A stretch of DNA of 64,000 nucleotides. Origin: Anaerolineae bacterium. GTDB lineage: Bacteria; Chloroflexota; Anaerolineae; Aggregatilineales; Aggregatilineaceae. Of the stretch, positions 1-64,000 are shown piece by piece (positions within the stretch are counted from its first letter, which is position 1; every line of letters begins with the position of its first letter). The notes under the pieces were generated by a model. It was not told the origin of the DNA. It worked only from the letters and a program-made list of their open reading frames with translations, and made no database searches. A program made the position numbers and the translations under genes. The stretch spans positions 153,471 through 217,470 of the forward strand of contig JAHDWP010000001.1 of NCBI GenBank assembly GCA_023382715.1, given 5' to 3'.

Positions 1-1167
1 CGGCTGGTCAACCTGTCTGACGTAAACGCCTTCCACGCCGTTGGCAAGGGCTGTATAGGCGATACTGTTTCCGTCGTGGCTCCAGGCGGCGTGGCTCTCG
101 TGGATGTCGGGCGTGTTCGTCAGGTTGACGGCCAGGGCGTCGCCGCCGTCTGCATCCAGGCTGAGGATGAAGATGTCGCGGCTGCCGTCGCGCCAACTGG
201 TGAAGGCGATATGCCGGCCCCCTGGCCCCCAGGCCGGCTCGGTATCGGGGCCGGGGGTGAAGGTGGCGCGCAGCGCGCCTTCGCTGGCGGCGCGGGCCGG
301 ATCGGAGCTGATGATGTAGATGTCCAGGTCCTGGGTGTCGTCATTGTAGCCTTCGTAGGCCAGAAAGGCCCCATCCGGACTCCAGGTGGGCGCGCCCTCG
401 AAGCCCGGCGTATAGGTCAGCCGGGTGATGGCCCCTGTGTCCACCTGCATGATGTACAGCTCCCAGTTGCCGTCGCGCCGGCTGGCGAAGGCCAGGCGCG
501 CCCCGTCCGGCGACCAGGCGGGATCGCGGTCGTCGGCGGGGCTGTTGGTCAGGCGCAACGGGCCGCTTTCGCCGACGCCGATCACCCAGATGTCGTCCTG
601 GCCATTCTCGCGCAGCGTGTAAGCCAGGCTGCCGCCAGCGCGCAGGGGGTCGGGGATGGGCGTGGGCGTGGGCAGCGGTGTGGGGAAGAGGGCGGTCGGC
701 ACGGGCGTGTCTGCGGCCTGCGGCCAGCCACTGCCGCCAGAAGGCAGCGCCTCGTCTCTCTGGTCGGTAGTCTGGACGACCACGACCGCCAGCAACAGAA
801 GTAGGAGCAGCACGGCGAAGGCGCTGAGGGCACGGTTCTGGGCCAGCAGCGGGTCTTTGGCGACGGTGGGCTTAAGCTCGGCCTCGGCTGCGCGCTGCAC
901 CATGCGGTCGCGGCGGCGCGTAGAGGAGGTCCCCATCACATCCTGGGTCGTCCCGTAGGCTTGTTGAGCCGTGCGAACGGTGCCGCTGAAGAGGCCGAAC
1001 ACCAGGGCGAATATTCCGATGATGCCGCGTACAATCGCGGCCAATAACCCGAACACGGCGCGGCGCAGCCTGGCAGCCTGCTCAACGAGCGCCAGCGCCG
1101 CCCAGGCCGCGATGCGCAAGGCGGCATTAGCCAGGCGGTCGGTGACGCGGAACGTGCGAACTAACAT
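1..1167 (-). CDS. TolB/PD40-repeat membrane-anchored protein (3' end outside window)
   Basis: The visible 389 residues are the N-terminal part; the gene runs off the left edge. Residues about 30-65 contain hydrophobic segments, and a strong membrane helix (a run of Leu and Val, then VVVVQTT) lies near residues 115-130. A Pro-Thr rich linker (TPLPTPTPIPDP) follows, then PD40/TolB-type beta-propeller blades with the recurring pattern W-SPDG-LAF-S-RDG-ELYIM. Such domains are generally extracytoplasmic and bind proteins or peptidoglycan-associated partners; no enzymatic motif is seen. The start is the ATG at 1167, chosen because it opens the hydrophobic N-terminus; no strong ribosome site is evident. 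A perfect 11-bp inverted repeat sits 30-57 bases upstream. A second PD40 protein lies at 19636-20721. Confidence 0.8.
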   Translation of the reverse strand, partial: MLVRTFRVTDRLANAALRIAAWAALALVEQAARLRRAVFGLLAAIVRGIIGIFALVFGLFSGTVRTAQQAYGTTQDVMGTSSTRRRDRMVQRAAEAELKPTVAKDPLLAQNRALSAFAVLLLLLLLAVVVVQTTDQRDEALPSGGSGWPQAADTPVPTALFPTPLPTPTPIPDPLRAGGSLAYTLRENGQDDIWVIGVGESGPLRLTNSPADDRDPAWSPDGARLAFASRRDGNWELYIMQVDTGAITRLTYTPGFEGAPTWSPDGAFLAYEGYNDDTQDLDIYIISSDPARAASEGALRATFTPGPDTEPAWGPGGRHIAFTSWRDGSRDIFILSLDADGGDALAVNLTNTPDIHESHAAWSHDGNSIAYTALANGVEGVYVRQVDQP

Positions 1168-1196
1168 GCTCCAAGCCCTATCGGTGCGCGCCGTCT

Positions 1197-1224
1197 CTGG
1201 TGACTGCGCGGCGGCAGTCACCAG
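1197..1224. promoter_or_regulatory. 11-bp perfect inverted repeat upstream of TolB-like gene
   Basis: CTGGTGACTGC at 1197-1207 and its exact complement GCAGTCACCAG at 1214-1224 flank a 6-base loop. It lies just upstream of the minus-strand gene starting at 1167. No T-run follows on either strand, so an operator or a structured 5' leader is likelier than a terminator. This is inference from position only. Confidence 0.45.
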
Positions 1225-1303
1225 CGAATTCTACATCCACACCCCGGCCAACACAAACGGGCGGGGCAGTCGCCTCAAAAGACGCTGGGGCTGAGCGGGT
1301 TGG

Positions 1304-1370
1304 CCTCACCCCCGCTCGGCGCTGACGCGCCGCGCCGCCCTCTCCCCGTGCGGGGAGAGGGGGCCTGGGC
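1304..1370. repeat. Dispersed palindromic repeat, family A (partial copy)
   Basis: Begins CCTCACCCCCGCTCGGCGCT and carries the hairpin CCCTCTCCCCG (1338-1348) / CGGGGAGAGGG (1351-1361). The same order of blocks recurs at 30396-30488 and 52746-52840, where the right-hand complementary end is also present. It fills the gap between the TolB-like gene and dcyD; the rest of that gap shows nothing further. Confidence 0.75.
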
Positions 1371-1447
1371 AGGCGTCCCTGGCGCGCGGCGGCCCAACAG
1401 AGCGCAGCGAAGCCAGGAGGCGAGGCCAGATTCTGTAGGGGTGCCTT

Positions 1448-2473
1448 TCAGGATGCGGGCAGCAGGTCGCGGGCGAAGGCGTTCAGCGCCGCAGTGCCGC
1501 CCGTATGCCAGAACAGCACGCGCTCCTCGCGGGCGAACGCGCCGCGCCGCGCCAGGTCGAGCAGCCCGGCCAGGGCGCGCCCCGTGTAGACCGGGTCCAC
1601 CAGGATACCTTCCAGGCGGGCGAGCAACTGGATGGCTTCGCGCTCGCGCGCGGTGACGACGGCGTAGCCCGCCCCGCAGTAGCCATCGTCCACCAGGATC
1701 GTTTCGACGGGCGGCGTCCAGTCCAGGCCGAGCAGCCGCGCGCCGTCGGCGGCCAGGGCCGCAACGCGCGGTACGAACTCGGCGGCGGGCTGATCCACGC
1801 TGATGCCGAGCAGTCGCACGGAGCGGGGGATGCCCGCCAGGTGCGCGCCGAGGAGCATCCCGGCCTGCGTCCCGCCAGAGCTGGTGGCGAAGATGTGCGC
1901 GCCGAACTCATCACCCGACTCCATTTGGGCGGCGACTTCGCGCATGGCGGCCACATAGCCGAGCAGCCCCAGGGCGTTCGAGCCGCCGTAGGGCACAACG
2001 TAGGGATGGCGACCGGCGGCGCGCAGCGAGTCCTCGACGCGGGCGAGAGTCGCGGCGTAGGGGGCGCGCTCCTCCGTCCAGTGGATCGTTGCGCCGAGCA
2101 GAAGGCAGAGCAGCAGGTTGCCGTCCGGCTGGGCAGGGGGCTGGCCGCCCGGCGCGTAGAGGACGAGGTGCGTGCTCAGCCCCAGGGCGGCGGCGCCGGC
2201 GGCAGTCTGGCGGGCGTGGTTGGACTGGGTGGACCCGGCGGTGACCACGCAGTCAGCCCCGGATTCCAGGGCAGCGGCCAGCAGAAATTCCAGCTTGCGC
2301 GTTTTGTTGCCGCCGGTGGCCAGGCCGGTCTGGTCGTCGCGCTTGATGTACAGGGCGGGGCCGCCGAGGTGCGCGCTGAGGCGGGGAAGCGGCTGGATTG
2401 GCGTGGGCAGCAGGCCCAGCGATACGCGCGGCAGCCGGTCGAGGGTGGCGAAAGGATCGGGCTTGGCGGACAA
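1448..2473 (-). CDS. dcyD: D-cysteine desulfhydrase / ACC deaminase-family PLP enzyme
   Basis: Fold-type II PLP enzyme of the D-cysteine desulfhydrase/1-aminocyclopropane-1-carboxylate deaminase family. It probably converts D-cysteine to pyruvate, ammonia and sulfide in the cytosol. The PLP-binding lysine is in GGNKTRKLEF (K57), followed by the substrate-contacting stretch GSTQSNHARQTAA and, later, the phosphate-binding SSGGTQAGM. An open frame continues upstream, but the TTG at 2473 is preferred: it is preceded by GGAGG six bases away and gives the family's usual N-terminus (the PTPIQPL segment near residue 24). At 341 residues the length is normal. It is divergent from the NTPase at 2573. 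Separating the desulfhydrase from the deaminase needs alignment of the residues around the active-site Ser and Tyr. Confidence 0.88.
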   Translation of the reverse strand: MSAKPDPFATLDRLPRVSLGLLPTPIQPLPRLSAHLGGPALYIKRDDQTGLATGGNKTRKLEFLLAAALESGADCVVTAGSTQSNHARQTAAGAAALGLSTHLVLYAPGGQPPAQPDGNLLLCLLLGATIHWTEERAPYAATLARVEDSLRAAGRHPYVVPYGGSNALGLLGYVAAMREVAAQMESGDEFGAHIFATSSGGTQAGMLLGAHLAGIPRSVRLLGISVDQPAAEFVPRVAALAADGARLLGLDWTPPVETILVDDGYCGAGYAVVTAREREAIQLLARLEGILVDPVYTGRALAGLLDLARRGAFAREERVLFWHTGGTAALNAFARDLLPAS

Positions 2474-2572
2474 GGGCGGCCTCCATTGGATATACTGGCG
2501 TCGGGATTCGCCTGTAGTGATACCGTAGAAGCGGCAGGCGGGCAATTGCCTCTGCCGATCCTGGAGCGAGCC

Positions 2573-3148
2573 ATGCCGGTGAGTAACCTGCCATCTCCCC
2601 GTGAGCGCGGGATGACGATTCTGATCAGCGGGGAGCGCGGCGCGGGCAAGACTACCGCGCTGCTGCGCGTGCGCGCGGCAGCGCTGGGCGCAGGATTGTC
2701 GGCGGGCGGGTTCCTGTCGGTGGCGCGCTTTGCAGGCGGCGAGAAGGTGGGTATTGACGTGCTGGACGCGGCGACCGGCGCGCTGCATCCGCTGGCCGAG
2801 GTTGGCGAAGGCGGGGCGCTGCGCACGGGGGTCTACCGCTTCCACCCAGCGGGGATCGCGGCGGGATGGCGCTTCGCGCAGGATGGCCAGGGCGCGGATG
2901 TCTTCTTCGCTGACGAGCTAGGCCCGCTGGAGCTGGAGCGCGGCGAAGGCTGGGCGGACGTCCTGCCCCTGATCGCGGCGCGGGCGTTCGGCGTGGGCTT
3001 CGTCGTGGTGCGGCCCTCGCTGCTGACGGTTATGCGGGCGCGCCTCAGCCTGCCGGACGGCACGCCGATTGCGATCATCGAGCGCGGGGCGGGCGACGCG
3101 GTAGCGGAGACGCTGGCCGCGTGGGTCGCTCGCCGCGATGGGGGCTAA
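2573..3148 (+). CDS. P-loop NTPase, THEP1/NTPase_1-like
   Basis: 191 residues. The P-loop ISGERGAGKTTALL lies near residues 16-29 and a Walker B-like FFADELGPLEL near residue 115, with the spacing of the thermophilic nucleoside-triphosphatase (THEP1, NTPase_1) family. These proteins hydrolyse NTPs in vitro and their cellular role is poorly known. The start at ATG 2573 is preceded by GGAG; an internal ATG at residue 14 (MTILISG) would give the shortest family form and cannot be excluded. The open frame upstream of 2573 is only antisense to dcyD. The stop overlaps the stop of the convergent gene at 3145 by three bases. Confidence 0.8.
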   Translation: MPVSNLPSPRERGMTILISGERGAGKTTALLRVRAAALGAGLSAGGFLSVARFAGGEKVGIDVLDAATGALHPLAEVGEGGALRTGVYRFHPAGIAAGWRFAQDGQGADVFFADELGPLELERGEGWADVLPLIAARAFGVGFVVVRPSLLTVMRARLSLPDGTPIAIIERGAGDAVAETLAAWVARRDGG

Positions 3149-3561
3149 TCTTTGCGCTTTAGAAAGATGACGAACGAGTCATCGCGCCCGCGCTTCTCGC
3201 GATCCTTCTCGTCGAGTCCGAGCACGCTTTCCAGGATGCCGCTGATCGCCCCCACAACCAGGCCGCCCAGGATGGCCCAGCCCAGCCCATCCACAGTGAA
3301 GCGACCGCCAGCCAGCGCGTCGGTGATCAGCAGCATAAGCCCGTTGACCACGATGGCGAACAGCCCCAGCGTCAGGATGATCAGCGGGCAGCTCAGGACG
3401 ATGAAGAGCGGCTTGAGCAGGGCGTTGATCAGGCCGAAGATCGCTGCGATGATCAGCAGCGTCCCCATCTCGTTGTCGCGGACGCCGATGCCGGGCAGCA
3501 GGGCGGCGGTCGCCGCCAGGGCTGCGGCGTTGACGATCAGGCGGAGCAGAAGATTGCGCAT
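3145..3561 (-). CDS. Phage holin superfamily IV-like small membrane protein (PF04020 type)
   Basis: 138 residues with four hydrophobic segments (about 4-25, 35-55, 58-80 and 92-112) and a charged C-terminal tail (DEKDREKRGRDD). The pattern, with GLINALLKPLFIVLSCPLIILT in the centre, matches the '4 TMS phage holin, superfamily IV' family. These are usually chromosomal membrane proteins of unknown role, not real phage lysis proteins. It lies 27 bases after hypD on the same strand, so it may be read through from the hyp operon, though nothing links it functionally to hydrogenase maturation. Confidence 0.8.
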   Translation of the reverse strand: MRNLLLRLIVNAAALAATAALLPGIGVRDNEMGTLLIIAAIFGLINALLKPLFIVLSCPLIILTLGLFAIVVNGLMLLITDALAGGRFTVDGLGWAILGGLVVGAISGILESVLGLDEKDREKRGRDDSFVIFLKRKD

Positions 3562-3588
3562 GAGTTGTCTCCTGGGTGGCGGCGGGCG

Positions 3589-4698
3589 TCAGGACGCTGC
3601 GCCGGATGCCCGCTCGAATCTGCCGAAATTGTAATACGCTGCGCACGCGCCTTCGGCAGAGACCATCGGCGCGCCGAGCGGCTTGCGCGGGGTGCATTCC
3701 CTGCCGAAGGCCGGGCACTCGTTGGGCTTGAGAATACCCTTGAGCACTTCCCCGGCGTGGCACAGCGGCGATTCCTCGGTCTGGATATGGCCGACAGCGA
3801 AACGGTGCGCCGCGTCGTAGGCGGCGTATTCGGCGCGAAGCTGCCAGCCGCTCTGCGGGATGAGGCCGATGCCGCGCCAGGAGCGGTCGCATTCCTCGAA
3901 GACGGTGTTGATCAGGTCCATCGCCGGGCGGTTGCCCGCTTCAGTGACGACGCGGGCGTAGGCGTTTTCGACGGCGGCACGCCCCTCTTCAAGCTGGCGC
4001 ACCGTCATGAGAATGCCCTGGGCGATGTCCAGCGGCTCGAAGCCGGTGACGACCATCGGCACGCGGTACCGCGCCACCAGGGGGGGATACTCCCAGTAGC
4101 CCATCACCGCGCAAACGTGCCCGGCCAGCAGGAAGCCCTGCACGTCTACGTCCGGCGCGCTCAGCAGCGCGTCCAGGGCGGGCGGGACGCGCACGTGCGA
4201 GACGAGTATGGAGAAGTTGGCGATGCCGCGCTGCCAGGCCTGGTGGACGGCCATAGCGTTGGCCGGGGCGGTCGTCTCGAAGCCGACGCCGAAGAAGACC
4301 ACCTCTCTGTCGGGGTTCTGCTCGGCGATGGCCAGGCACTCCAGCGGCGAATAGACCACGCGCACGTCGCCGCCGCGCGCCTTCACCTGGAAGAGGTCCC
4401 CGCGCGAGCCGGGGACGCGCAGCATGTCGCCGAAAGAGACGAGGATCGTCCCCGGCAGGCTGGCAATGGCGATGGCCCGGTCAATCATCTCCTGCGGCGT
4501 GACGCACACCGGGCAGCCCGGCCCGTGAATCATGGTGATCTGCTCCGGCAGAAGCTGGTCAATGCCGTGCCGGATGATCGAGTGCGTCTGCCCGCCGCAG
4601 ACCTCCATCAGCCGCCAGGGGCGCGTGGTGATGCGCTGAATCTCGTCGAGCACCTCGCGGACGCGCCGGGCATCGCGGTATTCGGTGATGTACTTCAT
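3589..4698 (-). CDS. hypD: Hydrogenase maturation protein HypD
   Basis: 369 residues, normal length. HypD carries a [4Fe-4S] cluster and, with HypC, forms the scaffold on which the Fe(CN)2CO group of [NiFe]-hydrogenases is assembled. The family signatures are all present: [11 protein letters not shown] near residue 32, [11 protein letters not shown] near residue 59, GFETTAP near residue 138, and the C-terminal cysteine cluster including [17 protein letters not shown] and EGACAAYY. The ATG at 4698 overlaps the hypC stop as ATGA, which implies translational coupling. It is the last hyp gene of the operon. Confidence 0.97.
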
Positions 4699-4961
4699 GG
4701 CGCACTCTCGCCTGGCTCTTCGCCCAGTTCTTCGGCGAGCAGCCCGATCTGGCTGAACAATTCCAGCGTCTTGTGCGCTTCGTCCTCGTCAATCAGGTTG
4801 AGGGCAAAGCCGACGTGGACGATGGTGTAGTCGCCGATCTGCGCGTCCGGCACGTAGGCCAGGCACGTCTCGCGCACCACGCCCCCGAAATCCACGCGGC
4901 CCATCTTCAGCCCATTCTGCTCGTATGTCTCGATGATCTTGCCGGGGATGCCCAGGCACAT
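4695..4961 (-). CDS. hypC: Hydrogenase maturation chaperone HypC
   Basis: Small HypC/HupF chaperone (88 residues) that carries the Fe(CN)2CO group to the hydrogenase large subunit. HypC needs cysteine as residue 2, exposed after Met removal; the ATG at 4961 gives MCLGIPGKI and is therefore chosen over the in-frame GTG two codons upstream. AGGAG lies nine bases before this ATG. The segment [15 protein letters not shown] is typical. The gene is 15 bases downstream of hypF and overlaps hypD by four bases. Confidence 0.95.
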
Positions 4962-4976
4962 GGTCACGTTCTCCTG

Positions 4977-7292
4977 TCAGATATGGTGGACGGTGCAGGC
5001 GGCGATGGCCGCCTGGCCGAGCGCCAGGCCGCCGTCGTTGGGCGGCACAAGCTGGTGAGTCAGGACGACAAATCTGGCGCGGCGCAGACGCTCAGCGGCG
5101 GCGCGCAACAGCGTAGCGTTCTGGAAGACGCCGCCGCTGAGGACGACGGTGGCGATCCCCGTCTCCTCGCGGGCCAGCAGGCAGATGTCGCGTGCGAGAT
5201 CGGCCACGCCGTTGTGGAAGCGCGCCGATAGGATGGGCACGGGCACGCCACTGCGCAGGTCTGCGAGCAGCGCGATCAGCAGCGGCCCAGGATCGAACAG
5301 ATAAGCGCCGTCCGCGCTGCGCGCAATGGTAAAGGGATACGCAGCGGTCTCGTCTGGATCGGCCTGCGCTTCCAGCCAGATGGCCGCCTGCGCCTCGTAG
5401 GTGACCTCCTGCAGCACGCCACACAGAGCGGCGGCGGCGTCGAAGAGGCGGCCCATGCTCGAGGTGAGCGGGGCGTTCAGACGCTTCTCAAGCTGCTGGC
5501 GGATGATGGCCTGCTCCTGCGGCGGCGCGGCCAGAACGGGGGGCAGGTCAGCGTCCCAGGGCAGGCCCGCGCCCCACAGATGGGCCAGGGCGGTGCGATA
5601 GGGGCGCAGCGTGGCCGCGTCCCCGCCGGGCAGCGGCACATAGCGCAGGTGGGCGAAGCGCCGGAAGTCGGCATAGCCGCCGACCAGGACTTCACCGCCC
5701 CAGATCGCCCCGTCCGGCCCCAGGCCCGTCCCGTCGAAGATGACGCCGATGGCCGGCTCGTCGGGCGGGGCCTTGTGCTCGGCCAGGCAGCTCGCCAGGT
5801 GCGCGTGATGGTGCTGCACGGCGATGCGCGTCTCCGGGCGGCGCAGGGCGTAGCGCGTGGCCAGGTAGTCGGGGTGGGCGTCGTGGGCGATGATCTGCGG
5901 CTGAACGCGAAAGAGGCGCTCCATGTGGGCGATGCTGTGCTCGTAGGAGCGCAGCGCGTCGTAGTTGGCCAGGTCGCCGATGTGCTGGCTGACGAAGGCG
6001 TGCGCGTCACGGGCCAGGCAGAAGGTGTTCTTCAGCTCTGCGCCGGTCGCCAGCAGCGGCGGAGACTCAAACGGCAACGGCAGCGGGTAGGGCGCGTAGC
6101 CGCGTGAGCGACGCAGCGGCAGCACGCCGCCCTCGGTGGCGCGCACGACCGAATCGTCGCAGCGGATGTGGATGGCCCGGTCGTGCAGCAGGAAGGCGTC
6201 GGCCAGCGGGCCGAGCCGAACCAGGGCGTCATCGTTGTCGGTGGCGATCGGCTCTTCGCTGAAGTTGCCGCTGGTCATGACCAGGGCGGGCGGGAAGCCA
6301 GGCGTCTGTTCCAGCAGCAGGTGATGCAGCGGCGTGTAGGGCAGCATGACGCCCAGCTCGCACAGGCCGGGCGCGACTTCCGGCGCAATGGGGCCGCCGG
6401 GCAGCAGCGACAGCAGGACGATGGGCCGCTCCGCGCCTTGCAGCGCACGCGCCGCCGCTTCGCTGACCGTGCACATGCGTCGCACTGTGTCCAGGTCGGG
6501 CATCATCACGGCGAAGGGCTTGGCAGCGCGGCCCTTGCGCGCGCGCAGCGCCCGCACGGCGGCGGGGTTGGTCGCGTCGCAGGCCAGGTGAAAGCCGCCC
6601 AGTCCCTTGATGGCGACGATGTGCCCGGCCCGCAGCAGGGCGCGCGCGGCGTCGAGCGGATCGGCGGGCCGGTCGGCCCAGCCGGCGGGTGCGTCGAGGG
6701 CAGGGCTGGGGCGCAGCTCCAGGCGCGGCCCGCAGACAGGGCAGGCGTTCGGCTGGGCGTGGAAGCGTCGGTTCAGCGGGTCGTCGTATTCACGCTGGCA
6801 GTCCGGGCACATGGCGAAAGGGGCCATTGTCGTCGCGGGCCGGTCGTAGGGGATGTCCTGGATGATGGTGAAGCGCGGCCCGCAGTTGGTGCAGTTGGTG
6901 AAGGGGTAGCGGTAGCGCCGGTCGGACGGGTCGCGGACTTCAGCCAGGCATTCGGGGCAGGTGGCAACATCCGGCGAGATCGGCTGGTAGGCGCCCTCTA
7001 CGGCGTGGCTGTGGCGAATCTCGAAGCGGGCAAAGCCGTTGCCGGGGATTTCCTGAGCGGACACCGACTCAATGCGCGAGAGCGGCGGCGCTTCGGCGCT
7101 GAGGGCGGCGAGGAAGGCATCCAGCGCGGCGGACGGCCCTTCGACCTCAATATCCACGCCTGCCGACGAATTGCGCACCCAGCCGCACAGGGCATGGCGC
7201 TGGGCCAGCCCGTAGACGAACGGGCGGAAGCCCACCCCCTGGACGATCCCACTGACGTGAATGCGGCGGGCCGGCGGCACAGAGGCGCTCAC
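4977..7292 (-). CDS. hypF: Carbamoyltransferase HypF
   Basis: 771 residues, full length. HypF uses carbamoyl phosphate and ATP to make the thiocarboxamide on HypE that becomes the cyanide ligands of [NiFe]-hydrogenase. The domain order is complete: acylphosphatase-like (SGIVQGVGFRPFVYGLA, about 1-95), two zinc-finger motifs (CPECLAEVRDP with NCTNCGP; CPDCQREYDDP with ACPVCGP, about 110-190), YrdC-like (GGFHLACDATNP, about 210-400) and the Kae1-like C-terminal domain (HHHAHLASCLAEH, FDGTGLGPDGAIWGGE, LSGGVFQNATLL, PPNDGGLALGQA). It starts with GTG one base after the hypB stop. Confidence 0.97.
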   Translation of the reverse strand: MSASVPPARRIHVSGIVQGVGFRPFVYGLAQRHALCGWVRNSSAGVDIEVEGPSAALDAFLAALSAEAPPLSRIESVSAQEIPGNGFARFEIRHSHAVEGAYQPISPDVATCPECLAEVRDPSDRRYRYPFTNCTNCGPRFTIIQDIPYDRPATTMAPFAMCPDCQREYDDPLNRRFHAQPNACPVCGPRLELRPSPALDAPAGWADRPADPLDAARALLRAGHIVAIKGLGGFHLACDATNPAAVRALRARKGRAAKPFAVMMPDLDTVRRMCTVSEAAARALQGAERPIVLLSLLPGGPIAPEVAPGLCELGVMLPYTPLHHLLLEQTPGFPPALVMTSGNFSEEPIATDNDDALVRLGPLADAFLLHDRAIHIRCDDSVVRATEGGVLPLRRSRGYAPYPLPLPFESPPLLATGAELKNTFCLARDAHAFVSQHIGDLANYDALRSYEHSIAHMERLFRVQPQIIAHDAHPDYLATRYALRRPETRIAVQHHHAHLASCLAEHKAPPDEPAIGVIFDGTGLGPDGAIWGGEVLVGGYADFRRFAHLRYVPLPGGDAATLRPYRTALAHLWGAGLPWDADLPPVLAAPPQEQAIIRQQLEKRLNAPLTSSMGRLFDAAAALCGVLQEVTYEAQAAIWLEAQADPDETAAYPFTIARSADGAYLFDPGPLLIALLADLRSGVPVPILSARFHNGVADLARDICLLAREETGIATVVLSGGVFQNATLLRAAAERLRRARFVVLTHQLVPPNDGGLALGQAAIAACTVHHI

Positions 7293-7293
7293 C

Positions 7294-7959
7294 TTACCCT
7301 GCTGCGCTCCGGCTGTTGAGCTGCGCGCGCAGCCAGGCGAACCAGGCGTCCAGGCCCTCGCCTGTGCGGCATGACACGGGGAAGAAGGCCACGCCGGGAT
7401 TGAGCGCCTCGACGCCCTGGCGGAAATAGTCTACGTCGAAGTCCATGTACTCCTGCAAGTCCATCTTGTTGAGCAGCAGCACGTCCGCGCCGCGAAACAT
7501 GCTGGGGTACTTGTAGGGCTTGTCGGCGCCTTCGGGCACGCTGGCGATGACTATGTTGAAGTGCACGCCGAGCTTGAAGGCCGCCGGGCAGATCAGGTTG
7601 CCCACGTTCTCGATAATCAGCAGGTCGAGCGCGCCCAGGTTCATCGAGGGCAGGGCGCGAAGCACCATGTTGGCGTCCAGATGGCACTGCCCACCCGTGT
7701 TGATCAGCGAAACGGGGAGACCCAGGGCGGCCAGCTCGCGCAGATCAATCTCGACGATGTCGCCGTCCATCACGCCGATGCGCACCTCGTCCATCAGCGC
7801 TCGCACGGTGCGCAGGATGACGCTCGTCTTGCCGCCGCCAGGCGAGGCCATGACGTTGAGCGCCAGCACGGCGGCCTGGTCAAGCTGGGCCTGAATCTGC
7901 CCGGCCAGGGCGTCGTTGGCGCTGAGGATGTTCTCGACTACGGGTATCTTTGCGGTCAT
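7294..7959 (-). CDS. hypB: Hydrogenase nickel-incorporation GTPase HypB
   Basis: SIMIBI-class GTPase that drives nickel insertion into the hydrogenase large subunit together with HypA. Motifs: P-loop ASPGGGKTS near residue 38, switch/metal site GGQCHLDANM with the conserved Cys-His pair, IENVGNLICPA, and the guanine-specificity motif NKMD. At 221 residues it is the short form: there is no N-terminal histidine-rich stretch or CxxCGC high-affinity nickel site, so it probably cannot store nickel. The gap to hypA is 25 bases and to hypF one base. Confidence 0.96.
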   Translation of the reverse strand: MTAKIPVVENILSANDALAGQIQAQLDQAAVLALNVMASPGGGKTSVILRTVRALMDEVRIGVMDGDIVEIDLRELAALGLPVSLINTGGQCHLDANMVLRALPSMNLGALDLLIIENVGNLICPAAFKLGVHFNIVIASVPEGADKPYKYPSMFRGADVLLLNKMDLQEYMDFDVDYFRQGVEALNPGVAFFPVSCRTGEGLDAWFAWLRAQLNSRSAAG

Positions 7960-7984
7960 GAGTGCTCCAATGCGATAGGCGTCT

Positions 7985-8350
7985 TTATAGGCCGGGCTGC
8001 GGCTCGGCCAGGTCTACGTCAATGCTTTCCAGAAAGAACTGCTCACCATCGGCGACGATGACTTTGCTGCTGGCGCAGGCCGGGCAGGCGTAATCGTGCT
8101 GGTTGAGCGGGAACTCGTGCGCGCAGTCCTGGCAGCGCAGCATCGCCGGGACGCGCGTGAAGCTCAGCACCGCGCCGTGCGCGATGGTCCCCTCGCTAAT
8201 CAGGTCCCAGTAGAACTGGACGGAGTCGTCCACGATGCTCGACAACTCGCCAATGACCAGGCTGACTTCCCGGATGCGCGCCGCACCCGCCCGCTCAGCG
8301 TGGCGCAGGGCGATCTGCAGAATACTTTGAGTGACTCCCAGTTCGTGCAC
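7985..8350 (-). CDS. hypA: Hydrogenase nickel-incorporation protein HypA
   Basis: 121 residues. HypA binds nickel through its N-terminal Met-His-Glu and a structural zinc through two CxxC motifs; here CQDC and CPAC near residues 80 and 96. An open frame reaches four codons further, but starting at the GTG of 8350 gives MHELGVTQSI with histidine as residue 2, required for nickel binding, and an AGGGG lies about ten bases upstream. It is the first gene of hypABFCD. A perfect inverted repeat overlaps its probable -10 box. Confidence 0.94.
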   Translation of the reverse strand: MHELGVTQSILQIALRHAERAGAARIREVSLVIGELSSIVDDSVQFYWDLISEGTIAHGAVLSFTRVPAMLRCQDCAHEFPLNQHDYACPACASSKVIVADGEQFFLESIDVDLAEPQPGL

Positions 8351-8379
8351 GGTGCGCGGCACCCCTGTTTTCCCAGACG

Positions 8380-8399
8380 GCTATCATGCAAATGATAGC
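8380..8399 (-). promoter_or_regulatory. Inverted repeat overlapping probable hypA promoter
   Basis: GCTATCAT (8380-8387) and ATGATAGC (8392-8399) are exact complements around a 4-base spacer, 30 bases upstream of the hypA start. Read on the minus strand the upper arm contains TGCTATCAT, an extended -10 box. The arrangement suggests an operator whose occupant would block the hyp promoter. The regulator is not identifiable from the window. Confidence 0.5.
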
Positions 8400-8466
8400 A
8401 CAATCCGGGCGCGCTTCCAGGTGACGAAAGTGACTGGCGCGGGGTGCTATTGCGCTATATGCCGAC

Positions 8467-8607
8467 TCAGAATCCCTGGTAAATCCACTGCGGCGCGCTG
8501 TCCGCGGTGACGATGATGACCAGGGCGATGATGACGCACAACAGCAGAGCGAAGAGGTTTTCGCGGCTGAAGATGCGCCCCAGTGCGGCGCGAACCCAGG
8601 CGATCAT
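8467..8607 (-). CDS. 46-residue single-pass membrane peptide with DltX-like C-terminus
   Basis: The ATG (8607) overlaps the stop of the acyl-AMP ligase as ATGA, with GAGG a few bases upstream, so it is very probably translated and coupled. Layout: a short amphipathic basic N-terminus (about 1-17), one hydrophobic helix (about 18-34), a short linker, and the C-terminus ending exactly in WIYQGF. DltX, a comparably tiny protein of the teichoic-acid D-alanylation operon, also has one helix and ends in a conserved F-x-Y-x-x-F motif whose tyrosine is third from last, as here. An acyl-carrier or acyl-relay role is inference. No DltB-type MBOAT, DltC or DltD gene is in the window. Confidence 0.8.
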   Translation of the reverse strand: MIAWVRAALGRIFSRENLFALLLCVIIALVIIVTADSAPQWIYQGF

Positions 8608-10367
8608 AAGCCCTCGCTGTTCTGGCGGAGCACCTGCTCGACGAATTTCTGGCGGTTGGCGGCGCGGGCGATCTTGCCGCTGGAGGTCTTCAGCAGCCAG
8701 CGGGGGCCGACCAGATGCACGTAGCGGGCGGTGGCGTCGGTGGTCTGGGCGATGCGGGTGCGGATGGCGCGGGTGATGGCGGCGTGGGCGTCTGGGTCTG
8801 CCGTGTCCACTTCGCAGATGACGGCGATATCCTCGGTGCCGAGCGCCTCGTTGGGCACGCCGAAGGCGACGGTGCGCCCCGGATGCACGCCGGACACGTC
8901 GTTGAGGGCGTTCTCGATATCCTGTGGGTAAATGTTCTTGCCGCCGACGATGATCAGGTCTTTCTGCCGCCCGGTGATGTATAACTCGCCGTCGGCCAGG
9001 TAACCGAGGTCGCCGGTGAAATACCAGCCGTCGTCCAGGGCCTCGGCGGTGGCATCGGGGCGGTGATAGTAGCCGCTGAGCATACAATTGCTGCGCAGGG
9101 CCACCTCGCCGACGTGGCGCTCTGGCAGGTCGCGGCGCTCGCCATCCACGATGCGAATCTCGGTGCGCGCGATGGGACGTCCGCAGGAGACCATCGTCAC
9201 GGTGGGGCCGTCCGTGCCGCTGGCGGGCAGGGCGTGGCGCTGCTCCATGAGCGCCCGCCGATCTACGATGTCCAGGCGGGGTGGGGCGTCGAGCGCGCTC
9301 TGGGTGACGGCGAAGGTGTTCTCGGCCATGGCGTAGCAGGTCTGCAAAGCCAGCGGGCGCAGGCCGTGCGGCGCGTAGAAGGCGGCGAACTGCTCGTGAC
9401 TGTCGTGGCGCACCGGCTCGGAGCAGTTGATGAAGGCGCGCACGCTGGAGATGTCCACCCCGTCGAGCGCGGAACGGCGCACGCGCGTCGCCAGGAAGTT
9501 GTAGGCGAAGTTGGGCAGCCAGCAGAGCGTCGCGCGGTGCTCGTGAATGGCGCGCAGCAGGATCAGCGGGTCGCGCACCCAATGGAAGGGCGACATCAGC
9601 ACCAGGGGCACCCCTTGCACGATGGGCAGGATGAACCCGGCGATGAGGCCCATGTCGTGGTAGAGCGGCAGCCAGCTCACGACCACGTCGTCCGAGCGCA
9701 GAGCGAGGGCGGCGCTGTAGGCGGCGATCTGGTTGAGCACCGCGCCGTGCGAGAGCATGACCCCCTTCTGCAGGCCGGTGCTGCCGGAAGAGTGCTGCAG
9801 GAAGGCGGTATCCTCTGGCCGCGAGGGGGCGCGTTCCAGATAGTCGCTCAGGCGACCGCCCGGCTCGAGCTGGGCGATGTTCAGGATGGCCCCCAGGGTG
9901 GGGATGCCTTCCAGGTGGGCGCGCAGAGTCGGCTCCATCTCCGGGTAGGTGATGACCGCCCTGACCTCGGACAGCGCGACAAGCTGGCGCACGCTGTCGT
10001 AGTAGCGATCCGGGTCGAGCTTGGGCGTCAGGAAAGGCATGATCGAGGGAATCGCGCCGAGCAGCATCGCCCCCCAGAACGAGTACAGGACTTCCGGGCC
10101 GTGCTGTAACACCAGAACGACCAGGTCGCCGGGCCGGACGCCGGCGCGCTCCAGCGCGTGGGCGTAGCGCGCCGCGCCCTCGAAAAAGGCGCGAGTGCTG
10201 ATCGTCTGTGTGCCATCCGGCAGGATCAGCGTGAGCGCGGTACGCTCCGGCGAATCCGCGAGCAGGTCGCGCGCGCAGTCGAGCAGGGTCGGCGGCTGGC
10301 GATCCAGGCGGACTGGCACGGTGGGCGCGGGCTGCGCGAAGGGGGATGCTGGCATAGGGCGGTGCAT
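8604..10367 (-). CDS. Fatty-acyl-AMP ligase (FAAL) family adenylating enzyme
   Basis: 587 residues, the usual size. ANL-superfamily enzyme that activates a carboxylic acid, probably a fatty acid, as acyl-adenylate for transfer to a carrier. Motifs: P-loop-like LQHSSGSTGLQKGVMLSH (190-207), WLPLYHDMGL typical of FAAL/FadD32-like proteins, CYAMAENTFA, YFTGDLGYL, GRQKDLIIVGGKNIYP, and the C-terminal catalytic lysine in KTSSGKIAR. FAALs normally hand the acyl group to an acyl-carrier protein rather than CoA; no carrier gene is adjacent. The start ATG at 10367 follows a TATAAT box at 10409-10414, which rules out starts further upstream. It forms a two-gene unit with the micropeptide at 8467. Confidence 0.9.
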   Translation of the reverse strand: MHRPMPASPFAQPAPTVPVRLDRQPPTLLDCARDLLADSPERTALTLILPDGTQTISTRAFFEGAARYAHALERAGVRPGDLVVLVLQHGPEVLYSFWGAMLLGAIPSIMPFLTPKLDPDRYYDSVRQLVALSEVRAVITYPEMEPTLRAHLEGIPTLGAILNIAQLEPGGRLSDYLERAPSRPEDTAFLQHSSGSTGLQKGVMLSHGAVLNQIAAYSAALALRSDDVVVSWLPLYHDMGLIAGFILPIVQGVPLVLMSPFHWVRDPLILLRAIHEHRATLCWLPNFAYNFLATRVRRSALDGVDISSVRAFINCSEPVRHDSHEQFAAFYAPHGLRPLALQTCYAMAENTFAVTQSALDAPPRLDIVDRRALMEQRHALPASGTDGPTVTMVSCGRPIARTEIRIVDGERRDLPERHVGEVALRSNCMLSGYYHRPDATAEALDDGWYFTGDLGYLADGELYITGRQKDLIIVGGKNIYPQDIENALNDVSGVHPGRTVAFGVPNEALGTEDIAVICEVDTADPDAHAAITRAIRTRIAQTTDATARYVHLVGPRWLLKTSSGKIARAANRQKFVEQVLRQNSEGL

Positions 10368-10408
10368 TCTCCAGAGTCGGCGCGAGCGCTGGTGGCCAGA
10401 GAATGCCC

Positions 10409-10414
10409 ATTATA
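10409..10414 (-). promoter_or_regulatory. -10 box of the FAAL gene
   Basis: TATAAT on the minus strand, preceded by CGC, 42 bases upstream of the FAAL start. No convincing -35 hexamer is visible 17 bases further up. Confidence 0.5.
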
Positions 10415-10458
10415 GCGAGTCCGGGAGATGAGGCCAGGGGCCGGCGGTGAGATCAAAG

Positions 10459-10482
10459 AGGGGTGCAGCAGAGCAGCACTCC
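10459..10482. repeat. Dispersed motif, family C
   Basis: GGGGTGCAGCAGAGCAGCAC, a copy of the intergenic motif whose core is GCAGCAGAGCAGCGCCCC. Other copies lie near 30368, 32406, 38566, 45037, 52716 and 56659. It sits in the divergent gap between the FAAL gene and the gene at 10601. Confidence 0.6.
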
Positions 10483-10600
10483 GACGTATGGCAGCTCACC
10501 ACAGCCCTGGGATGCATTCGCGCTCCGCACTCCTTTAGTTTTTTCCCGAATCCGTGTAAGCTAGGGCAAGCCCTGAACGGTCACCTATGGTGAAAATGCG

Positions 10601-12574
10601 ATGTCGCAGGACACAAGCGGATACGCTCAAAACGTCTCACGCGACCATTGGAATCAAGCGCGACGCAAAGCCTTGTGGCAGAGACTCTCTGGCGCGCTCG
10701 GCCTCAACCGCCAGCCGCTGGCTTTGCTGTCGTTTGAGGAAGTCCAGCAGAAACTGCGCCTGAACCAGAGCGCCTACCGGGGACTGCAACAGGTAGACCT
10801 GGACAGGATCGTGGGCAGCGTGGGGCGCTATCACGATTTCACGCGGACATTCCTACCGCTGATAGAGAGCGACAGGCCGCGCTGGCGGCGCGTGGCTGAG
10901 CTGCAGTGGGAGCAGGGCCTGCCGCCCATCGAGCTTTACAAAGTCGGCGATGTCTATTTCGTCAAAGATGGCAATCACCGGGTATCGGTCGCGCGGCAGT
11001 TCGGCGCGAAGATGATCGAAGCGTATGTGTGGGAGTACGAGTCGCCCGTCGGCGGCCTGTCGGCGGATGTGGATGATCTGATCGTCAAGGCCGAATATCG
11101 GGCATTTCTCGACCGCACCCGGCTGGATTTGAAGTATCCAGGGCTGTCTATCCCGCTCACCGAGCCTGGTATGTACCCGGAGCTTGAGCTGGAGATCGAG
11201 CTATACCGGCGCAACCTGGAGCGCATAGACGGGGAGCCGCGCGGTTACGAGGCGGCGGCGGCGGACTGGTACGACATGATCTACACGCTGGCTGTGGACA
11301 TCATCCACGAGTCTGGCGTGCTGAACCTCTTCCCAGGGCGCACGGAAGCTGACCTGTATGTGTGGGTGATGCGCCATCGCCGCGAGCTTGCTGAGCAATA
11401 CGGCGAGTCGGTGCACCTGCGCGATGTCGTGGCGCAGATTGCCGAGCGGCAGCAGCGCCCAGGAACGTGGGAGCGGATTGTGCAGGCGGCGGCGCGCTCG
11501 ATGCGCAGCCTGGTCAGCAGTCTGTCGCCCGCTGGCGGCGAGTCTCAGAGTGCTGGGGCCTTTCTTATCCCGCCGGCGGACGACCAGCCGCTCGGCAGGC
11601 TGATGGCCGAGATGAACGCCTTCACGCCGGAGATGGCCTATGGCGGGCAGCGCGGCGAAGCCTGGCGCGAGTGGCGCAGCGCCTTGCGGGCGAAGGTGAC
11701 CGACCTGCTTAATCTGCACTCCTCGCCGGGTGGGGCGGTCGCGGCGGAGATTGCCGAGCAGACCGTCGTCAGCGGCGTGGAACGGACGAAGCTGTATTTC
11801 GAAGCGCCTGACGGGCTGTCGTTGCCGGCCTACGTGCTCAAGCCTGCTGCGAGCGAGGAGGCGCTGCCGGGCCTGATCGTGTTCACCGGGCACGGCACGA
11901 TCCGGCAGACCGTCGGCCTGGATGCCGGGCGGCAGCAGGCGAGCGCTTTGGCGCTGGCCCAGGCGGGCTACGTGACTCTGACCTTTGAGGAGCGCGGCTT
12001 CGGGGAGTTGGGCCAGGTGGATCACCAGAGTCTGGACAGCGCGGCGCGCCTGCTGGGCCGCACCTGGCTGACCATGATGCTGGAGGACGGGCTGCGCGCG
12101 CTGGATTACTTGCAGCAGCGCCCTGACGTCAGGCCGGCGCACCTCGGCGCAACCGGCCTGGGCCTGGGGGGCGGGCTGGCTTTGTACCTGGCGGCGCTCG
12201 ATGAGCGCGTGCGGGTGACAGTCATCCAGAACTACGTCGGCGGCGGTATTGATGTGCTGGCGGTGCAGGGGCACGGCTGCGACTTTGTGCCCGGCTTGCG
12301 CCGCTATGCCGATTTCAGCGATGTGGCGCGCCTGCTCGTGCCGCGTCCGGTGCTCTATGCCTATCCGCGCGGGCGTCCGCAGACCTTCGCCGTGCGGGCG
12401 TGGTTCGATCGCACACGGCCCATGTACGAGCTGCTCGGCTGCCCGGATCGGCTGCGGTTCGTCGAGCACGAGATGGGCGACCGCTACGATAATGCCATTG
12501 CCCGCTTCTGGTTCGATCGCTGGTTGATGGAAGAAGAGGATACCAGCGTGTTGCTGTGGGCGCCGCGCGAATGA
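10601..12574 (+). CDS. ParB/DUF4032-like domain fused to a catalytically degenerate alpha/beta-hydrolase
   Basis: 657 residues in two parts. Residues about 35-300 resemble the ParB/sulfiredoxin-fold proteins of the DUF4032 type: VYFVKDGNHRVSVARQFGA near residue 117 and FPGRTEADLYVWVMRHRREL near residue 245. Residues about 385-650 have the order of an acetyl-xylan-esterase-like alpha/beta-hydrolase (VFTGHGTIRQ, LTFEERGFGELG, LYLAALDERV). The nucleophile elbow reads GLGLGG where G-x-S-x-G-G is expected, and the C-terminal HEMGDRY has Asp where the catalytic His normally stands. It therefore looks like a pseudohydrolase, perhaps ligand-binding. The ribosome site before ATG 10601 is weak. A good terminator follows. 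Confidence 0.75.
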   Translation: MSQDTSGYAQNVSRDHWNQARRKALWQRLSGALGLNRQPLALLSFEEVQQKLRLNQSAYRGLQQVDLDRIVGSVGRYHDFTRTFLPLIESDRPRWRRVAELQWEQGLPPIELYKVGDVYFVKDGNHRVSVARQFGAKMIEAYVWEYESPVGGLSADVDDLIVKAEYRAFLDRTRLDLKYPGLSIPLTEPGMYPELELEIELYRRNLERIDGEPRGYEAAAADWYDMIYTLAVDIIHESGVLNLFPGRTEADLYVWVMRHRRELAEQYGESVHLRDVVAQIAERQQRPGTWERIVQAAARSMRSLVSSLSPAGGESQSAGAFLIPPADDQPLGRLMAEMNAFTPEMAYGGQRGEAWREWRSALRAKVTDLLNLHSSPGGAVAAEIAEQTVVSGVERTKLYFEAPDGLSLPAYVLKPAASEEALPGLIVFTGHGTIRQTVGLDAGRQQASALALAQAGYVTLTFEERGFGELGQVDHQSLDSAARLLGRTWLTMMLEDGLRALDYLQQRPDVRPAHLGATGLGLGGGLALYLAALDERVRVTVIQNYVGGGIDVLAVQGHGCDFVPGLRRYADFSDVARLLVPRPVLYAYPRGRPQTFAVRAWFDRTRPMYELLGCPDRLRFVEHEMGDRYDNAIARFWFDRWLMEEEDTSVLLWAPRE

Positions 12575-12589
12575 GCGGTGCCAGAGTCA

Positions 12590-12616
12590 AAGACCCCGGC
12601 TGGCTACCGGGGTCTT
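12590..12616 (+). terminator. Rho-independent terminator
   Basis: AAGACCCCGG (12590-12599) pairs perfectly with CCGGGGTCTT (12607-12616) around a 7-base loop and is followed by GTTTGTTG. It lies 16 bases after the stop of the 10601 gene. Confidence 0.85.
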
Positions 12617-12646
12617 GTTTGTTGCGGGACGGGTGGGCCTGCGGAG

Positions 12647-12919
12647 TCAGATAGTAATGAGCTGGCCCGCGCTCAGGACAAAGACTGTGGCGCGATGCTC
12701 GTCAGCGCCGGGCGGGGTAGGGCAGGTCTCGCGGATGAGCGCCAGGGCCTCGTCAAGACGGTCGGCGGGCACGCCGGCCAGGAGTGTCGCGCTCTTGCGA
12801 CGCAGGAAACCGCCCAGGCTGCTGAACTCCGTCACGCGGAAGCCAGCATCAAGCAGGTGGCGCAGCAGCGTATCATGATCGCCGCTGCGCACGATTACAA
12901 CAACCAGCTTGATCGTCAT
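12647..12919 (-). CDS. DarA-like (PII-like) c-di-AMP receptor family protein, shortened paralogue
   Basis: 90 residues, ferredoxin-like PII fold of the DUF970/CdAMP_rec family. It keeps the N-terminal strand (MTIKLVVVIV), the loop SSLGGFLRRKSATLLAGV that corresponds to the TGG/T-loop ligand site, and the C-terminal ATVFVLSAGQ. It is about 18 residues shorter than its upstream neighbour: the long B-loop region between CPTPPGAD and ATVFV is deleted. The ATG overlaps the stop of the 12916 gene as ATGA. Whether it still binds c-di-AMP is open, since the QDQD segment at the N-terminus has become RSGD. Confidence 0.82.
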   Translation of the reverse strand: MTIKLVVVIVRSGDHDTLLRHLLDAGFRVTEFSSLGGFLRRKSATLLAGVPADRLDEALALIRETCPTPPGADEHRATVFVLSAGQLITI

Positions 12920-13242
12920 GTCTGCTCGAAGCGCTCCACGTCCAGGACGAAGACCGTCGCGCCGCCCACTTCCACCTCGACGAACGCGCCCATCATGGCC
13001 GCCGATTCGACCAGATTTGGCCCGGCGGGGATCAGGCGGGTACGCCGTTCGCAGGTTTGCTTCAAGAGGGCGATCACAGCGTCAACGTTCGTGTTTTCGA
13101 CGCCACAGAACAGCGTCGTGTTGCCCACGCTGAAGAAACCGCCCGTGCTGGCGACACGGGTGACGCGATAGCCGCCTTCGTTGAGCGCCTTAATGGTACG
13201 CTCGGCATCCTGATCCTGGACAACCGCAATGATCAACTTCAT
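12916..13242 (-). CDS. DarA/PstA/CdaR-like c-di-AMP receptor
   Basis: 108 residues, canonical length. MKLIIAVVQDQDAERTIKAL, ASTGGFFSVGNTTLFCGVE and VGGATVFVLDVERF match the DarA/PstA PII-like family that binds cyclic di-AMP in Firmicutes and other phyla. The family's downstream output is unknown. AGGAG stands ten bases before the ATG, and a TATAGT -10 box lies at 13269-13274. The gene is first in a two-gene operon with a shortened paralogue. It is good evidence that this organism uses c-di-AMP, although no diadenylate cyclase gene is in the window. Confidence 0.92.
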   Translation of the reverse strand: MKLIIAVVQDQDAERTIKALNEGGYRVTRVASTGGFFSVGNTTLFCGVENTNVDAVIALLKQTCERRTRLIPAGPNLVESAAMMGAFVEVEVGGATVFVLDVERFEQT

Positions 13243-13336
13243 AAGGTGAACACTCCTGTTAGTTTCGCACTATAACACAAAAGGCTGATCTGAGGCAACG
13301 TGTTGAGACGAGCGGGAGCGCCTCTCGCGATGGGGG

Positions 13337-13440
13337 CGAAGTGCTTGAAGCGCAGCGACGCAGAGGACGCGGAGAAGAGCCGGAATCTCGTCCGTCTTTT
13401 CTTTCTCTGCGCCTCAGCGGTGATCTTCTGCCCCGGAAAT
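13337..13440. repeat. Dispersed repeat, family E (CTCTGCG type)
   Basis: Contains GCAGCGACGCAGAGGACGCG near 13351-13370 and, 40-50 bases on, TTCTCTGCGCCTCAGCGGTG near 13402-13421; the two halves are roughly complementary and form a long imperfect palindrome. The same arrangement is seen at 52612-52693, and a half copy at 46906-46945. It occupies part of the 545-base gap 13243-13787. Confidence 0.7.
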
Positions 13441-13476
13441 GGAGTACATCCGGCGGGCGGGTTTCTGCGCAGTTGA

Positions 13477-13504
13477 TTGACTTTATGCTCAGAATCCCTA
13501 CAAT
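13477..13504 (+). promoter_or_regulatory. Strong promoter in the 13243-13787 gap
   Basis: TTGACT (13477-13482), 16-base spacer, TACAAT (13499-13504). It reads towards the gene at 13788 but would give a leader of about 275 bases, with a T6 run at 13715-13720 in between. The short open frame whose ATG overlaps the -10 box cannot be the product. A small RNA or an attenuated leader is possible. Confidence 0.55.
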
Positions 13505-13510
13505 GGAGAT

Positions 13511-13720
13511 CATAAGGTGGGAATTAGGTTTGATCCAGGTTGTGATTCAGTATGACACCTCTGCTCTGAGACTGCGAATAACGGTGGGCAATCGGGGGGG
13601 CTTCATCAGCATGGCACCGGTGGCAGTGCTTGGGTTCGCGGAGTGCCGGATAATTTTGCTGAGCTGGGTCGCTCGCTCGCCTGTGTGCTAGACTGGCGCA
13701 GGCGGCGGATCGACTTTTTT
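13511..13720 (+). ncRNA. Candidate small RNA or leader transcript
   Basis: Starts about seven bases after the TACAAT box and ends at a T6 tract (13715-13720). A stem CGCCTGTGT/GCGCAGGCG (13678-13686 with 13696-13704, two G-T pairs) lies ten bases before the T tract. No protein with recognisable features is encoded. The call rests only on promoter-plus-end signals and is tentative. It matches no RNA family that I recognise. Confidence 0.25.
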
Positions 13721-13787
13721 GGCTGACGGGCGGTGTAGCGGGCACCGCACGCCATAAAGTGCCCGATTATGGGCGAGTCTTAGGTCA

Positions 13788-14294
13788 ATGATCCCTTTGC
13801 GTTGGCTCCTTTCCCTCATGACTCGAACGCCCTCGGCGTCGGCGGCACGCGAGCGCCTGCTCGGCGATGGCGTGATGCGCGCCAGCCGCGTTCGGCGGGC
13901 TGCCGCGGCACACCAGGCGACTCTGCACAGCATCCCTGCGGCGCGCGGCGTTCGCGAAGCCGCGGAGAACAGCGCCTATCCAGAGGCACCCCTGCCGCCG
14001 CACGAGCAGCGGCGCCGCCTCATTGAGATCGCCGCGTCCTACGATGAGTACTATCTGGCCGCCGTAGAGTTTGTCGCTGAGCGCGGCATAACCATCGGCA
14101 CGATCAAGCCAGTGCGCTCGGCGGCGGGGCATCCGGAGGAGGCGCACGAGATCTGCGTGGATGCGCGGGGCGATATCAGTATATCGCTCTCATGCCATCG
14201 CCTGGCGCCGCCCTCAGCCCTGCCGCTGGGACGGCTGGTGATGTGGCTGGTGGCGCTGGTGATCGCGCTCGGCGTGGCCGCGTATTTGCTCTGA
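13788..14294 (+). CDS. Hypothetical protein with C-terminal membrane anchor
   Basis: 168 residues, not recognised. The N-terminal half is basic and Ala/Arg rich; residues about 70-140 look like a small folded domain (HEQRRRLIEIAASYDEYYLA); a single hydrophobic helix (LVMWLVALVIALGVAAYLL) ends the protein, the layout of a tail-anchored protein. The start ATG at 13788 has only a weak AGG upstream. A GGGCAC/GTGCCC hairpin (about 13739-13764) lies in the leader. The next gene, 29 bases on, has the same tail-anchored layout. Both precede the TIR-TPR gene. Confidence 0.6.
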   Translation: MIPLRWLLSLMTRTPSASAARERLLGDGVMRASRVRRAAAAHQATLHSIPAARGVREAAENSAYPEAPLPPHEQRRRLIEIAASYDEYYLAAVEFVAERGITIGTIKPVRSAAGHPEEAHEICVDARGDISISLSCHRLAPPSALPLGRLVMWLVALVIALGVAAYLL

Positions 14295-14323
14295 CGCTGC
14301 TGCGGAAAGGATGCGAGAGGATC

Positions 14324-14851
14324 ATGCCGGACACCCATCACCCCGCCCCAGGCCGCCGCCGGGACATCCCTGCCTGGCCGCCCTACGTGGCGCGGACCGA
14401 CGACGAAGACGACGTGTTCGCCGCAGACTCGCATCACGGCTCGGCGCTGGACGGGACAGCGATTATCACCTGGCAGCCCCAGCCCGGAGCCAGCCGCGAA
14501 TGGTCGCGCGCCGGGCCGTCTGCTGTGCCACGCCAGAGGCCGGGCCGCCCCGCGAGCGAGAAGTCTCACCGCTGCGATGCCCAATCGCATGCCGATGGCT
14601 TTTCCAGCCGTGTCCCTTTTGAGGGTGAAGTGCTCTTCGCCGACATCGATCCTGCTATGCGACGGGCTGTCAGTCACCGGCCCATCATCGCCCTGACCGT
14701 GAACGCGCTGGGCTATCACCTGTTCATCAGCCATGCAGCGCGCCGCGCCCTGGGCAGGCTGATGCTGATCGGGCTGGGGGCGCTGATCGCGCTGCTGTGG
14801 GGCGACTTGACCGACGTGGCCGAGCTTCTGTTGGGCGTATTTGTGCACTAG
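14324..14851 (+). CDS. Hypothetical protein with C-terminal hydrophobic segment
   Basis: 175 residues, not recognised. The N-terminal 100 residues are hydrophilic and probably disordered (PPYVARTDDEDD, then Arg/Pro-rich sequence). Residues about 105-145 (VLFADIDPAMRRAVSHRP) may form a short domain, followed by a long hydrophobic stretch (LMLIGLGALIALLWG ... LLLGVFVH) at the very end. The ATG at 14324 has AGAGG five bases upstream. It follows the 13788 gene by 29 bases and is probably co-transcribed. The long antisense frame across it is a GC artefact. Confidence 0.55.
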   Translation: MPDTHHPAPGRRRDIPAWPPYVARTDDEDDVFAADSHHGSALDGTAIITWQPQPGASREWSRAGPSAVPRQRPGRPASEKSHRCDAQSHADGFSSRVPFEGEVLFADIDPAMRRAVSHRPIIALTVNALGYHLFISHAARRALGRLMLIGLGALIALLWGDLTDVAELLLGVFVH

Positions 14852-14962
14852 CCCCAATTTCCGGCCTATGCTAGAGTACAGGTGCATTCATTCAAACTAT
14901 CCTGACCGGCGCACTGCACCGCAGCACACATTCCGGTGTCGCAAAGAATGGAACGGGGTAGC

Positions 14963-16636
14963 ATGACACAAGCGGCAACCATAGTCTTCATCAATTATGC
15001 GAACGCCGACGAGGCGCTGGCCCTGCGCCTCTACGACGACCTGCACAAGCTGGGCGTCACGGCGTGGATTGATCGCCGTGACATCACCAACGGCCAGCAC
15101 TGGAACCAGGCGATCACCCGCGCGCTGCACGGCGCAACGCACATGCTGCTGGTCTGGTCGCGCCATGCCGAGGAGTCGCGCGAAGTTGAGAGCGAGTGGA
15201 TTCACTTCACCAAGCTCAACAAGCCCATCGTGATTGCGCTGCTCGATGGGACGCCGGCGCATTACCAGCTTGAGAACACCACGTCGGTGGACTTCAGCCG
15301 CGATTATGCGGGCGCGCTGCGCCAACTGCTGACTCATCTCAAGTCGCCGCAGCGCGATCCGCAGGCGGCATTGCTGCTCTTTGAGCAGGGCAACGCGGCG
15401 TTCGACAGCTTCGACTACACCAACGCCATCAAGGCGTACAGCCGTTCGCTGAGCCTCGATCCCACCAACGCTGCCACATATTTCAGCCGGGGCATGTGCT
15501 ATCACAAGCTGGGGCACTATGAGCGCGCGCTGGAAGACTACGCCGAGGCGATCCGCCTTGATGCCTCCAATTACGAGGCGCACTATAACCAGGGGCTGCT
15601 GCTGCGTATTCAGGGCAAGCACGCCCGCGCGCTCGTCGCTTTCTCCGAGGCGATCCGCTACGCGCCCAACACCGCCGCTCCGTACTACGACCGCGGGCTG
15701 ACTTTCGAATTGCTCGGCAAGCCGGACGAGGCAGTGGCCGACTACACGCGCGCCGTCGAACTCGACGCGGACGGGACCCCTGCGCACGGGATGCGCGGCG
15801 CGATCTACTATTCGCAGGGCAAGTACGAGGACGCGCTCAAAGACCTGCGCCGCGCCATCCTGCTCAACCCTGCCGATGCGTGGAGCTACCTGCTGCGCGG
15901 GCAGACGTACCAGGCGCTGGGTCGTGAGCAGGACGCGCTCAAGGATTACATTCAGGCCATCCGCCTGGACGACACGCTGGCCGAAGCCTACCGCGGGCGC
16001 GGCATTATCTACGGCGCGCTGGGCAGCTTCGGGCCGTCCGTCGAAGACCTCAACCAGGCGCTGCGCCTCAACCCGGCGGACGGCGTGGCCCAGCTGGCGC
16101 GTGGCGACACCTACTACGCGATGGGCAATTACGAGCGCGCCCTGACCGATTACGACGAAGCCGTGCGCCTGATGCCCGACAACCCGTCGGCTTACCACAA
16201 CCGGGGCGTGACGCGCCACGCGCTCAGCCAGCTTGAGGAAGCGATTGCCGACTACAATCGCGCGGTGCAGCTCAAGCCGGATTTCGCCCTGGCTTTCTTC
16301 AATCGTGGCAATGCCCACTACGAGCTGGGACGCCTGAACGCGGCCCTGGCCGACTTCGACCAGGCTATCGCCCTGGACTCTAACGATCCCGCCACCTACC
16401 ATAATCGTGGCATCGCCTATAAGCAGCTTGGCATGTTCGACGAAGCGATCTCGGACTTCACCTACGTCCTGCACCTGGACCCAAATTACGCTGAAGCCTA
16501 TTTCAACCGGCACCTGACATACCTGCAGCGCGGCGTGCCCGGCGACGACCGCCTGGCCCGGCGCGACATGGATCGCTACCGGAGGCTGCTCCAGCGCCGC
16601 CCAACCGACAGCAGCAAGCCGACCTCGGACGAATAG
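14963..16636 (+). CDS. TIR domain-TPR repeat protein
   Basis: 557 residues. Residues about 5-125 form a TIR_2-type domain (IVFINYANADEALALRLYDD, AWIDRRDI). The segment SREVESE gives the S-x-x-V-x-x-E spacing of the catalytic glutamate (E78) of bacterial TIR NADases, so enzymatic competence is plausible. From about residue 143 on come 11-12 consecutive 34-residue TPR units (for example YHNRGVTRHALSQLEEAIADY), a long superhelix for protein binding. The start ATG 14963 is preceded by GGGG. TIR-repeat proteins can be immune effectors or signalling scaffolds; flanking tail-anchored and GH3-like genes on the same strand suggest a local module, but this is inference. Confidence 0.9.
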   Translation: MTQAATIVFINYANADEALALRLYDDLHKLGVTAWIDRRDITNGQHWNQAITRALHGATHMLLVWSRHAEESREVESEWIHFTKLNKPIVIALLDGTPAHYQLENTTSVDFSRDYAGALRQLLTHLKSPQRDPQAALLLFEQGNAAFDSFDYTNAIKAYSRSLSLDPTNAATYFSRGMCYHKLGHYERALEDYAEAIRLDASNYEAHYNQGLLLRIQGKHARALVAFSEAIRYAPNTAAPYYDRGLTFELLGKPDEAVADYTRAVELDADGTPAHGMRGAIYYSQGKYEDALKDLRRAILLNPADAWSYLLRGQTYQALGREQDALKDYIQAIRLDDTLAEAYRGRGIIYGALGSFGPSVEDLNQALRLNPADGVAQLARGDTYYAMGNYERALTDYDEAVRLMPDNPSAYHNRGVTRHALSQLEEAIADYNRAVQLKPDFALAFFNRGNAHYELGRLNAALADFDQAIALDSNDPATYHNRGIAYKQLGMFDEAISDFTYVLHLDPNYAEAYFNRHLTYLQRGVPGDDRLARRDMDRYRRLLQRRPTDSSKPTSDE

Positions 16637-16660
16637 CCAGGCGGAACTGCGCACATCACG

Positions 16661-16692
16661 CACGGCCTCGCTGCGTCAACGGCGGGGCCGTG
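16661..16692 (+). terminator. Hairpin between TIR-TPR and GH3-like genes
   Basis: CACGGCCTCGC (16661-16671) pairs with GCGGGGCCGTG (16682-16692) with one G-T pair. Only a short TGTTCGT follows, so termination would be partial. Confidence 0.4.
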
Positions 16693-16770
16693 TTCGTAAA
16701 GCGCGAGCCAGCAGACTCGCCGCCGCAACAGATCGAACACTGCCCGTTGCCCGCCCCAGGAGTTGAGCGC

Positions 16771-17913
16771 ATGGCCGCCGACAATCCCCTCACGCCCATC
16801 CTGCAAGCGTTTGTGCAGCCCTGGCACGACTCCCTCGCCAACCCTGCCGCCGCGCAGGAGAGCCTGCTTCAGCAGCTTGTGGGTATCTACGCGCGGACAG
16901 AGTACGGGCGGCAGCACGGCGCGGAAAACGTCGGGTCGCTGGCCGACTACCGGGCCGCTTTCCCTGTGCGCACCTACGCCGATTACGAGCCGCTCCTGCG
17001 CCGGGTGATGGCCGGCGAGACGCACGCGCTGCTCGAAGCGGAGCCGCTCGGCTGGGCCATGACGCGCGGGACGACCGGGCAGAGCAAATACATCCCCATG
17101 ACACCGCGCGACCTGGAGCAGCGTCACAACGCGGCACGCGCGGTCATCCAGTACGTGCTGCACAGCGGGCGCTACGACATCCTCACCGGCGCCAACCTCA
17201 ACCTGAGCTTCCCCAGTGTGGTGGGCAGCCTGGAAGTCGGCGGACGGCGCATCGAGTACGGCTATGCGACCGGCATTTACGTCAAGCATGTCGCTGCGCG
17301 CACGCCGATCCGCACCATCCCCAGCCAGGAAGCGATAGATGCTCTCGGCGGCGACACGGGCAAGGCGGCCTGGGACGCCCGTTTTCAGCTTGCTTACGAG
17401 AGCGCCAAAGAGCAGAACATGACCATCCTGGGGGGTGCCGCCCAGGTTGCCATCAAGTTCGGGCGCTGGCTGCGCAAGGCGCACGGCGTCTATCCGAAAG
17501 ACGTGTGGACGCTGGGCGTGCTCTCGCTGGGCAGCACGCCGGGGATCAACTCCACATATCGCCCGCGCTTGCTCGGCTACTACGGGCACCAGGCCGGAAT
17601 TGTCGAGATTTACGGAGCGACGGAGGGCATGTTCGGCCAGCAGCGCGACGATGTGCATCGCTGGGTGCCGAATTATGACCTGTACGTCTTCGAGGTGGAG
17701 ACCCGGCGGGGAATTGTGATGCTGCACGAGATGAGGCCGGGCGAGACCGGCAGCCTGATCGTCAGCACGCCCGTGCTGCCGCGCTACAAGATTCTCGATC
17801 TGGTTCGCGCCTTCGACCCGCCTTACTTCCTGTGCATCGGGCGCGACCGGCCCTGGACGCGCGGCGTCTACTGGCTGCGCCGCGCCATCGAGCTGGATTT
17901 CTGGCGGGGCTGA
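16771..17913 (+). CDS. GH3-family acyl-adenylating protein, short C-terminus
   Basis: 380 residues; bacterial and plant GH3 proteins normally have 500-600. GH3 enzymes adenylate carboxylic acids (jasmonate, auxin and others in plants) and join them to amines; bacterial substrates are mostly unknown. ATP-binding motif TRGTTGQSKYIPMT at 98-111, adenine motif EIYGATEGMFG, and the hinge-like RYKILDLVRAFDPPYFLCIG near residue 345. The protein ends about 35 residues after the hinge, so the mobile C-terminal lid domain is nearly absent, which should change or abolish the second half-reaction. ATG 16771 with AGGAG is preferred over an upstream ATG. It converges on the kinase gene ten bases on. Confidence 0.82.
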   Translation: MAADNPLTPILQAFVQPWHDSLANPAAAQESLLQQLVGIYARTEYGRQHGAENVGSLADYRAAFPVRTYADYEPLLRRVMAGETHALLEAEPLGWAMTRGTTGQSKYIPMTPRDLEQRHNAARAVIQYVLHSGRYDILTGANLNLSFPSVVGSLEVGGRRIEYGYATGIYVKHVAARTPIRTIPSQEAIDALGGDTGKAAWDARFQLAYESAKEQNMTILGGAAQVAIKFGRWLRKAHGVYPKDVWTLGVLSLGSTPGINSTYRPRLLGYYGHQAGIVEIYGATEGMFGQQRDDVHRWVPNYDLYVFEVETRRGIVMLHEMRPGETGSLIVSTPVLPRYKILDLVRAFDPPYFLCIGRDRPWTRGVYWLRRAIELDFWRG

Positions 17914-17923
17914 GGCCGTCCCC

Positions 17924-19471
17924 TCATTCGAACAGGCGGTTGATCAGCAGGCTGACGCCGATCCCGATGAGGATCAGGGGCCACAGGGAGCCAAAGCCGA
18001 CGCCCATGCCCAGCCCCACCATGAGCAGCACAGCGCCCAGCATCAGCCGTGCGCCGGGCTTGGCACGGTATTCCGGGATGATCATACGCGCTGCCACTTC
18101 GATGAACAGCAGCGCGCCAGCCCCGGTAAAAATCCAGCCCCAGGCGTTGCTCAGCCCCAGCGCCAGCACGATCCCCGCCCACAGCACAGCCCCGCCCCAC
18201 GTCAGTTGGCTGAGGCGGTCGCCGGGGCTGATGTCGCCCCAGAATTCGCCCTTCTCGACGTGGACTTCGTGGCCCTTCTCGCGGGTTTTCTCGTCGCTTT
18301 TCTCCTGGCTTTCCTGCTCCTTTTCGCGTTCCTTCTCGCTCTGCGGCTCGCGGCGACGGGCCTCATGCTTGGCTTTCCGCTTGGGCTTGGGCGCGGCCTC
18401 CTCGCCCGCAGCCACTGCGCTGGCGCGCTCGCTTTCCAGGAGAATCTGCGACACACCGCCGACACCCGTCGGGACGCGCTCTGCGGCGGGCAGCGCCGTC
18501 ACCGGGGCTGGTGCCTGCCGCCCGGCAGATGCGCCCAGTGCGGCGGCGAGCGCGTCGTAGACGGCGCTCACCGACTGATAGCGCTGGGCGGGGTCTTTTT
18601 CCAGGCAGCGCAGAATGACCGCCTCGGTGGCACTGCTCAGGGCCGGGTTAAGCTGGCGCGGCGATGTGGGCCGGACGTGCAGGTGCTCGTAAACGATGCG
18701 CATCGCGGTTGTGGTGCCTGCCGCCTCTGGGCTGTCCCCCATGAAGGGAAGCTGCCCGGTGAGCATCTGGTAGAGCATGATGCCCAGCGCGTAAACATCG
18801 GTCGTCACCGTCACCTGCCCGGCCATGATCTGCTCCGGCGACATATAGTGCGGCGTGCCCACTGTCGCGTCCGCTGTCAGGGTGCTGGTGTCGCTGAGGA
18901 TGCGCGCGATGCCGAAGTCGGTGACGTACAGCTTGTCATTGTCGTCGAGCAGGATGTTCGCTGGCTTGAGGTCGCGGTGGATGATGCCTTCCTGATGAGC
19001 GAAGTGCAGGGCGGCGGCCAGCGGCTCCAGATAGGCCAGCGTCTCGCCCGGCGTCAGGGGGCGGCCCAGCCGGCGCAGTTCTGTTTGCAGCGTGCGCCCG
19101 GAGATATGGTCGGTGAGGATGAAGACGGTATCGCCGCTCTCGACAATATCGTAGTAGCGCACGATATGCGGGTGCTGAAGGCGTTCCAGCACGCGCGCTT
19201 CGCGCCGGAAGCGGGCCAGAAACGCTGGCTCATGAGCGATGTCGCTGCGCAGCACTTTGGCGGCCAGGGTCGCGCGGCGGTGCGCGTCAAAGACGCGATA
19301 GACGCGGGCGAAGGTGCCCTCGCCCACCAGCGCCTCGAAGCGGTAGCGCCCGGCCAGCGTCTGGCCCAGCAGATCGGCACCGCCCCCCGGCGACGGCGCA
19401 GCGTCGCGCGCCAGATCGCCGGCGTCGTACTCCGGTTCCATCTCAGGCTGCGGCTTGCCCTCATGAGCCAT
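17924..19471 (-). CDS. Ser/Thr protein kinase with C-terminal multi-helix membrane domain
   Basis: 515 residues. The Hanks-type kinase domain spans about 44-305: glycine loop VGEGTFARVY, catalytic Lys72, HRDLKPAN at 165-172, DFG at 185-187, activation segment GTPHYMSPEQ. It is followed by a Pro/Ala linker, a strongly charged Lys/Glu/Arg stretch (about 375-420) and three or four hydrophobic helices to the C-terminus, with no extracytoplasmic sensor domain. ATG 19471 with AAGGGG seven bases upstream is chosen. It is one of three such kinases in the window (also 28314 and 36472). Substrates are unknown. Confidence 0.92.
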   Translation of the reverse strand: MAHEGKPQPEMEPEYDAGDLARDAAPSPGGGADLLGQTLAGRYRFEALVGEGTFARVYRVFDAHRRATLAAKVLRSDIAHEPAFLARFRREARVLERLQHPHIVRYYDIVESGDTVFILTDHISGRTLQTELRRLGRPLTPGETLAYLEPLAAALHFAHQEGIIHRDLKPANILLDDNDKLYVTDFGIARILSDTSTLTADATVGTPHYMSPEQIMAGQVTVTTDVYALGIMLYQMLTGQLPFMGDSPEAAGTTTAMRIVYEHLHVRPTSPRQLNPALSSATEAVILRCLEKDPAQRYQSVSAVYDALAAALGASAGRQAPAPVTALPAAERVPTGVGGVSQILLESERASAVAAGEEAAPKPKRKAKHEARRREPQSEKEREKEQESQEKSDEKTREKGHEVHVEKGEFWGDISPGDRLSQLTWGGAVLWAGIVLALGLSNAWGWIFTGAGALLFIEVAARMIIPEYRAKPGARLMLGAVLLMVGLGMGVGFGSLWPLILIGIGVSLLINRLFE

Positions 19472-19551
19472 CGAAATGCCCCTTGTTTGCACAACGCAGA
19501 TCGCGCTATCTCATTATGTTCCCAAGCGCTCGCCGCCGCCAGATCAGAACG

Positions 19552-19583
19552 CAAGGGGCACACCGTCTGTGGCACGCCCCTTG
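19552..19583 (-). terminator. Candidate terminator hairpin of the PD40-SH3 gene
   Basis: CAAGGGGC (19552-19559) pairs with GCCCCTTG (19576-19583), with an inner CACA/TGTG pairing. It lies about 55 bases past the stop at 19636. The T content after the stem is low. Confidence 0.4.
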
Positions 19584-19635
19584 GCCCCTCTCTAGCTATC
19601 GCTCGCACGGTCATCCTATGACCGGCGTCGCGCGC

Positions 19636-20721
19636 TTATTGGACGACGATGGTGATGTAGCGGATGTCTTCCATGCCGTCCACGCGGATCACGCGCAGAT
19701 TGTACGTTGTAGTCGCGCCGGGGCAGACCTGCGCCGAACCCTGGCCGACCACGCCCGTGCCGTGGAAGTACACCTCGCGGATGCCCTCCACGCGCCACGA
19801 GAACACTACGCACTGCCCTGGCGCGATGGTGGTCTTGTCCGCCCAGAACTCGATGATCACCTGCGGGGCGGCGGTCGCCGCCAGCGTCGGCGTGGCGGTG
19901 GGCGGCGGCGCGATGAACTGCACGTTGAGCACCGGCACGGTCGAAAGGTCAATGTTGAGCGTCACGAGCGGGCGGTACACCCAGCCGATGACGCCGTCCG
20001 GGAGCTGCACCTGAATCCACGAGTTGTCGAAGTAGCGGCCCAGAATCTTCAGCGGCGTGTCGCGGTTCACTTTGGTCAGGATGGAAGCCCCTTCGCCGGG
20101 GTTGGCGCGCACGTTGAGCGTTGCCGCGTTGACGACCCCATCGGGCAGGCTGGGCGTCGCTGTGACGACGCTCGCCTGCGTCGCCACAGGCCCAGGGCTG
20201 GGCACCACCGTGCCCTCCGCGACCATGCCCGGCCCGCGCTCGTCGGCAGCGTCGTTGGTGAGCTGCCGGACAGTAGCCCCATCCGCCGAAATCAGGTAGA
20301 GGTCCCACTGCCCGTTCACGTCGGACACGTAGACGATGTTCAGCCCATCGGGCTGCCAGCGCGGCTGCCGGTCTTCGGCCATGTTATTGGTCAGCTTGAC
20401 CAGATCGGTGCCGTCAGCATTGATGATGTACAGCTCGTAATCCCCGTCGCGATCGGAAGCAAAGACAATCTGCTCGCCCTCCGGCGACCACTGCGGCTCC
20501 ACGTCGTCGGCGGGGTCGTTAGTCAACTGCGTGGTCAGCCCGGTCTGCGGGTCCAGCACATAAATCTCATAGTTCCCGGATCGATCGGACGCGAACACGA
20601 CCAACCCTGGGCCGTCATCGCCCTGTGCCAGCGCAGCGACGCCTTGCAGAGCCGCAAACACGACTCCAGCCAGCGCGAAAGCCAGCACCGCAGTCAGCAA
20701 TAGTCGTCCTGTCTTGAACAT
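19636..20721 (-). CDS. Secreted PD40/TolB-repeat and SH3-domain protein
   Basis: 361 residues. The signal peptide (LLLTAVLAFALAGVVFAAL, cleavage near ALAQG) is followed by three PD40/TolB blades with the recurring VFASDR-G-YE(I/L)Y pattern (about 38-180), then a bacterial SH3-like domain (AATLNVRANPGEGASILTKV, about 200-265) and a C-terminal Ig/PKD-like beta domain (about 285-361). SH3b domains often bind peptidoglycan peptides, so a cell-wall location is likely. It stands alone; the kinase at 17924 lies downstream on the same strand. Confidence 0.85.
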   Translation of the reverse strand: MFKTGRLLLTAVLAFALAGVVFAALQGVAALAQGDDGPGLVVFASDRSGNYEIYVLDPQTGLTTQLTNDPADDVEPQWSPEGEQIVFASDRDGDYELYIINADGTDLVKLTNNMAEDRQPRWQPDGLNIVYVSDVNGQWDLYLISADGATVRQLTNDAADERGPGMVAEGTVVPSPGPVATQASVVTATPSLPDGVVNAATLNVRANPGEGASILTKVNRDTPLKILGRYFDNSWIQVQLPDGVIGWVYRPLVTLNIDLSTVPVLNVQFIAPPPTATPTLAATAAPQVIIEFWADKTTIAPGQCVVFSWRVEGIREVYFHGTGVVGQGSAQVCPGATTTYNLRVIRVDGMEDIRYITIVVQ

Positions 20722-20891
20722 GGTTCTTCCCTCGCTCCACCGTCTCGCGGCTACCCGGATCGGGCGGCCTAGCCTATGTCCTGATTCTACCCGTTACGAG
20801 GGCAGAAAGCACCCTGCGGCGCGCAACGATTGCCCACTTTTCGGGATACGCCAGGCTGTCGCCCGGTGGGGCGCGCAGCGCGCGCAGCCCT

Positions 20892-22250
20892 TCAGGCGAG
20901 ATCGCCCACGAAGACGGCCATCAGATCGTTGACGTTGGTGTTGGTCGGCCCCGTCACCAGCAGATCGCCGGCGCTGCCCAGGAAATGATAGGCGTCATTG
21001 GCGGCCAGCGCCTCATAGGCCGAATGCCCGGCAGCCTCTCCGCGCACCACAGTCGCCCCGTCCACCAATCCTCCGGCGGCGTCGGTCGGGCCGTCGGTGC
21101 CGTCGGTGGCCAGGCTCGCTATCAGGACGCCCGCCACGCCCTGGATTGCCAGCGCGGACGCCAGGGCAAGCTCCTGGTTGCGCCCGCCTTTGCCCGCGCC
21201 GCGCACGGTGACGGTCGTCTCGCCGCCCAGGAGCAGGCACGCCGGCGCGGACAGCGGACGGCCATGCGCGGCGATTTCCCTGGCCAGCGCCACGAGCACG
21301 CGCCCCACCTCGCGCGCCTCGCCTTCCACGTAGGTTGAAAGCAGCAGCGTGTTGAAGCCGAGCGCCCGCGCGCGTGCCTGGGCTGCCTCTGCCGCCAGCG
21401 CATTGTCGGCCACGATCACGTTGCGCACCTGCTGCAGGGCCGGGTCGCCCGGCTTGACCGTCTCCGATACTCCGCCGGCCAGCCCGCGCTCCAGGTGGCG
21501 CCGGATGGAGGAGGGCGTCTGCTCCAGCACGCTGTAGCGGGCCAGCACAGCCCACGCATCCTGAAATGTGGAGAGATCGGCGACCGTCGGCCCGGAGGCG
21601 ATCACGTCGAGCGGGCTGCCCACCACATCGGAGACGATGAGGGTCAGCACCGTCGCCGGGTGCGCCAGGCGCGCAAGCTGCCCACCCGACACCTGCGACA
21701 GGTGCTTGCGCACGGCGTTCAACGCCTGGATCGGCGCGCCGGAGCGCAGCAGGGCGTCCGTCAGCGCCTGCAGCTCTTCCAGCGTCACGCCCGGCACAGG
21801 TAGTGGCATCAGCGCCGACCCGCCGCCGGAGATCAGGCACAGCACGAGATCGTCCGGGCCGGCGCTCTCCAGCAGGGTGACCATCGCCTGTGTCCCGGTC
21901 ACGCCTGCGCTGTCGGGCACCGGGTGCCCCGCCTGGTGGAGCGTCACCCGCTTGGTCGGCGCTGTGTAGCCGTATTTCACGGTGACTGTCCCGGCGGTGA
22001 TGCGGTCGCCGAGCACTTCTTCCACTGCCTGGGTCATCGGCGCGGCAGCCTTGCCCGCCCCGACCACCAGAACGCGCTGAAAACGGCCCAGATCATAAAG
22101 CTGCCCGGCCACGCGCAGCGCGTCCCCCTCGCGTTGCAGCGCCCGACGCACCGCCGCTGCCGGGTCAACCGCGTCGAGCGCCGCCCCCAGCACGTCCAGC
22201 GCGGCGCTGCGCCGCCGGTCGCCGTGCACATTGGGCTGTATGAAATGCAT
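20892..22250 (-). CDS. Glycerate 2-kinase, MOFRL family
   Basis: 452 residues. Phosphorylates D-glycerate to 2-phosphoglycerate, feeding serine, glyoxylate or sugar-acid breakdown into glycolysis. The N-terminal GckA/TtuD domain has VVGAGKAAAPM, ISGGGSALMPLP and SDVVGSPLDVIASGPT; the C-terminal MOFRL domain has LLLGGETTVTVRGAGKGGRN and SLATDGTDGPTDAAGG. The start is ATG 22250 with GGAGG eight bases upstream, not the longer in-frame extension. No other glycerate-pathway gene is adjacent. Confidence 0.93.
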   Translation of the reverse strand: MHFIQPNVHGDRRRSAALDVLGAALDAVDPAAAVRRALQREGDALRVAGQLYDLGRFQRVLVVGAGKAAAPMTQAVEEVLGDRITAGTVTVKYGYTAPTKRVTLHQAGHPVPDSAGVTGTQAMVTLLESAGPDDLVLCLISGGGSALMPLPVPGVTLEELQALTDALLRSGAPIQALNAVRKHLSQVSGGQLARLAHPATVLTLIVSDVVGSPLDVIASGPTVADLSTFQDAWAVLARYSVLEQTPSSIRRHLERGLAGGVSETVKPGDPALQQVRNVIVADNALAAEAAQARARALGFNTLLLSTYVEGEAREVGRVLVALAREIAAHGRPLSAPACLLLGGETTVTVRGAGKGGRNQELALASALAIQGVAGVLIASLATDGTDGPTDAAGGLVDGATVVRGEAAGHSAYEALAANDAYHFLGSAGDLLVTGPTNTNVNDLMAVFVGDLA

Positions 22251-22344
22251 AGTCGTTTCCTCCGAAGCCCTGCTGACGTGTACTGAGCCGGGTTTCTGAT
22301 GATCGCTGGCGCACGGACGGCGGAGCGCTGTTATGGGGCGAGGA

Positions 22345-25098
22345 TCACTCGCTCGCTGACGCATCGGGGACGGGTAGGGTGAAGGCGAAGGTGCTGCCCT
22401 CGCCGAGCGCGCTGCGCACCCAGATGGTCCCGCCCATCATCTCGACGAGCTTCCTGCAGATAGCCAGGCCCAGCCCGGTGCCGGCGTAGGAGCGCGTGCT
22501 GCTACCGTCCACCTGGCGGAACTCGTCGAAGATGATCGCCTGGTCGGACTGGCTGATGCCGATCCCGGTATCGGTGACTGTCGTTTGCACGAAGCGATGA
22601 CCGAGACACTCGGTCTGTGCAGTGGTGATGGTGACGCCACCCTCGTGAGTGAACTTGATGGCGTTGCTGAGCAGGTTCATGACCACCTGGTACAGGCGCT
22701 CCGGGTCGGCTTGGATGCGCGGCAGGTTTTCGGCCAGAGCCACTGTGAGGGTCAGGCCCTTGGTGACGGCCTCGTCGCCCACCACCTGGATGGCGGTTTC
22801 GATAGCAGTGTTGAGGCTCACCGTTTCCAGGTGCAGCTTCAGGCGCCCGGCGTCAATGCGCGACAGGTCGAGCAGGTCGTCAATGAGCGCCAGCAACGCA
22901 TAGGCATTGCGCTTGATGCGCTCTGTGCGGCTGGCCTGCCGCTCGTTCAGCTCCCCGTACAGCCCGTCGAGCAGCGTCTCACTGAAGCCGATGATGCTGT
23001 TCATGGGCGTGCGCAGCTCGTGGCTGATCGTCGCCAGGAACTGGCTGCGCAGGCGGTTGGCCTCGGCCAGCTCGTCGGCGCGCTGCTCCAGCTCGCGGAA
23101 CATCAGCGCGTTGTCAATGGCGATGGCGGCCTGAGCGACGAGCGTCTGCGCCAGGCGTATATCTTCCGACGAGAAGCGGCGGCCCGGCTGGTCGTCGGTC
23201 CAATCCACGACGCCGAGCACGCGCTTGGCGGTGACGATCGGCACCACAAGCTGGCTGTACTCGCCATTTTCGAGCAGGCGCGCGGTGGCCTCGGAGGGCG
23301 TTGTCCCGTCCTGTGCGTAGATAGTCACCGGCTGGCGCGCGCGGATGGCGCTGGCAATAGCGGCGCGATCGGCCAGGCGCAAAAGCTGGCCCGTCCGACC
23401 GGGATCGTGAGCAGCGCCGAGACGTGGCGCGCTGAAATCCGCTTCCACGCGCACCGCATCGTGCTCCGGCATGTAGAGGGCCACCTGGCAGCGCGAAGTG
23501 TTCAGGGCGCGGTTCATGTGAGCGACCATCACCTGGGGCAGGTCGCTGTAGTTGAGGATGGCGGTGAGGTCTTGCCCGATCTGGTGGACGACTCCCTGCT
23601 CGACCAGCCGCCGCTGCGCCTGGTGGTAGAACTGGGCGTTTTCCAGCGCCGTGCTCATCTGAGTGCTCAGCGTCTCCAGCGCGTCGCGCTCGATCTCGCT
23701 GAAGGCGCCGGCGGCAGTGGACACCAGAGCGATGGCCCCGCTGGTTTCGTCCGCCCGGCGCAGGGGCACAATCAGGCAGCTTTGCAGGCCCTCGACCCCG
23801 ATCCACGCCTCGCCGAAGACATCGCGCGCCTCGACACCGTCGGCAAGCTGCGTCTGCCCGGCCCGAATCGCTCGCCCAATCAGCCCTGACGTGACCGGCA
23901 AGAGCAGATCGTCCGGGGGGTGCAGCCCGCTCCCCCCCGTCGCGGCTACCTGTAGATGCGCTGTGCGCCGATCTGCTGCCAGCAGGAAGATATACACGGC
24001 GTCCGGGGCGAATACGTCCAGGATGTGCTGCGCCGTCTTGCGCAGCAGCGCGTCCGGATCGAGCGTGGCGTATAAATCCTGACTGACCCGGTTGATCTGG
24101 TTGAGCAGGGTTATGCGCCGCTGCTCGGCGGTGAGCATCTGCGCGCTGCTCAGGCTGACGGCGATCTGGCTGGCGATAGCCTGCCCGATGGCGATCTCGG
24201 CTTCTCCAAAGGGGCCGTCGCGCCGGTTGATCAGGCGCAGCACCCCCAGCGTGCGGTTGCGCGTGTTGAGCGGGCAGGCCAGCAGGTTGCGATACCCAGG
24301 CCCGGCATCTGCGTCGGGCGTCTCCGTGGCGTAAACTGTGCCACGGTGGTACACGTCTACCGGATGCCCCGGCCCGTCGAGCGCCCACCGGGCCGGCCCC
24401 CAGGCGCGCGCTCGCCCAAACTGCGACGGCTCGTGGGCGACGAGCTGGTAGGTGGCCAGATCGGGCAGCAGCACCTGCGCCCCCTCGCAGTTGAGCAGCA
24501 ACGCAGCTTCGCGCAGGGTGTGGGTGAGCATCTCGTCCAGGTCAACCGTGCTGCTGGTGATCGAGGTCAGCCGCCGCAGCGTGTCGCTCTCGCGCTGGCG
24601 GGCGGACAGGCCATTGAGCAGGGCGTTGTGCTGCTCGGCCAGGGCGCGATACTTGCGCGCGGTGTGGATGATCAGGGCTGTCTGGTCGGCGATGGCTTGC
24701 AGCACGGCCAGGTGTCCCTCGTCGTACACGCCCGGCTCATAGGACTCGACGTTGAACACGCCGATCAACTGCCTGTCCAGGAGCAGGGGGACGGCCATCG
24801 CCGCCCGCGAGCGGGGGTTGGTCAAGACACAGCGCGGATTGGCGCTCATGTCGTTGACGATCAGGGGGCGTCCACTGACCCCCACCTGGCCGACGATGCC
24901 CTCGCCGAGCGAAATGCTCGGCATGAGCAGCGCCGTCTCGTCCAGGCAGGCGTGGGGCACCAGCGTGTTGCTGGCCGGGCTGAAAAGCGCCAGGCCGCCG
25001 CTGTCGAAGCGCATGAGGCCCTGCACGCGCTGGAGAGTTGCCAGCAGGTACCCGTCGAGATCAAAGGGGAGAGGTGAGGCCCGCTGTATGGTGTCCAT
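22345..25098 (-). CDS. Multi-GAF sensor histidine kinase
   Basis: 917 residues, no membrane helix, so a cytosolic sensor. Four GAF-type domains are arranged in tandem (about 15-150, 180-330, 345-500 and 510-665); their ligands are not predictable. Then come the HisKA dimerisation domain with phospho-acceptor His in ISHELRTPMNSIIGFSE (about 690) and HATPase_c with N-box NLLSNAIKFTHEGG, G1 TDTGIGI and G2 GTGLGLAICRKL. The protein ends shortly after the ATPase domain with no receiver. No response regulator gene is adjacent. A TATAAT box on the minus strand lies at 25163-25168. Confidence 0.92.
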   Translation of the reverse strand: MDTIQRASPLPFDLDGYLLATLQRVQGLMRFDSGGLALFSPASNTLVPHACLDETALLMPSISLGEGIVGQVGVSGRPLIVNDMSANPRCVLTNPRSRAAMAVPLLLDRQLIGVFNVESYEPGVYDEGHLAVLQAIADQTALIIHTARKYRALAEQHNALLNGLSARQRESDTLRRLTSITSSTVDLDEMLTHTLREAALLLNCEGAQVLLPDLATYQLVAHEPSQFGRARAWGPARWALDGPGHPVDVYHRGTVYATETPDADAGPGYRNLLACPLNTRNRTLGVLRLINRRDGPFGEAEIAIGQAIASQIAVSLSSAQMLTAEQRRITLLNQINRVSQDLYATLDPDALLRKTAQHILDVFAPDAVYIFLLAADRRTAHLQVAATGGSGLHPPDDLLLPVTSGLIGRAIRAGQTQLADGVEARDVFGEAWIGVEGLQSCLIVPLRRADETSGAIALVSTAAGAFSEIERDALETLSTQMSTALENAQFYHQAQRRLVEQGVVHQIGQDLTAILNYSDLPQVMVAHMNRALNTSRCQVALYMPEHDAVRVEADFSAPRLGAAHDPGRTGQLLRLADRAAIASAIRARQPVTIYAQDGTTPSEATARLLENGEYSQLVVPIVTAKRVLGVVDWTDDQPGRRFSSEDIRLAQTLVAQAAIAIDNALMFRELEQRADELAEANRLRSQFLATISHELRTPMNSIIGFSETLLDGLYGELNERQASRTERIKRNAYALLALIDDLLDLSRIDAGRLKLHLETVSLNTAIETAIQVVGDEAVTKGLTLTVALAENLPRIQADPERLYQVVMNLLSNAIKFTHEGGVTITTAQTECLGHRFVQTTVTDTGIGISQSDQAIIFDEFRQVDGSSTRSYAGTGLGLAICRKLVEMMGGTIWVRSALGEGSTFAFTLPVPDASASE

Positions 25099-25198
25099 GC
25101 ATCTGCCGGATGGTCTGATGGGCAGCCGTGCCGGAGCCAGACGCTCGCTCCGAGCGTTTCAGATTATAACGTTGGCGGGCCGCTTTTGGGAAGCGCGG

Positions 25199-25290
25199 GT
25201 GCGTGTAAAGGCTGACAGCAACCCCAGGCGGAGCCAGACCCTCGAAGTCTTCGAAATCCCAGGAGTCTCTCCGGGCCTCTGCGGTGACGC
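25199..25290. repeat. Fragments of dispersed repeats D, F and E
   Basis: The gap before ppa contains GTGCGTGTAAAGGCTGACAG (like the D motif at 38407 and 45017), CAGACCCTCGAAGTCTTCGA (like the F palindrome at 38519) and CCTCTGCGGTGA (the end of family E). The order suggests a degenerate composite element. Confidence 0.45.
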
Positions 25291-25294
25291 TGTG

Positions 25295-25840
25295 CTACAC
25301 CATCTCCGGCGGGAACTTGTGCTTGTACGCTTCGATGCACTGCAAGATGACCTCGCGTGCTCTGTCGGCGTTCTCCCAACCGATAGGCGCGACTTCGATG
25401 CCTTGCAGCTCTTTGTATGTTTTGAAGAAGTGGGCCACTTCGTTGAGGAAGTGACGCGGCACGTCGCCGATGTCGCGATAGTCATCGAACATGGGGTCGG
25501 TGGCCGGCACAGCCAGAATCTTGTCGTCCGGGTCGCCGCGATCGGTCATGTGGAAGATGGCGACAGGCCGCGCCTCGATCACGCAGCCGGCGAAGCTCGG
25601 CTCGCTGACCATCACCAGGATGTCGAGGGGGTCGCCATCGTCGGCGTAGGTCTGCGGGATCAGCCCGTAGTCGCTGGGGTAGTGCATGGGGCTGTAGAGC
25701 ACGCGGTCGAGCTTGATCACGCCCGCGACTTTGCTGTATTCGTACTTATTGCGGCTACCCTTCGGGATCTCCACAATGCAGTAGACGCTGTGGGGGACGT
25801 CTGGCCCCGAGGGAAGCTTGTGCCAAAGATTGACGGCCAT
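25295..25840 (-). CDS. ppa: Inorganic pyrophosphatase (soluble, family I)
   Basis: 181 residues, normal length. It hydrolyses pyrophosphate to phosphate in the cytosol and pulls biosynthetic reactions forward. The active-site signature [10 protein letters not shown] and upstream [13 protein letters not shown] with [12 protein letters not shown] are intact. The start at ATG 25840 (MAVNLWHKL) follows AGAAGG nine bases upstream; the longer frame is not used. Its neighbours (zinc-finger protein and signal peptidase) are on the same strand, but the 43-base gap and the different functions do not establish an operon. Confidence 0.95.
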
Positions 25841-25883
25841 ACGCTGGTGCCTTCTGTTATGTTGGAGCTGAACTGCTCCGCTC

Positions 25884-26186
25884 TCACTCAGACCGCGAAC
25901 CAAGCGCGTCCGATGCGGACTCGTCGCGCGCGGAAGGAACGTCGCCCGGCGGCGACAGCGGCTCGCGCAGCGCAGGCTCATGGCGGTTGGGCGGCAGGCC
26001 GCCCGTGCCGATCAGCGTCTCGATGCGCCGCAGGGCCGCGTCGGCGAAGTAGGTCTCGCCGCAGCTATCGCACTGCCAGGCCGCCGTGTTCGGGGCGTGG
26101 ATTACAGTCCCCTCGACGATCTGCACAAAGGTTGTGGTGGTCAGCTTCATCCGGCCTGCCAGGCAGACCGGGCACATGTCGTACAT
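25884..26186 (-). CDS. YgiT-type zinc-finger protein
   Basis: 100 residues. Two CxxC motifs, MCPVCLAG near residue 4 and QCDSCGE near residue 37, frame a short beta domain as in YgiT/MqsA N-terminal domains. The rest ([18 protein letters not shown]) is probably disordered, and there is no MqsA-type helix-turn-helix and no adjacent MqsR toxin, so a toxin-antitoxin role is not supported. The ATG 26186 is preferred for its upstream GAGG. It follows lepB by 38 bases on the same strand. Confidence 0.72.
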
Positions 26187-26224
26187 AAGTTGGATTGCCT
26201 CGTTCACGCGCCGTGCCCGCTGGC

Positions 26225-26950
26225 CTAGAACGGCCCCCCCGGTGAAGCGCCCGGTTCCGGCGTCATCGCTGCTTCGGGCGTGTTGGTTGGTGGGGGGGTG
26301 GGCGTCATGGTCGGCAGCGGCGCTCCATTGCCATCGTAGTCCCAATGCTGGATCAGACCCCAGTCCGACGGTGGCCAGTAGCGCACGAAGGCCCGCCCGA
26401 CGATGTACCGGCGATCCACCGGGCCGAAGTCCTGCGAGTCCTTGCTCGAACCCCGGTTGTCGCCCAGCACGAAGACCTGGTCGGGGCCGACGGCCCATTC
26501 GCCGTCGCACGACTTGGCGCGGCAGAAGTTCTGGATGTACGGCTCTTCGATCAGCTTGCCGTCAATGTAGGTGCGCCCTTCGAGGATGGTCACCGTTTCG
26601 CCGGGCAGCCCGATGACGCGCTTGATGAAGTCGCGGTCCGATTGCAGCGGGTAATGGAAAACGACGACATCGCCCCGCTGCGGCTCGCCGACGATGTACG
26701 ACAGGCGGCTGACGATGATGAACTGGTCGGTGTTGAAGTTGGGTAGCATTGAGTTGCCGTCCACAACGAAGCGCGCCGTCGCCAGGTTGACGAAAGCGTA
26801 GATGGCGGCGATGAGCACGGCTGTCTCGATCAGCTCGCGCAGGAATGAGCGCCCAGGGCGAAGCCTGGGCTGTGGGACGCCGCTGAGGATCTCGCTCTCA
26901 GAATAGGTTGGGTCGTAAGCGGTAGGTGCAGTCACCGGTCTCTGCTTCAT
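26225..26950 (-). CDS. lepB: Signal peptidase I
   Basis: 241 residues. Membrane serine protease that removes signal peptides. Single N-terminal helix at about 40-58, catalytic Ser67 in DGNSMLPNF, general-base Lys110 in RDFIKRVIG, and the box GDNRGSSKDSQDFGPV. The C-terminus carries an unusual Thr-Pro rich tail (TMTPTPPPTNTPEAA), as in many secreted proteins of this genome. The ATG 26950 is chosen because the upstream GTG at 26977 overlaps a TATAGT -10 box (26976-26981). Confidence 0.95.
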   Translation of the reverse strand: MKQRPVTAPTAYDPTYSESEILSGVPQPRLRPGRSFLRELIETAVLIAAIYAFVNLATARFVVDGNSMLPNFNTDQFIIVSRLSYIVGEPQRGDVVVFHYPLQSDRDFIKRVIGLPGETVTILEGRTYIDGKLIEEPYIQNFCRAKSCDGEWAVGPDQVFVLGDNRGSSKDSQDFGPVDRRYIVGRAFVRYWPPSDWGLIQHWDYDGNGAPLPTMTPTPPPTNTPEAAMTPEPGASPGGPF

Positions 26951-26975
26951 GGACGTGCGGTCAGATATGCTGCCC

Positions 26976-27074
26976 ACTATAGCGCACGCCGATGGCTATG
27001 GCAATGGTGGGTCTGCGACCACGCCGCGCGATCCTCACGCAGCTTACGCGCCAGACGCGCGGGCGGGGTATAAT
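26976..27074. promoter_or_regulatory. Divergent promoter region lepB / yjbQ
   Basis: Minus strand: TATAGT at 26976-26981 for lepB. Plus strand: TATAAT at 27069-27074, 40 bases before the 27114 gene. Neither has a clear -35 hexamer. Confidence 0.5.
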
Positions 27075-27113
27075 CGTTGGCCCGGATGAGGTTGCCGCTG
27101 AGCGAGGAAGGTA

Positions 27114-27527
27114 ATGGAGCGTTTCACGGTGCGCACAAGCCGCGCGACGGAGATGGTGGACATCACGGGGCGGGTGCAGGAGATCGTGTCGCGCATAGGC
27201 GCGCGGGATGGTGTGGTGTACCTGTACTGCCCGCACACCACCGCCGGGCTGACGGTGAACGAGAACTGGGACCCGGACGTGCAGCGCGATATGCTGCTCA
27301 CCGTGGACGGGCATATCGCCCCGCCCGATGCGCGTCACCGGCACAGTGAGGGCAATTCGCCCGCGCACATCAAGGCGTCGCTGTTCGGATCGAGCGCGAT
27401 AGTCTTTGTGGAGCAGCACAGGCTCCAGCTTGGGCAGTGGCAGGGTGTCTATCTGGCGGAATTTGACGGGCCGCGCCAGCGCCAGGTGTGGGTGAAGTTT
27501 CTGGGCGAGCGCAGCCCGCAGCCGTAG
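27114..27527 (+). CDS. YjbQ/UPF0047 family protein
   Basis: 137 residues, complete. The family is described as secondary thiamine-phosphate synthase-like and its real role is uncertain. Signature segments are present: CPHTTAGLTVNENWDPDV near residue 39, HSEGNSPAHIKASLFG near residue 78 and the C-terminal GQWQGVYLAEFDGPR. AAGG lies just upstream of the ATG and a TATAAT box at 27069. It is followed 32 bases on by a histidine phosphatase gene, probably co-transcribed. Confidence 0.9.
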   Translation: MERFTVRTSRATEMVDITGRVQEIVSRIGARDGVVYLYCPHTTAGLTVNENWDPDVQRDMLLTVDGHIAPPDARHRHSEGNSPAHIKASLFGSSAIVFVEQHRLQLGQWQGVYLAEFDGPRQRQVWVKFLGERSPQP

Positions 27528-27559
27528 CGTGGCAGACTGAAGCAGGGGAGGGAAGAACG

Positions 27560-28282
27560 GTGCACCTGTTGCTCGTGCGTCATGGACAGAGCTACGTCAA
27601 TCTTGATGACTGGGAAGGTGGATATGTGGACGCGGGGCTGACCCCACTCGGACGCCGGCAGGCCGAGCGGGTGGGGCAGTGGATGGCCGAGAACGCGCGC
27701 ATTGATGCCCTGTATACCAGCACAATGGCGCGCGCACTGGAGACCTGCGCAGCCGTCACCACTGCGACAGGTATTGTCGCCCAGCCCGATGACCGGCTGC
27801 GCGAGTTCGGCAACTGCTATGCCGATGGCAGCCCGGTGCCGGCGGAGGCCATGCCCATTTACTATGCGGAATTCTGGGGCACCGGGCGGCCCTACTCGCA
27901 GATCAGCGAGGTGGGCGAAAGCTGGATCCTGTTCCGCGTGCGCGTGGGGACGTTTCTGGACGACATCCTGGCCCGGCACGGCAATGGCGACCCGGAGACG
28001 ACGGTTGTCGTGGTGTGTCACGGCGGGGTCATTGATGCCACCTTCGACTACATCTTCAACGTGGGCGCGCACCGCCGTGTCGAGGTGTGGACGCATAACA
28101 CCGGGATTGTGCACTGGGAGTACGCACCCGGTTCCGGGCGGGAACCCTGGCGACTGCACGCGCACGGTATGGTGCATCACCTGGTCACCGACGACGGCCA
28201 ATGGCTGGGCGCTCGCTCGCTGCTGCGCGACGCGACTCAAAAGGCGCTGCGCGTGAAGCGTGGCCCGGAAAATTCCCCGTAG
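27560..28282 (+). CDS. Histidine phosphatase family (phosphoglycerate mutase-like) protein
   Basis: 240 residues starting with GTG, preceded by GGGAGGGAAG. The N-terminal LLVRHGQS gives the phospho-acceptor His, and VVVCHGGVIDATF the second catalytic His. GLTPLGRRQAERVGQWM is typical of broad-specificity phosphatases such as PhoE/CobC. The substrate is not predictable; the middle segment (FWGTGRPYSQISEVGESWI) resembles environmental members of unknown substrate. An upstream in-frame extension into the yjbQ end is not used. It converges on the kinase gene at 28314. Confidence 0.88.
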   Translation: MHLLLVRHGQSYVNLDDWEGGYVDAGLTPLGRRQAERVGQWMAENARIDALYTSTMARALETCAAVTTATGIVAQPDDRLREFGNCYADGSPVPAEAMPIYYAEFWGTGRPYSQISEVGESWILFRVRVGTFLDDILARHGNGDPETTVVVVCHGGVIDATFDYIFNVGAHRRVEVWTHNTGIVHWEYAPGSGREPWRLHAHGMVHHLVTDDGQWLGARSLLRDATQKALRVKRGPENSP

Positions 28283-28313
28283 AGTTGGCGTTTTCACGCC
28301 ACAGCCGGAGGGT

Positions 28314-30230
28314 CTAGAGCGACGCGCGGTCTGGATAGGGACTCTTCCGCCGGGCCGGGACGGACTGCTGCGGGCCGGCTAATTCTTCGGCGGCGTCCAG
28401 CAGGCTGAGCAGGCGACCTTCACCCCAGTGCGCAGCCAGCGGTGCGGCCTGGCGCAGCAGGGCGACTGCCCGCGCGGTATCCCCGGCGGCGAGCCAGCTT
28501 TCGGCGGCGGCCAGGTACGCGGTGAGGAGAGCAGGGGCGTCCTCGTCCAGCTCGTGCGGGGCCATCTCCAGCACGGCGCGCGCGGCGGCGACGCTGCGCT
28601 CGAAGTCTCCGCGCTGCGCACAGGCGACGGCCAGCGCCAGGTGGAGGTGCTGCGGCTGGTAGACGGTGTGCGCTTTGTGCGGGTCGGCGGGGGGTAGGAC
28701 GGGGAACTGCGCGTCCGCGCCGCGTTCCAGGACGGCGATGCCGCGCTCGACCTGGCCAGAAGCGATCAGCAGAGTGCCCAGCCCGACCCAGGCGGGGCCG
28801 TAAGCGGGGTCTTGCGCCAGCGCCGCCTCGAAGGCTTGCTCGCTGGCCGCCGCGTGATCGGGGTGCAGCGCCAGCACCATGCCCAGCGTGTGCCAGTTGG
28901 GGGCGCTGCCCTGTTCGGCGGCGGCGCGGCGGAATAGCTCGGCGAGCCGCCGGTAGCGTTTGGGGTGGTCCAGCGACGCGACCAGCGTCTCGTACAGCAT
29001 GGCGTAAGCCAGGTCGGGGTCGGCGGCAATGGCGGCAACGGTGGCGTCGTCGGCGGCTTGCTCATCCGCGTACTCGTGGCGGTACAGGGCGGCGAGGGCA
29101 AGCTGGGCGTAGGACAGATCGGGCTTGAGGCGGGTGGCGTCAAGCAGCGCCGCGTAGCCGTCGAGAAGCTGATCGAGGGCGATCAGTGTCTCGCCCCACT
29201 CGGCGAGTACCTCTGGCGTCTCCGCGTAGCGGGCGAGCAGCGGGCGCAGGCGATGCGCTGCCTGTTCGGGCGCGCCGTCCTCGCGCAGCCGGCGAATGGC
29301 GGCCAACTCGTGCAGGAGCGCCGGGCGCGATCCGTTGCGCGGGCGGTCGGCGGCCTGGGGTGGGGCGCTGCGCTGGCGCGGCCCCAACGCTCGCTTCAGG
29401 TCGGCCAGGAACTCACGCGCGTTCACCGGGCGATCTGCGGGCGTCTTGCTGAGCGCCCGCAGCAGCGGATCGGCGATGGTCTGTAGCACGGACGGGTGGC
29501 CCGGCTCAATGGGCAGCGGCTCCGCCTCTACAATCAGGTCGAGCAGGGCGTCGTCTCCGTCGCGCTCCTCGTCGTACTCCAGATAGTAGTGGCCGGTTAC
29601 TGCCTCATAGAGCACGACCGCCAGCGAGTACAGGTCGGAGCGCAGCGTAACCTCGTGCCCCAATGCCTGCTCCGGCGACATGTAGAGCAGCGTGCCCGGC
29701 TGCGGGCCGGAATCGTCGGCAGCGCCGTAACGCTGAGCCGGATGGATGTGCGCCAGGCCGAAATCGGCCAGCTTGAAGTGGCGCGGCTGGGCGAAGAGGA
29801 TGTTCTCCGGCTTGATGTCGCGGTGAATGACGCCGCGCTGGTGCAGTGTGTCCAGCGCCCGGCAGATGTCGGCGGCGACGGCGAGCAGCGTGGCGCGATC
29901 CAGCGGGCCGCGCTCGCTGATCAGCGTGAGCAGGTCGCCGGGCAGGTATTCCATGATCAGGAAGAGCGAGTCGCCTTCTTCGCGCAGGGCGTGGATGTTG
30001 ACGATGTTCGGGTGAGCCAGGCTGGCCGTCAGCCGTGCCTCGCGCACAAACCAGTCGCGCGATCCCTCGATGGTGAAGCCGGCGCGATGAAGCTGCTTGA
30101 TGGCGACCGGGCGCTCCAGGGTGAGGTCTTCGGCCAGGTAGACGACGCTGAAGCCGCCGTTGCCGATGACGGACTTGATGACGTATTCGCCAAGCGTGTC
30201 GCCAGGCTCAAGGGGGGATAGGCGGGCCAT
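28314..30230 (-). CDS. Ser/Thr protein kinase with TPR-like C-terminal half
   Basis: 638 residues, no membrane helix, so cytosolic. Kinase domain at about 14-275: NGGFSVVYLAED, catalytic Lys45 in VAIKQL, HRDIKPENILF, DFGLAHI and GTLLYMSPEQALGHE. Residues about 310-620 are Ala/Leu-rich helical repeats of TPR type (WHTLGMVLALHPDHAAASEQ; WVGLGTLLIASGQVERGIAV), probably a substrate-recruiting or self-inhibiting region. ATG 30230 follows AAGGAAG. Upstream at 30279-30296 there is TTTATA-TGACGT-TATAAA, an AT-rich inverted repeat in the promoter region. Confidence 0.9.
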   Translation of the reverse strand: MARLSPLEPGDTLGEYVIKSVIGNGGFSVVYLAEDLTLERPVAIKQLHRAGFTIEGSRDWFVREARLTASLAHPNIVNIHALREEGDSLFLIMEYLPGDLLTLISERGPLDRATLLAVAADICRALDTLHQRGVIHRDIKPENILFAQPRHFKLADFGLAHIHPAQRYGAADDSGPQPGTLLYMSPEQALGHEVTLRSDLYSLAVVLYEAVTGHYYLEYDEERDGDDALLDLIVEAEPLPIEPGHPSVLQTIADPLLRALSKTPADRPVNAREFLADLKRALGPRQRSAPPQAADRPRNGSRPALLHELAAIRRLREDGAPEQAAHRLRPLLARYAETPEVLAEWGETLIALDQLLDGYAALLDATRLKPDLSYAQLALAALYRHEYADEQAADDATVAAIAADPDLAYAMLYETLVASLDHPKRYRRLAELFRRAAAEQGSAPNWHTLGMVLALHPDHAAASEQAFEAALAQDPAYGPAWVGLGTLLIASGQVERGIAVLERGADAQFPVLPPADPHKAHTVYQPQHLHLALAVACAQRGDFERSVAAARAVLEMAPHELDEDAPALLTAYLAAAESWLAAGDTARAVALLRQAAPLAAHWGEGRLLSLLDAAEELAGPQQSVPARRKSPYPDRASL

Positions 30231-30278
30231 TGCCGGCTTCGCTTCCTTTGGGCTGCGGAGCTACTGGCAGCCGTTGCG

Positions 30279-30296
30279 TTTATATGACGTTATAAA
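30279..30296. promoter_or_regulatory. AT-rich inverted repeat upstream of kinase gene
   Basis: TTTATA (30279-30284) and TATAAA (30291-30296) around TGACGT, about 50 bases before the 30230 start. It is unusual AT-rich symmetry in a GC-rich region and could be a -10 element or an operator. Confidence 0.35.
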
Positions 30297-30367
30297 ACAG
30301 TATAGATCAGATTTAGACAATGGCAACCGGACAGTTGTCCGGGGTGTGTGCGAAACTTACCAGGCAA

Positions 30368-30488
30368 GGGCGCTGCTCTGCTGCGCCCTGGTTTACCTCA
30401 CCCCTGCTCGGTGCTGGCGCGCCTCGCCGCCCCCTCTCCGTAAACGGAGAGGGGGCAAGCCGAGCGTAGCGAGGCTGGGGGTGAGGTC
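30368..30488. repeat. Composite dispersed repeat: family C motif plus full-length family A element
   Basis: Family C: GGGCGCTGCTCTGCTGCGCC from 30368. Family A: begins ACCTCACCCC at 30396, contains the hairpin CCCCTCTCCGTAAACGGAGA near 30431-30450, and ends with GGGGGTGAGGT by 30488, so its ends are inverted repeats. The D-like GTGTGTGCGAAACTTACCAG precedes it near 30345. No open frame with protein character lies inside. It fills most of the 400-base gap 30231-30630. Confidence 0.8.
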
Positions 30489-30568
30489 AATGCCCCCATG
30501 TCAAGCGAGTCCCTGAATACCTGTGCATGCAGCCGTTGCCTGCCGTCCGGAGCGCGCTCTATAAGACA

Positions 30569-30599
30569 AGGGGCGTCCCGGCGATTCGGGAACGCCCCT
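30569..30599 (-). terminator. Terminator of the 30631 glycosidase-like gene
   Basis: AGGGGCGTCCCG (30569-30580) pairs with CGGGAACGCCCCT (30587-30599) with one bulged base and a 6-base loop; on the minus strand it is followed by TTGTCTTATAG. It lies about 32 bases past the stop. Confidence 0.7.
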
Positions 30600-30630
30600 G
30601 CATGGCTCTCGCTGATGTCGCGCCGGATGG

Positions 30631-32025
30631 CTACTGGAGCACGCCCGCCAGCGCGGTGCAGGCCGGGCACGTACCGTCCGGGCGGATGATAGCGTAGCCT
30701 GCCTGCGGGTCGGCACCGTAGGTCGAGAAGTCCACGTTGAAGACGATCATCAGGCGCACGCGCCCGCTCTGCGCGGAGAGCACAGCGGCCTCGGCCAGCC
30801 AGGTCGCCTGCTCGGCAACGCTGGTATTCTGACCCCAGGCGAAGTCGGCTGGCAACGCGCCGTATCCTTCAGGCGAGAGATAGCCTAGCTCGGTGAAGCA
30901 GGCTTGCTTGCCGCCGAAGGGACCGATGGCGCGATTGAGCATAGTGCCGAAGTAGCGCGTGGGATAGTTGTCGCGCGGGTCGCCGGAACTCTGCTTGGGG
31001 CTGACGATGCCCTCGTTGTAGTGCACGCCGATGCAGTCCGCGTACTGGCCCGCGCCAGCGGCGGCCATCTGCTGGGTGTACACGTCGTCGTTGCAGCCCT
31101 GCGCCGTGCAGCCAGCCGCGCCGAAGAAGCCGGTGGGGGCCAGCGCGCCCGTGATCACCAGCGTGTTGGGGTTGGCCGACTTGATGGCGTTATAGGACTT
31201 GGCCAGCAGTGGCACGTAGTTGGCTCCATTGACCTGGCCGGCAGGCCATTCACGGTCAATGTTCATCTCGTTCCAGATTTCGATAGCGTCAGCGCCCGCA
31301 GCGGCCAGGCCCGCCACGTACTGGGCGTAGGAGTCCTGGTAGCCAGCGTTCATGACCTGGTTCTTATCGCCGATGACCGAGAACAAAACCTTGTAGCCAG
31401 CAGCGTGCGCCTCGGCGATGAGGCCGCCGGCGCTCTGGCCCATCTGAAGCTGCCACTTGACCCATTTCATCTTGGCGGCCTGCAAGGCGTTGCGGGTGTT
31501 GGGGTACAGGCCGGTGACCTGCCCGCCGACCTCAAAGCTGCCGCTGACCGCCGAGCCGGTGACCGGCGCGGGGAGGCTGCTGTCGGGGCTGGGAGCAACC
31601 ACTGGCGACGTACCTTCGGTGACTGCATCGCAGATGGCGATGATCTGGCGGTTGAAGCTGGTGCGCACTTCGTACTGCGCGCCGGTCAGCGTGGTGATGA
31701 CGAAGCGCCAGCCGAAGTATATCTGGCGGGCTTCTTCGCCTTCTTCGAGCGTCCGGCAGCTATCAATGCCGTCAATGAACTCGTATTCCTCATACGTCCA
31801 CTGCTGCACGTAGGTGAGGTCCTGGCCTGTCTTCTCTTCGAGAGCGGCGCGCGCGGCGGCGAAAGCGAGCCAACCAGGGTCCGTCGGCGTGGGCGTAGGG
31901 CCAGTCTGCGGAGCGCCGGACAGGCCAGCGGGCGCGGTGCTGCTGGCGCTGGCGGCCAGGGGCGTCAGCCCGACGAGCATGATCACAGTAGCGAGCAAAG
32001 CATAGAGCAAGGTCTTGCGGTTCAT
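30631..32025 (-). CDS. Secreted clan-A glycosidase-like protein
   Basis: 464 residues. Signal peptide (LLYALLATVIMLVGLTPLAA, cleavage near ASA), a Thr-Pro linker, an N-terminal domain of about 100 residues with paired cysteines, then a TIM-barrel-like domain (about 190-464). The acid/base candidate is in EIWNEMNIDREWP and the nucleophile candidate in CFTELGYLSPEG, at the spacing expected for clan-A families such as GH39 or GH5. Six or more further cysteines suggest disulfides outside the cell. The start ATG 32025 has AAAGGACG ten bases upstream. The barrel resembles that of the LysM protein at 45148 (WNE, LVITGALAPTGF). The substrate is unknown. Confidence 0.8.
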   Translation of the reverse strand: MNRKTLLYALLATVIMLVGLTPLAASASSTAPAGLSGAPQTGPTPTPTDPGWLAFAAARAALEEKTGQDLTYVQQWTYEEYEFIDGIDSCRTLEEGEEARQIYFGWRFVITTLTGAQYEVRTSFNRQIIAICDAVTEGTSPVVAPSPDSSLPAPVTGSAVSGSFEVGGQVTGLYPNTRNALQAAKMKWVKWQLQMGQSAGGLIAEAHAAGYKVLFSVIGDKNQVMNAGYQDSYAQYVAGLAAAGADAIEIWNEMNIDREWPAGQVNGANYVPLLAKSYNAIKSANPNTLVITGALAPTGFFGAAGCTAQGCNDDVYTQQMAAAGAGQYADCIGVHYNEGIVSPKQSSGDPRDNYPTRYFGTMLNRAIGPFGGKQACFTELGYLSPEGYGALPADFAWGQNTSVAEQATWLAEAAVLSAQSGRVRLMIVFNVDFSTYGADPQAGYAIIRPDGTCPACTALAGVLQ

Positions 32026-32289
32026 CGCGGTAAAACGTCCTTTCACATCTCCAGGTCTGGCGAACCGGGAGTGGCTACGGTCATAGGGCCGGGCGCTGGG
32101 CGACATGAGATAGCAGGCGCGGCCAGGCTGAGGGGGTATTGTGAACGATAAGCGCCGATTTGTCTATAATGATTTGCCTACTGCCGCCTGACGGAAGCGT
32201 TCTTTTCGCCCGGAAAGGTCTGCGTTACGATTTATCTCATCCCTCATTCTCCTCTCCACGCGCGGCTAAACATTGCCCATAAATACTTC

Positions 32290-32340
32290 CCCATCCCCCA
32301 GCCCCTTCCCCCACGCTGCGCGGAGGGAAGGGGAGCAGGC
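32290..32340. repeat. Dispersed repeat, family A variant
   Basis: CATCCCCCAGCCCCTTCCCC followed by CGGAGGGAAGGGGAGCAGGC: the CCCTTCCC/GGGAAGGG form of the hairpin element, also seen at 41984-42084 and 49325-49425. Confidence 0.65.
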
Positions 32341-32405
32341 CCGCCACTCTCTTCCCTTTCGCCCGCACGATGCTGTTGGCGAACGAAGCATGCGCCGGTT
32401 TCGCA

Positions 32406-32458
32406 GGGGCGCTGCTCTGCTGCGGCCCCGCAGGGCGTATCGCAATACGCCCCTGCGG
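32406..32458. repeat. Family C motif joined to family B palindrome
   Basis: GGGGCGCTGCTCTGCTGCGG (family C, from 32406) runs directly into CCGCAGGGCGTAT-CGCA-ATACGCCCCTGCGG (family B, 32428-32458). The 880-base gap 32026-32905 also holds the A variant at 32290 and a possible structured element at 32735-32788; I see no gene in the remainder. Confidence 0.75.
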
Positions 32459-32734
32459 AGGCATTTTGCCAGCAGTATCTCCCGTGGCAGAAGGGCTGGA
32501 GATGGCGGAGCGGGCGCGATCTTAAGATAGGGGTAATGCTTAGCCATGCGCGGAGAGAGGGCCTGTCCGCATAGCGCCGGGGGCGTGGGGTCTTCGGGCG
32601 GCGGGCCGGGCGCAGTGAGGCGCGGGGCAGCAGGGCGAAGCGCTCGCCTGGTACAAACACCCTGCCCGCCCGTCTTACACAGTGGCACAAAGATGTAATT
32701 GGGGAGTAGAATGCGCCGTTGTAACCCGTGTGCG

Positions 32735-32788
32735 CCGACAGGTATCGTTCGTCAGGCCAGGAAGTGGCGGAATACCATAGCCTGTCGG
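32735..32788 (+). promoter_or_regulatory. Possible structured RNA element upstream of iorA
   Basis: CCGACAGG (32735-32742) is the exact complement of CCTGTCGG (32781-32788), extended by TAT/ATA with one bulge; the region between has further short pairings. A TATACT -10-like hexamer follows at 32801-32806. It is not a riboswitch class that I can name. Confidence 0.25.
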
Positions 32789-32905
32789 GGCGATGATCTC
32801 TATACTGGAATTGTCAGTAGAGGGCGGTCCGCGCCCGCCAGCCGGGGACGCGCATAGACTGAAAGAATTGTTTAGCCCCGCGAGTTAGTTTTGAGAGGAG
32901 CTTGC

Positions 32906-34495
32906 ATGACTGCATTTGTTCCGTTGGGCAACGAAGCTCTGGCACAGGGGGCGCTGGACGCGGGCCTGTCCGGCGTCTACGCCTATCCGGGGACGCCATC
33001 CACCGAGATCACCGAGTACATCCAGCGCTCGCCCGAAGCGCGAACGCACGGCGTGATGAGCGCGTGGACGGCCAACGAGAAGACGGCCATGGAAGCCGGG
33101 CTGGGCATGTCCTACGCCGGCAAGCGGGCGATGGTCTGCATGAAGCATGTCGGGCTGAACGTGGCCGCCGACCCGTTCATGAACTCCGCGTTCACCGGCG
33201 TGCACGGCGGGCTGATCTACGCCATCGCCGACGATCCCTCGATGCACTCATCGCAGAACGAGCAGGACTCGCGCTTCTTCGCCAAATTCGCGCTGATCCC
33301 CGCCATCGAGCCGTCGGACCAACAGGAGGCGTATGACGCCGCCTTCTATGCCTTCGCGCTGTCGGAGAAGCACGAGATTCCGGTGATGGTGCGCATGACC
33401 ACCCGCCTGTCGCACTCGCGGGCCGGCGTGCGACGGCGCGAGCCGTTGGCGCAGAACGCGCTCAACCTGCCGGCCAATCTGATGCAGTTTGTGCTGCTGC
33501 CGGCCATCGCGCGGCGCAAGTACGCCGATTTGCTGGCCAAGCAGAATGAGTTCGTGGCCGACTCAGAAGCGTCGCCGTTCAACCGTTACGAGGACAGGCC
33601 AGACACGTCGCTGGGCATCATCGCCTGCGGGATCAGCTACAACTACCTGATGGAGAATTTTCCGGATGGATGCCCGCACCCCGTCCTGAAGATCGGGCAG
33701 TACCCCCTGCCGAGGGCGCTCGTCGCGCGGCTGGTGGGGGTGTGCGATCAGGTGCTGGTGCTGGAAGAGGGCATGCCGCTGGTCGAGGAAATGCTGCGCG
33801 GCTACCCGTTCGACAGCGGGAAGGTGCGCGGTCGCCTGGACGGGTATCTGCCGCGCGCGGGTGAGTTGAACCCGACGCTGGTGGCGCGCGCGCTGGGGCG
33901 CGAAGACTCTCGCTCGCACTTCGAGGTGCCCTCTGTCGTGGCCGGTCGCCCTCCCCAGCTTTGCCAGGGGTGCCCGCACGCCGACACTTATCGCGCGCTG
34001 AATGAGGCGCTGGAGGACTATTCGCAGGGGAGGGTGTTCTCGGATATCGGCTGCTATACGCTGGGGGCGCTGCCGCCGTTCAACGCGATCAACTCGTGCG
34101 TGGATATGGGCGCGTCGGTGACGATGGCCAAAGGCGCAGTAGATGCCGGGCTGACCCCGGCGGTGGCCGTGATCGGCGACTCGACGTTCAGCCATTCGGG
34201 GATGACCGGACTGCTGGACGCCGTGAACGCGCGCTCGGCGGTGACCGTGATCATCGTGGACAACCTGACGACGGCCATGACCGGCGGCCAGGAGTCGGCG
34301 GGGCAGGGGCACCTGGAGACTATCGCACGGGGGCTGGGCGTGGAGGAGGAGCATGTGCGGGTGATCACGCCGCTGCCGCGCCAGCACGACGCCAATGTGC
34401 GCGTCTTCAGCGAGGAACTGGCCTATGAGGGCGTGTCGGTGATCATCGCCCGGCGCGAGTGCATCGAGACGGCCAAGCGGAAGAGGAAGGCGTGA
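32906..34495 (+). CDS. iorA: Indolepyruvate:ferredoxin oxidoreductase alpha subunit without ferredoxin domain
   Basis: 529 residues. IorAB oxidatively decarboxylates aryl-pyruvates, from aromatic amino acid breakdown, to aryl-acyl-CoA with ferredoxin as acceptor. The pyrimidine-binding half (YAYPGTPSTEITEY, SAWTANEKTAMEAGLGMS, MKHVGLNVAADPF), CQGCPHADTY and the TPP half (FSDIGCYTLGALPP, VIGDSTFSHSGMTGL, VDNLTTAMTGGQ) are intact. The usual C-terminal domain with two [4Fe-4S] CxxCxxCxxxCP motifs is absent: the chain ends in ARRECIETAKRKRKA. The ATG 32906 has AGGAG six bases upstream. It is followed at once by iorB. The electron route is therefore unclear. Confidence 0.92.
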   Translation: MTAFVPLGNEALAQGALDAGLSGVYAYPGTPSTEITEYIQRSPEARTHGVMSAWTANEKTAMEAGLGMSYAGKRAMVCMKHVGLNVAADPFMNSAFTGVHGGLIYAIADDPSMHSSQNEQDSRFFAKFALIPAIEPSDQQEAYDAAFYAFALSEKHEIPVMVRMTTRLSHSRAGVRRREPLAQNALNLPANLMQFVLLPAIARRKYADLLAKQNEFVADSEASPFNRYEDRPDTSLGIIACGISYNYLMENFPDGCPHPVLKIGQYPLPRALVARLVGVCDQVLVLEEGMPLVEEMLRGYPFDSGKVRGRLDGYLPRAGELNPTLVARALGREDSRSHFEVPSVVAGRPPQLCQGCPHADTYRALNEALEDYSQGRVFSDIGCYTLGALPPFNAINSCVDMGASVTMAKGAVDAGLTPAVAVIGDSTFSHSGMTGLLDAVNARSAVTVIIVDNLTTAMTGGQESAGQGHLETIARGLGVEEEHVRVITPLPRQHDANVRVFSEELAYEGVSVIIARRECIETAKRKRKA

Positions 34496-34497
34496 GC

Positions 34498-35076
34498 ATG
34501 AAGTACGATATGATCCTGGCCGGAGTCGGCGGGCAAGGCGTGCTCTCAATTGCGGCGGCCATTGGGCTGGCGGCGGTGGACGGGGGGCTGCACCTCAAGC
34601 AGTCCGAAGTACACGGCATGTCACAGCGGGGCGGGGCGGTGCAGAGCCACCTGCGCCTCGCCGACCGGCCGATTCACTCGGACTTGATCAGCGAGGGGCA
34701 GGCGGACATGCTGCTCTCGCTGGAGCCGATGGAAACGCTGCGCTACGTGCCATTGCTGGCACCCGACGGCGTGATCGTGGCCGACTGTACCCCGGTGCTC
34801 AATATCCCCGACTATCCTGAAGTGGACGCATTGCTGGTGGCGCTGCGGCAGTTCCCGCGCGTCCACCTGCTGGACGCCACCGCGATTGCCCAGGAACTGC
34901 GCAACGCGCGCGCTTCCAACATGGTGCTGCTCGGTGCCGCGTCACTGTTTCTGCCGCTGGAGGCCAGCGCCCTGGAAGCAGCGATCGCCCAGTTGTTCGG
35001 GCGCAAGGGCGAGGCTGTGGTTGGCAGGAATATAGAGGCGTTTCGCGCCGGGCGCAGCGTGATTCAGCCGGTGTGA
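34498..35076 (+). CDS. iorB: Indolepyruvate oxidoreductase beta subunit
   Basis: 192 residues, the normal beta (gamma-type) subunit of a 2-oxoacid:ferredoxin oxidoreductase. Glycine-rich GVGGQGVLS near residue 9, EVHGMSQRGGAVQSHLR near residue 41. It starts two bases after the iorA stop, with AAGAGGAAGG just upstream inside iorA, so the pair is coupled. A strong terminator ends the operon at 35106. Confidence 0.93.
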   Translation: MKYDMILAGVGGQGVLSIAAAIGLAAVDGGLHLKQSEVHGMSQRGGAVQSHLRLADRPIHSDLISEGQADMLLSLEPMETLRYVPLLAPDGVIVADCTPVLNIPDYPEVDALLVALRQFPRVHLLDATAIAQELRNARASNMVLLGAASLFLPLEASALEAAIAQLFGRKGEAVVGRNIEAFRAGRSVIQPV

Positions 35077-35105
35077 TGTAGCTCCTGACCCCGACGCAGA
35101 AATGA

Positions 35106-35135
35106 ACCGGGATAGGCAGAAGTGCCTATCCCGGT
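35106..35135. terminator. Bidirectional terminator between iorB and the LysM transpeptidase
   Basis: ACCGGGATAGGC (35106-35117) pairs perfectly with GCCTATCCCGGT (35124-35135), 12 bp with a 6-base loop. GTTGTTC follows on the plus strand. The minus-strand gene at 35173 converges on it. Confidence 0.85.
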
Positions 35136-35172
35136 GTTGTTCAGATGCTCCCCGCGTTGCAGACGGTGCGAA

Positions 35173-36288
35173 TCACGACTGGACGCGGACGGAGGTGCCG
35201 ATGGGCGCCCACTGGTAAAGCCAGGCCGCTTCGGGAGTGGGCATGTTCACGCAGCCATGACTCATCGGCTGGCCGAAATTACTGTGCCAGTAGGTGCCGT
35301 GCAGCGAATAGTCCCTGTAGAAGTACATCACCCAGGGCACACCGGGCAGATAGTAGCCGGGGCCGGACATCAACTGGGCGTCGTACTTCGTATAGATCGA
35401 GAAGTTGCCGGTAACGGTGGGCGTGCCCCATAGCCCGGTCGAAACCAGCACGTTGCGCACAAGCTGGCCGTTCTCGTAGGCGTAGACGCGCTGGTCGCTC
35501 AGGTCTACGATGATCTGTTTGCCAGAGGTGACGGTTGGCGCGGGAGCAGACGGCTCGTAAGTGGTCGCGTAGGTGGCTGCGGTGGCGGCGTCTGGGATGA
35601 CCAGAACCTGCCCGGCGTAGATGTGATTCGGATTGCTGATGTTATTCGCGGCGGCGAGGGCCGGCCAGGTGACGCCGTAGGCGCGGGCGATGGCCGACAG
35701 GTGCTCACCGCGCTGCACGATGTGCGTGCGCTGTCCGGTTGCCGGAGCGGGCTGAGCAGGGGCCGGGGCTGGCTGCGCAGCAGGCGCGGCAGTTGCGCCG
35801 GGGATGATCAACTGCTGCCCGGCGTAGATATGGCTGGGGTTGGCCAGGTTGTTGGCCGCGGCCAGATCGGTCCAGCTCAGGCCGTAGCGTTGAGCGATGC
35901 TGGAGAGGTTCTCGCCGCGCTGGACGGTGTGATACAGCGGATTGGCCGCTGGCGCAGGCTCGGCGGGGGCTGGCGCTGCCGGCTCCGGGCTGGCCGGGGC
36001 GGGGGCAGCGGCAGGCGGCGCGCTGGCATCGGGGATGGTGAGCACCTGGCCTACGTAAATGCGCGTGGGGTCGGCGATACCATTGACCGCGGCCAGATAT
36101 TGCGTGGTGAAGCCGTAGCGCAGGGCGATGCGGAAGAGATTTTCGCCCGGCTGGACGGTGTGAGTCGTGCCGCCCTGAGCGGCGGCTGGCGAGAGCTGGG
36201 CGGACGTGACGAGCGCGATCACCAGGACGAGTGCCAGGAGCGCGCGGCGATGCCCGCAGGTCTTAGCGCGAAGAACGGCCCATGTCAT
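35173..36288 (-). CDS. L,D-transpeptidase (YkuD) with three LysM domains
   Basis: 371 residues. The signal peptide (ALLALVLVIALVTSAQLSPAAA) is followed by three LysM peptidoglycan-binding modules (HTVQPGENLFRIALRYG, HTVQRGENLSSIAQRYG, HIVQRGEHLSAIARAYG) joined by Ala-Pro linkers, then a YkuD domain (about 255-371). The catalytic motif is HGTYWHSNFGQPMSHGCVNM with the Cys nucleophile in SHGCVN. It likely makes 3-3 or protein cross-links in peptidoglycan, or anchors to the wall. The ATG 36288 is chosen for GGAGAAG six bases upstream; an upstream in-frame ATG has none. Confidence 0.94.
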   Translation of the reverse strand: MTWAVLRAKTCGHRRALLALVLVIALVTSAQLSPAAAQGGTTHTVQPGENLFRIALRYGFTTQYLAAVNGIADPTRIYVGQVLTIPDASAPPAAAPAPASPEPAAPAPAEPAPAANPLYHTVQRGENLSSIAQRYGLSWTDLAAANNLANPSHIYAGQQLIIPGATAAPAAQPAPAPAQPAPATGQRTHIVQRGEHLSAIARAYGVTWPALAAANNISNPNHIYAGQVLVIPDAATAATYATTYEPSAPAPTVTSGKQIIVDLSDQRVYAYENGQLVRNVLVSTGLWGTPTVTGNFSIYTKYDAQLMSGPGYYLPGVPWVMYFYRDYSLHGTYWHSNFGQPMSHGCVNMPTPEAAWLYQWAPIGTSVRVQS

Positions 36289-36471
36289 CGTGTCTTCTCC
36301 CATGAGAGGCTGGCGCTGGCATTTTGTGAGCATCAATCAGCGCTGGACTAAATCGGACATTTGGAGTGTACGCGGAATTCGATTTTGGGGCAAGCGGAGT
36401 GTTAATACTAAATCTGGGGACAGATCGTCTCGTATAGTCAGTGCGTGGCACGGCCTGGGCTGGACTTCGCC

Positions 36472-38295
36472 CTAGCCGCCGCCCCAGGCGCGGATGGTGA
36501 GCAGCAGCGGGCGGCCAATGCGCACGTTGCTGTTGGGGTAGATCAGCTCCCACACGCCGTAGTAACAGCCGAAAGTGCGCGGCGCAGAGCCGGTGAAGAG
36601 GAGCGGCGGCGAATCCTCGGCGATGCCAACGCCCGCTTTGATGAAGAAGTTGGACTGCTGCTGGCGGGCGAAGTTGAGGCCGGGGCGCAGGTTCTCCGGG
36701 CAGGCTTCGAACAGAGCCGTGAGGTCCACTAACGGTTCTGGATACTCGGTCAGCAAGGCGTTGTAGCTCAGGCGCACGCCCTCTGGCCAGGCGCAGGTGC
36801 TCGTATTGTGCAGCACGATTTCGAATTCGAAATCGGTGCCGGCCCGGATCAGGCGGTTGTTGGCGAAGTCGGTTGGCGACGGGGGGCGGTCATGCCTGTC
36901 CGGAGTGACGACGATGTATTCCATGTCGCAGGCCGCCAGCGTCTGAACCAGGTTAGGCGTGGCGGTGGGCGCTGTCGCCTGCTGAACGAGCAGGAAGACT
37001 GCTGTGCTGGTCAGATCGGGCGTGGCCGTGTAGGTCGCTGAGGGCGTGCTGGTGCTCGTCGGGGTGGGCGTGGCGCTGGGCGCGGCGGTGGGCTGCGCGG
37101 TGGGAGGCGGCGTCTGCGTCGGCGAGAGAGTGCGGGTTGGATCGAGCGCGGCCACTGGCACGGCGGATGTTGTCGTGGAGACTGACGTCTCCGCCCTGCT
37201 GAGCGTGGCGGCGGGGGCGGGCACGCGGCCCTCGTGCCCGAAGGCGGCCAGCCCTGTGCTTACCAGCGCGACGACAAGCGCGGCCAGGACCACAACGCGG
37301 GCATAGCGCGTCCCGCGGCGCCCCGGGACTGCGCCGCTGCTCAACGGCAGGTCTGCCGGCCCCAGGATCGGCGTGTCGCCGTTCTGGTGCGCGGTTGGGG
37401 TGGCGCGGCCAACTTCACCTGCCTCCGGGCCGTTAGAGAACGCGGCGGCCTGCCTGGGTTCGGCTGACACGGCGAGCGCGTCCAGGGCGGCGGCGAATTC
37501 GTGCGCCGATTGGAAACGGGCTTCCGGGTCTTTTTCCAGCGCGCGCCAGACAACAGCCTCCAGATCGGCGGGCAGGTCGGGCACGAACTGGCGGGGGAGC
37601 GGCAGCGGCTCGTTGACATGCTTGAGGATGATGGCCAGCGGCGTGTTGGCGTCGAAGGGCAGGCGTCCGGTCAGAAGCTGGTAGAGAATCACGCCGAGCG
37701 AGTAGATGTCGGAGCGCTCGTCGCCCGCCTGGCCGAGTCCCTGTTCGGGGGCCATATAGGCCGGGGTGCCGATCATACCTCCGCTGGAAGTGATGTGCGC
37801 CCCGGTGACGATCTTGGCGATGCCAAAGTCGGTGAGCACGACGCGGCCATCTTCGTCCAGCATCAGGTTGGCGGGCTTCACGTCGCGGTGGATCATCTTG
37901 CGCTCGTGCGCGTAGGCCAGGGCGTGGGCCGCTGTCTTGATGATGCGCACGACCTCGGCAACAGGCAGCAGGCTCCCCGCCGCGCTCAGGTCGAACAGGC
38001 GATCCTTGAGCGTGGGGCCGTTGATGAACTCCATCACCATGTAATAGCTGTCGCTGGCGGCGTCGTGCTCGAAATCGTAGACCTGGACGATATTGGGGTG
38101 TTTGAGCCTGGCGACGCTGCGCGCCTCGCGCTCGAAGCGCTCTTTGAATTCCGGATCGTCGGCCAGGAATGAGTGCAGCAGCTTGATCGCCACATAGCGA
38201 TCCAGCGCAGCATGGTAGCCGCGATAGACCTCGGCCATGCCGCCGCGACCGATCCGGTCGATGATCTCATATTTGCCGAGGTTGCGTCTGAACAC
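36472..38295 (-). CDS. Ser/Thr protein kinase with extracytoplasmic NBR1-like Ig domain
   Basis: 607 residues. Kinase domain at about 8-265: YEIIDRIGRGGMAEVYRGYH, VAIKLL, HRDVKPANLML, DFGIAKIV, GTPAYMAPEQG, the PknB-type pattern. Then a linker, one membrane helix (VVVLAALVVALVSTGLAAFG, about 335), a long Thr-Pro rich segment and a C-terminal domain (about 470-607) with features of the 'Ig-like domain next to BRCA1' family: FEFEIVLHNTSTCAWPEGVRL and FGCYYGVWELI. The GTG start at 38295 opens just before the kinase fold; an upstream open frame reaches 38415 but lacks domain content. It probably senses an envelope ligand. Confidence 0.88.
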   Translation of the reverse strand: MFRRNLGKYEIIDRIGRGGMAEVYRGYHAALDRYVAIKLLHSFLADDPEFKERFEREARSVARLKHPNIVQVYDFEHDAASDSYYMVMEFINGPTLKDRLFDLSAAGSLLPVAEVVRIIKTAAHALAYAHERKMIHRDVKPANLMLDEDGRVVLTDFGIAKIVTGAHITSSGGMIGTPAYMAPEQGLGQAGDERSDIYSLGVILYQLLTGRLPFDANTPLAIILKHVNEPLPLPRQFVPDLPADLEAVVWRALEKDPEARFQSAHEFAAALDALAVSAEPRQAAAFSNGPEAGEVGRATPTAHQNGDTPILGPADLPLSSGAVPGRRGTRYARVVVLAALVVALVSTGLAAFGHEGRVPAPAATLSRAETSVSTTTSAVPVAALDPTRTLSPTQTPPPTAQPTAAPSATPTPTSTSTPSATYTATPDLTSTAVFLLVQQATAPTATPNLVQTLAACDMEYIVVTPDRHDRPPSPTDFANNRLIRAGTDFEFEIVLHNTSTCAWPEGVRLSYNALLTEYPEPLVDLTALFEACPENLRPGLNFARQQQSNFFIKAGVGIAEDSPPLLFTGSAPRTFGCYYGVWELIYPNSNVRIGRPLLLTIRAWGGG

Positions 38296-38406
38296 GTCAG
38301 TCTCGTCCCATCGGGAATCGGTGGCCGTCGCCAACGCCGGCCAAGCCCGCCAACGCCTAAGTATAGCCGGAACTGAGGCTTGTCCCAAGCGGCGGATGGG
38401 CTGGGG

Positions 38407-38610
38407 TGTGTGCAAAGGTTGTCAGTGACTTGCTTGACATCCGGCGAGGTGAGTCCCGTAGGGACGTATTGCAATACGCCCCTACGCGAAAGCAGCCAGG
38501 CGGGGCGGGTTCACAGCCAGACTCCCGAAGTTTCCGAGAACTTCGGAAGTCTATTGCCGTGCGGAGCGCAGCAGAGCAGCGCCCCCTTGGCCTCACCCCC
38601 GCCCGGCGCG
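38407..38610. repeat. Composite dispersed repeats D, B, F, C and A in one gap
   Basis: In order: D (GTGTGCAAAGGTTGTCAGTG, about 38408), B palindrome CGTAGGGACGTATTGCAATA with its complement ATACGCCCCTACG (38457-38486), F palindrome AGACTCCCGAAGT / ACTTCGGAAGTCT (38519-38552), C reversed (GCGCAGCAGAGCAGCGCCCC, 38566-38585) and a truncated A start (CCTCACCCCCGCCCGGCGCG from 38591). The whole 315-base gap between two minus-strand genes is repeat material. Confidence 0.78.
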
Positions 38611-38982
38611 CTACTCGCTGGACTCCGGCTCTGTCGGCGACAGGGGGGCCTGGTACCGATCCTGGGGTGCAAGGGGATCGTCGTAATAGAGCAGCACGAG
38701 GACCTCGTAGCCCGGCCCGGCTTCGTCACCGCCGCGCAGGTGGAGCGTGAAGGCTGTGCGAAAGGTCATCAGGTCAACGGCGCTGGCTGTGGCGACAGCC
38801 CGCCCCGCCTGATTGCTGATGGCGATCTCCAGATTGGGGCGCTCGCGGAAGGGCGTGATCTCTACTTCGACCCGGACGCGCCGCCGGTCGGGGTAGGGCA
38901 CGGCGCGCACCTGCTCGATGCGCACCTGGTCGGGCGGCAGCAGGGGCAGGCCAGGGATCAGGTTCAGCGGGCCGCTGGTCAT
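38611..38982 (-). CDS. Hypothetical small beta-rich protein
   Basis: 123 residues, not recognised. The middle (VRVEVEITPFRERPNLEIAI and TAFTLHLRGG) has the alternating pattern of an immunoglobulin-like beta sandwich. There is no signal peptide or membrane helix. AGGAG lies seven bases before ATG 38982. The stop abuts a truncated family A repeat. It lies 25 bases after the deacetylase gene on the same strand and may be co-transcribed with it. Confidence 0.65.
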   Translation of the reverse strand: MTSGPLNLIPGLPLLPPDQVRIEQVRAVPYPDRRRVRVEVEITPFRERPNLEIAISNQAGRAVATASAVDLMTFRTAFTLHLRGGDEAGPGYEVLVLLYYDDPLAPQDRYQAPLSPTEPESSE

Positions 38983-39007
38983 GGGCGGTGCTCCTTGTCA
39001 GGAAACG

Positions 39008-39985
39008 TCAGGGGATGGAGGCCACATCCCGGTAGGACTCGCGGGCGATGACCAGCGGCTCCGGGCGGGCAATACCGACCGTATAGCGATTGGGCAGATC
39101 GCCGGGGCGGGGCAGGGCGTGGTAGGTCGCGCCCCAGGCGTCCAGGGCATCGAGCAGGGCGGGCACGGCAGCGATGACGCGCGGGTCGGGGTCGTGGAGC
39201 AGGATGATTACTCCTTCCTGTACGCACTGCGCGACGAGGTGCGGCTTGTCTGGCGCGGGCTGGAGCAACGAACGAAGTCCGCCGGGGCCGTCAATAGCCC
39301 GCCAGACCACCGCGTCCGGATCGGCGCGCTGCTCCCACAGCGGCAGGGGATTGATATGCCAGCCGCTGTAATCGTAGACATTGTGCAGCCAGTCCAACAG
39401 GTGGCGATAGGCGGCAAGCTCGCGATCGTAGAGAAAAGAGTCCCGGTAGCCGCTGTCGGCGAGCAGGAACAGGTTGCCCTCAGCGCTGTCGTACCCTCCA
39501 CCGGGACGGCGGAAGAGGCGCGGCTGAGCGAGAAAGAGCGCCAGCGCATCCGCATGAGGCGCGAGCACTTCGCGAATGCGCAGCTCCGTATCCAGATAGA
39601 GCCGGGCCAGGTAGGAAGGCGCTGGCCGGGCATCGAGGGTGGCCCCACCCTGGTGGAAGAGGTGGTTGCCGACGCGGTGCCCGGCGCGCAGCATCCGCGC
39701 CAGCACACTTCCTTCGGCTTCACCTGTGTTGCGTCCGTGCACGAAGAATGTCGCCACGATGCCCCGCTCGTCCAGCAGATCGAGCACGTCCAGCGTGGGG
39801 CCGCGCTCGCCTTGCGCCCCCTCCGTTTCCACGCCGTCGTCGAAGGTGAGGTAAACCGGCACGTGGCCGGGCATGGCGGCAGCGCCCCGCGCGCGCGCCG
39901 ATCTGCTGCGCGCGGCGAGCCAGTGCGCGCCCAGCGCGCCGATGGCGGTCACGAACTGGCGACGGGTCAGGGAACGAGAGGCCAA
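39008..39985 (-). CDS. Polysaccharide deacetylase with Tat-type signal
   Basis: 325 residues, NodB/CE4 fold. The N-terminus SLTRRQFVTAIGALG has the twin-arginine pattern, suggesting export in folded form. Motifs: TFDDGVE (catalytic base and metal Asp), HRVGNHLFHQGG (metal His pair), RRPGGGYDS and ILLHDPD. It probably removes acetyl groups from peptidoglycan or an extracellular glycan. The start is a TTG at 39985, the only one giving the Tat signal. The ACT-domain gene ends 22 bases upstream. Confidence 0.88.
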   Translation of the reverse strand: MASRSLTRRQFVTAIGALGAHWLAARSRSARARGAAAMPGHVPVYLTFDDGVETEGAQGERGPTLDVLDLLDERGIVATFFVHGRNTGEAEGSVLARMLRAGHRVGNHLFHQGGATLDARPAPSYLARLYLDTELRIREVLAPHADALALFLAQPRLFRRPGGGYDSAEGNLFLLADSGYRDSFLYDRELAAYRHLLDWLHNVYDYSGWHINPLPLWEQRADPDAVVWRAIDGPGGLRSLLQPAPDKPHLVAQCVQEGVIILLHDPDPRVIAAVPALLDALDAWGATYHALPRPGDLPNRYTVGIARPEPLVIARESYRDVASIP

Positions 39986-40006
39986 GGTTGTTTCTCTCGG
40001 CGCTGA

Positions 40007-40444
40007 TCACGGCTGGGCGGCGCGCGCCTGCGCTTCGCGCAGCGCGGTGACGGCCTGCTCAAACTGGCTGGCTGGCACCAGCAGATGATCGCGCTCGAAC
40101 GCAGAGATGGCGAGCACTGCTACTTCTGCGTCGGCCAGGGCGCGGCTGACCAGCGCCAGAAAGCCGACCAGATCGAGCGCCAGCGGCTGGTCGAAGGTGA
40201 TCAGGCGGAAGGGGCCGGCGACGCGGTGATCGGGCAGGCGCGCCTGGAAGTCCGACCAGTCCTCCGCCGACAGCACCAGCGTGACCTCATCCTTGTCCAC
40301 GATCAGGGCGCAGAACGGCTCGCCGATCTCAGCCAGCACGCCAGCGGCGGCGGTGATCGCCGGGGCGGGCAGATGGATCAGGGTGTAGTCGGCGTCGTCC
40401 ACGACCAGCGCGGCGCTGGCCAATGCCTGCTGTGCCGGGTTCAT
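40007..40444 (-). CDS. ACT-domain protein (CASTOR/ACT_7-like)
   Basis: 145 residues with two ACT-like halves. The C-terminal half (FDQPLALDLVGFLALVSRAL, then EVAVLAISAFERDHLLVPAS) matches the ACT_7/CASTOR-type domain that usually binds amino acids; the N-terminal half begins around YTLIHLPAPA. The likely role is small-molecule sensing or allosteric control. ATG 40444 is chosen because AAGG lies nine bases upstream, whereas the earlier ATG abuts it. The DUF1015 gene is 23 bases upstream on the same strand. Confidence 0.8.
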   Translation of the reverse strand: MNPAQQALASAALVVDDADYTLIHLPAPAITAAAGVLAEIGEPFCALIVDKDEVTLVLSAEDWSDFQARLPDHRVAGPFRLITFDQPLALDLVGFLALVSRALADAEVAVLAISAFERDHLLVPASQFEQAVTALREAQARAAQP

Positions 40445-40467
40445 GGGCTGCATCCTTTCCGCACCCG

Positions 40468-41811
40468 CTACAGCCGCTCGTCCGGCCCGACTGGCAGCAT
40501 GGTCAGGCCGGAGATCACTTTGGGGTAGAAGTCGGTGCTTTTCTGCGGCATCGGCTCGCCCTGCGCGGCGACTGTCCTGATCTGATCCAGGCGCGTGGCG
40601 GGCAGGAAGAAAGCGAAGTTGCCGAGGCCCGCGTCAATGTTGGCGACCGGCTCGTGCGGGTCGCGGTGGTAGCGGATCATCGTCTTGTCTTCGATGCCGC
40701 GCGCGGGCACTCCGGTGACCTGTTCGATGAGAATCTTGTGCAGGACGCTGACGCCGAGGGCTTTCCATTGAGGCGAGTGATCGCCGGCGATCAGCGTCTG
40801 CGCCAGGGCCGCGTCCCTGAGCGTGAGCACGTGGAAGCCCGTGCCCGGCCCGCCATAGAAGCCGAAGGCGTGACCGCTGGCGTGGGCATTGACCTGGGCC
40901 AGGCACGCCTCCAGGCTGGCGACCGGCGCGACGGTGAAGGTCTCCGCCGCCCGGCGTAGCACATCAGCCGCGCTCCGCTCGCTGAACTGGCAGATTTCGC
41001 GGTGAGTCGGCAGGATGACCAGGCCGGGATCGTCCATGCTGACCAGCGTTGCCTGGACGAAGTTGAACGCGGCATTGGGCGGGGCGCCGGGGTGCGCGCG
41101 GCGCTGCTGATCGCGGTAGGTCAGGCCAGTGCTGTAGCGATGGTGGCCATCGGCGATGATCAGGCCGCGCAGCGGGGCCAGGGTGGCCTCGATGGCGGCG
41201 AGCGCCGCCGGGTCGGTGAGCGCCCAAAGCTGCTGGCGGACATCCGGCTCGCCAGGCTCGGCGATGTCCACGTCTGGCGGGCGGTTGCCGAGCGCGTCCT
41301 GGGCGATGCGGTTGACGGTGTTCTGTGCGTCGGGATAGAGCAGGAAGATCTGCTCGGTGTTGGCCCCGACGGTCGTCAGCAGGCGCAGGCGATCCTCTTG
41401 CGGGCCGCTGTGGGTGCGCTCGTGGGGCAGGATGGTGCCCTCGGCGAAGTCGGTCAATTCGACGGCGGCGATCAGGCCGTGCCGCGTGTAGGCGCGCCCC
41501 TCTACGCGGAATGTCTGCGCGTAGACGTAGAAGGCGGGCCGCTCCTCGCGGCGCAGAATCCCCTCGCGCAGCCAGGCCTGGTAGGTGTCGCGGGCGCGGG
41601 TGTAGACGTTCGGCCCCTGGGGGCTGGCGGGATCGTCGCCCGGCTGGGGCGGGTTGAGGATGATGCGCACCACGTTGTGCGGGCTGAGCGCCAGGTAGCG
41701 CTCGCGCAGCGCGTCGTCAATCTTGTCGTAGGGCTGGCTGACGACGGCCTGCAGGTCGGCAATGCGATCCTGGTTGAAACGCACGGCGCGAAAGGGCTTG
41801 ATCACACCCAT
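40468..41811 (-). CDS. DUF1015 family protein
   Basis: 447 residues, the usual length for DUF1015 (PF06245), a family often found beside serine-pathway or dehydrogenase genes and without settled function. Typical features: N-terminal PFRAVRFNQDRIADLQAVVS with QPYDKI, the HERTHSGPQEDRL segment, and IIADGHHRYSTGLTYR. No membrane segment. It is upstream of the ACT protein and the deacetylase on the same strand. Confidence 0.92.
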   Translation of the reverse strand: MGVIKPFRAVRFNQDRIADLQAVVSQPYDKIDDALRERYLALSPHNVVRIILNPPQPGDDPASPQGPNVYTRARDTYQAWLREGILRREERPAFYVYAQTFRVEGRAYTRHGLIAAVELTDFAEGTILPHERTHSGPQEDRLRLLTTVGANTEQIFLLYPDAQNTVNRIAQDALGNRPPDVDIAEPGEPDVRQQLWALTDPAALAAIEATLAPLRGLIIADGHHRYSTGLTYRDQQRRAHPGAPPNAAFNFVQATLVSMDDPGLVILPTHREICQFSERSAADVLRRAAETFTVAPVASLEACLAQVNAHASGHAFGFYGGPGTGFHVLTLRDAALAQTLIAGDHSPQWKALGVSVLHKILIEQVTGVPARGIEDKTMIRYHRDPHEPVANIDAGLGNFAFFLPATRLDQIRTVAAQGEPMPQKSTDFYPKVISGLTMLPVGPDERL

Positions 41812-41983
41812 GCTGCGATCCTTTCCGCTTGAGCTGAAGAGAGTGTTTGCCAGTGAGCCGCGACGTCGTTAGTGTGCCCACAGCCCTGATTGTACCAACA
41901 GCAGCACGAGACGGCGAAGCGCGGGTGCGGGCAGGGTGCGTCGAATTCGGTTGAAATGGCGTGGGTACTGGCTGCTGTGTACT

Positions 41984-42084
41984 CCCCCCATCCCCGACCC
42001 TTCCCCCACGAGGGGGGAAGGGGGAGAAGCGGCGAGCCTGCTCCCCTTCCCTCCGTGCCGAGCGGGGGAAGGGGCTGGGGGGCA
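41984..42084. repeat. Dispersed repeat, family A variant (double hairpin)
   Basis: Two CCCTTCCCC/GGGGAAGGG hairpins in tandem (CCCCGACCCTTCCCCCACGA near 41992; CTCCCCTTCCCTCCGTGCCG near 42041) ending GGGGCTGGGGGGCATG. It lies in the 403-base gap upstream of the 42215 gene. TATAGT at 42191-42196 is the likely -10 box of that gene. Confidence 0.65.
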
Positions 42085-42214
42085 TGCCCGCGTGACGAGT
42101 TTCAACCGCAAAGGATATCGTACCCGGCGGGCGGCGGGGACGCGCACCTTATGGTATGTTTTCGGTAAGAATGGCTATTTGCGCATTTCGTATAGTCCGA
42201 ATTACACTTCAGCC

Positions 42215-44887
42215 ATGTCGGCGCGCGCAAAACACACCCCCTGGACTTTCGCCCTGGTGATCGCCCTGTGGATCACCGCTGTTGTGGTTGTCCCACAGAC
42301 GCGGCAATCCGCCCAGCAGCAGACGCCCAGCCCGGCGCTCACCGCCTCGCCGGAGCGGACGCCGCTGCCGACGGTGGCGCCAATCACCACCGTCCGGCTG
42401 TATGGGCTGCTGGAGCTGCCCGTCGCGCTGAACGGCTCCTACGAGAACCCCTACGATCCCGCCGAAATTGACGTGATGGCCGTGTTCCGCCCGCCGGCTG
42501 GCGCGGCGCAGCGCGTGCCCGGTTTCTTCATGCAGCCGTACCGCGACGCCTGCCTGACAAACTGCCTTGTAGAGAGCCTGGAAGAGACAGGCGAAGGGCA
42601 ATGGCGGGTGCGTTTCGCGCCGGACCAGGTGGGGCGCTGGACGTATACCATCGAAGCGCGCGACAGCGCCGGCATTCGCGCGATTGAACAGGGGACCTTT
42701 GATGTCGTGCCGTCTGATCAACCCGGTTTTGTGGGCGTCGGGCCGACCTCGCGCTATTTCGCGTTCGACAACGGCGCGCCCTACTTCCCCATCGGCCAGA
42801 ACCTTGCCTGGTCGTGGGATGAGATCGGCGGCATCTATGCTTACGCGCGCTGGCTGGAAGCGCTGAGCGACGCCGGGGCGAACTACGCGCGCGTGTTCGT
42901 TGACGTGCCCTGGTTCATCGGGCTGGACTGGCCGGGGCCGGCGGGCGACTATGACGCGGCGCAGGCAGCGGCCTGGCGCATGGATTCGCTGCTGCGACTG
43001 GCTGAAGAGCGCGGCATCTACCTGCAGGTGGTGCTGGTGTGGCACCAGGCGCTCACCAACAAGGTGGTGCCACCGGTGTCCATCCCCAATGATGTGCCGC
43101 GCCCCCCGATGCAGGCAAGCTGGGTGATCAGCCCGTTCAATGCAGCTAACGGCGGCCCGCTGACCCGCCCTGGCCTGTTCTTCACGGACGCGGAGGCCAG
43201 AGCGCTGATCCAGCAGCGGCTGCGCTATGCTGTGGCGCGCTGGGGCTACAGCCCGCGCATCTTCGCCTGGGAGCTGGTTGATGTGGTGGACGGCGTGCTG
43301 GGCTATTCGTCGTCCCGCGCCGAGCCGTGGCTGCGCGAGATGACGCAGTACCTGCGCGACATTGACCCCTACGATCACCTGGTGACGGTCGGAGCGCGCA
43401 ATCTCGATGCCATTCTGTTTGACAGCAATGTGGTGGATTTTGTGCCCGTGCATTACTACCAGTCGCGCCCCCTGGTTGCGGCGGAGGACCAGGTCGCGGG
43501 CACCGTGCGCAGCGTGGCCGACGCGCTCAGCCGGACGAAGCGCCCGGTTCTGCTGACTGAGTTCTCGCTGAATCCCTGGTTCGAGCCGACGGCGGATGAC
43601 CCCGCCGGAATCCATGTCAGCAACACGATCTGGGCGGCGGCGCTGGCGGGCGCAGCGGGCGGCGCAATGCCCTGGTGGTGGGACACGTACATTGACCGGC
43701 AGAACCTGTACAGCATCTACGACTCGCTGGCGACTTTCGCGCGCGATGCCTTGTGGCAGACGCCGGGCCTGGTCCCTGTGCAGGCGCGGCTGATAGCCAG
43801 CGATCCCCTGGTCTACGATGTCGTGCGTGTGGACGGGTTCAGCCGCGATGTGTTCGCGCCCGTCCCGTCCGATCAGATTTACCGGATCACTGATGACGGG
43901 GCAGTGCCCTCGGTCAGCGATCTCCCCGGCTTTCTGTATGGCGAGCGCAACGCCGAGCGCAGCCGCCCCCAGACCTACATCATCGCGCCGCCGGTAGATA
44001 CCGAGCTGAGCATCTATGTGCGGAGCGTTTCGATAGATGCGCCGGCGGTGCTGGTCGTCACGATTGACGGCGTGGACGTGGCACAGGTGGACTTCAGCGC
44101 AGGCAGCCAGGACATTCTGCTGACGCTGCCGATCAGCGCCGGGGAACACCTGGTGGTGCTCGATAACCTGGGCGAGGACTGGCTGCAACTGGGCTATATT
44201 GAGGTTGCGCGCTACCGCACGCCCGCGCGCGCGCTGAGCCTGGCCGGCGGTGAAAGCGGTTATGCGCTGGCGTGGGTGCAGCAGCGCGACTACACGTGGG
44301 AGTCGGCGGCGGATGTGCTGAGCCTGGAGCCGATCACGCTCGACCTGCTGCTGCCGGACATGCCAACGGGCCAGTACCGGGTCGTATTCTGGGATGTGAC
44401 GACGGGCAGCGTATTGGGCGACGACGCCGTGACTCTCAGCGACCAGGCCGGAGGCGTCCTGCGTGTCAGCCTGCCGCCCATGACCGCGCCGCTGGCGCTG
44501 CGCGCGGTGCGCGTGGCAGGGCCGGAAGTGGCGGAGACGCCCGCGGCGACCCAGTTCGCCACGCGCACGCCGCAGATCACGCTGACGCCGACGCCGACGA
44601 TCACTCCGTCCGACACGCCGACCGCGACGCGCACACCTTCGCCGACGGCGACGATCACGCCAAGCCTTACGGCCACTTTCACGGCGACGGCCACTCCGAC
44701 CGCTTCGGACACCCCGACCGCGACACCTTCGCCGACCAAGACTCCGACGCGGACGCCAACGGCGACGCACACCGCGACAGTCACCGCCACCAGGACGCCA
44801 TCGCGGACACCTGCGCGGACGCTATCACCGTCGCGCACGCCGACGAGCAGCACGCCCACGCCGACAAGCGGCACGCCCATATCGTAA
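42215..44887 (+). CDS. Secreted DUF5060/GH-like protein with altered catalytic motif and Thr-Pro tail
   Basis: 890 residues. One N-terminal helix ([16 protein letters not shown]), a Pro-Thr linker, a DUF5060-type beta domain (about 60-165, [20 protein letters not shown]), a glycosidase-like TIM barrel (about 175-540; [18 protein letters not shown]), C-terminal beta domains, and a final segment of about 100 residues almost wholly Thr/Pro/Ala/Ser. The barrel keeps the nucleophile region ([13 protein letters not shown]), but the acid/base position reads [11 protein letters not shown] where related proteins have WEL-NE-D, so the acid/base Glu appears to be Val. ATG 42215 lies only about 19 bases after a TATAGT box and lacks a ribosome site. 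The tail may span the wall. Confidence 0.8.
44575..44880 (+). repeat. Degenerate Thr-Pro coding minisatellite
   Basis: Six-base-phased ACGCCGACG/ACGCCNTCG units encode the TPTPT/TPSPT tail of the 42215 protein. Repeats are imperfect, so the DNA is expandable and prone to length variation. There are no conserved spacers, hence not a CRISPR array. Confidence 0.75.
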
Positions 44888-45006
44888 CCGGCGAGAGCCA
44901 GTGAACTCTGCACGCCTGGCACAGCAGGAAGCGCGTAACGTTATGCGCGGCGCCTGACCCCACCCTGTGGTCCCTCTCCGCCGGCGATACGGTTAGCGAA
45001 ATGCCT

Positions 45007-45078
45007 CCGTAGGGGTGCGTGCAAAACCTGTCAGGGTGGGGCACTGCTCTGCTGCGCCCCCCTTGATCTCACCCCCGC
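45007..45078. repeat. Composite dispersed repeats B (partial), D, C and A (partial)
   Basis: CCGTAGGGGTGCGTGCAAAA (B start joined to D, 45007), CCTGTCAGGG, then GGGGCACTGCTCTGCTGCGC (C, from 45039) and ATCTCACCCCCGCG (A start). The order D-C-A is the same as at 30345-30488. Confidence 0.7.
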
Positions 45079-45088
45079 GAAAAGAGAT

Positions 45089-45122
45089 TCGCCCGCCTGA
45101 CGGAACTCCGCCAGGCGGGCGA
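45089..45122 (-). terminator. Terminator of the LysM-glycosidase gene
   Basis: TCGCCCGCCTG (45089-45099) pairs perfectly with CAGGCGGGCGA (45112-45122). On the minus strand it is followed by ATCTCTTTTCG. It lies 26 bases past the stop at 45148. Confidence 0.8.
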
Positions 45123-45147
45123 GTATGCGTGTGGCACGCGCGCCGGA

Positions 45148-46791
45148 CTACTTGTCCAGGTCGCGCAGCGTCAGGTAGGCCGGGCGCGGGTTGCCTGCCG
45201 GGTCGAGCAGGCTCCACAGGCATTGCTCACCCGTCACGCCGACGACCGGGCAGAAGTTGAGGTTCCACAGGAACATGGGGCCGATATAGCCTAGCTCCTT
45301 GCCAAGCTGGAAGCCGCGCAGGATGTAGGATGCCTGCTCGTCCAGGCTGGTGAAGGCGACAAAGGCGTATTCGGGCGGCGGCTCGACGTTCAGGCCGTCG
45401 TTCGACCCCCAGCCGAACTCAGTCGGCCAGATGAAGGTGCCGCTGTCGCCATTCTCGACCATGATCTGGCGGTAATCGGCGAGCGTCTGCTTGAAGAAGA
45501 AGCTCGGATGATCGTCCCAGGCGGGCACCGCCGGGCGATTGTTGCGGCAGCAGGTGCTATCCGGCGGATTGGCCCAGCCGTTGGGGTGCGCCCCGATGGC
45601 GTCCGACCACTCGGCAACGCCAGCCGCGTACATCTGGCGCAGGTACACGCGGTCGTCAATGGCGTTCACGCCGTCGTTGAAGCCGGTGGGGGCCAGCCCG
45701 CCGGTGACGACGAGCGCGCTGGAGTCCGCGTTCTTGATGGCGGTGTAGGCCAGGCGCAGCAGCTCAACGTAGCTGGCGGCGCTGATGCCGCGCGGAGTGT
45801 TCCACTCGCGGCGCAGGTTCTGCTCGTTCCAGACCTCATAGGCGTCCACTTTGCCTTTGTAGCGTTGGGCAAGCTGGCCGATGAAGTTGGCGTAAGTCTG
45901 GTAGTCGGTCGGCGGCCCCTTCTCCTGATCAGAGTCGCGCGCCCAGCCCGGCGCGGAGCCGACTGACAGCAGGATATTGAAACCCGCCCCATCGAGCGCG
46001 TTCACTATCTCGTCGAGCGGCGCCCAGTTGATGCTGCCGGCATTCGCCTCATAAATCGCCCATTCGATCTGCTGCTTCACCCAGGTGACTTCCAGCGCGC
46101 TAGCTGCCTGGACGACCTGGGGGATATTCTGGTTGGGCAGGTGAAGCTGAACGCCATAGGCAAAGCCCACGTTGGTCGCTGTGTTCTGAGGCATACCGGG
46201 CGTTGGCGTGGCCGCGGGGATCATGGTGACGGCGGGGACGTTTGTGGGCACGAGGGTCGCCGCGACGGTGGCTGGAAGCGGCGTCGCGCCGACGGGGGCC
46301 GGAGTTGCGGGTTGGGGCTGGGGCTGGGCTGCCGCGCCGCTGGGGATGCGAATTCTCTGCCCGACGTAGATCACGTTCGGGTTGGTGATGCCGTTGTAGC
46401 TCGCCAGGAAGGCCGTCGAAAGGCCGTATTTCAGCGCCACCCGAAACAGGTTCTCGCCGGGCTGCACCACGTGAATTGTCTCGCCAGCCGGGGCAGTTGT
46501 GGGCTGGGGTGGCGGTGCGCTGACGGTGCCGGTGGGCTGGAGCGTCGGGGTGATGCCCGCGCCAGGGATGGTGAGCACCTGGCCGACGAACACCAGATTG
46601 GGATTGGTGATGTTGTTGGCTTGGACGATGGCCTGGACGGTTGTCCCGTACTTCAGGGCAATACGGGTCAGGTTCTCACCAGCCTGTACCGTATGCGTCG
46701 TCTGACCGCCCTGCGCCGCGACCAGCATGGGCGTCGTCAGGAGCACGGCCAGCGCCACCAGGGCGATCATTAACTGCCGCACATGCTGCAT
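45148..46791 (-). CDS. Secreted protein with two LysM domains and a clan-A glycosidase-like barrel
   Basis: 547 residues. Signal peptide (LMIALVALAVLLTTPMLVAA), LysM 1 (HTVQAGENLTRIALKYG) and LysM 2 (HVVQPGENLFRVALKYG), Thr-Pro linkers, then a barrel (about 205-547). The acid/base candidate is in AYEVWNEQNLRREW and the nucleophile candidate in FIWPTEFGWGS, as in GH39/GH5-like enzymes. WALLS-type anchoring through LysM implies action at the cell surface, perhaps on its own envelope glycans. ATG 46791 has GGAGG seven bases upstream; the in-frame ATG two codons earlier is too close. The barrel is related to that of the 30631 gene. Confidence 0.85.
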   Translation of the reverse strand: MQHVRQLMIALVALAVLLTTPMLVAAQGGQTTHTVQAGENLTRIALKYGTTVQAIVQANNITNPNLVFVGQVLTIPGAGITPTLQPTGTVSAPPPQPTTAPAGETIHVVQPGENLFRVALKYGLSTAFLASYNGITNPNVIYVGQRIRIPSGAAAQPQPQPATPAPVGATPLPATVAATLVPTNVPAVTMIPAATPTPGMPQNTATNVGFAYGVQLHLPNQNIPQVVQAASALEVTWVKQQIEWAIYEANAGSINWAPLDEIVNALDGAGFNILLSVGSAPGWARDSDQEKGPPTDYQTYANFIGQLAQRYKGKVDAYEVWNEQNLRREWNTPRGISAASYVELLRLAYTAIKNADSSALVVTGGLAPTGFNDGVNAIDDRVYLRQMYAAGVAEWSDAIGAHPNGWANPPDSTCCRNNRPAVPAWDDHPSFFFKQTLADYRQIMVENGDSGTFIWPTEFGWGSNDGLNVEPPPEYAFVAFTSLDEQASYILRGFQLGKELGYIGPMFLWNLNFCPVVGVTGEQCLWSLLDPAGNPRPAYLTLRDLDK

Positions 46792-46905
46792 AATCATGCC
46801 TCCTTCACATGGTGACATTGCATAGCATCATCTTAGTACAGTTCCCCGCCGTGCGCCATTGGCCCGCGCCAGGGGCGCCCTTCGCGTGGACGGCGCGATC
46901 TCTGA

Positions 46906-46945
46906 ATCGCAGAAGCGCAGAGAACGCAGAAAGAAAACCGCGAGA
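46906..46945. repeat. Half copy of dispersed repeat, family E
   Basis: CGCAGAAGCGCAGAGAACGC followed by AGAAAGAAAACCGCGAGA: the left half of the palindrome seen complete at 13337 and 52612. Confidence 0.6.
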
Positions 46946-46984
46946 TTGGCACTTCTGCGCCAATGCTCGCCTTGCCAGCGGCGC

Positions 46985-47515
46985 TCATGCCCGGCTGCCC
47001 AGCGAGGGGGTGGCGAAGAGCATGATCAACTGGTCGTCGGCTGTGTAACTGGTGTGGGCGAAGAACGGCGGCGCGCCCGGCTCTGCGTCGAGAATCCGGT
47101 CGAGCAGCAGGGGGAGGTCCTCGACCAGCGGCAGATCGTCAAGCTGGTCACGCGGCACCCATTCGAGCGTGCCCTCGTCGGTATCGGCCAGATCGCGCGA
47201 GGCGGCCTGGGCGTGGAAGACGAAGACCAGGATGCCATTGCTGGCCCCCGCGTCCACGTGAATCGCGCCGCAGAAGCGCACGCTTGTCAGGTCCAGCCCC
47301 GTCTCTTCCTGAGTCTCGCGCACTGCGCCGGTGAGCGGGTCTTCGTCGCGCTCCAGGTGGCCGCCCACGCCGTTGTACAGGCCAGGATAAACGCGCTTGT
47401 GGGCCGCGCGCTTCAGCAGCAGGACATCATCCCCGTGCGTGACGAAGCAAAGCGTGCGCGGAATCACCAGCCAACGCCCGTCGGTGGCATCTGCACCCTG
47501 GCCTTTGGCCCCCAT
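46985..47515 (-). CDS. NUDIX hydrolase (MutT-like)
   Basis: 176 residues. The Nudix box runs from GVGGHLERDEDP to GAVRETQEETGL and fits G-x5-E-x7-REUxEExGU exactly, so the metal site is complete. LLLKRAAHKRVYPGLYNGVG upstream resembles 8-oxo-dGTP/NTP pyrophosphohydrolases that clean oxidised nucleotides. AAAGGAG lies seven bases before ATG 47515, and an extended -10 TGCTATAAT on the minus strand at 47551-47559. It is divergent from the 47635 gene. Confidence 0.9.
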   Translation of the reverse strand: MGAKGQGADATDGRWLVIPRTLCFVTHGDDVLLLKRAAHKRVYPGLYNGVGGHLERDEDPLTGAVRETQEETGLDLTSVRFCGAIHVDAGASNGILVFVFHAQAASRDLADTDEGTLEWVPRDQLDDLPLVEDLPLLLDRILDAEPGAPPFFAHTSYTADDQLIMLFATPSLGSRA

Positions 47516-47550
47516 CGTGGTCTCCTTTCGGTGCGAGGTAGCACGCCCGG

Positions 47551-47600
47551 ATTATAGCACTGCGCCAGGGTTTGTATCGAGGCAGGTGTTGGTGTATGCT
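47551..47600. promoter_or_regulatory. Divergent promoters NUDIX / SPFH operon
   Basis: Minus: TGCTATAAT (TATAAT at 47551-47556). Plus: TTGTAT (47573-47578), 16-base spacer, TATGCT (47595-47600), 35 bases before the 47635 start. Confidence 0.5.
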
Positions 47601-47634
47601 TAGCGAAGGTTTCCTGACGCAAGGAGAAGCGGGA

Positions 47635-48156
47635 ATGGACGATCTCTATTCGAAGATTGTGCGCGAGCGCGGCTCTCTGGAGCGCCTGGTAGCGCGCATT
47701 CCAGGGTTCCGGGGATACATGGAGATGACGGCGCGCCGCCAGGCAGATCGGCTGATCCGCGAGCATGTGGTGGCGCAGCTCAAGGCGCAGCTTAACCGGC
47801 TGTCGGAGATCGAGAAGGTGCTGCTCGACGCTGGCGGGCTGTCGTTCATGAGCAAGACGCGCAGCGCGAAGACCAAGTTCCAGACGTTCATTGATCGTAT
47901 CGCCACCGACGCGCCGGGATACTCCGGCTTCTTCGACGCGGTGAAGATCGGCCAGGACGACCTGGGCGTGATCTACGCCTTCGACGAAGCGCTGCTCGAT
48001 TATGTGGACAAGTTCGCGCTGACGCTGGACGCGCTGCGTGACGCGGCGCTGCGCGGCGAGGGCGTGGAAGAGGGGATTCGCACGCTGGACGCGCTGACGG
48101 TAGAGGCGAACGAGGCCTACGGCCTGCGCGAGAATGTGCTGTTGGGGATTGAGTAG
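47635..48156 (+). CDS. Hypothetical helical protein, partner of SPFH protein
   Basis: 173 residues, not recognised. Mostly alpha-helical and charged (AQLKAQLNRLSEIEKVLLDA), with possible coiled-coil stretches at about 40-65 and 115-150; no signal peptide or membrane helix. AGGAG stands eight bases before ATG 47635. It is 46 bases upstream of the SPFH/virion-core-like gene on the same strand, which suggests that the two proteins work together. Confidence 0.72.
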   Translation: MDDLYSKIVRERGSLERLVARIPGFRGYMEMTARRQADRLIREHVVAQLKAQLNRLSEIEKVLLDAGGLSFMSKTRSAKTKFQTFIDRIATDAPGYSGFFDAVKIGQDDLGVIYAFDEALLDYVDKFALTLDALRDAALRGEGVEEGIRTLDALTVEANEAYGLRENVLLGIE

Positions 48157-48202
48157 CTCACGCTGACTGCCAGCGACAGAGACGTGCAAGGAGAGATGAG
48201 CG

Positions 48203-49288
48203 ATGCCGCGTATTATTGATGTTGTATCGCACGACAATATCATGGATGACGAGCTGTGCTACCGCGAACCGCAGGGTGGCTCAGGCGATTTTCGGATGGG
48301 GTCGCAGGTGATCGTGCAGGAGAGCCAGGCGGCGGTGTTCGTGCGCCAGGGCCAGGTGCTCGATGCGCTGGGGCCGGGGTCGCACACGCTGAGCACGGCC
48401 AACCTGCCCATCCTGTCGAGCCTGATCGGCCTGGTGACCGGCGGACGCAACCCGTTCACGGCGGAGTTGTACTTCGTCAATCTCAAAGACCTGCCGCAGG
48501 TGCCCTGGGGGACTAACCCGCCGATTGTGCTGGAGACGCCAGGCAAGGGCGTGGGCGTTGTGCTGCTGATCACGCACGGCGTGATTGACATCGGCATTGA
48601 CGATCCACTGCGCTTCATGAAACAGTATGGCGTCGGCAAGCCCGTTGTCCGGCTGGGCGACATCCGCGAGCGCATCCAGTCTATGCTGCTGGGCGAAGTG
48701 GCAACGCTGATGTCGTCGTCTGGCGCGGCCAGCATCATGGACGCCAACCGCTTGCTGTCGGACCTGGAAGGCGCAGCACTGGCCCGGCTGAACGAGCAGT
48801 TCGCGGCCATTGGGATGCGCATCAAGGCGTTCGAGGCCAAGCCGTTCACCGCCAAAGAGGTCAGCACCGAAGAACTGCGCAACTACGTGGACTTCGAGAC
48901 GTGGGAGCGCATTCGCCGCCTGGAAGTGGCCGACTCAGCGGCCAGCAACACGGGCATGGGCGGCGGACTGGCGGGCGCGGGCGTGGGGTTGGGCGTCGGC
49001 CAGCAGATCGGCGCGGCGCTGAACCCAGAAGCGGCGGCGCTGCAACAGCAGCAGCAGATGATGATGATGCAGATGATGCAGCAGATGATGCAGCAACAGC
49101 AGGGGCAGGGGCAGCAGCCCGCCCAGCCAGCGGCGCAGGCGACGCCCGCCGTGCCGCAGACGGCGGCTGAGGTGCGCGCCTACCTCGACCAGCTTGATGC
49201 CAAGCTGATGGCCGGTGAGGTCTCTGAGGAGCTTTATAACAAGCTGTACGCCAAGTGGGAAGCGCGTCTGAAAGAACTTGGCGGCTGA
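48203..49288 (+). CDS. SPFH/virion-core-like (Band_7_1) protein
   Basis: 361 residues. SPFH-type domain of the YdjI/'virion core protein' kind (about 30-245): VIVQESQAAVFVRQGQVLDA and YFVNLKDLPQVPWGTN are typical. Then a Gly-rich segment (GMGGGLAGAGVGLGVGQQIG), an extraordinary Gln/Met run (QQQQQMMMMQMMQQMMQQQQ near 285) and a C-terminal SHOCT-like helical hairpin (LDAKLMAGEVSEELYNKLYA). Relatives scaffold membrane stress responses (the Bacillus member works with PspA/LiaH-type systems); no pspA is adjacent. There is no N-terminal membrane helix. Confidence 0.88.
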   Translation: MPRIIDVVSHDNIMDDELCYREPQGGSGDFRMGSQVIVQESQAAVFVRQGQVLDALGPGSHTLSTANLPILSSLIGLVTGGRNPFTAELYFVNLKDLPQVPWGTNPPIVLETPGKGVGVVLLITHGVIDIGIDDPLRFMKQYGVGKPVVRLGDIRERIQSMLLGEVATLMSSSGAASIMDANRLLSDLEGAALARLNEQFAAIGMRIKAFEAKPFTAKEVSTEELRNYVDFETWERIRRLEVADSAASNTGMGGGLAGAGVGLGVGQQIGAALNPEAAALQQQQQMMMMQMMQQMMQQQQGQGQQPAQPAAQATPAVPQTAAEVRAYLDQLDAKLMAGEVSEELYNKLYAKWEARLKELGG

Positions 49289-49324
49289 GTCAGGGGCCGT
49301 TCGAGACGCCACGCGCCTGCCTTT

Positions 49325-49425
49325 GCCCCTCATCCCCGGCCCTTCCTCCACGCGGGGGAAGGGAGAAGCGCGCCGGCCTTAAGCCCCTCCCTCCTTGTGG
49401 GGGAGGGGTTTGGGATGGGGGGAAA
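49325..49425. repeat. Dispersed repeat, family A variant (double hairpin)
   Basis: CCCCGGCCCTTCCTCCACGC with GGGGGAAGGG, then CCCCTCCCTCC with GGGGGAGGGG and the end TTTGGGATGGGGGG. Same layout as 41984-42084. Confidence 0.65.
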
Positions 49426-49468
49426 CAGCTTCTCAGCTCAGGCCGCCGGGCCAGGGCAGGATCAGGGC

Positions 49469-49493
49469 AGGGGTGTGCCGCGCGCGCACCCCT
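49469..49493 (+). terminator. Rho-independent terminator
   Basis: AGGGGTGTGC (49469-49478) pairs with GCGCACCCCT (49484-49493) with one T-G pair and is followed by GTTTTATT. It ends the SPFH transcript about 180 bases past the stop, after the family A repeat, and touches the convergent gene's end. Confidence 0.75.
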
Positions 49494-49496
49494 GTT

Positions 49497-51362
49497 TTAT
49501 TGCGGCGGGGGCCAGCGCAGGCTAGCCAGGGTGAAGGAGTCGCCGAGCGGGTTGCCCGCCGCGTCGTAGACAGGCAGCCGTTCACCTGACTGGGGATCGT
49601 ACAGCCCCACCTCAAGCGTGTAGGTTCCTGGGGCCAGGCGCACTTCAGGCGAGTTGAGCAGGTGGTACGGGTCGCGGTAAAGCGTCCCCGGCTTCCAGGT
49701 CAGCGTGCTGGCGAAGCCGTCCAGCGGGCGGTGATCGTCCTGATCCCATAGCGGGCTGCCCGCTGCCGGGTTGGGCGCGCCGGCCAGGTGAACGAACACC
49801 GTGTAGTCCACCGCAGACTGGGCCAGCGGCTCCCAGTAGAGCAGGACGGTGAGGGCCTGGCCGTTCGCGTCGGGGCCTTGCAGGGTATGCCCGGCCAGCC
49901 GCGCAATCTCGCCGAAGCGCACGCCCTGGTGGACGGCGATCTCGGCTTCGCGCGGTGCCCAGCGACGGAACTGCATCACGTCGAACCCGGCGGGCGCATC
50001 GTAGCTGAGCAGTTGCATGGCTTCAGCCAGAAAGCTCTCGGCTTCCGGTGAGCGCCCCACGAGCCAGATGCCCCGATGGAAGGTGACCTGCGGCTGAAGC
50101 TGCGCGCGAATCGGCGCGCCGGGGACCAGGCTGGTCTCGTCTGCGGGGCCGGAGTAGTAGTAAGCGAAAGCGGGATCGGGAACGACCTGCAGAACCAGGT
50201 CGCCGGGCATAGCGCGCGCTTGCAGGTAGGCGGCCAGCCCCGGCCAGTCGGGCGCTTTCGGGGAGTCGCCGCGATAGTACGGCACCAGGCCGGTGATGCC
50301 CAGCACAGGCACGGTCAGGAGCAGGGCCGCTGCTGCGCGCACGGCTGACCGGGGCCGGGCAGAACGGATCGCCTGGGGCGCGGTCAGCGCGCCCGCCGTC
50401 AGGAGGATGAAAGCGGGGACGGTGGCGATCAGGTAACGGGGGTCGAAGACGCTCATGCGCGTCGCGGCGATCAGCAGCAGCAGCGCCGGCAGCGCGATCC
50501 AGGCGGCCAGCCAGATACCCAGGCGACGCTGGGGCTGCCCCTGCCAGAGCAGCGCGAGCGCCGCGATCCAGGCCAGCGGCAGCAGGACTTCCCAGGGGGA
50601 TGGGTACTCGCGCCCGCTGAGCAGGACGGGCACGAACCACGTCAACAGGCGGGCGGGGGCGGCGTCCGAAGTGGCGCCTTCGTACCCGCTGCGGGCCAGG
50701 TACCAGCCCTGGACGAGCCAGGGCAGCAGCAGCAGGCTCAGGACGAGCCACGTTCGCAGCGCCGCCGTCACCACGCGGCGCGGGTGCCGCTGTATGACCA
50801 GGTAGGCTGCCTGCGCCACGAGCAGGAACGCTTCCAGGAAGAAGAAGTACAGCGCGGCGGTCTCGGCGACCAGGTAGAGCACCCAGTCGCGCCGCCGGTT
50901 GTGTGCCGCTGCGCGCACGAACAGCCACATCGCCAGGCTGCTCGCGCCGAACCACAGCGCGTAGTTGCGCGCGTCCTGGGCGTGCCAGATCAGGAAGGGG
51001 TGCACGGCAGCCAGGGCCAGCGCAAGCGGCACAGCGCGCGGGTCGCGCAGCAGGGTGCGGGCCAGCGCCCCCGTCGCGGCCACGCCCAGCCAGCCGCCCA
51101 ACAGGGCGAGGACGCGCATGGCAAGCTCAGTGCTGCCGGCGACGGACTTCCAGGCCCAGAAGCTGAGAAACGTCCCCGGCGGATGCGGCTCCCACCGGGC
51201 GAGATCGCGCACGACGGCAGCCGGGTCATCCGCCCAGTAGCGTACGGCGAAGGCTTCGTCGCCGCGCAGCGGCACGTCGCCTAAGTGAACGATGCGCAGC
51301 GCGAAGGCCGCAGCCAGCAGCGCCGTCAGCAGGGCGAGGGAATGGGTGCGCGGGCGCTTCAT
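49497..51362 (-). CDS. GT-C fold glycosyltransferase (PMT/ArnT-like membrane protein)
   Basis: 621 residues. About 10-11 hydrophobic helices in the first 360 residues. The first extracytoplasmic loop has RGDEAFAVRYW with the Asp-Glu pair (35-36) typical of lipid-linked-sugar-dependent GT-C enzymes, and EPHPPGTFLSFWAW. HAQDARNYAL after the third or fourth helix is frequent in the GT39/PMT_2 families. The C-terminal 230 residues are an extracytoplasmic beta-rich domain. It probably transfers a sugar from a polyprenyl carrier to protein or glycan. With so many Thr-Pro rich secreted proteins around, O-glycosylation is a plausible but unproven role. Confidence 0.85.
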   Translation of the reverse strand: MKRPRTHSLALLTALLAAAFALRIVHLGDVPLRGDEAFAVRYWADDPAAVVRDLARWEPHPPGTFLSFWAWKSVAGSTELAMRVLALLGGWLGVAATGALARTLLRDPRAVPLALALAAVHPFLIWHAQDARNYALWFGASSLAMWLFVRAAAHNRRRDWVLYLVAETAALYFFFLEAFLLVAQAAYLVIQRHPRRVVTAALRTWLVLSLLLLPWLVQGWYLARSGYEGATSDAAPARLLTWFVPVLLSGREYPSPWEVLLPLAWIAALALLWQGQPQRRLGIWLAAWIALPALLLLIAATRMSVFDPRYLIATVPAFILLTAGALTAPQAIRSARPRSAVRAAAALLLTVPVLGITGLVPYYRGDSPKAPDWPGLAAYLQARAMPGDLVLQVVPDPAFAYYYSGPADETSLVPGAPIRAQLQPQVTFHRGIWLVGRSPEAESFLAEAMQLLSYDAPAGFDVMQFRRWAPREAEIAVHQGVRFGEIARLAGHTLQGPDANGQALTVLLYWEPLAQSAVDYTVFVHLAGAPNPAAGSPLWDQDDHRPLDGFASTLTWKPGTLYRDPYHLLNSPEVRLAPGTYTLEVGLYDPQSGERLPVYDAAGNPLGDSFTLASLRWPPPQ

Positions 51363-51382
51363 GGGGGCCGCCTCAGCGGGAC

Positions 51383-52477
51383 TCAGCTCCCGCGTCGCGC
51401 TTTGATCCAGGCTACGTCTTTCTTGCTGAGGCCGAACCAGTTCTCCTTCTGGCGCTTGCGGTCGTACTTACGCTGGAGCGCATCGCGCACGGCGACAGCA
51501 TCGGCTGTCTCGAAGGCGTGCACCAGCTCGACTAACTCCTTGCCGTCTGCTTCCAGCGCGCTGAGTGATTCCTCAACAGAGCCGGTCGTTGCGCCGAAGT
51601 AGTACATCTGCCCCATCTGGGCCAGGAACACAGTGCCACGCGCGCCCGGCGCTTCGGACCTCTCTTCGCTCTCGGTTCCCTCGTCTTCCTGGTCGGGCGC
51701 GAAGTCGTCACCAGCCAGATCGAATGTCTCGCCGGTGAGTTCGGCGATCTCCTGGCGAGTCATCAGGCCGTATATGCGGTCAATGGCGTCGAGGTGTTCG
51801 GGCCGCAATGTGTTCACCGGGGCCGCCTGCTGCTCGCGCAGGTACTGGCGCAGCGACGGCTTCTTCTTGGCGTCGGCGTAGAGCACGGGATAGAGCGGCT
51901 CTTCCTGTTCGAAGCTGGCGTTGGGATGGGTGAGCACGACGAGCGGCTGCACCACAACCTCGGCGCCGGGCGCGATCTTGTTGATCAGGCGCTGCACCTG
52001 CTGAGCGTGCAGCGTGGCATCGTTGAAGGGATTGCCGATCAGGTCCTGGCGCAGGTAGCCGTTCAGCTTGCGCAGCACCCCTTCGTCGCCGCGCCAGCGC
52101 TTGCCCACGACGCGGTACGCCTTGTCCTGCCAGACGATGGTCAGAGTGAAGACTCCCTCCGGGCCGACCAGAACGTGCGGGGCGGGGAGCAGGTGGTGAA
52201 AGATCGTGTGTTTCGGCCCCAGGCCCTTCAGACCGTTGTCAAGCACATCAACCGGGTTCGGTTCGCGAATCCAGATATTGGCCATGCGCACCGAGGTCAG
52301 GGTGAGCAGGAGCAGGATGGGCAGGATGAAGCAACTGAGCTGGCTCGCCCCCGAAGTCGGATCGGTAGTCCAGGTGAAGAAGAATCCGAAAGCCATGCCA
52401 CCCAGGCTGATGAAGAACAGAAGGTGGGAGATTTTGCGGTTGCGATTGATCTTCGCTTCGTTGATGACCACGCGCAT
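51383..52477 (-). CDS. Membrane protein with degenerate NERD-like and GIY-YIG/T5orf172-like domains
   Basis: 364 residues. Two N-terminal helices (HLLFFISLGGMAFGFFF; CFILPILLLLTLTSV), then a NERD-like domain (about 85-200; HVLVGPEGVFTLTIV, NPFNDATLHAQQVQRLINKI). The catalytic D...E-x-K of NERD nucleases is not there: the strand that should read V-I-E-x-K is TLTIV. An acidic linker leads to a C-terminal domain (about 280-364: GTVFLAQMGQMYYFGATTG, KENWFGLSKKDVAWI) like T5orf172/MUG113 GIY-YIG proteins, again without the expected Arg and Glu. ATG 52477 with AAAGGT is chosen over a very long spurious upstream frame. Confidence 0.7.
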   Translation of the reverse strand: MRVVINEAKINRNRKISHLLFFISLGGMAFGFFFTWTTDPTSGASQLSCFILPILLLLTLTSVRMANIWIREPNPVDVLDNGLKGLGPKHTIFHHLLPAPHVLVGPEGVFTLTIVWQDKAYRVVGKRWRGDEGVLRKLNGYLRQDLIGNPFNDATLHAQQVQRLINKIAPGAEVVVQPLVVLTHPNASFEQEEPLYPVLYADAKKKPSLRQYLREQQAAPVNTLRPEHLDAIDRIYGLMTRQEIAELTGETFDLAGDDFAPDQEDEGTESEERSEAPGARGTVFLAQMGQMYYFGATTGSVEESLSALEADGKELVELVHAFETADAVAVRDALQRKYDRKRQKENWFGLSKKDVAWIKARRGS

Positions 52478-52611
52478 CGTCTGGGGACCTTTCTGTGTGC
52501 GGGTTGGCGTGTCTGCGTCGGTGAATGGTAACACAGAAAGCGCCCAAAGCGTGAAAATTCGCTCAGGAGTGCGTGTGGGAGAGCTGCGCGGCGCAGCTGG
52601 GAAGCAGAAGT

Positions 52612-52693
52612 TTGAAACCGCAGAGACGCAGAGAGCGCGGAGGAAAGCAAATGATACGTTCTTCTCTGCGTCCTCTGCGCCTCTGCGGTGATC
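52612..52693. repeat. Full-length dispersed repeat, family E
   Basis: ACCGCAGAGACGCAGAGAGC at the left and CTCTGCGCCTCTGCGGTGAT at the right are complementary ends of one long palindrome with an A-rich centre. It is the best-preserved copy in the window. Confidence 0.8.
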
Positions 52694-52715
52694 CTTTGCT
52701 CTGGGGTTCGGCGTT

Positions 52716-52840
52716 GGGGGTGTGCTGCGCTGCTGCGCCCTGGCTGACCTCACCCCCGCTCGGCGCTGACGCGCCTCGCCGTCCCCTCTCCACGCGCGGA
52801 GAGGGGGCAAGGCGGGTGGGGCGAGGCTGGGGTTGAGGTT
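52716..52840. repeat. Family C motif plus full-length family A element
   Basis: GGGGTGTGCTGCGCTGCTGC (C, 52717 onward) is followed by ACCTCACCCCCGCTCGGCGC (A start, 52747), the hairpin CCCCTCTCCACGCGCGGAGA and the end GGGGTTGAGGT. The D motif in reverse (GTTGCCAACCTTTGCGCGCG, about 52865) closes the composite. Families E, C, A and D fill the 467-base gap 52478-52944. Confidence 0.8.
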
Positions 52841-52924
52841 AAGGCTCTGCGTCCGGCGAGTCGTTGCCAACCTTTGCGCGCGCCCGCGTGACAGCGGCGG
52901 GCTGGCCAAGCGCCCGGTGCCTGG

Positions 52925-52930
52925 TATAAT
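52925..52930 (+). promoter_or_regulatory. -10 box of the LysM operon
   Basis: TATAAT, 14 bases before the ATG at 52945. A transcript starting seven bases downstream would be almost leaderless; alternatively translation begins at the in-frame ATG 53020. Confidence 0.5.
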
Positions 52931-52944
52931 CGCGCTCGCCGGGC

Positions 52945-54408
52945 ATGGCGGCGACGCGGTGCCTGGGCCTGACGTCTGATGAGCAGAGCGACGATGGTGA
53001 GAGCAAACCCGGCTGGCCCATGCCTGTAGCAGCGCCTTCGCAAAAGTGCCCTCTTTGCGGGGCGATTCAACCTGTGTCGGCGCGTACCTGCGCGATCTGC
53101 GGCGCGGCGCTGACCGGCGAGCCAATGGCGGTGCCTGTGCCGACGGCTAAGTCTTCTCGCCGGCGCGGAGCAGCCCCGCGTTACGATCCGAGTGCAGGGG
53201 ACGACGACCTGTACGCCGGCGACCTGAGCGGGCGCACAGGGCGCTTGCTGCTTGCCGTCGGGTTTGTCGCGCTCCTGCTGCTGGGTGTGCTGCTGGGCCT
53301 GGCTATAGCACGCTGGGTGGGTGGGGGAGGGGACGGCGGGGAGTCGCGCACTGAGGGGATAGCCCTGCCAACAGCGCCGCCGACCTCCACACCGCGCGCC
53401 CTCACACCCGCCCATACGCCGACACTCACGCGCGACGTGATGCTGTCGCTGCCCACCGTGACGCCGATGCCGCCCACCGCCACCCCCACGCCGACGATCA
53501 CGCCCTGTTATCAGACGGCGGGACAGGATGATACGGTCCTGGGCATGGCCTATCGCTGCGGGCACCGCGAGCTGGCTATTGTGGACGTGATCCTTGAGAT
53601 CAACGGTATGGATAATCCCCAAGAGCTTCAGCTTGGGCAGACGCTGGAGATTCCCTGGCCAACGCCGACACCAGCGCCGGGGCAGGAACTGACTGCGACT
53701 GCGGAAGAGATCGAGTCGGAGATGCAGAACCTGGAGGTGTCCCCCACGCTGCGCGTCAACGCCTTTGGCACGCCGGATGCGCTGGCCAAGTACGAGAACA
53801 TCGAGCCGACGCTGCGCCCCGGCCAGGCCTGGCACGTCGTCGAACCCGGCCAGACGATCCTGGGGATTGCCTACGTTTACGAAACGACCATCGAAACGCT
53901 CTCGCAGATCAACCCGGAGATCCCGTTTCTCCAGTGCGATTACGGCGACCCGACAGGCGGGCCGAACTGTGTAGTGATGCTCTATGAAGGGCAGCGCGTG
54001 CGTGTGCCGGTGCCGCTGCCCACGCCAACGCTCAGCCCGACCCCCAGCGGCACACTGACGCCCACGCCTTCGCCGACGCCGACTTTCAACGCGCCGTATG
54101 CGCTGGGGCCGGAAGATGGCGCGCGGTTTGCCGCCGACCAGCTTGTGACGCTGCGCTGGGGCAGCACGGGGACTCTGGGCGCGCAGGAGCGATATATCGT
54201 GCGCGTGCGCGATCGGGACACCGGCCAGGACTATACGGCGATGGTCGTCGAGACGAGCTACATTCTGCCAGGGGGCTGGCAGCCCAGCGACCGCAACCGT
54301 CATACGTTCGCATGGCATATTGCCGTGGGGGAGCTTGACGAGTGGGGCGCGATCATCAGCGAGCGCAATGCTTCCGCACCGCGCCACTTCACCTGGGACA
54401 GCCGATGA
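52945..54408 (+). CDS. Zinc-ribbon, single-pass membrane protein with LysM-like domains
   Basis: 487 residues. A cytosolic zinc ribbon (CPLCGAIQP and CAICGAAL, about 35-55), one membrane helix (LLLAVGFVALLLLGVLLGLAI, about 98-120), Thr-Pro linkers, a divergent LysM (CYQTAGQDDTVLGMAYRCG), a second LysM (HVVEPGQTILGIAYVYETTI) and a C-terminal beta sandwich of FN3-like type (about 390-487; TLRWGSTGTLGAQERYIVRV, HTFAWHIAVGELDEWG). It likely spans the envelope and binds peptidoglycan. The start is uncertain: ATG 52945 is almost leaderless, ATG 53020 would drop 25 residues. The next gene is a paralogue of its outer half. Confidence 0.8.
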   Translation: MAATRCLGLTSDEQSDDGESKPGWPMPVAAPSQKCPLCGAIQPVSARTCAICGAALTGEPMAVPVPTAKSSRRRGAAPRYDPSAGDDDLYAGDLSGRTGRLLLAVGFVALLLLGVLLGLAIARWVGGGGDGGESRTEGIALPTAPPTSTPRALTPAHTPTLTRDVMLSLPTVTPMPPTATPTPTITPCYQTAGQDDTVLGMAYRCGHRELAIVDVILEINGMDNPQELQLGQTLEIPWPTPTPAPGQELTATAEEIESEMQNLEVSPTLRVNAFGTPDALAKYENIEPTLRPGQAWHVVEPGQTILGIAYVYETTIETLSQINPEIPFLQCDYGDPTGGPNCVVMLYEGQRVRVPVPLPTPTLSPTPSGTLTPTPSPTPTFNAPYALGPEDGARFAADQLVTLRWGSTGTLGAQERYIVRVRDRDTGQDYTAMVVETSYILPGGWQPSDRNRHTFAWHIAVGELDEWGAIISERNASAPRHFTWDSR

Positions 54409-54457
54409 AGGACTTTCGACCGAGGGGGGATGAGCCAATTGTGGAAGGATGGCATTC

Positions 54458-55576
54458 ATGGCGCATCGTGTCTGGCTTATCACGATCCTGAGCGGGATCG
54501 CTGCCCTGGTCTTGGGTGCCTGTGGCGGGCAGGGCGAGAGCGCGCCGCCCAGCCTGACCCCTGCTGAGTCGTCTGCGGTGGGCATAGAGGTCGCGCAGGC
54601 AGCGCCGACGCAGACCCCCGGCGGCCCGGCGGCCACGCCTTCGCGGACGGTGCCACCGACGATCACGGCGACCAACAGCCCGCCGCCTCCGCCCCCCTCT
54701 GAGACGCCGGCGCCGACGGCGACGCCCGGCCCGTATGAGCATGTGATTCGCAGCGGGGATACCTGCCTGGGGATCGCCTACCAGTATGGACACGTCCACC
54801 CGGATGTGAAGGTCGCCATCGAGCGGCTGAACGGCATGGTAGACTGTGCGATCCTGCCGGGACCGGGCAGCACGATCCTGATCCCGCGCCCGACGGCGAC
54901 GCCGACTCAGGCGGGAGCCGACCTGACGCAGACGGCGGTGGCGACCAGCGCCCCGCCCAGGATGACGCTGGACGCTGCGCCGAGTTTCGCCATCGAAACG
55001 TATGTGATCGAGACAGGCGACACGCTGAGCAGCATCGCCATCATCCACGACAGCTCGCTGCGCCAGATCTGCGAGCTGAACCCGCTGCCTGGCGGCATTG
55101 ATTGCCGGGCGTGCGCCTGGGAGTCGCCGAACTGCTGCTGCACGCGCCCGGTCGTCCTGAGCGCGGGCCAGCAGATCAACGTGCCAGCGCCGACACCGAC
55201 GCCGACGGCGACGCCGACCTTCACCGGCAGCGAGACGCCTACCCCCACGCCCACCTATCGCGCGCCGCTGCCCATTGCGCCAGCCAGCGAGGAGGCGGTG
55301 ACCGGCGCGGTGCGGCTGGTGTGGACTTCGGTGGGCGTGCTTCAGCCCGAAGACTCCTACCTGGTCACCGTCCGTGACGAGACGACGGGCGCGGTCTTCG
55401 CCGGCGCCACGCGCCAGTTGTCGCTCGATGTGCCCGCCAGCTATCTGCCCCGCGACGAGCAGGCGCACGTGTTCGCCTGGCAGGTGGCGGTGGTGCGCCT
55501 GGGCGCGGATGGCCTGTATTACCCGCAGGGGGTTGCCGTGCCGGAGCGCCGCTTCACCTGGACGGGCTGGGAGTAG
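54458..55576 (+). CDS. LysM lipoprotein with FN3-like C-terminal domain
   Basis: 372 residues. The signal peptide ends in the lipobox VLGACGG, so a lipid-anchored surface protein. It has a Thr-Pro linker, LysM 1 (HVIRSGDTCLGIAYQYG), LysM 2 (YVIETGDTLSSIAIIHD) with an unusual cysteine cluster (IDCRACAWESPNCCCTRPV), a Thr-Pro linker and a C-terminal beta sandwich (LVWTSVGVLQPEDSYLVTV; HVFAWQVAVV) like that of the upstream gene. ATG 54458 is chosen with AAGG nine bases upstream; the ATG nine bases earlier touches that site. It is 49 bases after the upstream paralogue: one operon. Confidence 0.85.
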   Translation: MAHRVWLITILSGIAALVLGACGGQGESAPPSLTPAESSAVGIEVAQAAPTQTPGGPAATPSRTVPPTITATNSPPPPPPSETPAPTATPGPYEHVIRSGDTCLGIAYQYGHVHPDVKVAIERLNGMVDCAILPGPGSTILIPRPTATPTQAGADLTQTAVATSAPPRMTLDAAPSFAIETYVIETGDTLSSIAIIHDSSLRQICELNPLPGGIDCRACAWESPNCCCTRPVVLSAGQQINVPAPTPTPTATPTFTGSETPTPTPTYRAPLPIAPASEEAVTGAVRLVWTSVGVLQPEDSYLVTVRDETTGAVFAGATRQLSLDVPASYLPRDEQAHVFAWQVAVVRLGADGLYYPQGVAVPERRFTWTGWE

Positions 55577-55619
55577 CGCGGCTGATCGGTGACGCGCGAC
55601 ATGCGACGAGGAGAAGACG

Positions 55620-56576
55620 ATGCCAGAGACAGTCAGAGCGGTCGTGTTTGAGGGTGGGCTGCAGGTGATCGAGCGCCAGCCGCCTGCCGCCGGGCCGGAT
55701 GAGGCCGTGATCCGGCTGCGGCTGGGCGGACTCTGCAACACAGACCTGGAACTGGTGCGCGGCTACCAGGAGTTTCGCGGCACGCTGGGTCACGAGTTCG
55801 TGGGCGAGGTGGTCGCCGGGCCGCAGGGATGGCTTGGCGCGCGCGTCGTGGGCGAGATCAACGTGGGCTGCAACACATGCGACTGGTGCAGACGCGGCGC
55901 GCCCAATCACTGTCGCAGGCGGCGCGTGCTGGGCATTGCGGACTACGACGGAGCGTTCGCCGACCTGTTCCGGCTGCCGGTTGCCAACCTCCACCGCGTC
56001 CCGCCGAACATCGCCGACGAGGAAGCGGTCTTCACCGAGCCGCTGGCGGCGGCGTGCCAGGTGCTGGAAAGCGCACACATCCGGCCCGGCGAACGCGTGG
56101 TGTTGTTGGGCGCGGGCAAGCTGGGGCTGCTGACGGCCCAGGTGTTGGGATTGCTGGGCTGCGACCTGGCGGTGATTGTGCGCCACGAACGCCAGGCGAG
56201 GATGCTCGCCGGATGGGGGCTGCAACCCGTCCGGCGCGACGATCTGCGCGACGGCGAGGCGGACGTGGTGGTGGACTGCACGGGGACGCAGGAGGGTCTG
56301 CGCGATGCGCTGCGCCTGGTGCGCGCGCGCGGCACTCTTGTGCTCAAAAGCACCTACGCTGATCCGGCGACGGTTGACCTGGCTCCCCTGGTGGTCAATG
56401 AGGTCAGAGTGGTCGGCAGCCGTTGCGGGCCGTTCGGCGCGGCCTTGCGCCTGCTGGAGCGCCGCCTGGTGGACGTGCTGCCGCTGATCGAGGCGCGCTA
56501 TCCGCTGGCGGAGGCGGTGGAGGCGTTCGCGCGGGCGGCCCAGCCGGGCACGCTCAAGGTGCTGCTGACGCCTTAG
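55620..56576 (+). CDS. Zinc-dependent medium-chain alcohol/sorbitol dehydrogenase-like protein
   Basis: 318 residues, slightly short for the family. Catalytic zinc ligands in LCNTDLELVRGY and LGHEFVGEVV; structural zinc cluster VGCNTCDWCRRGAPNHC; nucleotide fold VVLLGAGKLGLLTAQVLGLL. It oxidises an alcohol or sugar alcohol with NAD(P); the substrate is not predictable, and L-threonine dehydrogenase-like activity is one option. GAGGAG lies seven bases before ATG 55620. It follows the LysM genes by 43 bases on the same strand with no functional link. Confidence 0.9.
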   Translation: MPETVRAVVFEGGLQVIERQPPAAGPDEAVIRLRLGGLCNTDLELVRGYQEFRGTLGHEFVGEVVAGPQGWLGARVVGEINVGCNTCDWCRRGAPNHCRRRRVLGIADYDGAFADLFRLPVANLHRVPPNIADEEAVFTEPLAAACQVLESAHIRPGERVVLLGAGKLGLLTAQVLGLLGCDLAVIVRHERQARMLAGWGLQPVRRDDLRDGEADVVVDCTGTQEGLRDALRLVRARGTLVLKSTYADPATVDLAPLVVNEVRVVGSRCGPFGAALRLLERRLVDVLPLIEARYPLAEAVEAFARAAQPGTLKVLLTP

Positions 56577-56658
56577 AGCGTGTTATGCGCTCTGTGCACT
56601 CGGCGCGGCGGGGCGCTTCCAGGGGGAGGGGCGTTGCGTGGAAGCCCATATCAGGCGC

Positions 56659-56682
56659 AGGGCGCAGCAGAGCGGCACCCTA
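56659..56682. repeat. Dispersed motif, family C
   Basis: GGGCGCAGCAGAGCGGCACC, core motif with one change, in the convergent gap between the dehydrogenase and the histidine kinase. Confidence 0.55.
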
Positions 56683-56728
56683 CCGGAAGACATTCCAGCC
56701 GGTGCTCTCTGCCGGGGGCGGGCCGGCT

Positions 56729-57994
56729 TCAGGATGCGGCAGCGGCCAGGGGCAGGGTGAAATAGAACGTGGTGCCCGCGCCGGGCGCGCTTTCGAACCA
56801 CAGGGCGCAGCCATGCGCCTCGACGATGCGCTGGGCGATGGACAGGCCCAGCCCCGTGCCGGTCTCCCGCCCGGCGACCGCCGAAGCCCGGAAGAATTTC
56901 TCAAAAATGTGTGGCTGATCTTCGGCGCTGATGCCAGGGCCGGTGTCGGTCACGCTGATCACGATCTGCTCAGCCGGCTGCTGCGCTGGCGGCTGAGCGG
57001 CTGACCGCACATCCAGCGCCACCGCGATCGATCCCCCCTCGACGTTGTACTTGACCGCATTGGTGAGCAGGTTGAGCAACACCTGCTTGATGCGGTCGCG
57101 GTCGGCGTGCGCCTGCTGTGTGCCGGGGCGGACGGTGAGACGAATGCCGCGCTCTCCGGCCCTGGGGGCGATGAGGCTTGCGCACTCGTCCAGCAGCGCG
57201 CGCACGTCGAAGCGGGCCATCTCCAGGCGGGTGCGCCCGGACTCCAGGCGAGCCAGATCGAGAAAGTCGGTGGTCAGGGCGGTCAGCCGCTCGGTTTCTC
57301 CTTGCAGCGTGCGGACGATCTCCTGGAAGATGTCCGACGGCAGGGCGGGGCGCGCCAGCAGCGACGCGCTGGCGCGGAGCGCGGCGAGCGGCGTGCGCAG
57401 CTCGTGCACCATCTCGGCGATGAAGTCGCTCTGCTGGAACAGGCGCGCGTTCTGGACGGCGATGGCCGCCTGATCGGCCAGCGCAGCCAGGATGTCGCGA
57501 TCGTCGCCCGACCAGGGCTGGTCGCCGCGCTTGTTGATCGCTTCCAGCACGCCGATGGGCCGGTTGTGCAGGTTCATGGGCACGGCGAGCAGGTTGCGCG
57601 TGCTGAAGCGCGTAGTCTGGTCTACGCGCGAGAACCAGCGCGCATCGCTCCTGGTGTCGCGCACGAGCACTGGCTCACCGTGCGTGGCGACCCACCCGGC
57701 CAGGCTGCCCTGCATCGGCACGGGAATTGCTTCCATCTCGGCGCGGGACAGGTTGCTGGCAGCTTCAAAGCGCAGCTCGCCGGTCGCCGGGTCAATGAGC
57801 AGGATGGACGCTTCTTCGGTGTCGGTCAGCTCGCGCGCCGCGTCAATGATGCGACGCAGCAGCGCGCCCAGGTCGAGCGTCGAGTTGAGCTGGCGACTGA
57901 TCTCCATCAGGCGCTCGTAGCGCCGCTGGAGCCGCTCGTACATGGCGCGGCTGACAGTCTCCGGCGCTGAGGTGGACGGGGTGCCTGGCTCCAT
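56729..57994 (-). CDS. GAF-domain sensor histidine kinase (soluble)
   Basis: 421 residues, no membrane helix. An N-terminal coiled coil (MYERLQRRYERLMEISRQLN) leads into one GAF domain (about 40-190), HisKA with His in EMVHELRTPLAALR and HATPase_c with NLLTNAVKYNVEGG, TDTGPGIS and GTGLGLSIAQRI. The ATG 57994 precedes the coiled coil; an internal ATG at about residue 18 is possible. It lies downstream of the receiver-ATPase gene (58128) on the same strand, 133 bases apart, so the two may form a signalling pair. Confidence 0.88.
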   Translation of the reverse strand: MEPGTPSTSAPETVSRAMYERLQRRYERLMEISRQLNSTLDLGALLRRIIDAARELTDTEEASILLIDPATGELRFEAASNLSRAEMEAIPVPMQGSLAGWVATHGEPVLVRDTRSDARWFSRVDQTTRFSTRNLLAVPMNLHNRPIGVLEAINKRGDQPWSGDDRDILAALADQAAIAVQNARLFQQSDFIAEMVHELRTPLAALRASASLLARPALPSDIFQEIVRTLQGETERLTALTTDFLDLARLESGRTRLEMARFDVRALLDECASLIAPRAGERGIRLTVRPGTQQAHADRDRIKQVLLNLLTNAVKYNVEGGSIAVALDVRSAAQPPAQQPAEQIVISVTDTGPGISAEDQPHIFEKFFRASAVAGRETGTGLGLSIAQRIVEAHGCALWFESAPGAGTTFYFTLPLAAAAS

Positions 57995-58127
57995 GCTACG
58001 TCTCACTTTGCGGGTCGTTGGCGCGGCGGGGCGGCCTGGACAGCGCGCTGGCAGGGTGCGCTGTCGGCGGGGAGTCGATCGCCAGCAGCACAAGGCAGCG
58101 CCGCCCCCAAATCGTCAGGCCCGGCAA

Positions 58128-59261
58128 TCATGCGCTGTGGCGACCAGCGATTTCCTCGGCCAGCTTGTTGAGCTGGCTGGCGACGACCGAGTTGGGCTGG
58201 AAGATCACAATGGGCAGGCCCGCTTCTGCCGCCTGGAAGGCCATCTCCGGGGCTGGAGAGATGATGGCCGTCATCTCGTGGCCCAGCAGTTGTTCGGCTT
58301 CCTGCCAGGGCACCTGGGCGCTGGTTTGGGCGCGGTTGATCATGACTACGCTGATCTGGTTGCGGGCCAGGCCGATCTGCTGCATCTCGGCGATCATATC
58401 GCGGGCCAGCGTGAGGGCGACCCGGTTCGGCTCGACGACCAGCGTGAGCTGATCCATCTCCGGCAACAAGCGCGCAGTGAGGCGGTTGAGGCCGGCGCCG
58501 AGATCGAGCACGACCATGTGCTGGAGCGCGCGCAGGTGCTGCACCACCGCAGCCAGAGTGTCGGGCGAGGCGCTGAGCAGCGTCTCTTTGGGCCGCCCCG
58601 ACGAGAGCAGAAGGCGCAGCCCGCTGCTGTGTGGGACCATTTCGCGCTCGACGGCCTGCGCCGCGATCTCGTTGGCAGGGCTGGCGAGCAGGTTGGCCAT
58701 ACCGGTGGAGCGAGTGACCCCCAGCGAAAGCCCCAAAGTCCCCTGGCCCAGGCGGAAATCGGCCAGGGCTGTCGGCGCGTTCCTGGCCAGCACTGCGGCG
58801 ACGTTGGTGGCGAGCGTCGTCGTGCCCACGCCGCCCTTAGCGCCCAGGAAGCCCCACACCAGCGAGCGATCCGACGGGGCGCGGCGCTGGGCGGAGCGGG
58901 CGAGCAGGGCTTTGACGCGCGAGACCAGCTCGGCGGGGTGCGTGGGCTTGGTCAGGTAGTCATCGGCGCCCGCTTCGAACCCGGCCACCTTGTCGTCCAC
59001 CATCGTCTTGGCGGTGAACATAATGATCGGGATGTGCTGGGTGAGAGGATCGTGGCGCAGACGGCGACAAACTTCGTAGCCATCCATAGCGGACATCATA
59101 ATGTCCAGGATGACCAGGTCGGGCTGGTCGGCCAGGGCACGATCCAGCGCCTGCTGGCCGGCGTTGGCCGTGATGACCGCGTAGCCCTGGCGCTGGAGCA
59201 TCACCCCAATGAGCTTGAGGCTCTCAAGATCATCGTCAACAACAAGAATTTTCTCGGCCAT
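58128..59261 (-). CDS. Receiver domain fused to CpaE/TadZ-like MinD ATPase
   Basis: 377 residues. Receiver domain (1-125): ILVVDDD, phospho-acceptor Asp53 in LVILDIMMSAMDG, KPTHPAEL with the conserved Lys. Then a MinD/ParA-type ATPase domain (about 135-375) with deviant Walker A GAKGGVGTTTLATN, in which the usual lysine after GGVG is Thr, as in CpaE/TadZ proteins, and VLDLGAGLNRLT as Walker B. CpaE proteins localise tight-adherence pili or other polar machinery; no tad or pilus genes are in the window. The protein may be a general phospho-controlled localisation switch. Its neighbour is a histidine kinase. Confidence 0.88.
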   Translation of the reverse strand: MAEKILVVDDDLESLKLIGVMLQRQGYAVITANAGQQALDRALADQPDLVILDIMMSAMDGYEVCRRLRHDPLTQHIPIIMFTAKTMVDDKVAGFEAGADDYLTKPTHPAELVSRVKALLARSAQRRAPSDRSLVWGFLGAKGGVGTTTLATNVAAVLARNAPTALADFRLGQGTLGLSLGVTRSTGMANLLASPANEIAAQAVEREMVPHSSGLRLLLSSGRPKETLLSASPDTLAAVVQHLRALQHMVVLDLGAGLNRLTARLLPEMDQLTLVVEPNRVALTLARDMIAEMQQIGLARNQISVVMINRAQTSAQVPWQEAEQLLGHEMTAIISPAPEMAFQAAEAGLPIVIFQPNSVVASQLNKLAEEIAGRHSA

Positions 59262-59505
59262 CGGGCTGCATCACAATCTGTGCGTCTGAGGGAGACTGTA
59301 ATTTGGCGCGAGTCTAGCATGGTTGCGGGGGGCATGCAAAAACGGTAGGCGGCGAGCGGTTCGTTGGTGGGTGGTTGGCGGGCCGGCATCGCCGGATTCC
59401 AGCCGGGACGGGCATTGCTTGCATCTGCCGCAAGAGGGTCCACGAACAAGTTGCCAGGCGGCGCGATTGAGATAGATGCTCGCGGGCCTGTTCGCCGTTC
59501 CTCCG

Positions 59506-59514
59506 TGCTATAAT
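59506..59514 (+). promoter_or_regulatory. Extended -10 promoter of the rhodanese gene
   Basis: TGCTATAAT at 59506-59514, about 120 bases upstream of the lipoprotein start at 59637. The rest of the gap 59262-59636 shows no gene or repeat. Confidence 0.5.
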
Positions 59515-59636
59515 GGCCAAGGTTGGCCGCGACTCCTCGCCGGGGTGCTCGGCGGGTCGGGCAGGTTTCTGCCGAGCGCGGCGGGCGAGAGACGGTCAAC
59601 GGCGCCTTTCTGACTCTTATGAGGAGCGATCACGCG

Positions 59637-60119
59637 ATGCGGACGCGATGGGTGCTATGGGCCACGCTGGCCATGATTCTGCTGCTGGGGCTGGCCGGCT
59701 GCGGCGGCTCGGACAAAGGCAATCCTGCGCCAACGCCAACTGCGATCAGCGCGGAAGGCAGTCCTGCGCAGAACCCGGCGAAGGCGACCACTTATGTGAC
59801 CTTGGGCGTGCAGGCTGCCTATGAGCAGTTGGGCGCGAGCGAAGGCGCGCAGTTCGTGGACGTGCGCGAGGCGAACGAGGCTGCTGCGACCGGTCTCCCC
59901 GCCGGGGCCGGCCTGATCCCGCTGGGACAGTTCGAGCAGCGCGCGCCGAAAGAACTGGCTAAGGACAGGCCGGTATATGTGATCTGCAACAGCGGCAACC
60001 GCAGCCGGGTCGCGGCTGAGGCGCTGATCCGGCTGGGTTACAGCCAGGTGTACAACGTGGATGGGGGCATTCAGGCATGGCGCAGGGCCGGGCTGCCGGT
60101 CGAGCCGTACAAGCCCTAG
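59637..60119 (+). CDS. Rhodanese-domain lipoprotein
   Basis: 160 residues. The signal sequence (LWATLAMILLLGLAGCGGS) has lipobox GLAGC, so it is anchored outside the membrane. A single rhodanese domain (about 60-158) has FVDVREANEAAATGLPAGA and the active-site loop VICNSGNRSRVAAEALI with the catalytic Cys. It likely carries sulfane sulfur or reduces persulfides at the envelope. ATG 59637 has AGGAG ten bases upstream; an in-frame ATG at 59619 carries that site inside its own codons. Confidence 0.9.
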   Translation: MRTRWVLWATLAMILLLGLAGCGGSDKGNPAPTPTAISAEGSPAQNPAKATTYVTLGVQAAYEQLGASEGAQFVDVREANEAAATGLPAGAGLIPLGQFEQRAPKELAKDRPVYVICNSGNRSRVAAEALIRLGYSQVYNVDGGIQAWRRAGLPVEPYKP

Positions 60120-60157
60120 GCCCGCGCGCCCTCGTTGCCCGCTGACGCGATCCGCCG

Positions 60158-60427
60158 TCAGTTCAATTCCAACAGGCGATCTACTTCCGGCTTGTTGAAA
60201 CCGACGACGATCTTGCCGCCGATGTCAATGACTGGCACTCCCTGCTGCCCGCTGCGGCGCACCATATCGCGCGCGGCGACCGGGTCGCGGCTGACGTCTA
60301 CGTCGCGAAAGCGAACGCCGCGCTCGCGCAGGTAGCGCTTGGCGTGGTTGCAGTGGGAGCAGGTCGGCGTGCTGAAGATGATGACGCGCTTGTGTTTCTT
60401 GCTCGGGATTTCGCGTTCTTTGGCCAT
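60158..60427 (-). CDS. Glutaredoxin-like thiol-disulfide protein
   Basis: 89 residues, thioredoxin fold of the small glutaredoxin/NrdH type. Redox motif FSTPTCSHCNHAKRYL (CSHC), cis-proline GVPVIDIG, and the C-terminal GFNKPEVDRLLELN. Expected to be cytosolic. GAGGACG stands just before the ATG. It is downstream of the ECF sigma/anti-sigma pair on the same strand but separated by 130 bases containing a hairpin, so it may be co-regulated or independent. Confidence 0.9.
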   Translation of the reverse strand: MAKEREIPSKKHKRVIIFSTPTCSHCNHAKRYLRERGVRFRDVDVSRDPVAARDMVRRSGQQGVPVIDIGGKIVVGFNKPEVDRLLELN

Positions 60428-60520
60428 ACGTCCTCGCGGATATTCCGCCCGATCTTTTCGCTAGCATCCAGCAAAACTTCACGCTTCTTTGGATGCAGGG
60501 CGCGGCGAAAGGTCGCATCT

Positions 60521-60544
60521 CTGGCGGTCACCGTGACCAGCCAG
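60521..60544 (-). promoter_or_regulatory. Inverted repeat between anti-sigma and glutaredoxin genes
   Basis: GGTCAC (60526-60531) and GTGACC (60533-60538) around one base, extended by CTGGC/GCCAG with one bulge. It could be an operator for the glutaredoxin gene or a weak terminator after the anti-sigma gene. Confidence 0.4.
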
Positions 60545-60557
60545 GGCTGCAGACAGC

Positions 60558-60860
60558 TCACTGGCCGGGCTGATCGGGCGCGTCCGGCCCTGGGGGGATG
60601 TACGCTTCGAGATGCAGCACCTTGTAGAGCCGTTCCTTGACGGCGCTGGGCATCTTCGGCGCGGGAATCTGGCGATAGAGCGAGACGGTCCTGGTCAGCG
60701 TGTTGACCACGATGCGGCAGTTCTCGCAGATCGCCATGTGCGCCTCTAGCTCCTCGCAAAGCTCAGCACTGAGCGTGCCATCGGCGTACTCGGACAGGCT
60801 GCTCAGATAGCGGCGACAGGAATCCTGGTTGTGCTCGTGTGGCTGGTCAGAGGCGCTCAT
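60558..60860 (-). CDS. Zinc-containing anti-sigma factor (ZAS type)
   Basis: 100 residues. The putative zinc-finger segment ELEAHMAICENCR gives H-x3-C-x2-C, the anti-sigma (zf-HC2) signature, with an upstream Cys in DSCRRYL. No membrane helix, so a soluble RsrA/ChrR-like protein. It follows the sigma gene by four bases and should bind and silence it. Thiol oxidation or metal loss could release the sigma factor, which fits the surrounding redox genes; this last point is inference. Confidence 0.9.
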   Translation of the reverse strand: MSASDQPHEHNQDSCRRYLSSLSEYADGTLSAELCEELEAHMAICENCRIVVNTLTRTVSLYRQIPAPKMPSAVKERLYKVLHLEAYIPPGPDAPDQPGQ

Positions 60861-60864
60861 ACCC

Positions 60865-61467
60865 TTACCCTGCTTCCGAGATCAGCGGACCGTGCGAGAA
60901 GTAGGCGCTCAGTTGCTCGCGCAGCCTGAGGCGGGCGCGCATCAGGCGGCTCTTGACCGCCGAGATGGAGAGATCGAGCGCTTCGGCGGTCTCCTCGGTG
61001 GACAGCCCTTCGATGTCGCGCAGCACGAACACGCTGCGCAAGGTTGCGGGCAATTCCTCGACGGCGTGCATCATTTCGGCGCGGGCCTCTTCGCGCAGCA
61101 GATCGTCTTCGGGCAGGCAGCAGAAGTCGAAGAACTGGCGGGGGATCATCTCCCCGTCGTCGCGCTCCAGCGGCTCGTCCACTGAGACCTGTTCCGGCTC
61201 TTTGCGTCGCAGCCGCATGAGGGCGGCGTTGCTGGCGATGCGGTAAAGCCAGGTGCTCAGGCTGGAGCGGGCCTCGAAGCGGTCAATGGAGCGGAATGCG
61301 CTCAGGAACGTCTCTTGCAGCACGTCTTCGGCGTCCGTTTCGTTGCCCATCATGCGCAGAGCAAGCCGATAGATTTTGCCGGCGTTCTCTTCGACCAACT
61401 GCGCGTAGGCGGACTGGTCTCCTGCTTGCAGGCGCGCGACCAGATCGTCATCAGATGAGTGTGGCAT
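60865..61467 (-). CDS. ECF-type RNA polymerase sigma factor
   Basis: 200 residues. Region 2 (LVEENAGKIYRLALRMMGN; TDAEDVLQETFLSAFR; STWLYRIASNAALMRLR) and region 4 (LPATLRSVFVLRDIEGLSTE; DLSISAVKSRLMRARLRLRE), separated by a longer than usual linker rich in acidic residues with FDFCCLPEDD. Directs transcription of a stress regulon. Its own promoter (TTGGGA-17-TATGAT, 61555-61527 on the minus strand) looks like a housekeeping one. First gene of a sigma/anti-sigma operon. Confidence 0.95.
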   Translation of the reverse strand: MPHSSDDDLVARLQAGDQSAYAQLVEENAGKIYRLALRMMGNETDAEDVLQETFLSAFRSIDRFEARSSLSTWLYRIASNAALMRLRRKEPEQVSVDEPLERDDGEMIPRQFFDFCCLPEDDLLREEARAEMMHAVEELPATLRSVFVLRDIEGLSTEETAEALDLSISAVKSRLMRARLRLREQLSAYFSHGPLISEAG

Positions 61468-61500
61468 AGGGCTTCTTCGGCTGAGTCTGTCTAAGTCTGG

Positions 61501-61520
61501 CAGGCCCCGTCGGGGGCCTG
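61501..61520 (-). promoter_or_regulatory. Hairpin at the 5' end of the ECF sigma transcript
   Basis: CAGGCCCC (61501-61508) pairs perfectly with GGGGCCTG (61513-61520) around GTCG. The predicted start of transcription is near 61520, so the stem would form the extreme 5' end of the mRNA and may stabilise it. Confidence 0.5.
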
Positions 61521-61526
61521 TTGCCG

Positions 61527-61555
61527 ATCATAGCAGAGGCGCGACTCAATCCCAA
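61527..61555 (-). promoter_or_regulatory. Promoter of the ECF sigma operon
   Basis: Minus strand: TTGGGA (61550-61555), 17-base spacer, extended -10 TGCTATGAT (TATGAT at 61527-61532). Confidence 0.6.
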
Positions 61556-61734
61556 GAAGATCCGGCTGCCGCTGTGGCCATGCCCATGCGTCATCTGGTT
61601 TGATGCACAGCGCAGGCTCAGGTTGCGTGCGACTTCTTGCGGCGGACTGTATCTTACTTCAGAGCACGTGCCTGATTCGCTCACTTGGCCTACAATTGGG
61701 TTAGGCAAGGTGCACACAGGGAGGAGTCTCACCG

Positions 61735-62175
61735 ATGGGTCAAAAGAAAAGCAGCCGCGTTGTGTGGCGCGAAGACCTGATCTTCACGGGCTACAGCAAC
61801 AATGGGCACAGCATTCCCCTCGATGCGGCACGGGTGGCTGGCGGGCACGATGCCGGCGCCAGCCCGATGGAGCTGCTGCTGACGGCGCTGGGCGGCTGCA
61901 CAGGGATGGATGTGATCAGCATCCTGCGCAAGAAACAACAGGACGTGACGGGCCTGGAGGTGCAGGTGGAGGGGGTGCGCGCCGACGAGCACCCGCGCGT
62001 ATACACGGAAATCTGGGTGAAGTTCGTGGTCGCGGGGCGCGGCGTGGACGCGAAAGCGGTCGAGCGCGCGATTGAACTGTCGCGCGATAAGTACTGTGGG
62101 GCGGCGGCCACACTGCGCCACACCGCCCAGATTCACTACGATTATGTGATCCGGGAGGCAGACGAGGCTTCATGA
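61735..62175 (+). CDS. OsmC/Ohr family protein (YhfA-like)
   Basis: 146 residues. OsmC-fold peroxidase family with the paired reactive cysteines in LGGCTGMDVISIL and KYCGAAATL, and a YhfA-like N-terminus (GHDAGASPMELLLTAL). It probably reduces organic peroxides or handles reactive thiols. GGGAGGAG stands before ATG 61735, and TACAAT at 61691-61696 is a possible -10 box. It overlaps the HD gene as ATGA and lies divergent from the sigma operon. Confidence 0.93.
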   Translation: MGQKKSSRVVWREDLIFTGYSNNGHSIPLDAARVAGGHDAGASPMELLLTALGGCTGMDVISILRKKQQDVTGLEVQVEGVRADEHPRVYTEIWVKFVVAGRGVDAKAVERAIELSRDKYCGAAATLRHTAQIHYDYVIREADEAS

Positions 62176-62774
62176 AGCGCGACGATGCCTGGCAGCTCGT
62201 GACGGACTGGACGGCTTCGGAGAGCCTGCGGCACCACATGCTGGCCGTCGAAGCCGCCATGCGCGCCTACGCCCGCCGTTTTGGCGAGGACGAGGACTTG
62301 TGGGGCGTGGTGGGGCTGCTGCACGACTTCGATTACGAGCGCCACCCCGACATGACCGCCGCCGATGGGCACCCCTTCACCGGGATGCGAGTCCTGCGCG
62401 AGCAGGGGGTGGACGAGGCGATCATCCGCGCCATCGCCGCGCACGCTTCTGAACGGACGGGCGTCCAGCCGGAAAGCGCGCTGGAGAAAACGCTGGTCGC
62501 AGTGGACGAGCTGACCGGCTTCCTGACGGCTGTGGCTCTTGTGCGGCCCACGAGGGACATCCGCGAGGTCACGCAAGTCAGCTCGGTGCGCAAGAAGTGG
62601 AAGGATCGCAGCTTTGCCGCCGCCGTGCATCGCGAAGAGATCGCTGACGCCGCGCAGGCGCTCGGCGTTGACCTGTGGGCGGAGCATGTGCCCCTGGTGC
62701 TGGAGGCAATGCAGGGAATCGCGGCGGAGCTGGGCCTCGACGGGCGCGCGGCAGGCCCCCAGAACGCGCCATAA
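62172..62774 (+). CDS. HD-domain metal-dependent hydrolase
   Basis: 200 residues. HD motif: LRHHMLAVEAAM, LLHDFDYERHP and IIRAIAAHASERTG supply the His/Asp metal ligands. Relatives are predicted phosphohydrolases acting on nucleotides; the substrate is unknown. The second half (SSVRKKWKDRSFAAAVHREE) is a helical extension. Its ATG overlaps the osmC stop as ATGA, so the two are coupled. Confidence 0.9.
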   Translation: MKRDDAWQLVTDWTASESLRHHMLAVEAAMRAYARRFGEDEDLWGVVGLLHDFDYERHPDMTAADGHPFTGMRVLREQGVDEAIIRAIAAHASERTGVQPESALEKTLVAVDELTGFLTAVALVRPTRDIREVTQVSSVRKKWKDRSFAAAVHREEIADAAQALGVDLWAEHVPLVLEAMQGIAAELGLDGRAAGPQNAP

Positions 62775-62852
62775 GCGTTGCCCCTTTCTCCACAAGCAGG
62801 ACAAGGGGAGCAGTCCGCCTTGTCGGGCTGGCGACTCCCACCGATGAACTGC

Positions 62853-62887
62853 CCCCGTAGGGGCGTATAGCCCTACGCCCCTGCGGG
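62853..62887. repeat. Dispersed palindrome, family B
   Basis: CCCCGTAGGGGCGTA and TACGCCCCTGCGGG face each other around a short spacer; compare 32428-32458 and 38457-38486. Confidence 0.75.
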
Positions 62888-62937
62888 CGAACTGACGCGC
62901 GGCGTATTTTGACGCAATTGCCCCGCTCAAATCGCAC

Positions 62938-62966
62938 TTGCCAAGCGCCACTGCCCTCGTTATCAT
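62938..62966 (+). promoter_or_regulatory. secD promoter
   Basis: TTGCCA (62938-62943), exact 17-base spacer, TATCAT (62961-62966). The predicted leader to the secD ATG is about 90 bases. Confidence 0.65.
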
Positions 62967-62991
62967 CACCGGGTTTGGGATCAGTATCCTG

Positions 62992-63035
62992 GCCCGGTAC
63001 TGGACCGGGCACGCCTGCCGGACGTCCTGTCCGGC
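62992..63035 (+). promoter_or_regulatory. Two tandem hairpins in the secD leader
   Basis: GCCCGGT/ACCGGGC (62992-62998 with 63004-63010) and GCCGGAC/GTCCGGC (63017-63023 with 63029-63035), both 7-bp perfect stems with 5-base loops, six bases apart. They lie between the promoter and the ribosome site and have no T-run. A leader control element is possible. Confidence 0.5.
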
Positions 63036-63062
63036 GCATCTCCGTCTGAGAGGAACCCCACT

Positions 63063-64000
63063 ATGCGAGCGTATCGCCTCTGGATCGTTGTCATCCTGGC
63101 GGTCGCCGTGCTCTCTGCCTGGATGAGCCTGAGCGACCCGCACATTAACTTCCTGGGCATCAATCGAAAGGTGCACGTCGTGCAGGGCCTCGATCTGCAA
63201 GGCGGCTCGCGCGTGCTGCTCCAGGTGTCGCCGGGCACCAAGTATGACGACGACACGGTTGTGCAGGCGGTTAAGAACGTTGAGCGGCGCGTCAATGGGC
63301 TGGGCGTGACCGAGGCCGTCGTGCAGCGCCAGGGCGAAGACCGGATCATCGTGGAGCTGCCCGGCGTGCGTGAGCAGGCTGTGGCATTCGATTCGATCAA
63401 GTCCACCGGCCTGCTGGAGTTCGTGGATTTCTCGGCGGTGACGGCGGACTTGCCCGAAGGCGCGTGTATCCTGACCACCGAACAGGTCACTCTGGCTGAG
63501 GCACGCTTGCCAGAGGGGGCGACGCCACCGGCGTATACAGACTATACGTGCAGCAGCGAGGACATACTGAATCCCACCGAAGAGCCGGCGCTGCTGCAAA
63601 ACGGGCAGCCCTACCGGACGATCATGACCGGCGCAGGCCTGGCCGATGCCGCGGCAACCACGCAGGGCACGATTGGCACGCAGTGGATGGTCAACTTCGT
63701 GCTGCGCGAGGGCGGCGACCGGGTGAAGGACTTCGAGACCTACGTCGCCAACAACCCGAATCGCTCGATGGCTATCGTGCTGGACGGGCGCCTGCTGTCG
63801 TACCCCACCATCCAGGCCGGGCTTTCGGATGCGGCGCGGGCGGGGACGATGGACGGCGGCATCATCACGGGGGCATTCACACGCGACGAGGCGCGAATCC
63901 TCGCCGCGCAGTTGAAGTACGGCGCGCTGCCAGTTCCGCTGGACATCATCGCCTTCGACACGATTGGCCCCTCGCTGGGCGAGATCTCGGTGGAGCGGTC
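63063..64000 (+). CDS. secD: Protein translocase subunit SecD (3' end outside window)
   Basis: The first 312 residues are visible. SecD works with SecF in the membrane to pull exported proteins through SecYEG using the proton gradient. N-terminal helix (LWIVVILAVAVLSAWMSL), the invariant VQGLDLQGGSRVLLQV near residue 41, then the P1 periplasmic domain with VERRVNGLGVTEAVVQRQG and IVELPGV, and the P1 head with GAGLADA and MAIVLDGRLLSYPTIQAGL. The visible end (FDTIGPSLGEISVE) is just before helix 2. AGAGGA lies nine bases upstream of ATG 63063. Confidence 0.96.
   Translation, partial: MRAYRLWIVVILAVAVLSAWMSLSDPHINFLGINRKVHVVQGLDLQGGSRVLLQVSPGTKYDDDTVVQAVKNVERRVNGLGVTEAVVQRQGEDRIIVELPGVREQAVAFDSIKSTGLLEFVDFSAVTADLPEGACILTTEQVTLAEARLPEGATPPAYTDYTCSSEDILNPTEEPALLQNGQPYRTIMTGAGLADAAATTQGTIGTQWMVNFVLREGGDRVKDFETYVANNPNRSMAIVLDGRLLSYPTIQAGLSDAARAGTMDGGIITGAFTRDEARILAAQLKYGALPVPLDIIAFDTIGPSLGEISVER

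Follow-up and report, generated by a model that had tools for sequence, protein, structure and literature searches.

The fatty-acyl-AMP ligase (FAAL) and the DltX-like membrane micropeptide encoded side by side in the window, the 64,000-nucleotide stretch of an Anaerolineae genome that we analyzed, are very probably two parts of a trans-membrane acyl relay resembling the Dlt pathway of teichoic-acid D-alanylation (DltA, DltB, DltC, DltD and DltX). Our computational data strongly support a relay that works like Dlt and is not Dlt, and point to a previously undescribed five-protein machine in one class of Chloroflexota, whose probable role, comparable to that of Dlt with D-alanine, is to bring an acyl group through the membrane and attach it to the cell envelope. 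The initial annotation had proposed such a Dlt-like pair, and the proposal gained support from the parts found, their operon structure in other families, their co-occurrence, an MBOAT that lacks in cis the motif found on the peptide, and the folds and conserved candidate catalytic residues of the partner proteins.

The one-helix peptide of 46 residues ending in WIYQGF and its ATGA overlap with the FAAL gene had been described beforehand, and we confirmed both the coordinates and the sequence (Table 1). The overlap suggests that translation of the micropeptide may be coupled to that of the FAAL. As read from the sequence, the peptide has a basic N-terminus (in), a hydrophobic stretch and a C-terminal tail of ~11 residues (out), the same layout as that of DltX (PMC5541007). 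The tail tyrosine had been placed third from last; it is actually fourth from last, Y43 of 46. The equivalence with DltX nevertheless stands, because the DltX tyrosine is also fourth from last, and the C-terminus of DltX from B. thuringiensis reads FIYNEF (PMC5541007). The genes hypF, hypB and hypA, which belong to hydrogenase maturation (window 4977-8362), lie downstream of the peptide and share its strand, and a hypA-like start follows the peptide in several relatives also; these genes are probably unrelated to it in function. A tie to this adjoining hydrogenase cluster was considered and rejected, since elsewhere the peptide and FAAL accompany MBOAT, SGNH and carrier genes.

Table 1. Features of the putative relay; positions prefixed C7 or C25 lie elsewhere in the window's genome, all others in the window.
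Feature	Position	Strand	Basis or remark
FAAL (fatty-acyl-AMP ligase), 587 aa	8604-10367	-	Pfam AMP-binding, NCBIfam, solved structures
DltX-like membrane micropeptide, 46 aa, MIAWVRAALGRIFSRENLFALLLCVIIALVIIVTADSAPQWIYQGF	8467-8607	-	FAAL-linked, conserved C-terminus
WIYQGF hexapeptide codons (putative C-terminal shuttle motif)	8470-8487	-	Same motif class as DltX and PatA
Tyr43, proposed acyl acceptor	codon 8479-8481	-	Analogy with acyl-Tyr motif of DltX and PatA
Single hydrophobic helix of micropeptide, ~residues 17-35	8503-8559	-	Read from sequence
ATGA overlap, FAAL stop/micropeptide start	8604-8607	-	Sequence
DltB-like MBOAT P0004, 486 aa	C7:55718-57178		Sole MBOAT found by Pfam in the genome
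SGNH protein, 385 aa, GDS at 103-105, membrane-anchored	C7:57182-58339		Adjoins MBOAT
Operon-type carrier protein	C25:13259-13501		E 3.9e-31

A FAAL orthologue was present in all 18 genomes of the window's family, and in each of them the peptide follows it. The initial reading had staked itself on an intact small ORF and a conserved C-terminal motif, and both held: the ORF is disrupted in none of the 18 genomes, and the motif is kept in all of them and also in the wider class set. S-R-E-N and W-I-Y-Q-G-F are invariant in the family alignment, codon differences over all pairs numbered 1262, 385 and 2063 at positions 1, 2 and 3, respectively, and the DNA differences within WIYQGF-stop are all synonymous. 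This third-position bias, together with the synonymous-only change in the motif, is the pattern to be expected if the ORF is translated and kept by purifying selection. In the window, the frame of the peptide has no stop for a long way upstream (647-aa ORF), but we consider this long ORF a high-GC artefact, because in most relatives the frame is open for merely ~40-90 codons. Rare motif variants occur across the class (FIYQGF, WIYQNF and WIYQAF), and the tyrosine is invariant in every aligned member. The expectation that the next short ORF after a FAAL would end in the motif was correct for the whole family and failed outside it, where none was seen within ~1.5 kb of the FAAL in short loci, because the peptide there sits upstream of the MBOAT. 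Sequence searches of Pfam, NCBIfam and PDB found no relative of the peptide. The alignment to the DltX profile that had been suggested gave no DltX family match: no DltX family was among the Pfam matches of the 18 members at E up to 10, and the window's peptide (P0001) had no NCBIfam match at all. A profile of the peptide matches the C-termini of motif-bearing MBOATs weakly, and we do not claim a common origin with them.

An MBOAT with a matching phylogenetic profile, for which a search had been proposed, was found. Among 297 genomes of the class other than the window's, 68 had both peptide and MBOAT, one had the peptide only, none the MBOAT only and 228 neither (Fisher 5e-67), so that the MBOAT was present in 68 of the 69 peptide genomes vs. 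none of the 228 without peptide, and the corresponding counts for FAAL and peptide were 65, 5, 4 and 223 (both, FAAL only, peptide only, neither; p 3e-54), both p-values being descriptive only because the genomes are not independent by descent. One family (f2) contains some genomes with all three parts and others with none, which argues against co-occurrence as the mere mark of a single lineage. In a sample of 400 genomes of the phylum, the peptide was present in 34, all of this same class. The C-terminal F-x-Y-x-x-F was found in 0 of 50 closed operon-type MBOATs, whereas it was present in 28 of the 29 remaining MBOATs of the class, the exception having VLYGGF. These data indicate that the peptide is the source in trans of a motif that other MBOATs have in cis, the role that DltX plays for DltB.

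In other families of the class the genes form an operon, the usual order being peptide, MBOAT, SGNH, often an SGNH-like lipoprotein, carrier and FAAL, with the carrier directly upstream of the FAAL. Fifty-three of 71 peptides lie <300 bp upstream of an MBOAT on the same strand, and the MBOAT often starts right after the stop of the peptide, in the same frame (...WIYQGF-stop-MALGN...). We also sought relatives of the MBOAT in 84,980 named genomes. The 15 best were all labelled Chloroflexota or lineages therein (Anaerolineae, Caldilineae), the cultured Leptolinea tardivitalis YMTK-2 among them; none of the 15 carries the motif, 12 have the peptide nearby and 7 have the complete cluster. Among 65 more distant matches from many phyla the motif was present in 60, and of the five without it two are cut by contig ends, the others being L257, L310 and L263. 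The motifless MBOAT at L310 has ligase- and carrier-like neighbors in a dlt-like plan.

Two of the distant loci are of separate note. In a Peregrinibacteria MAG (JAUVDZ010000065.1, L257:3875-5160), a 40-residue one-helix peptide ending in FIYNNF lies just before the motifless MBOAT, and this is possibly a third micropeptide-dependent lineage, its MBOAT falling outside the DltB/Chloroflexota group in the tree. In an Acidobacteria MAG (CADEEV010000037.1, L251:5575-8872), an MBOAT ending in FLYFQF is directly followed by an operon-type carrier and then a FAAL. Here the same feeder system occurs in a different phylum with the motif in cis, which independently ties FAAL and carrier to an MBOAT and indicates that the FAAL can do without the micropeptide.

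The MBOAT of the window's genome ends in ...SWDVFVRLLGG and lacks F-x-Y-x-x-F. Its only NCBIfam match was DltB (TIGR04091, E 1.7e-66; 225 bits vs. an equivalog cut-off of 375), DltB was the only solved structure matched by its profile (6bug, 8jem; E 1e-66), and its model was nearest DltB (Z 28.9 and 28.5; next PORCN, 22.7). In a quick tree that omits the C-terminal columns, the operon MBOATs cluster together (98) and join the two DltB-type rows (SH-aLRT 99) apart from all cis-motif MBOATs; because both DltB-type rows sit on long branches and rooting was at the midpoint, we take this tree as support, not proof. The SGNH protein has an N-terminal hydrophobic helix in both sequence and AlphaFold model, and the model (pLDDT 90) shows an SGNH fold, whose longest alignments to solved structures were with DltD entries (275-282 residues, Z ~14.4). 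Its candidate catalytic residues Ser105, Asn301 and His362 are invariant, as is the D-S-F motif of the carrier in 21 sequences.

The system thus has in common with the Dlt pathway an AMP ligase, a carrier, an MBOAT without its own motif, a one-helix micropeptide with aromatic-x-Y-x-x-F and a membrane-anchored SGNH protein. It differs in that the ligase is of FAAL type instead of DltA, in that the peptide motif starts with W where that of DltX starts with F, with no family-level match to DltX, in the second SGNH-like lipoprotein that is often present, and in its restriction to one class in the phylum sample. A DltA-type ligase and a peptide of the DltX sequence family were both looked for and neither was found, and for that reason the system is not a member of Dlt as defined. 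PatA/PatB and the AlgI-type acetyltransferases share with it the MBOAT-SGNH pair and the acyl-Tyr shuttle motif, but in those systems the MBOAT carries the motif at its own C-terminus and the donor is acyl-CoA, with no carrier or micropeptide (PMC12148441), whereas the Chloroflexota system has the motif on a separate peptide, a carrier and an AMP ligase. According to a 2025 paper, MBOAT-SGNH pathways except Dlt have neither a carrier protein nor a DltX-like micropeptide (PMC12148441); the Chloroflexota system seems to have both and would be a second case besides Dlt, against that statement. Our searches of the open-licence literature for a FAAL or AMP ligase with an MBOAT, for FAAL/DltB in Chloroflexi and for Dlt-like systems with an MBOAT returned nothing relevant.

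By homology with DltA, DltC, DltB, DltX and DltD and with PatA/PatB, we infer the following chemical steps. The FAAL, as the functional counterpart of DltA, would activate a carboxylate as acyl-AMP and load it onto the dedicated carrier encoded in its own genome. The DltB-like MBOAT would take the acyl group from the phosphopantetheine of the carrier and pass it across the membrane onto the tail tyrosine (Tyr43, in WIYQGF) of the micropeptide, which is predicted to dock on the MBOAT because the latter has no C-terminal motif of its own. The micropeptide would then pass the acyl group to the candidate catalytic Ser105 of the SGNH protein, and the SGNH protein would put it on an extracytoplasmic acceptor.

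It is the ligase family alone that points to a fatty acid as the cargo. The window FAAL matches Pfam AMP-binding at E 4.8e-59, its best NCBIfam models are mostly of FAAL/FadD32 type, and the solved structures that it matches best (e.g., 7r7g, 3kxw and 3pbk) are those of FAALs or of FAAL-type domains. FAALs of the FadD32, FadD28 and MbtM family load carriers or synthases, not CoA. The window ligase has sequence and enzyme family in common with these FAALs of mycobacteria and polyketide systems but, unlike them, has as its partner a predicted membrane acyl-export relay, and no polyketide or non-ribosomal synthetase was seen beside the ligase in the loci examined. We tentatively consider, at somewhat less than an even chance, that the relay serves envelope lipidation, in which a long fatty acyl group would cross the cytoplasmic membrane esterified to the tyrosine of the 46-residue peptide and end on an extracytoplasmic polymer or glycolipid. 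If true, this would be a bacterial counterpart of HHAT/PORCN lipidation and the first Dlt-like route for lipids.

The same relay might instead carry another cargo, the ligase activating a short, hydroxy- or amino-acid for a polymer, which would make the system a Dlt analogue with a different small acyl group. This is a real possibility, at distinctly less than an even chance: the cargo of the best characterized MBOAT-SGNH systems is small (acetyl, D-alanyl), the ligase falls well short of the curated cut-off for each named FAAL subfamily in NCBIfam, and the carrier matches DltC models, though weakly and under cut-off. The fatty-acyl character of most of the ligase's best profile and structure matches argues against it, as does the absence of DltA models from its best 25 NCBIfam matches; by comparison, DltA is matched at 2e-95 by a DltA-like ligase at L309. 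The general amino-acid adenylation model likewise gave just 135 bits against a cut-off of 317.

We also considered whether the micropeptide might serve the MBOAT only as a structural subunit or in its assembly, with the acyl group going directly from MBOAT to SGNH protein. The invariant S-R-E-N on the cytoplasmic side is a constraint beyond the C-terminal motif, and when peptide and MBOAT were modelled by AlphaFold as one chain (G180 at L127, with the stop read as Gly as a modelling device), the MBOAT was confident and the motif unplaced (pLDDT <50). Both are compatible with such a role, but we find it improbable given the constancy of the tyrosine and the distribution of the motif, which is missing in precisely the MBOATs accompanied by the peptide and C-terminal in the others. 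Moreover, the acyl group has been shown experimentally on the motif tyrosine of PatA, the equivalent residue, and of DltX (PMC12148441).

The missing MBOAT and carrier had been predicted to lie elsewhere, and both are indeed present in the genome. In the window's genome and family the relay genes are in three places, unlinked. We found the carrier in 16 of the 18 family genomes. A general acyl carrier at C37:25441 was rejected as the dedicated one, being AcpP-like; the operon-type carrier is that on C25. In four family genomes (G012, G013, G015 and G016) the carrier gene adjoins a motif-bearing MBOAT, and for this reason it may be shared with that MBOAT. Ten of the 18 family genomes, and 7 of the 8 of good quality, have a motifless MBOAT (in two of the ten as a fragment at a contig end), with an SGNH gene beside it in most of the good genomes examined; it was not found in G012 (99% complete) or in several draft relatives, all of which keep FAAL and peptide. 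These absences, the lack of linkage, the position of the carrier and the acidobacterial MBOAT-ACP-FAAL locus could mean that FAAL-peptide and MBOAT-SGNH are separate here, the FAAL feeding a lipid or a motif-bearing MBOAT through a shared carrier and the peptide being a relic, but this is very unlikely, since a relic would not hold its hexapeptide invariant through synonymous-only DNA change, most good family genomes have the motifless MBOAT, and the same parts make up one operon in other families.

A Dlt-like relay of this kind would be fed by a fatty-acyl ligase, in a phylum about whose cell envelope little is understood, and offers a defined five-protein set for testing acyl export via a tyrosine ester. 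It also suggests a way to find micropeptides that family models miss, by starting from motifless MBOATs and asking which short ORF supplies the motif.

Several minor features of the loci were also observed. The best NCBIfam match of one family carrier (P0006, L171:10248-10511) was a carrier model associated with ornithine lipids (NF052616; E 2e-11, below its cut-off), and in three family genomes viewed the carrier gene adjoins a solute-binding-protein-like gene (PF13416; L171:10248-11893, L172:2681-4327 and L174:7853-9621). Several paralogous SGNH-like secreted proteins, barely seen by Pfam (PF13472, E 0.012), are encoded around the peptide-MBOAT genes (L180, L190, L181, L124, L126, L136 and others). 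In the G245 operon the DltD-like SGNH gene is followed by one for a second, related protein (43% identity; L123:6184-7272), at the position that the SGNH-like lipoprotein has in other operons. Directly upstream of the peptide, a small gene of ~125-165 aa with a lipoprotein-like signal was present at L113:3402-3893, L132:2960-3346, L231:5535-5909 and L240:5425-5880.
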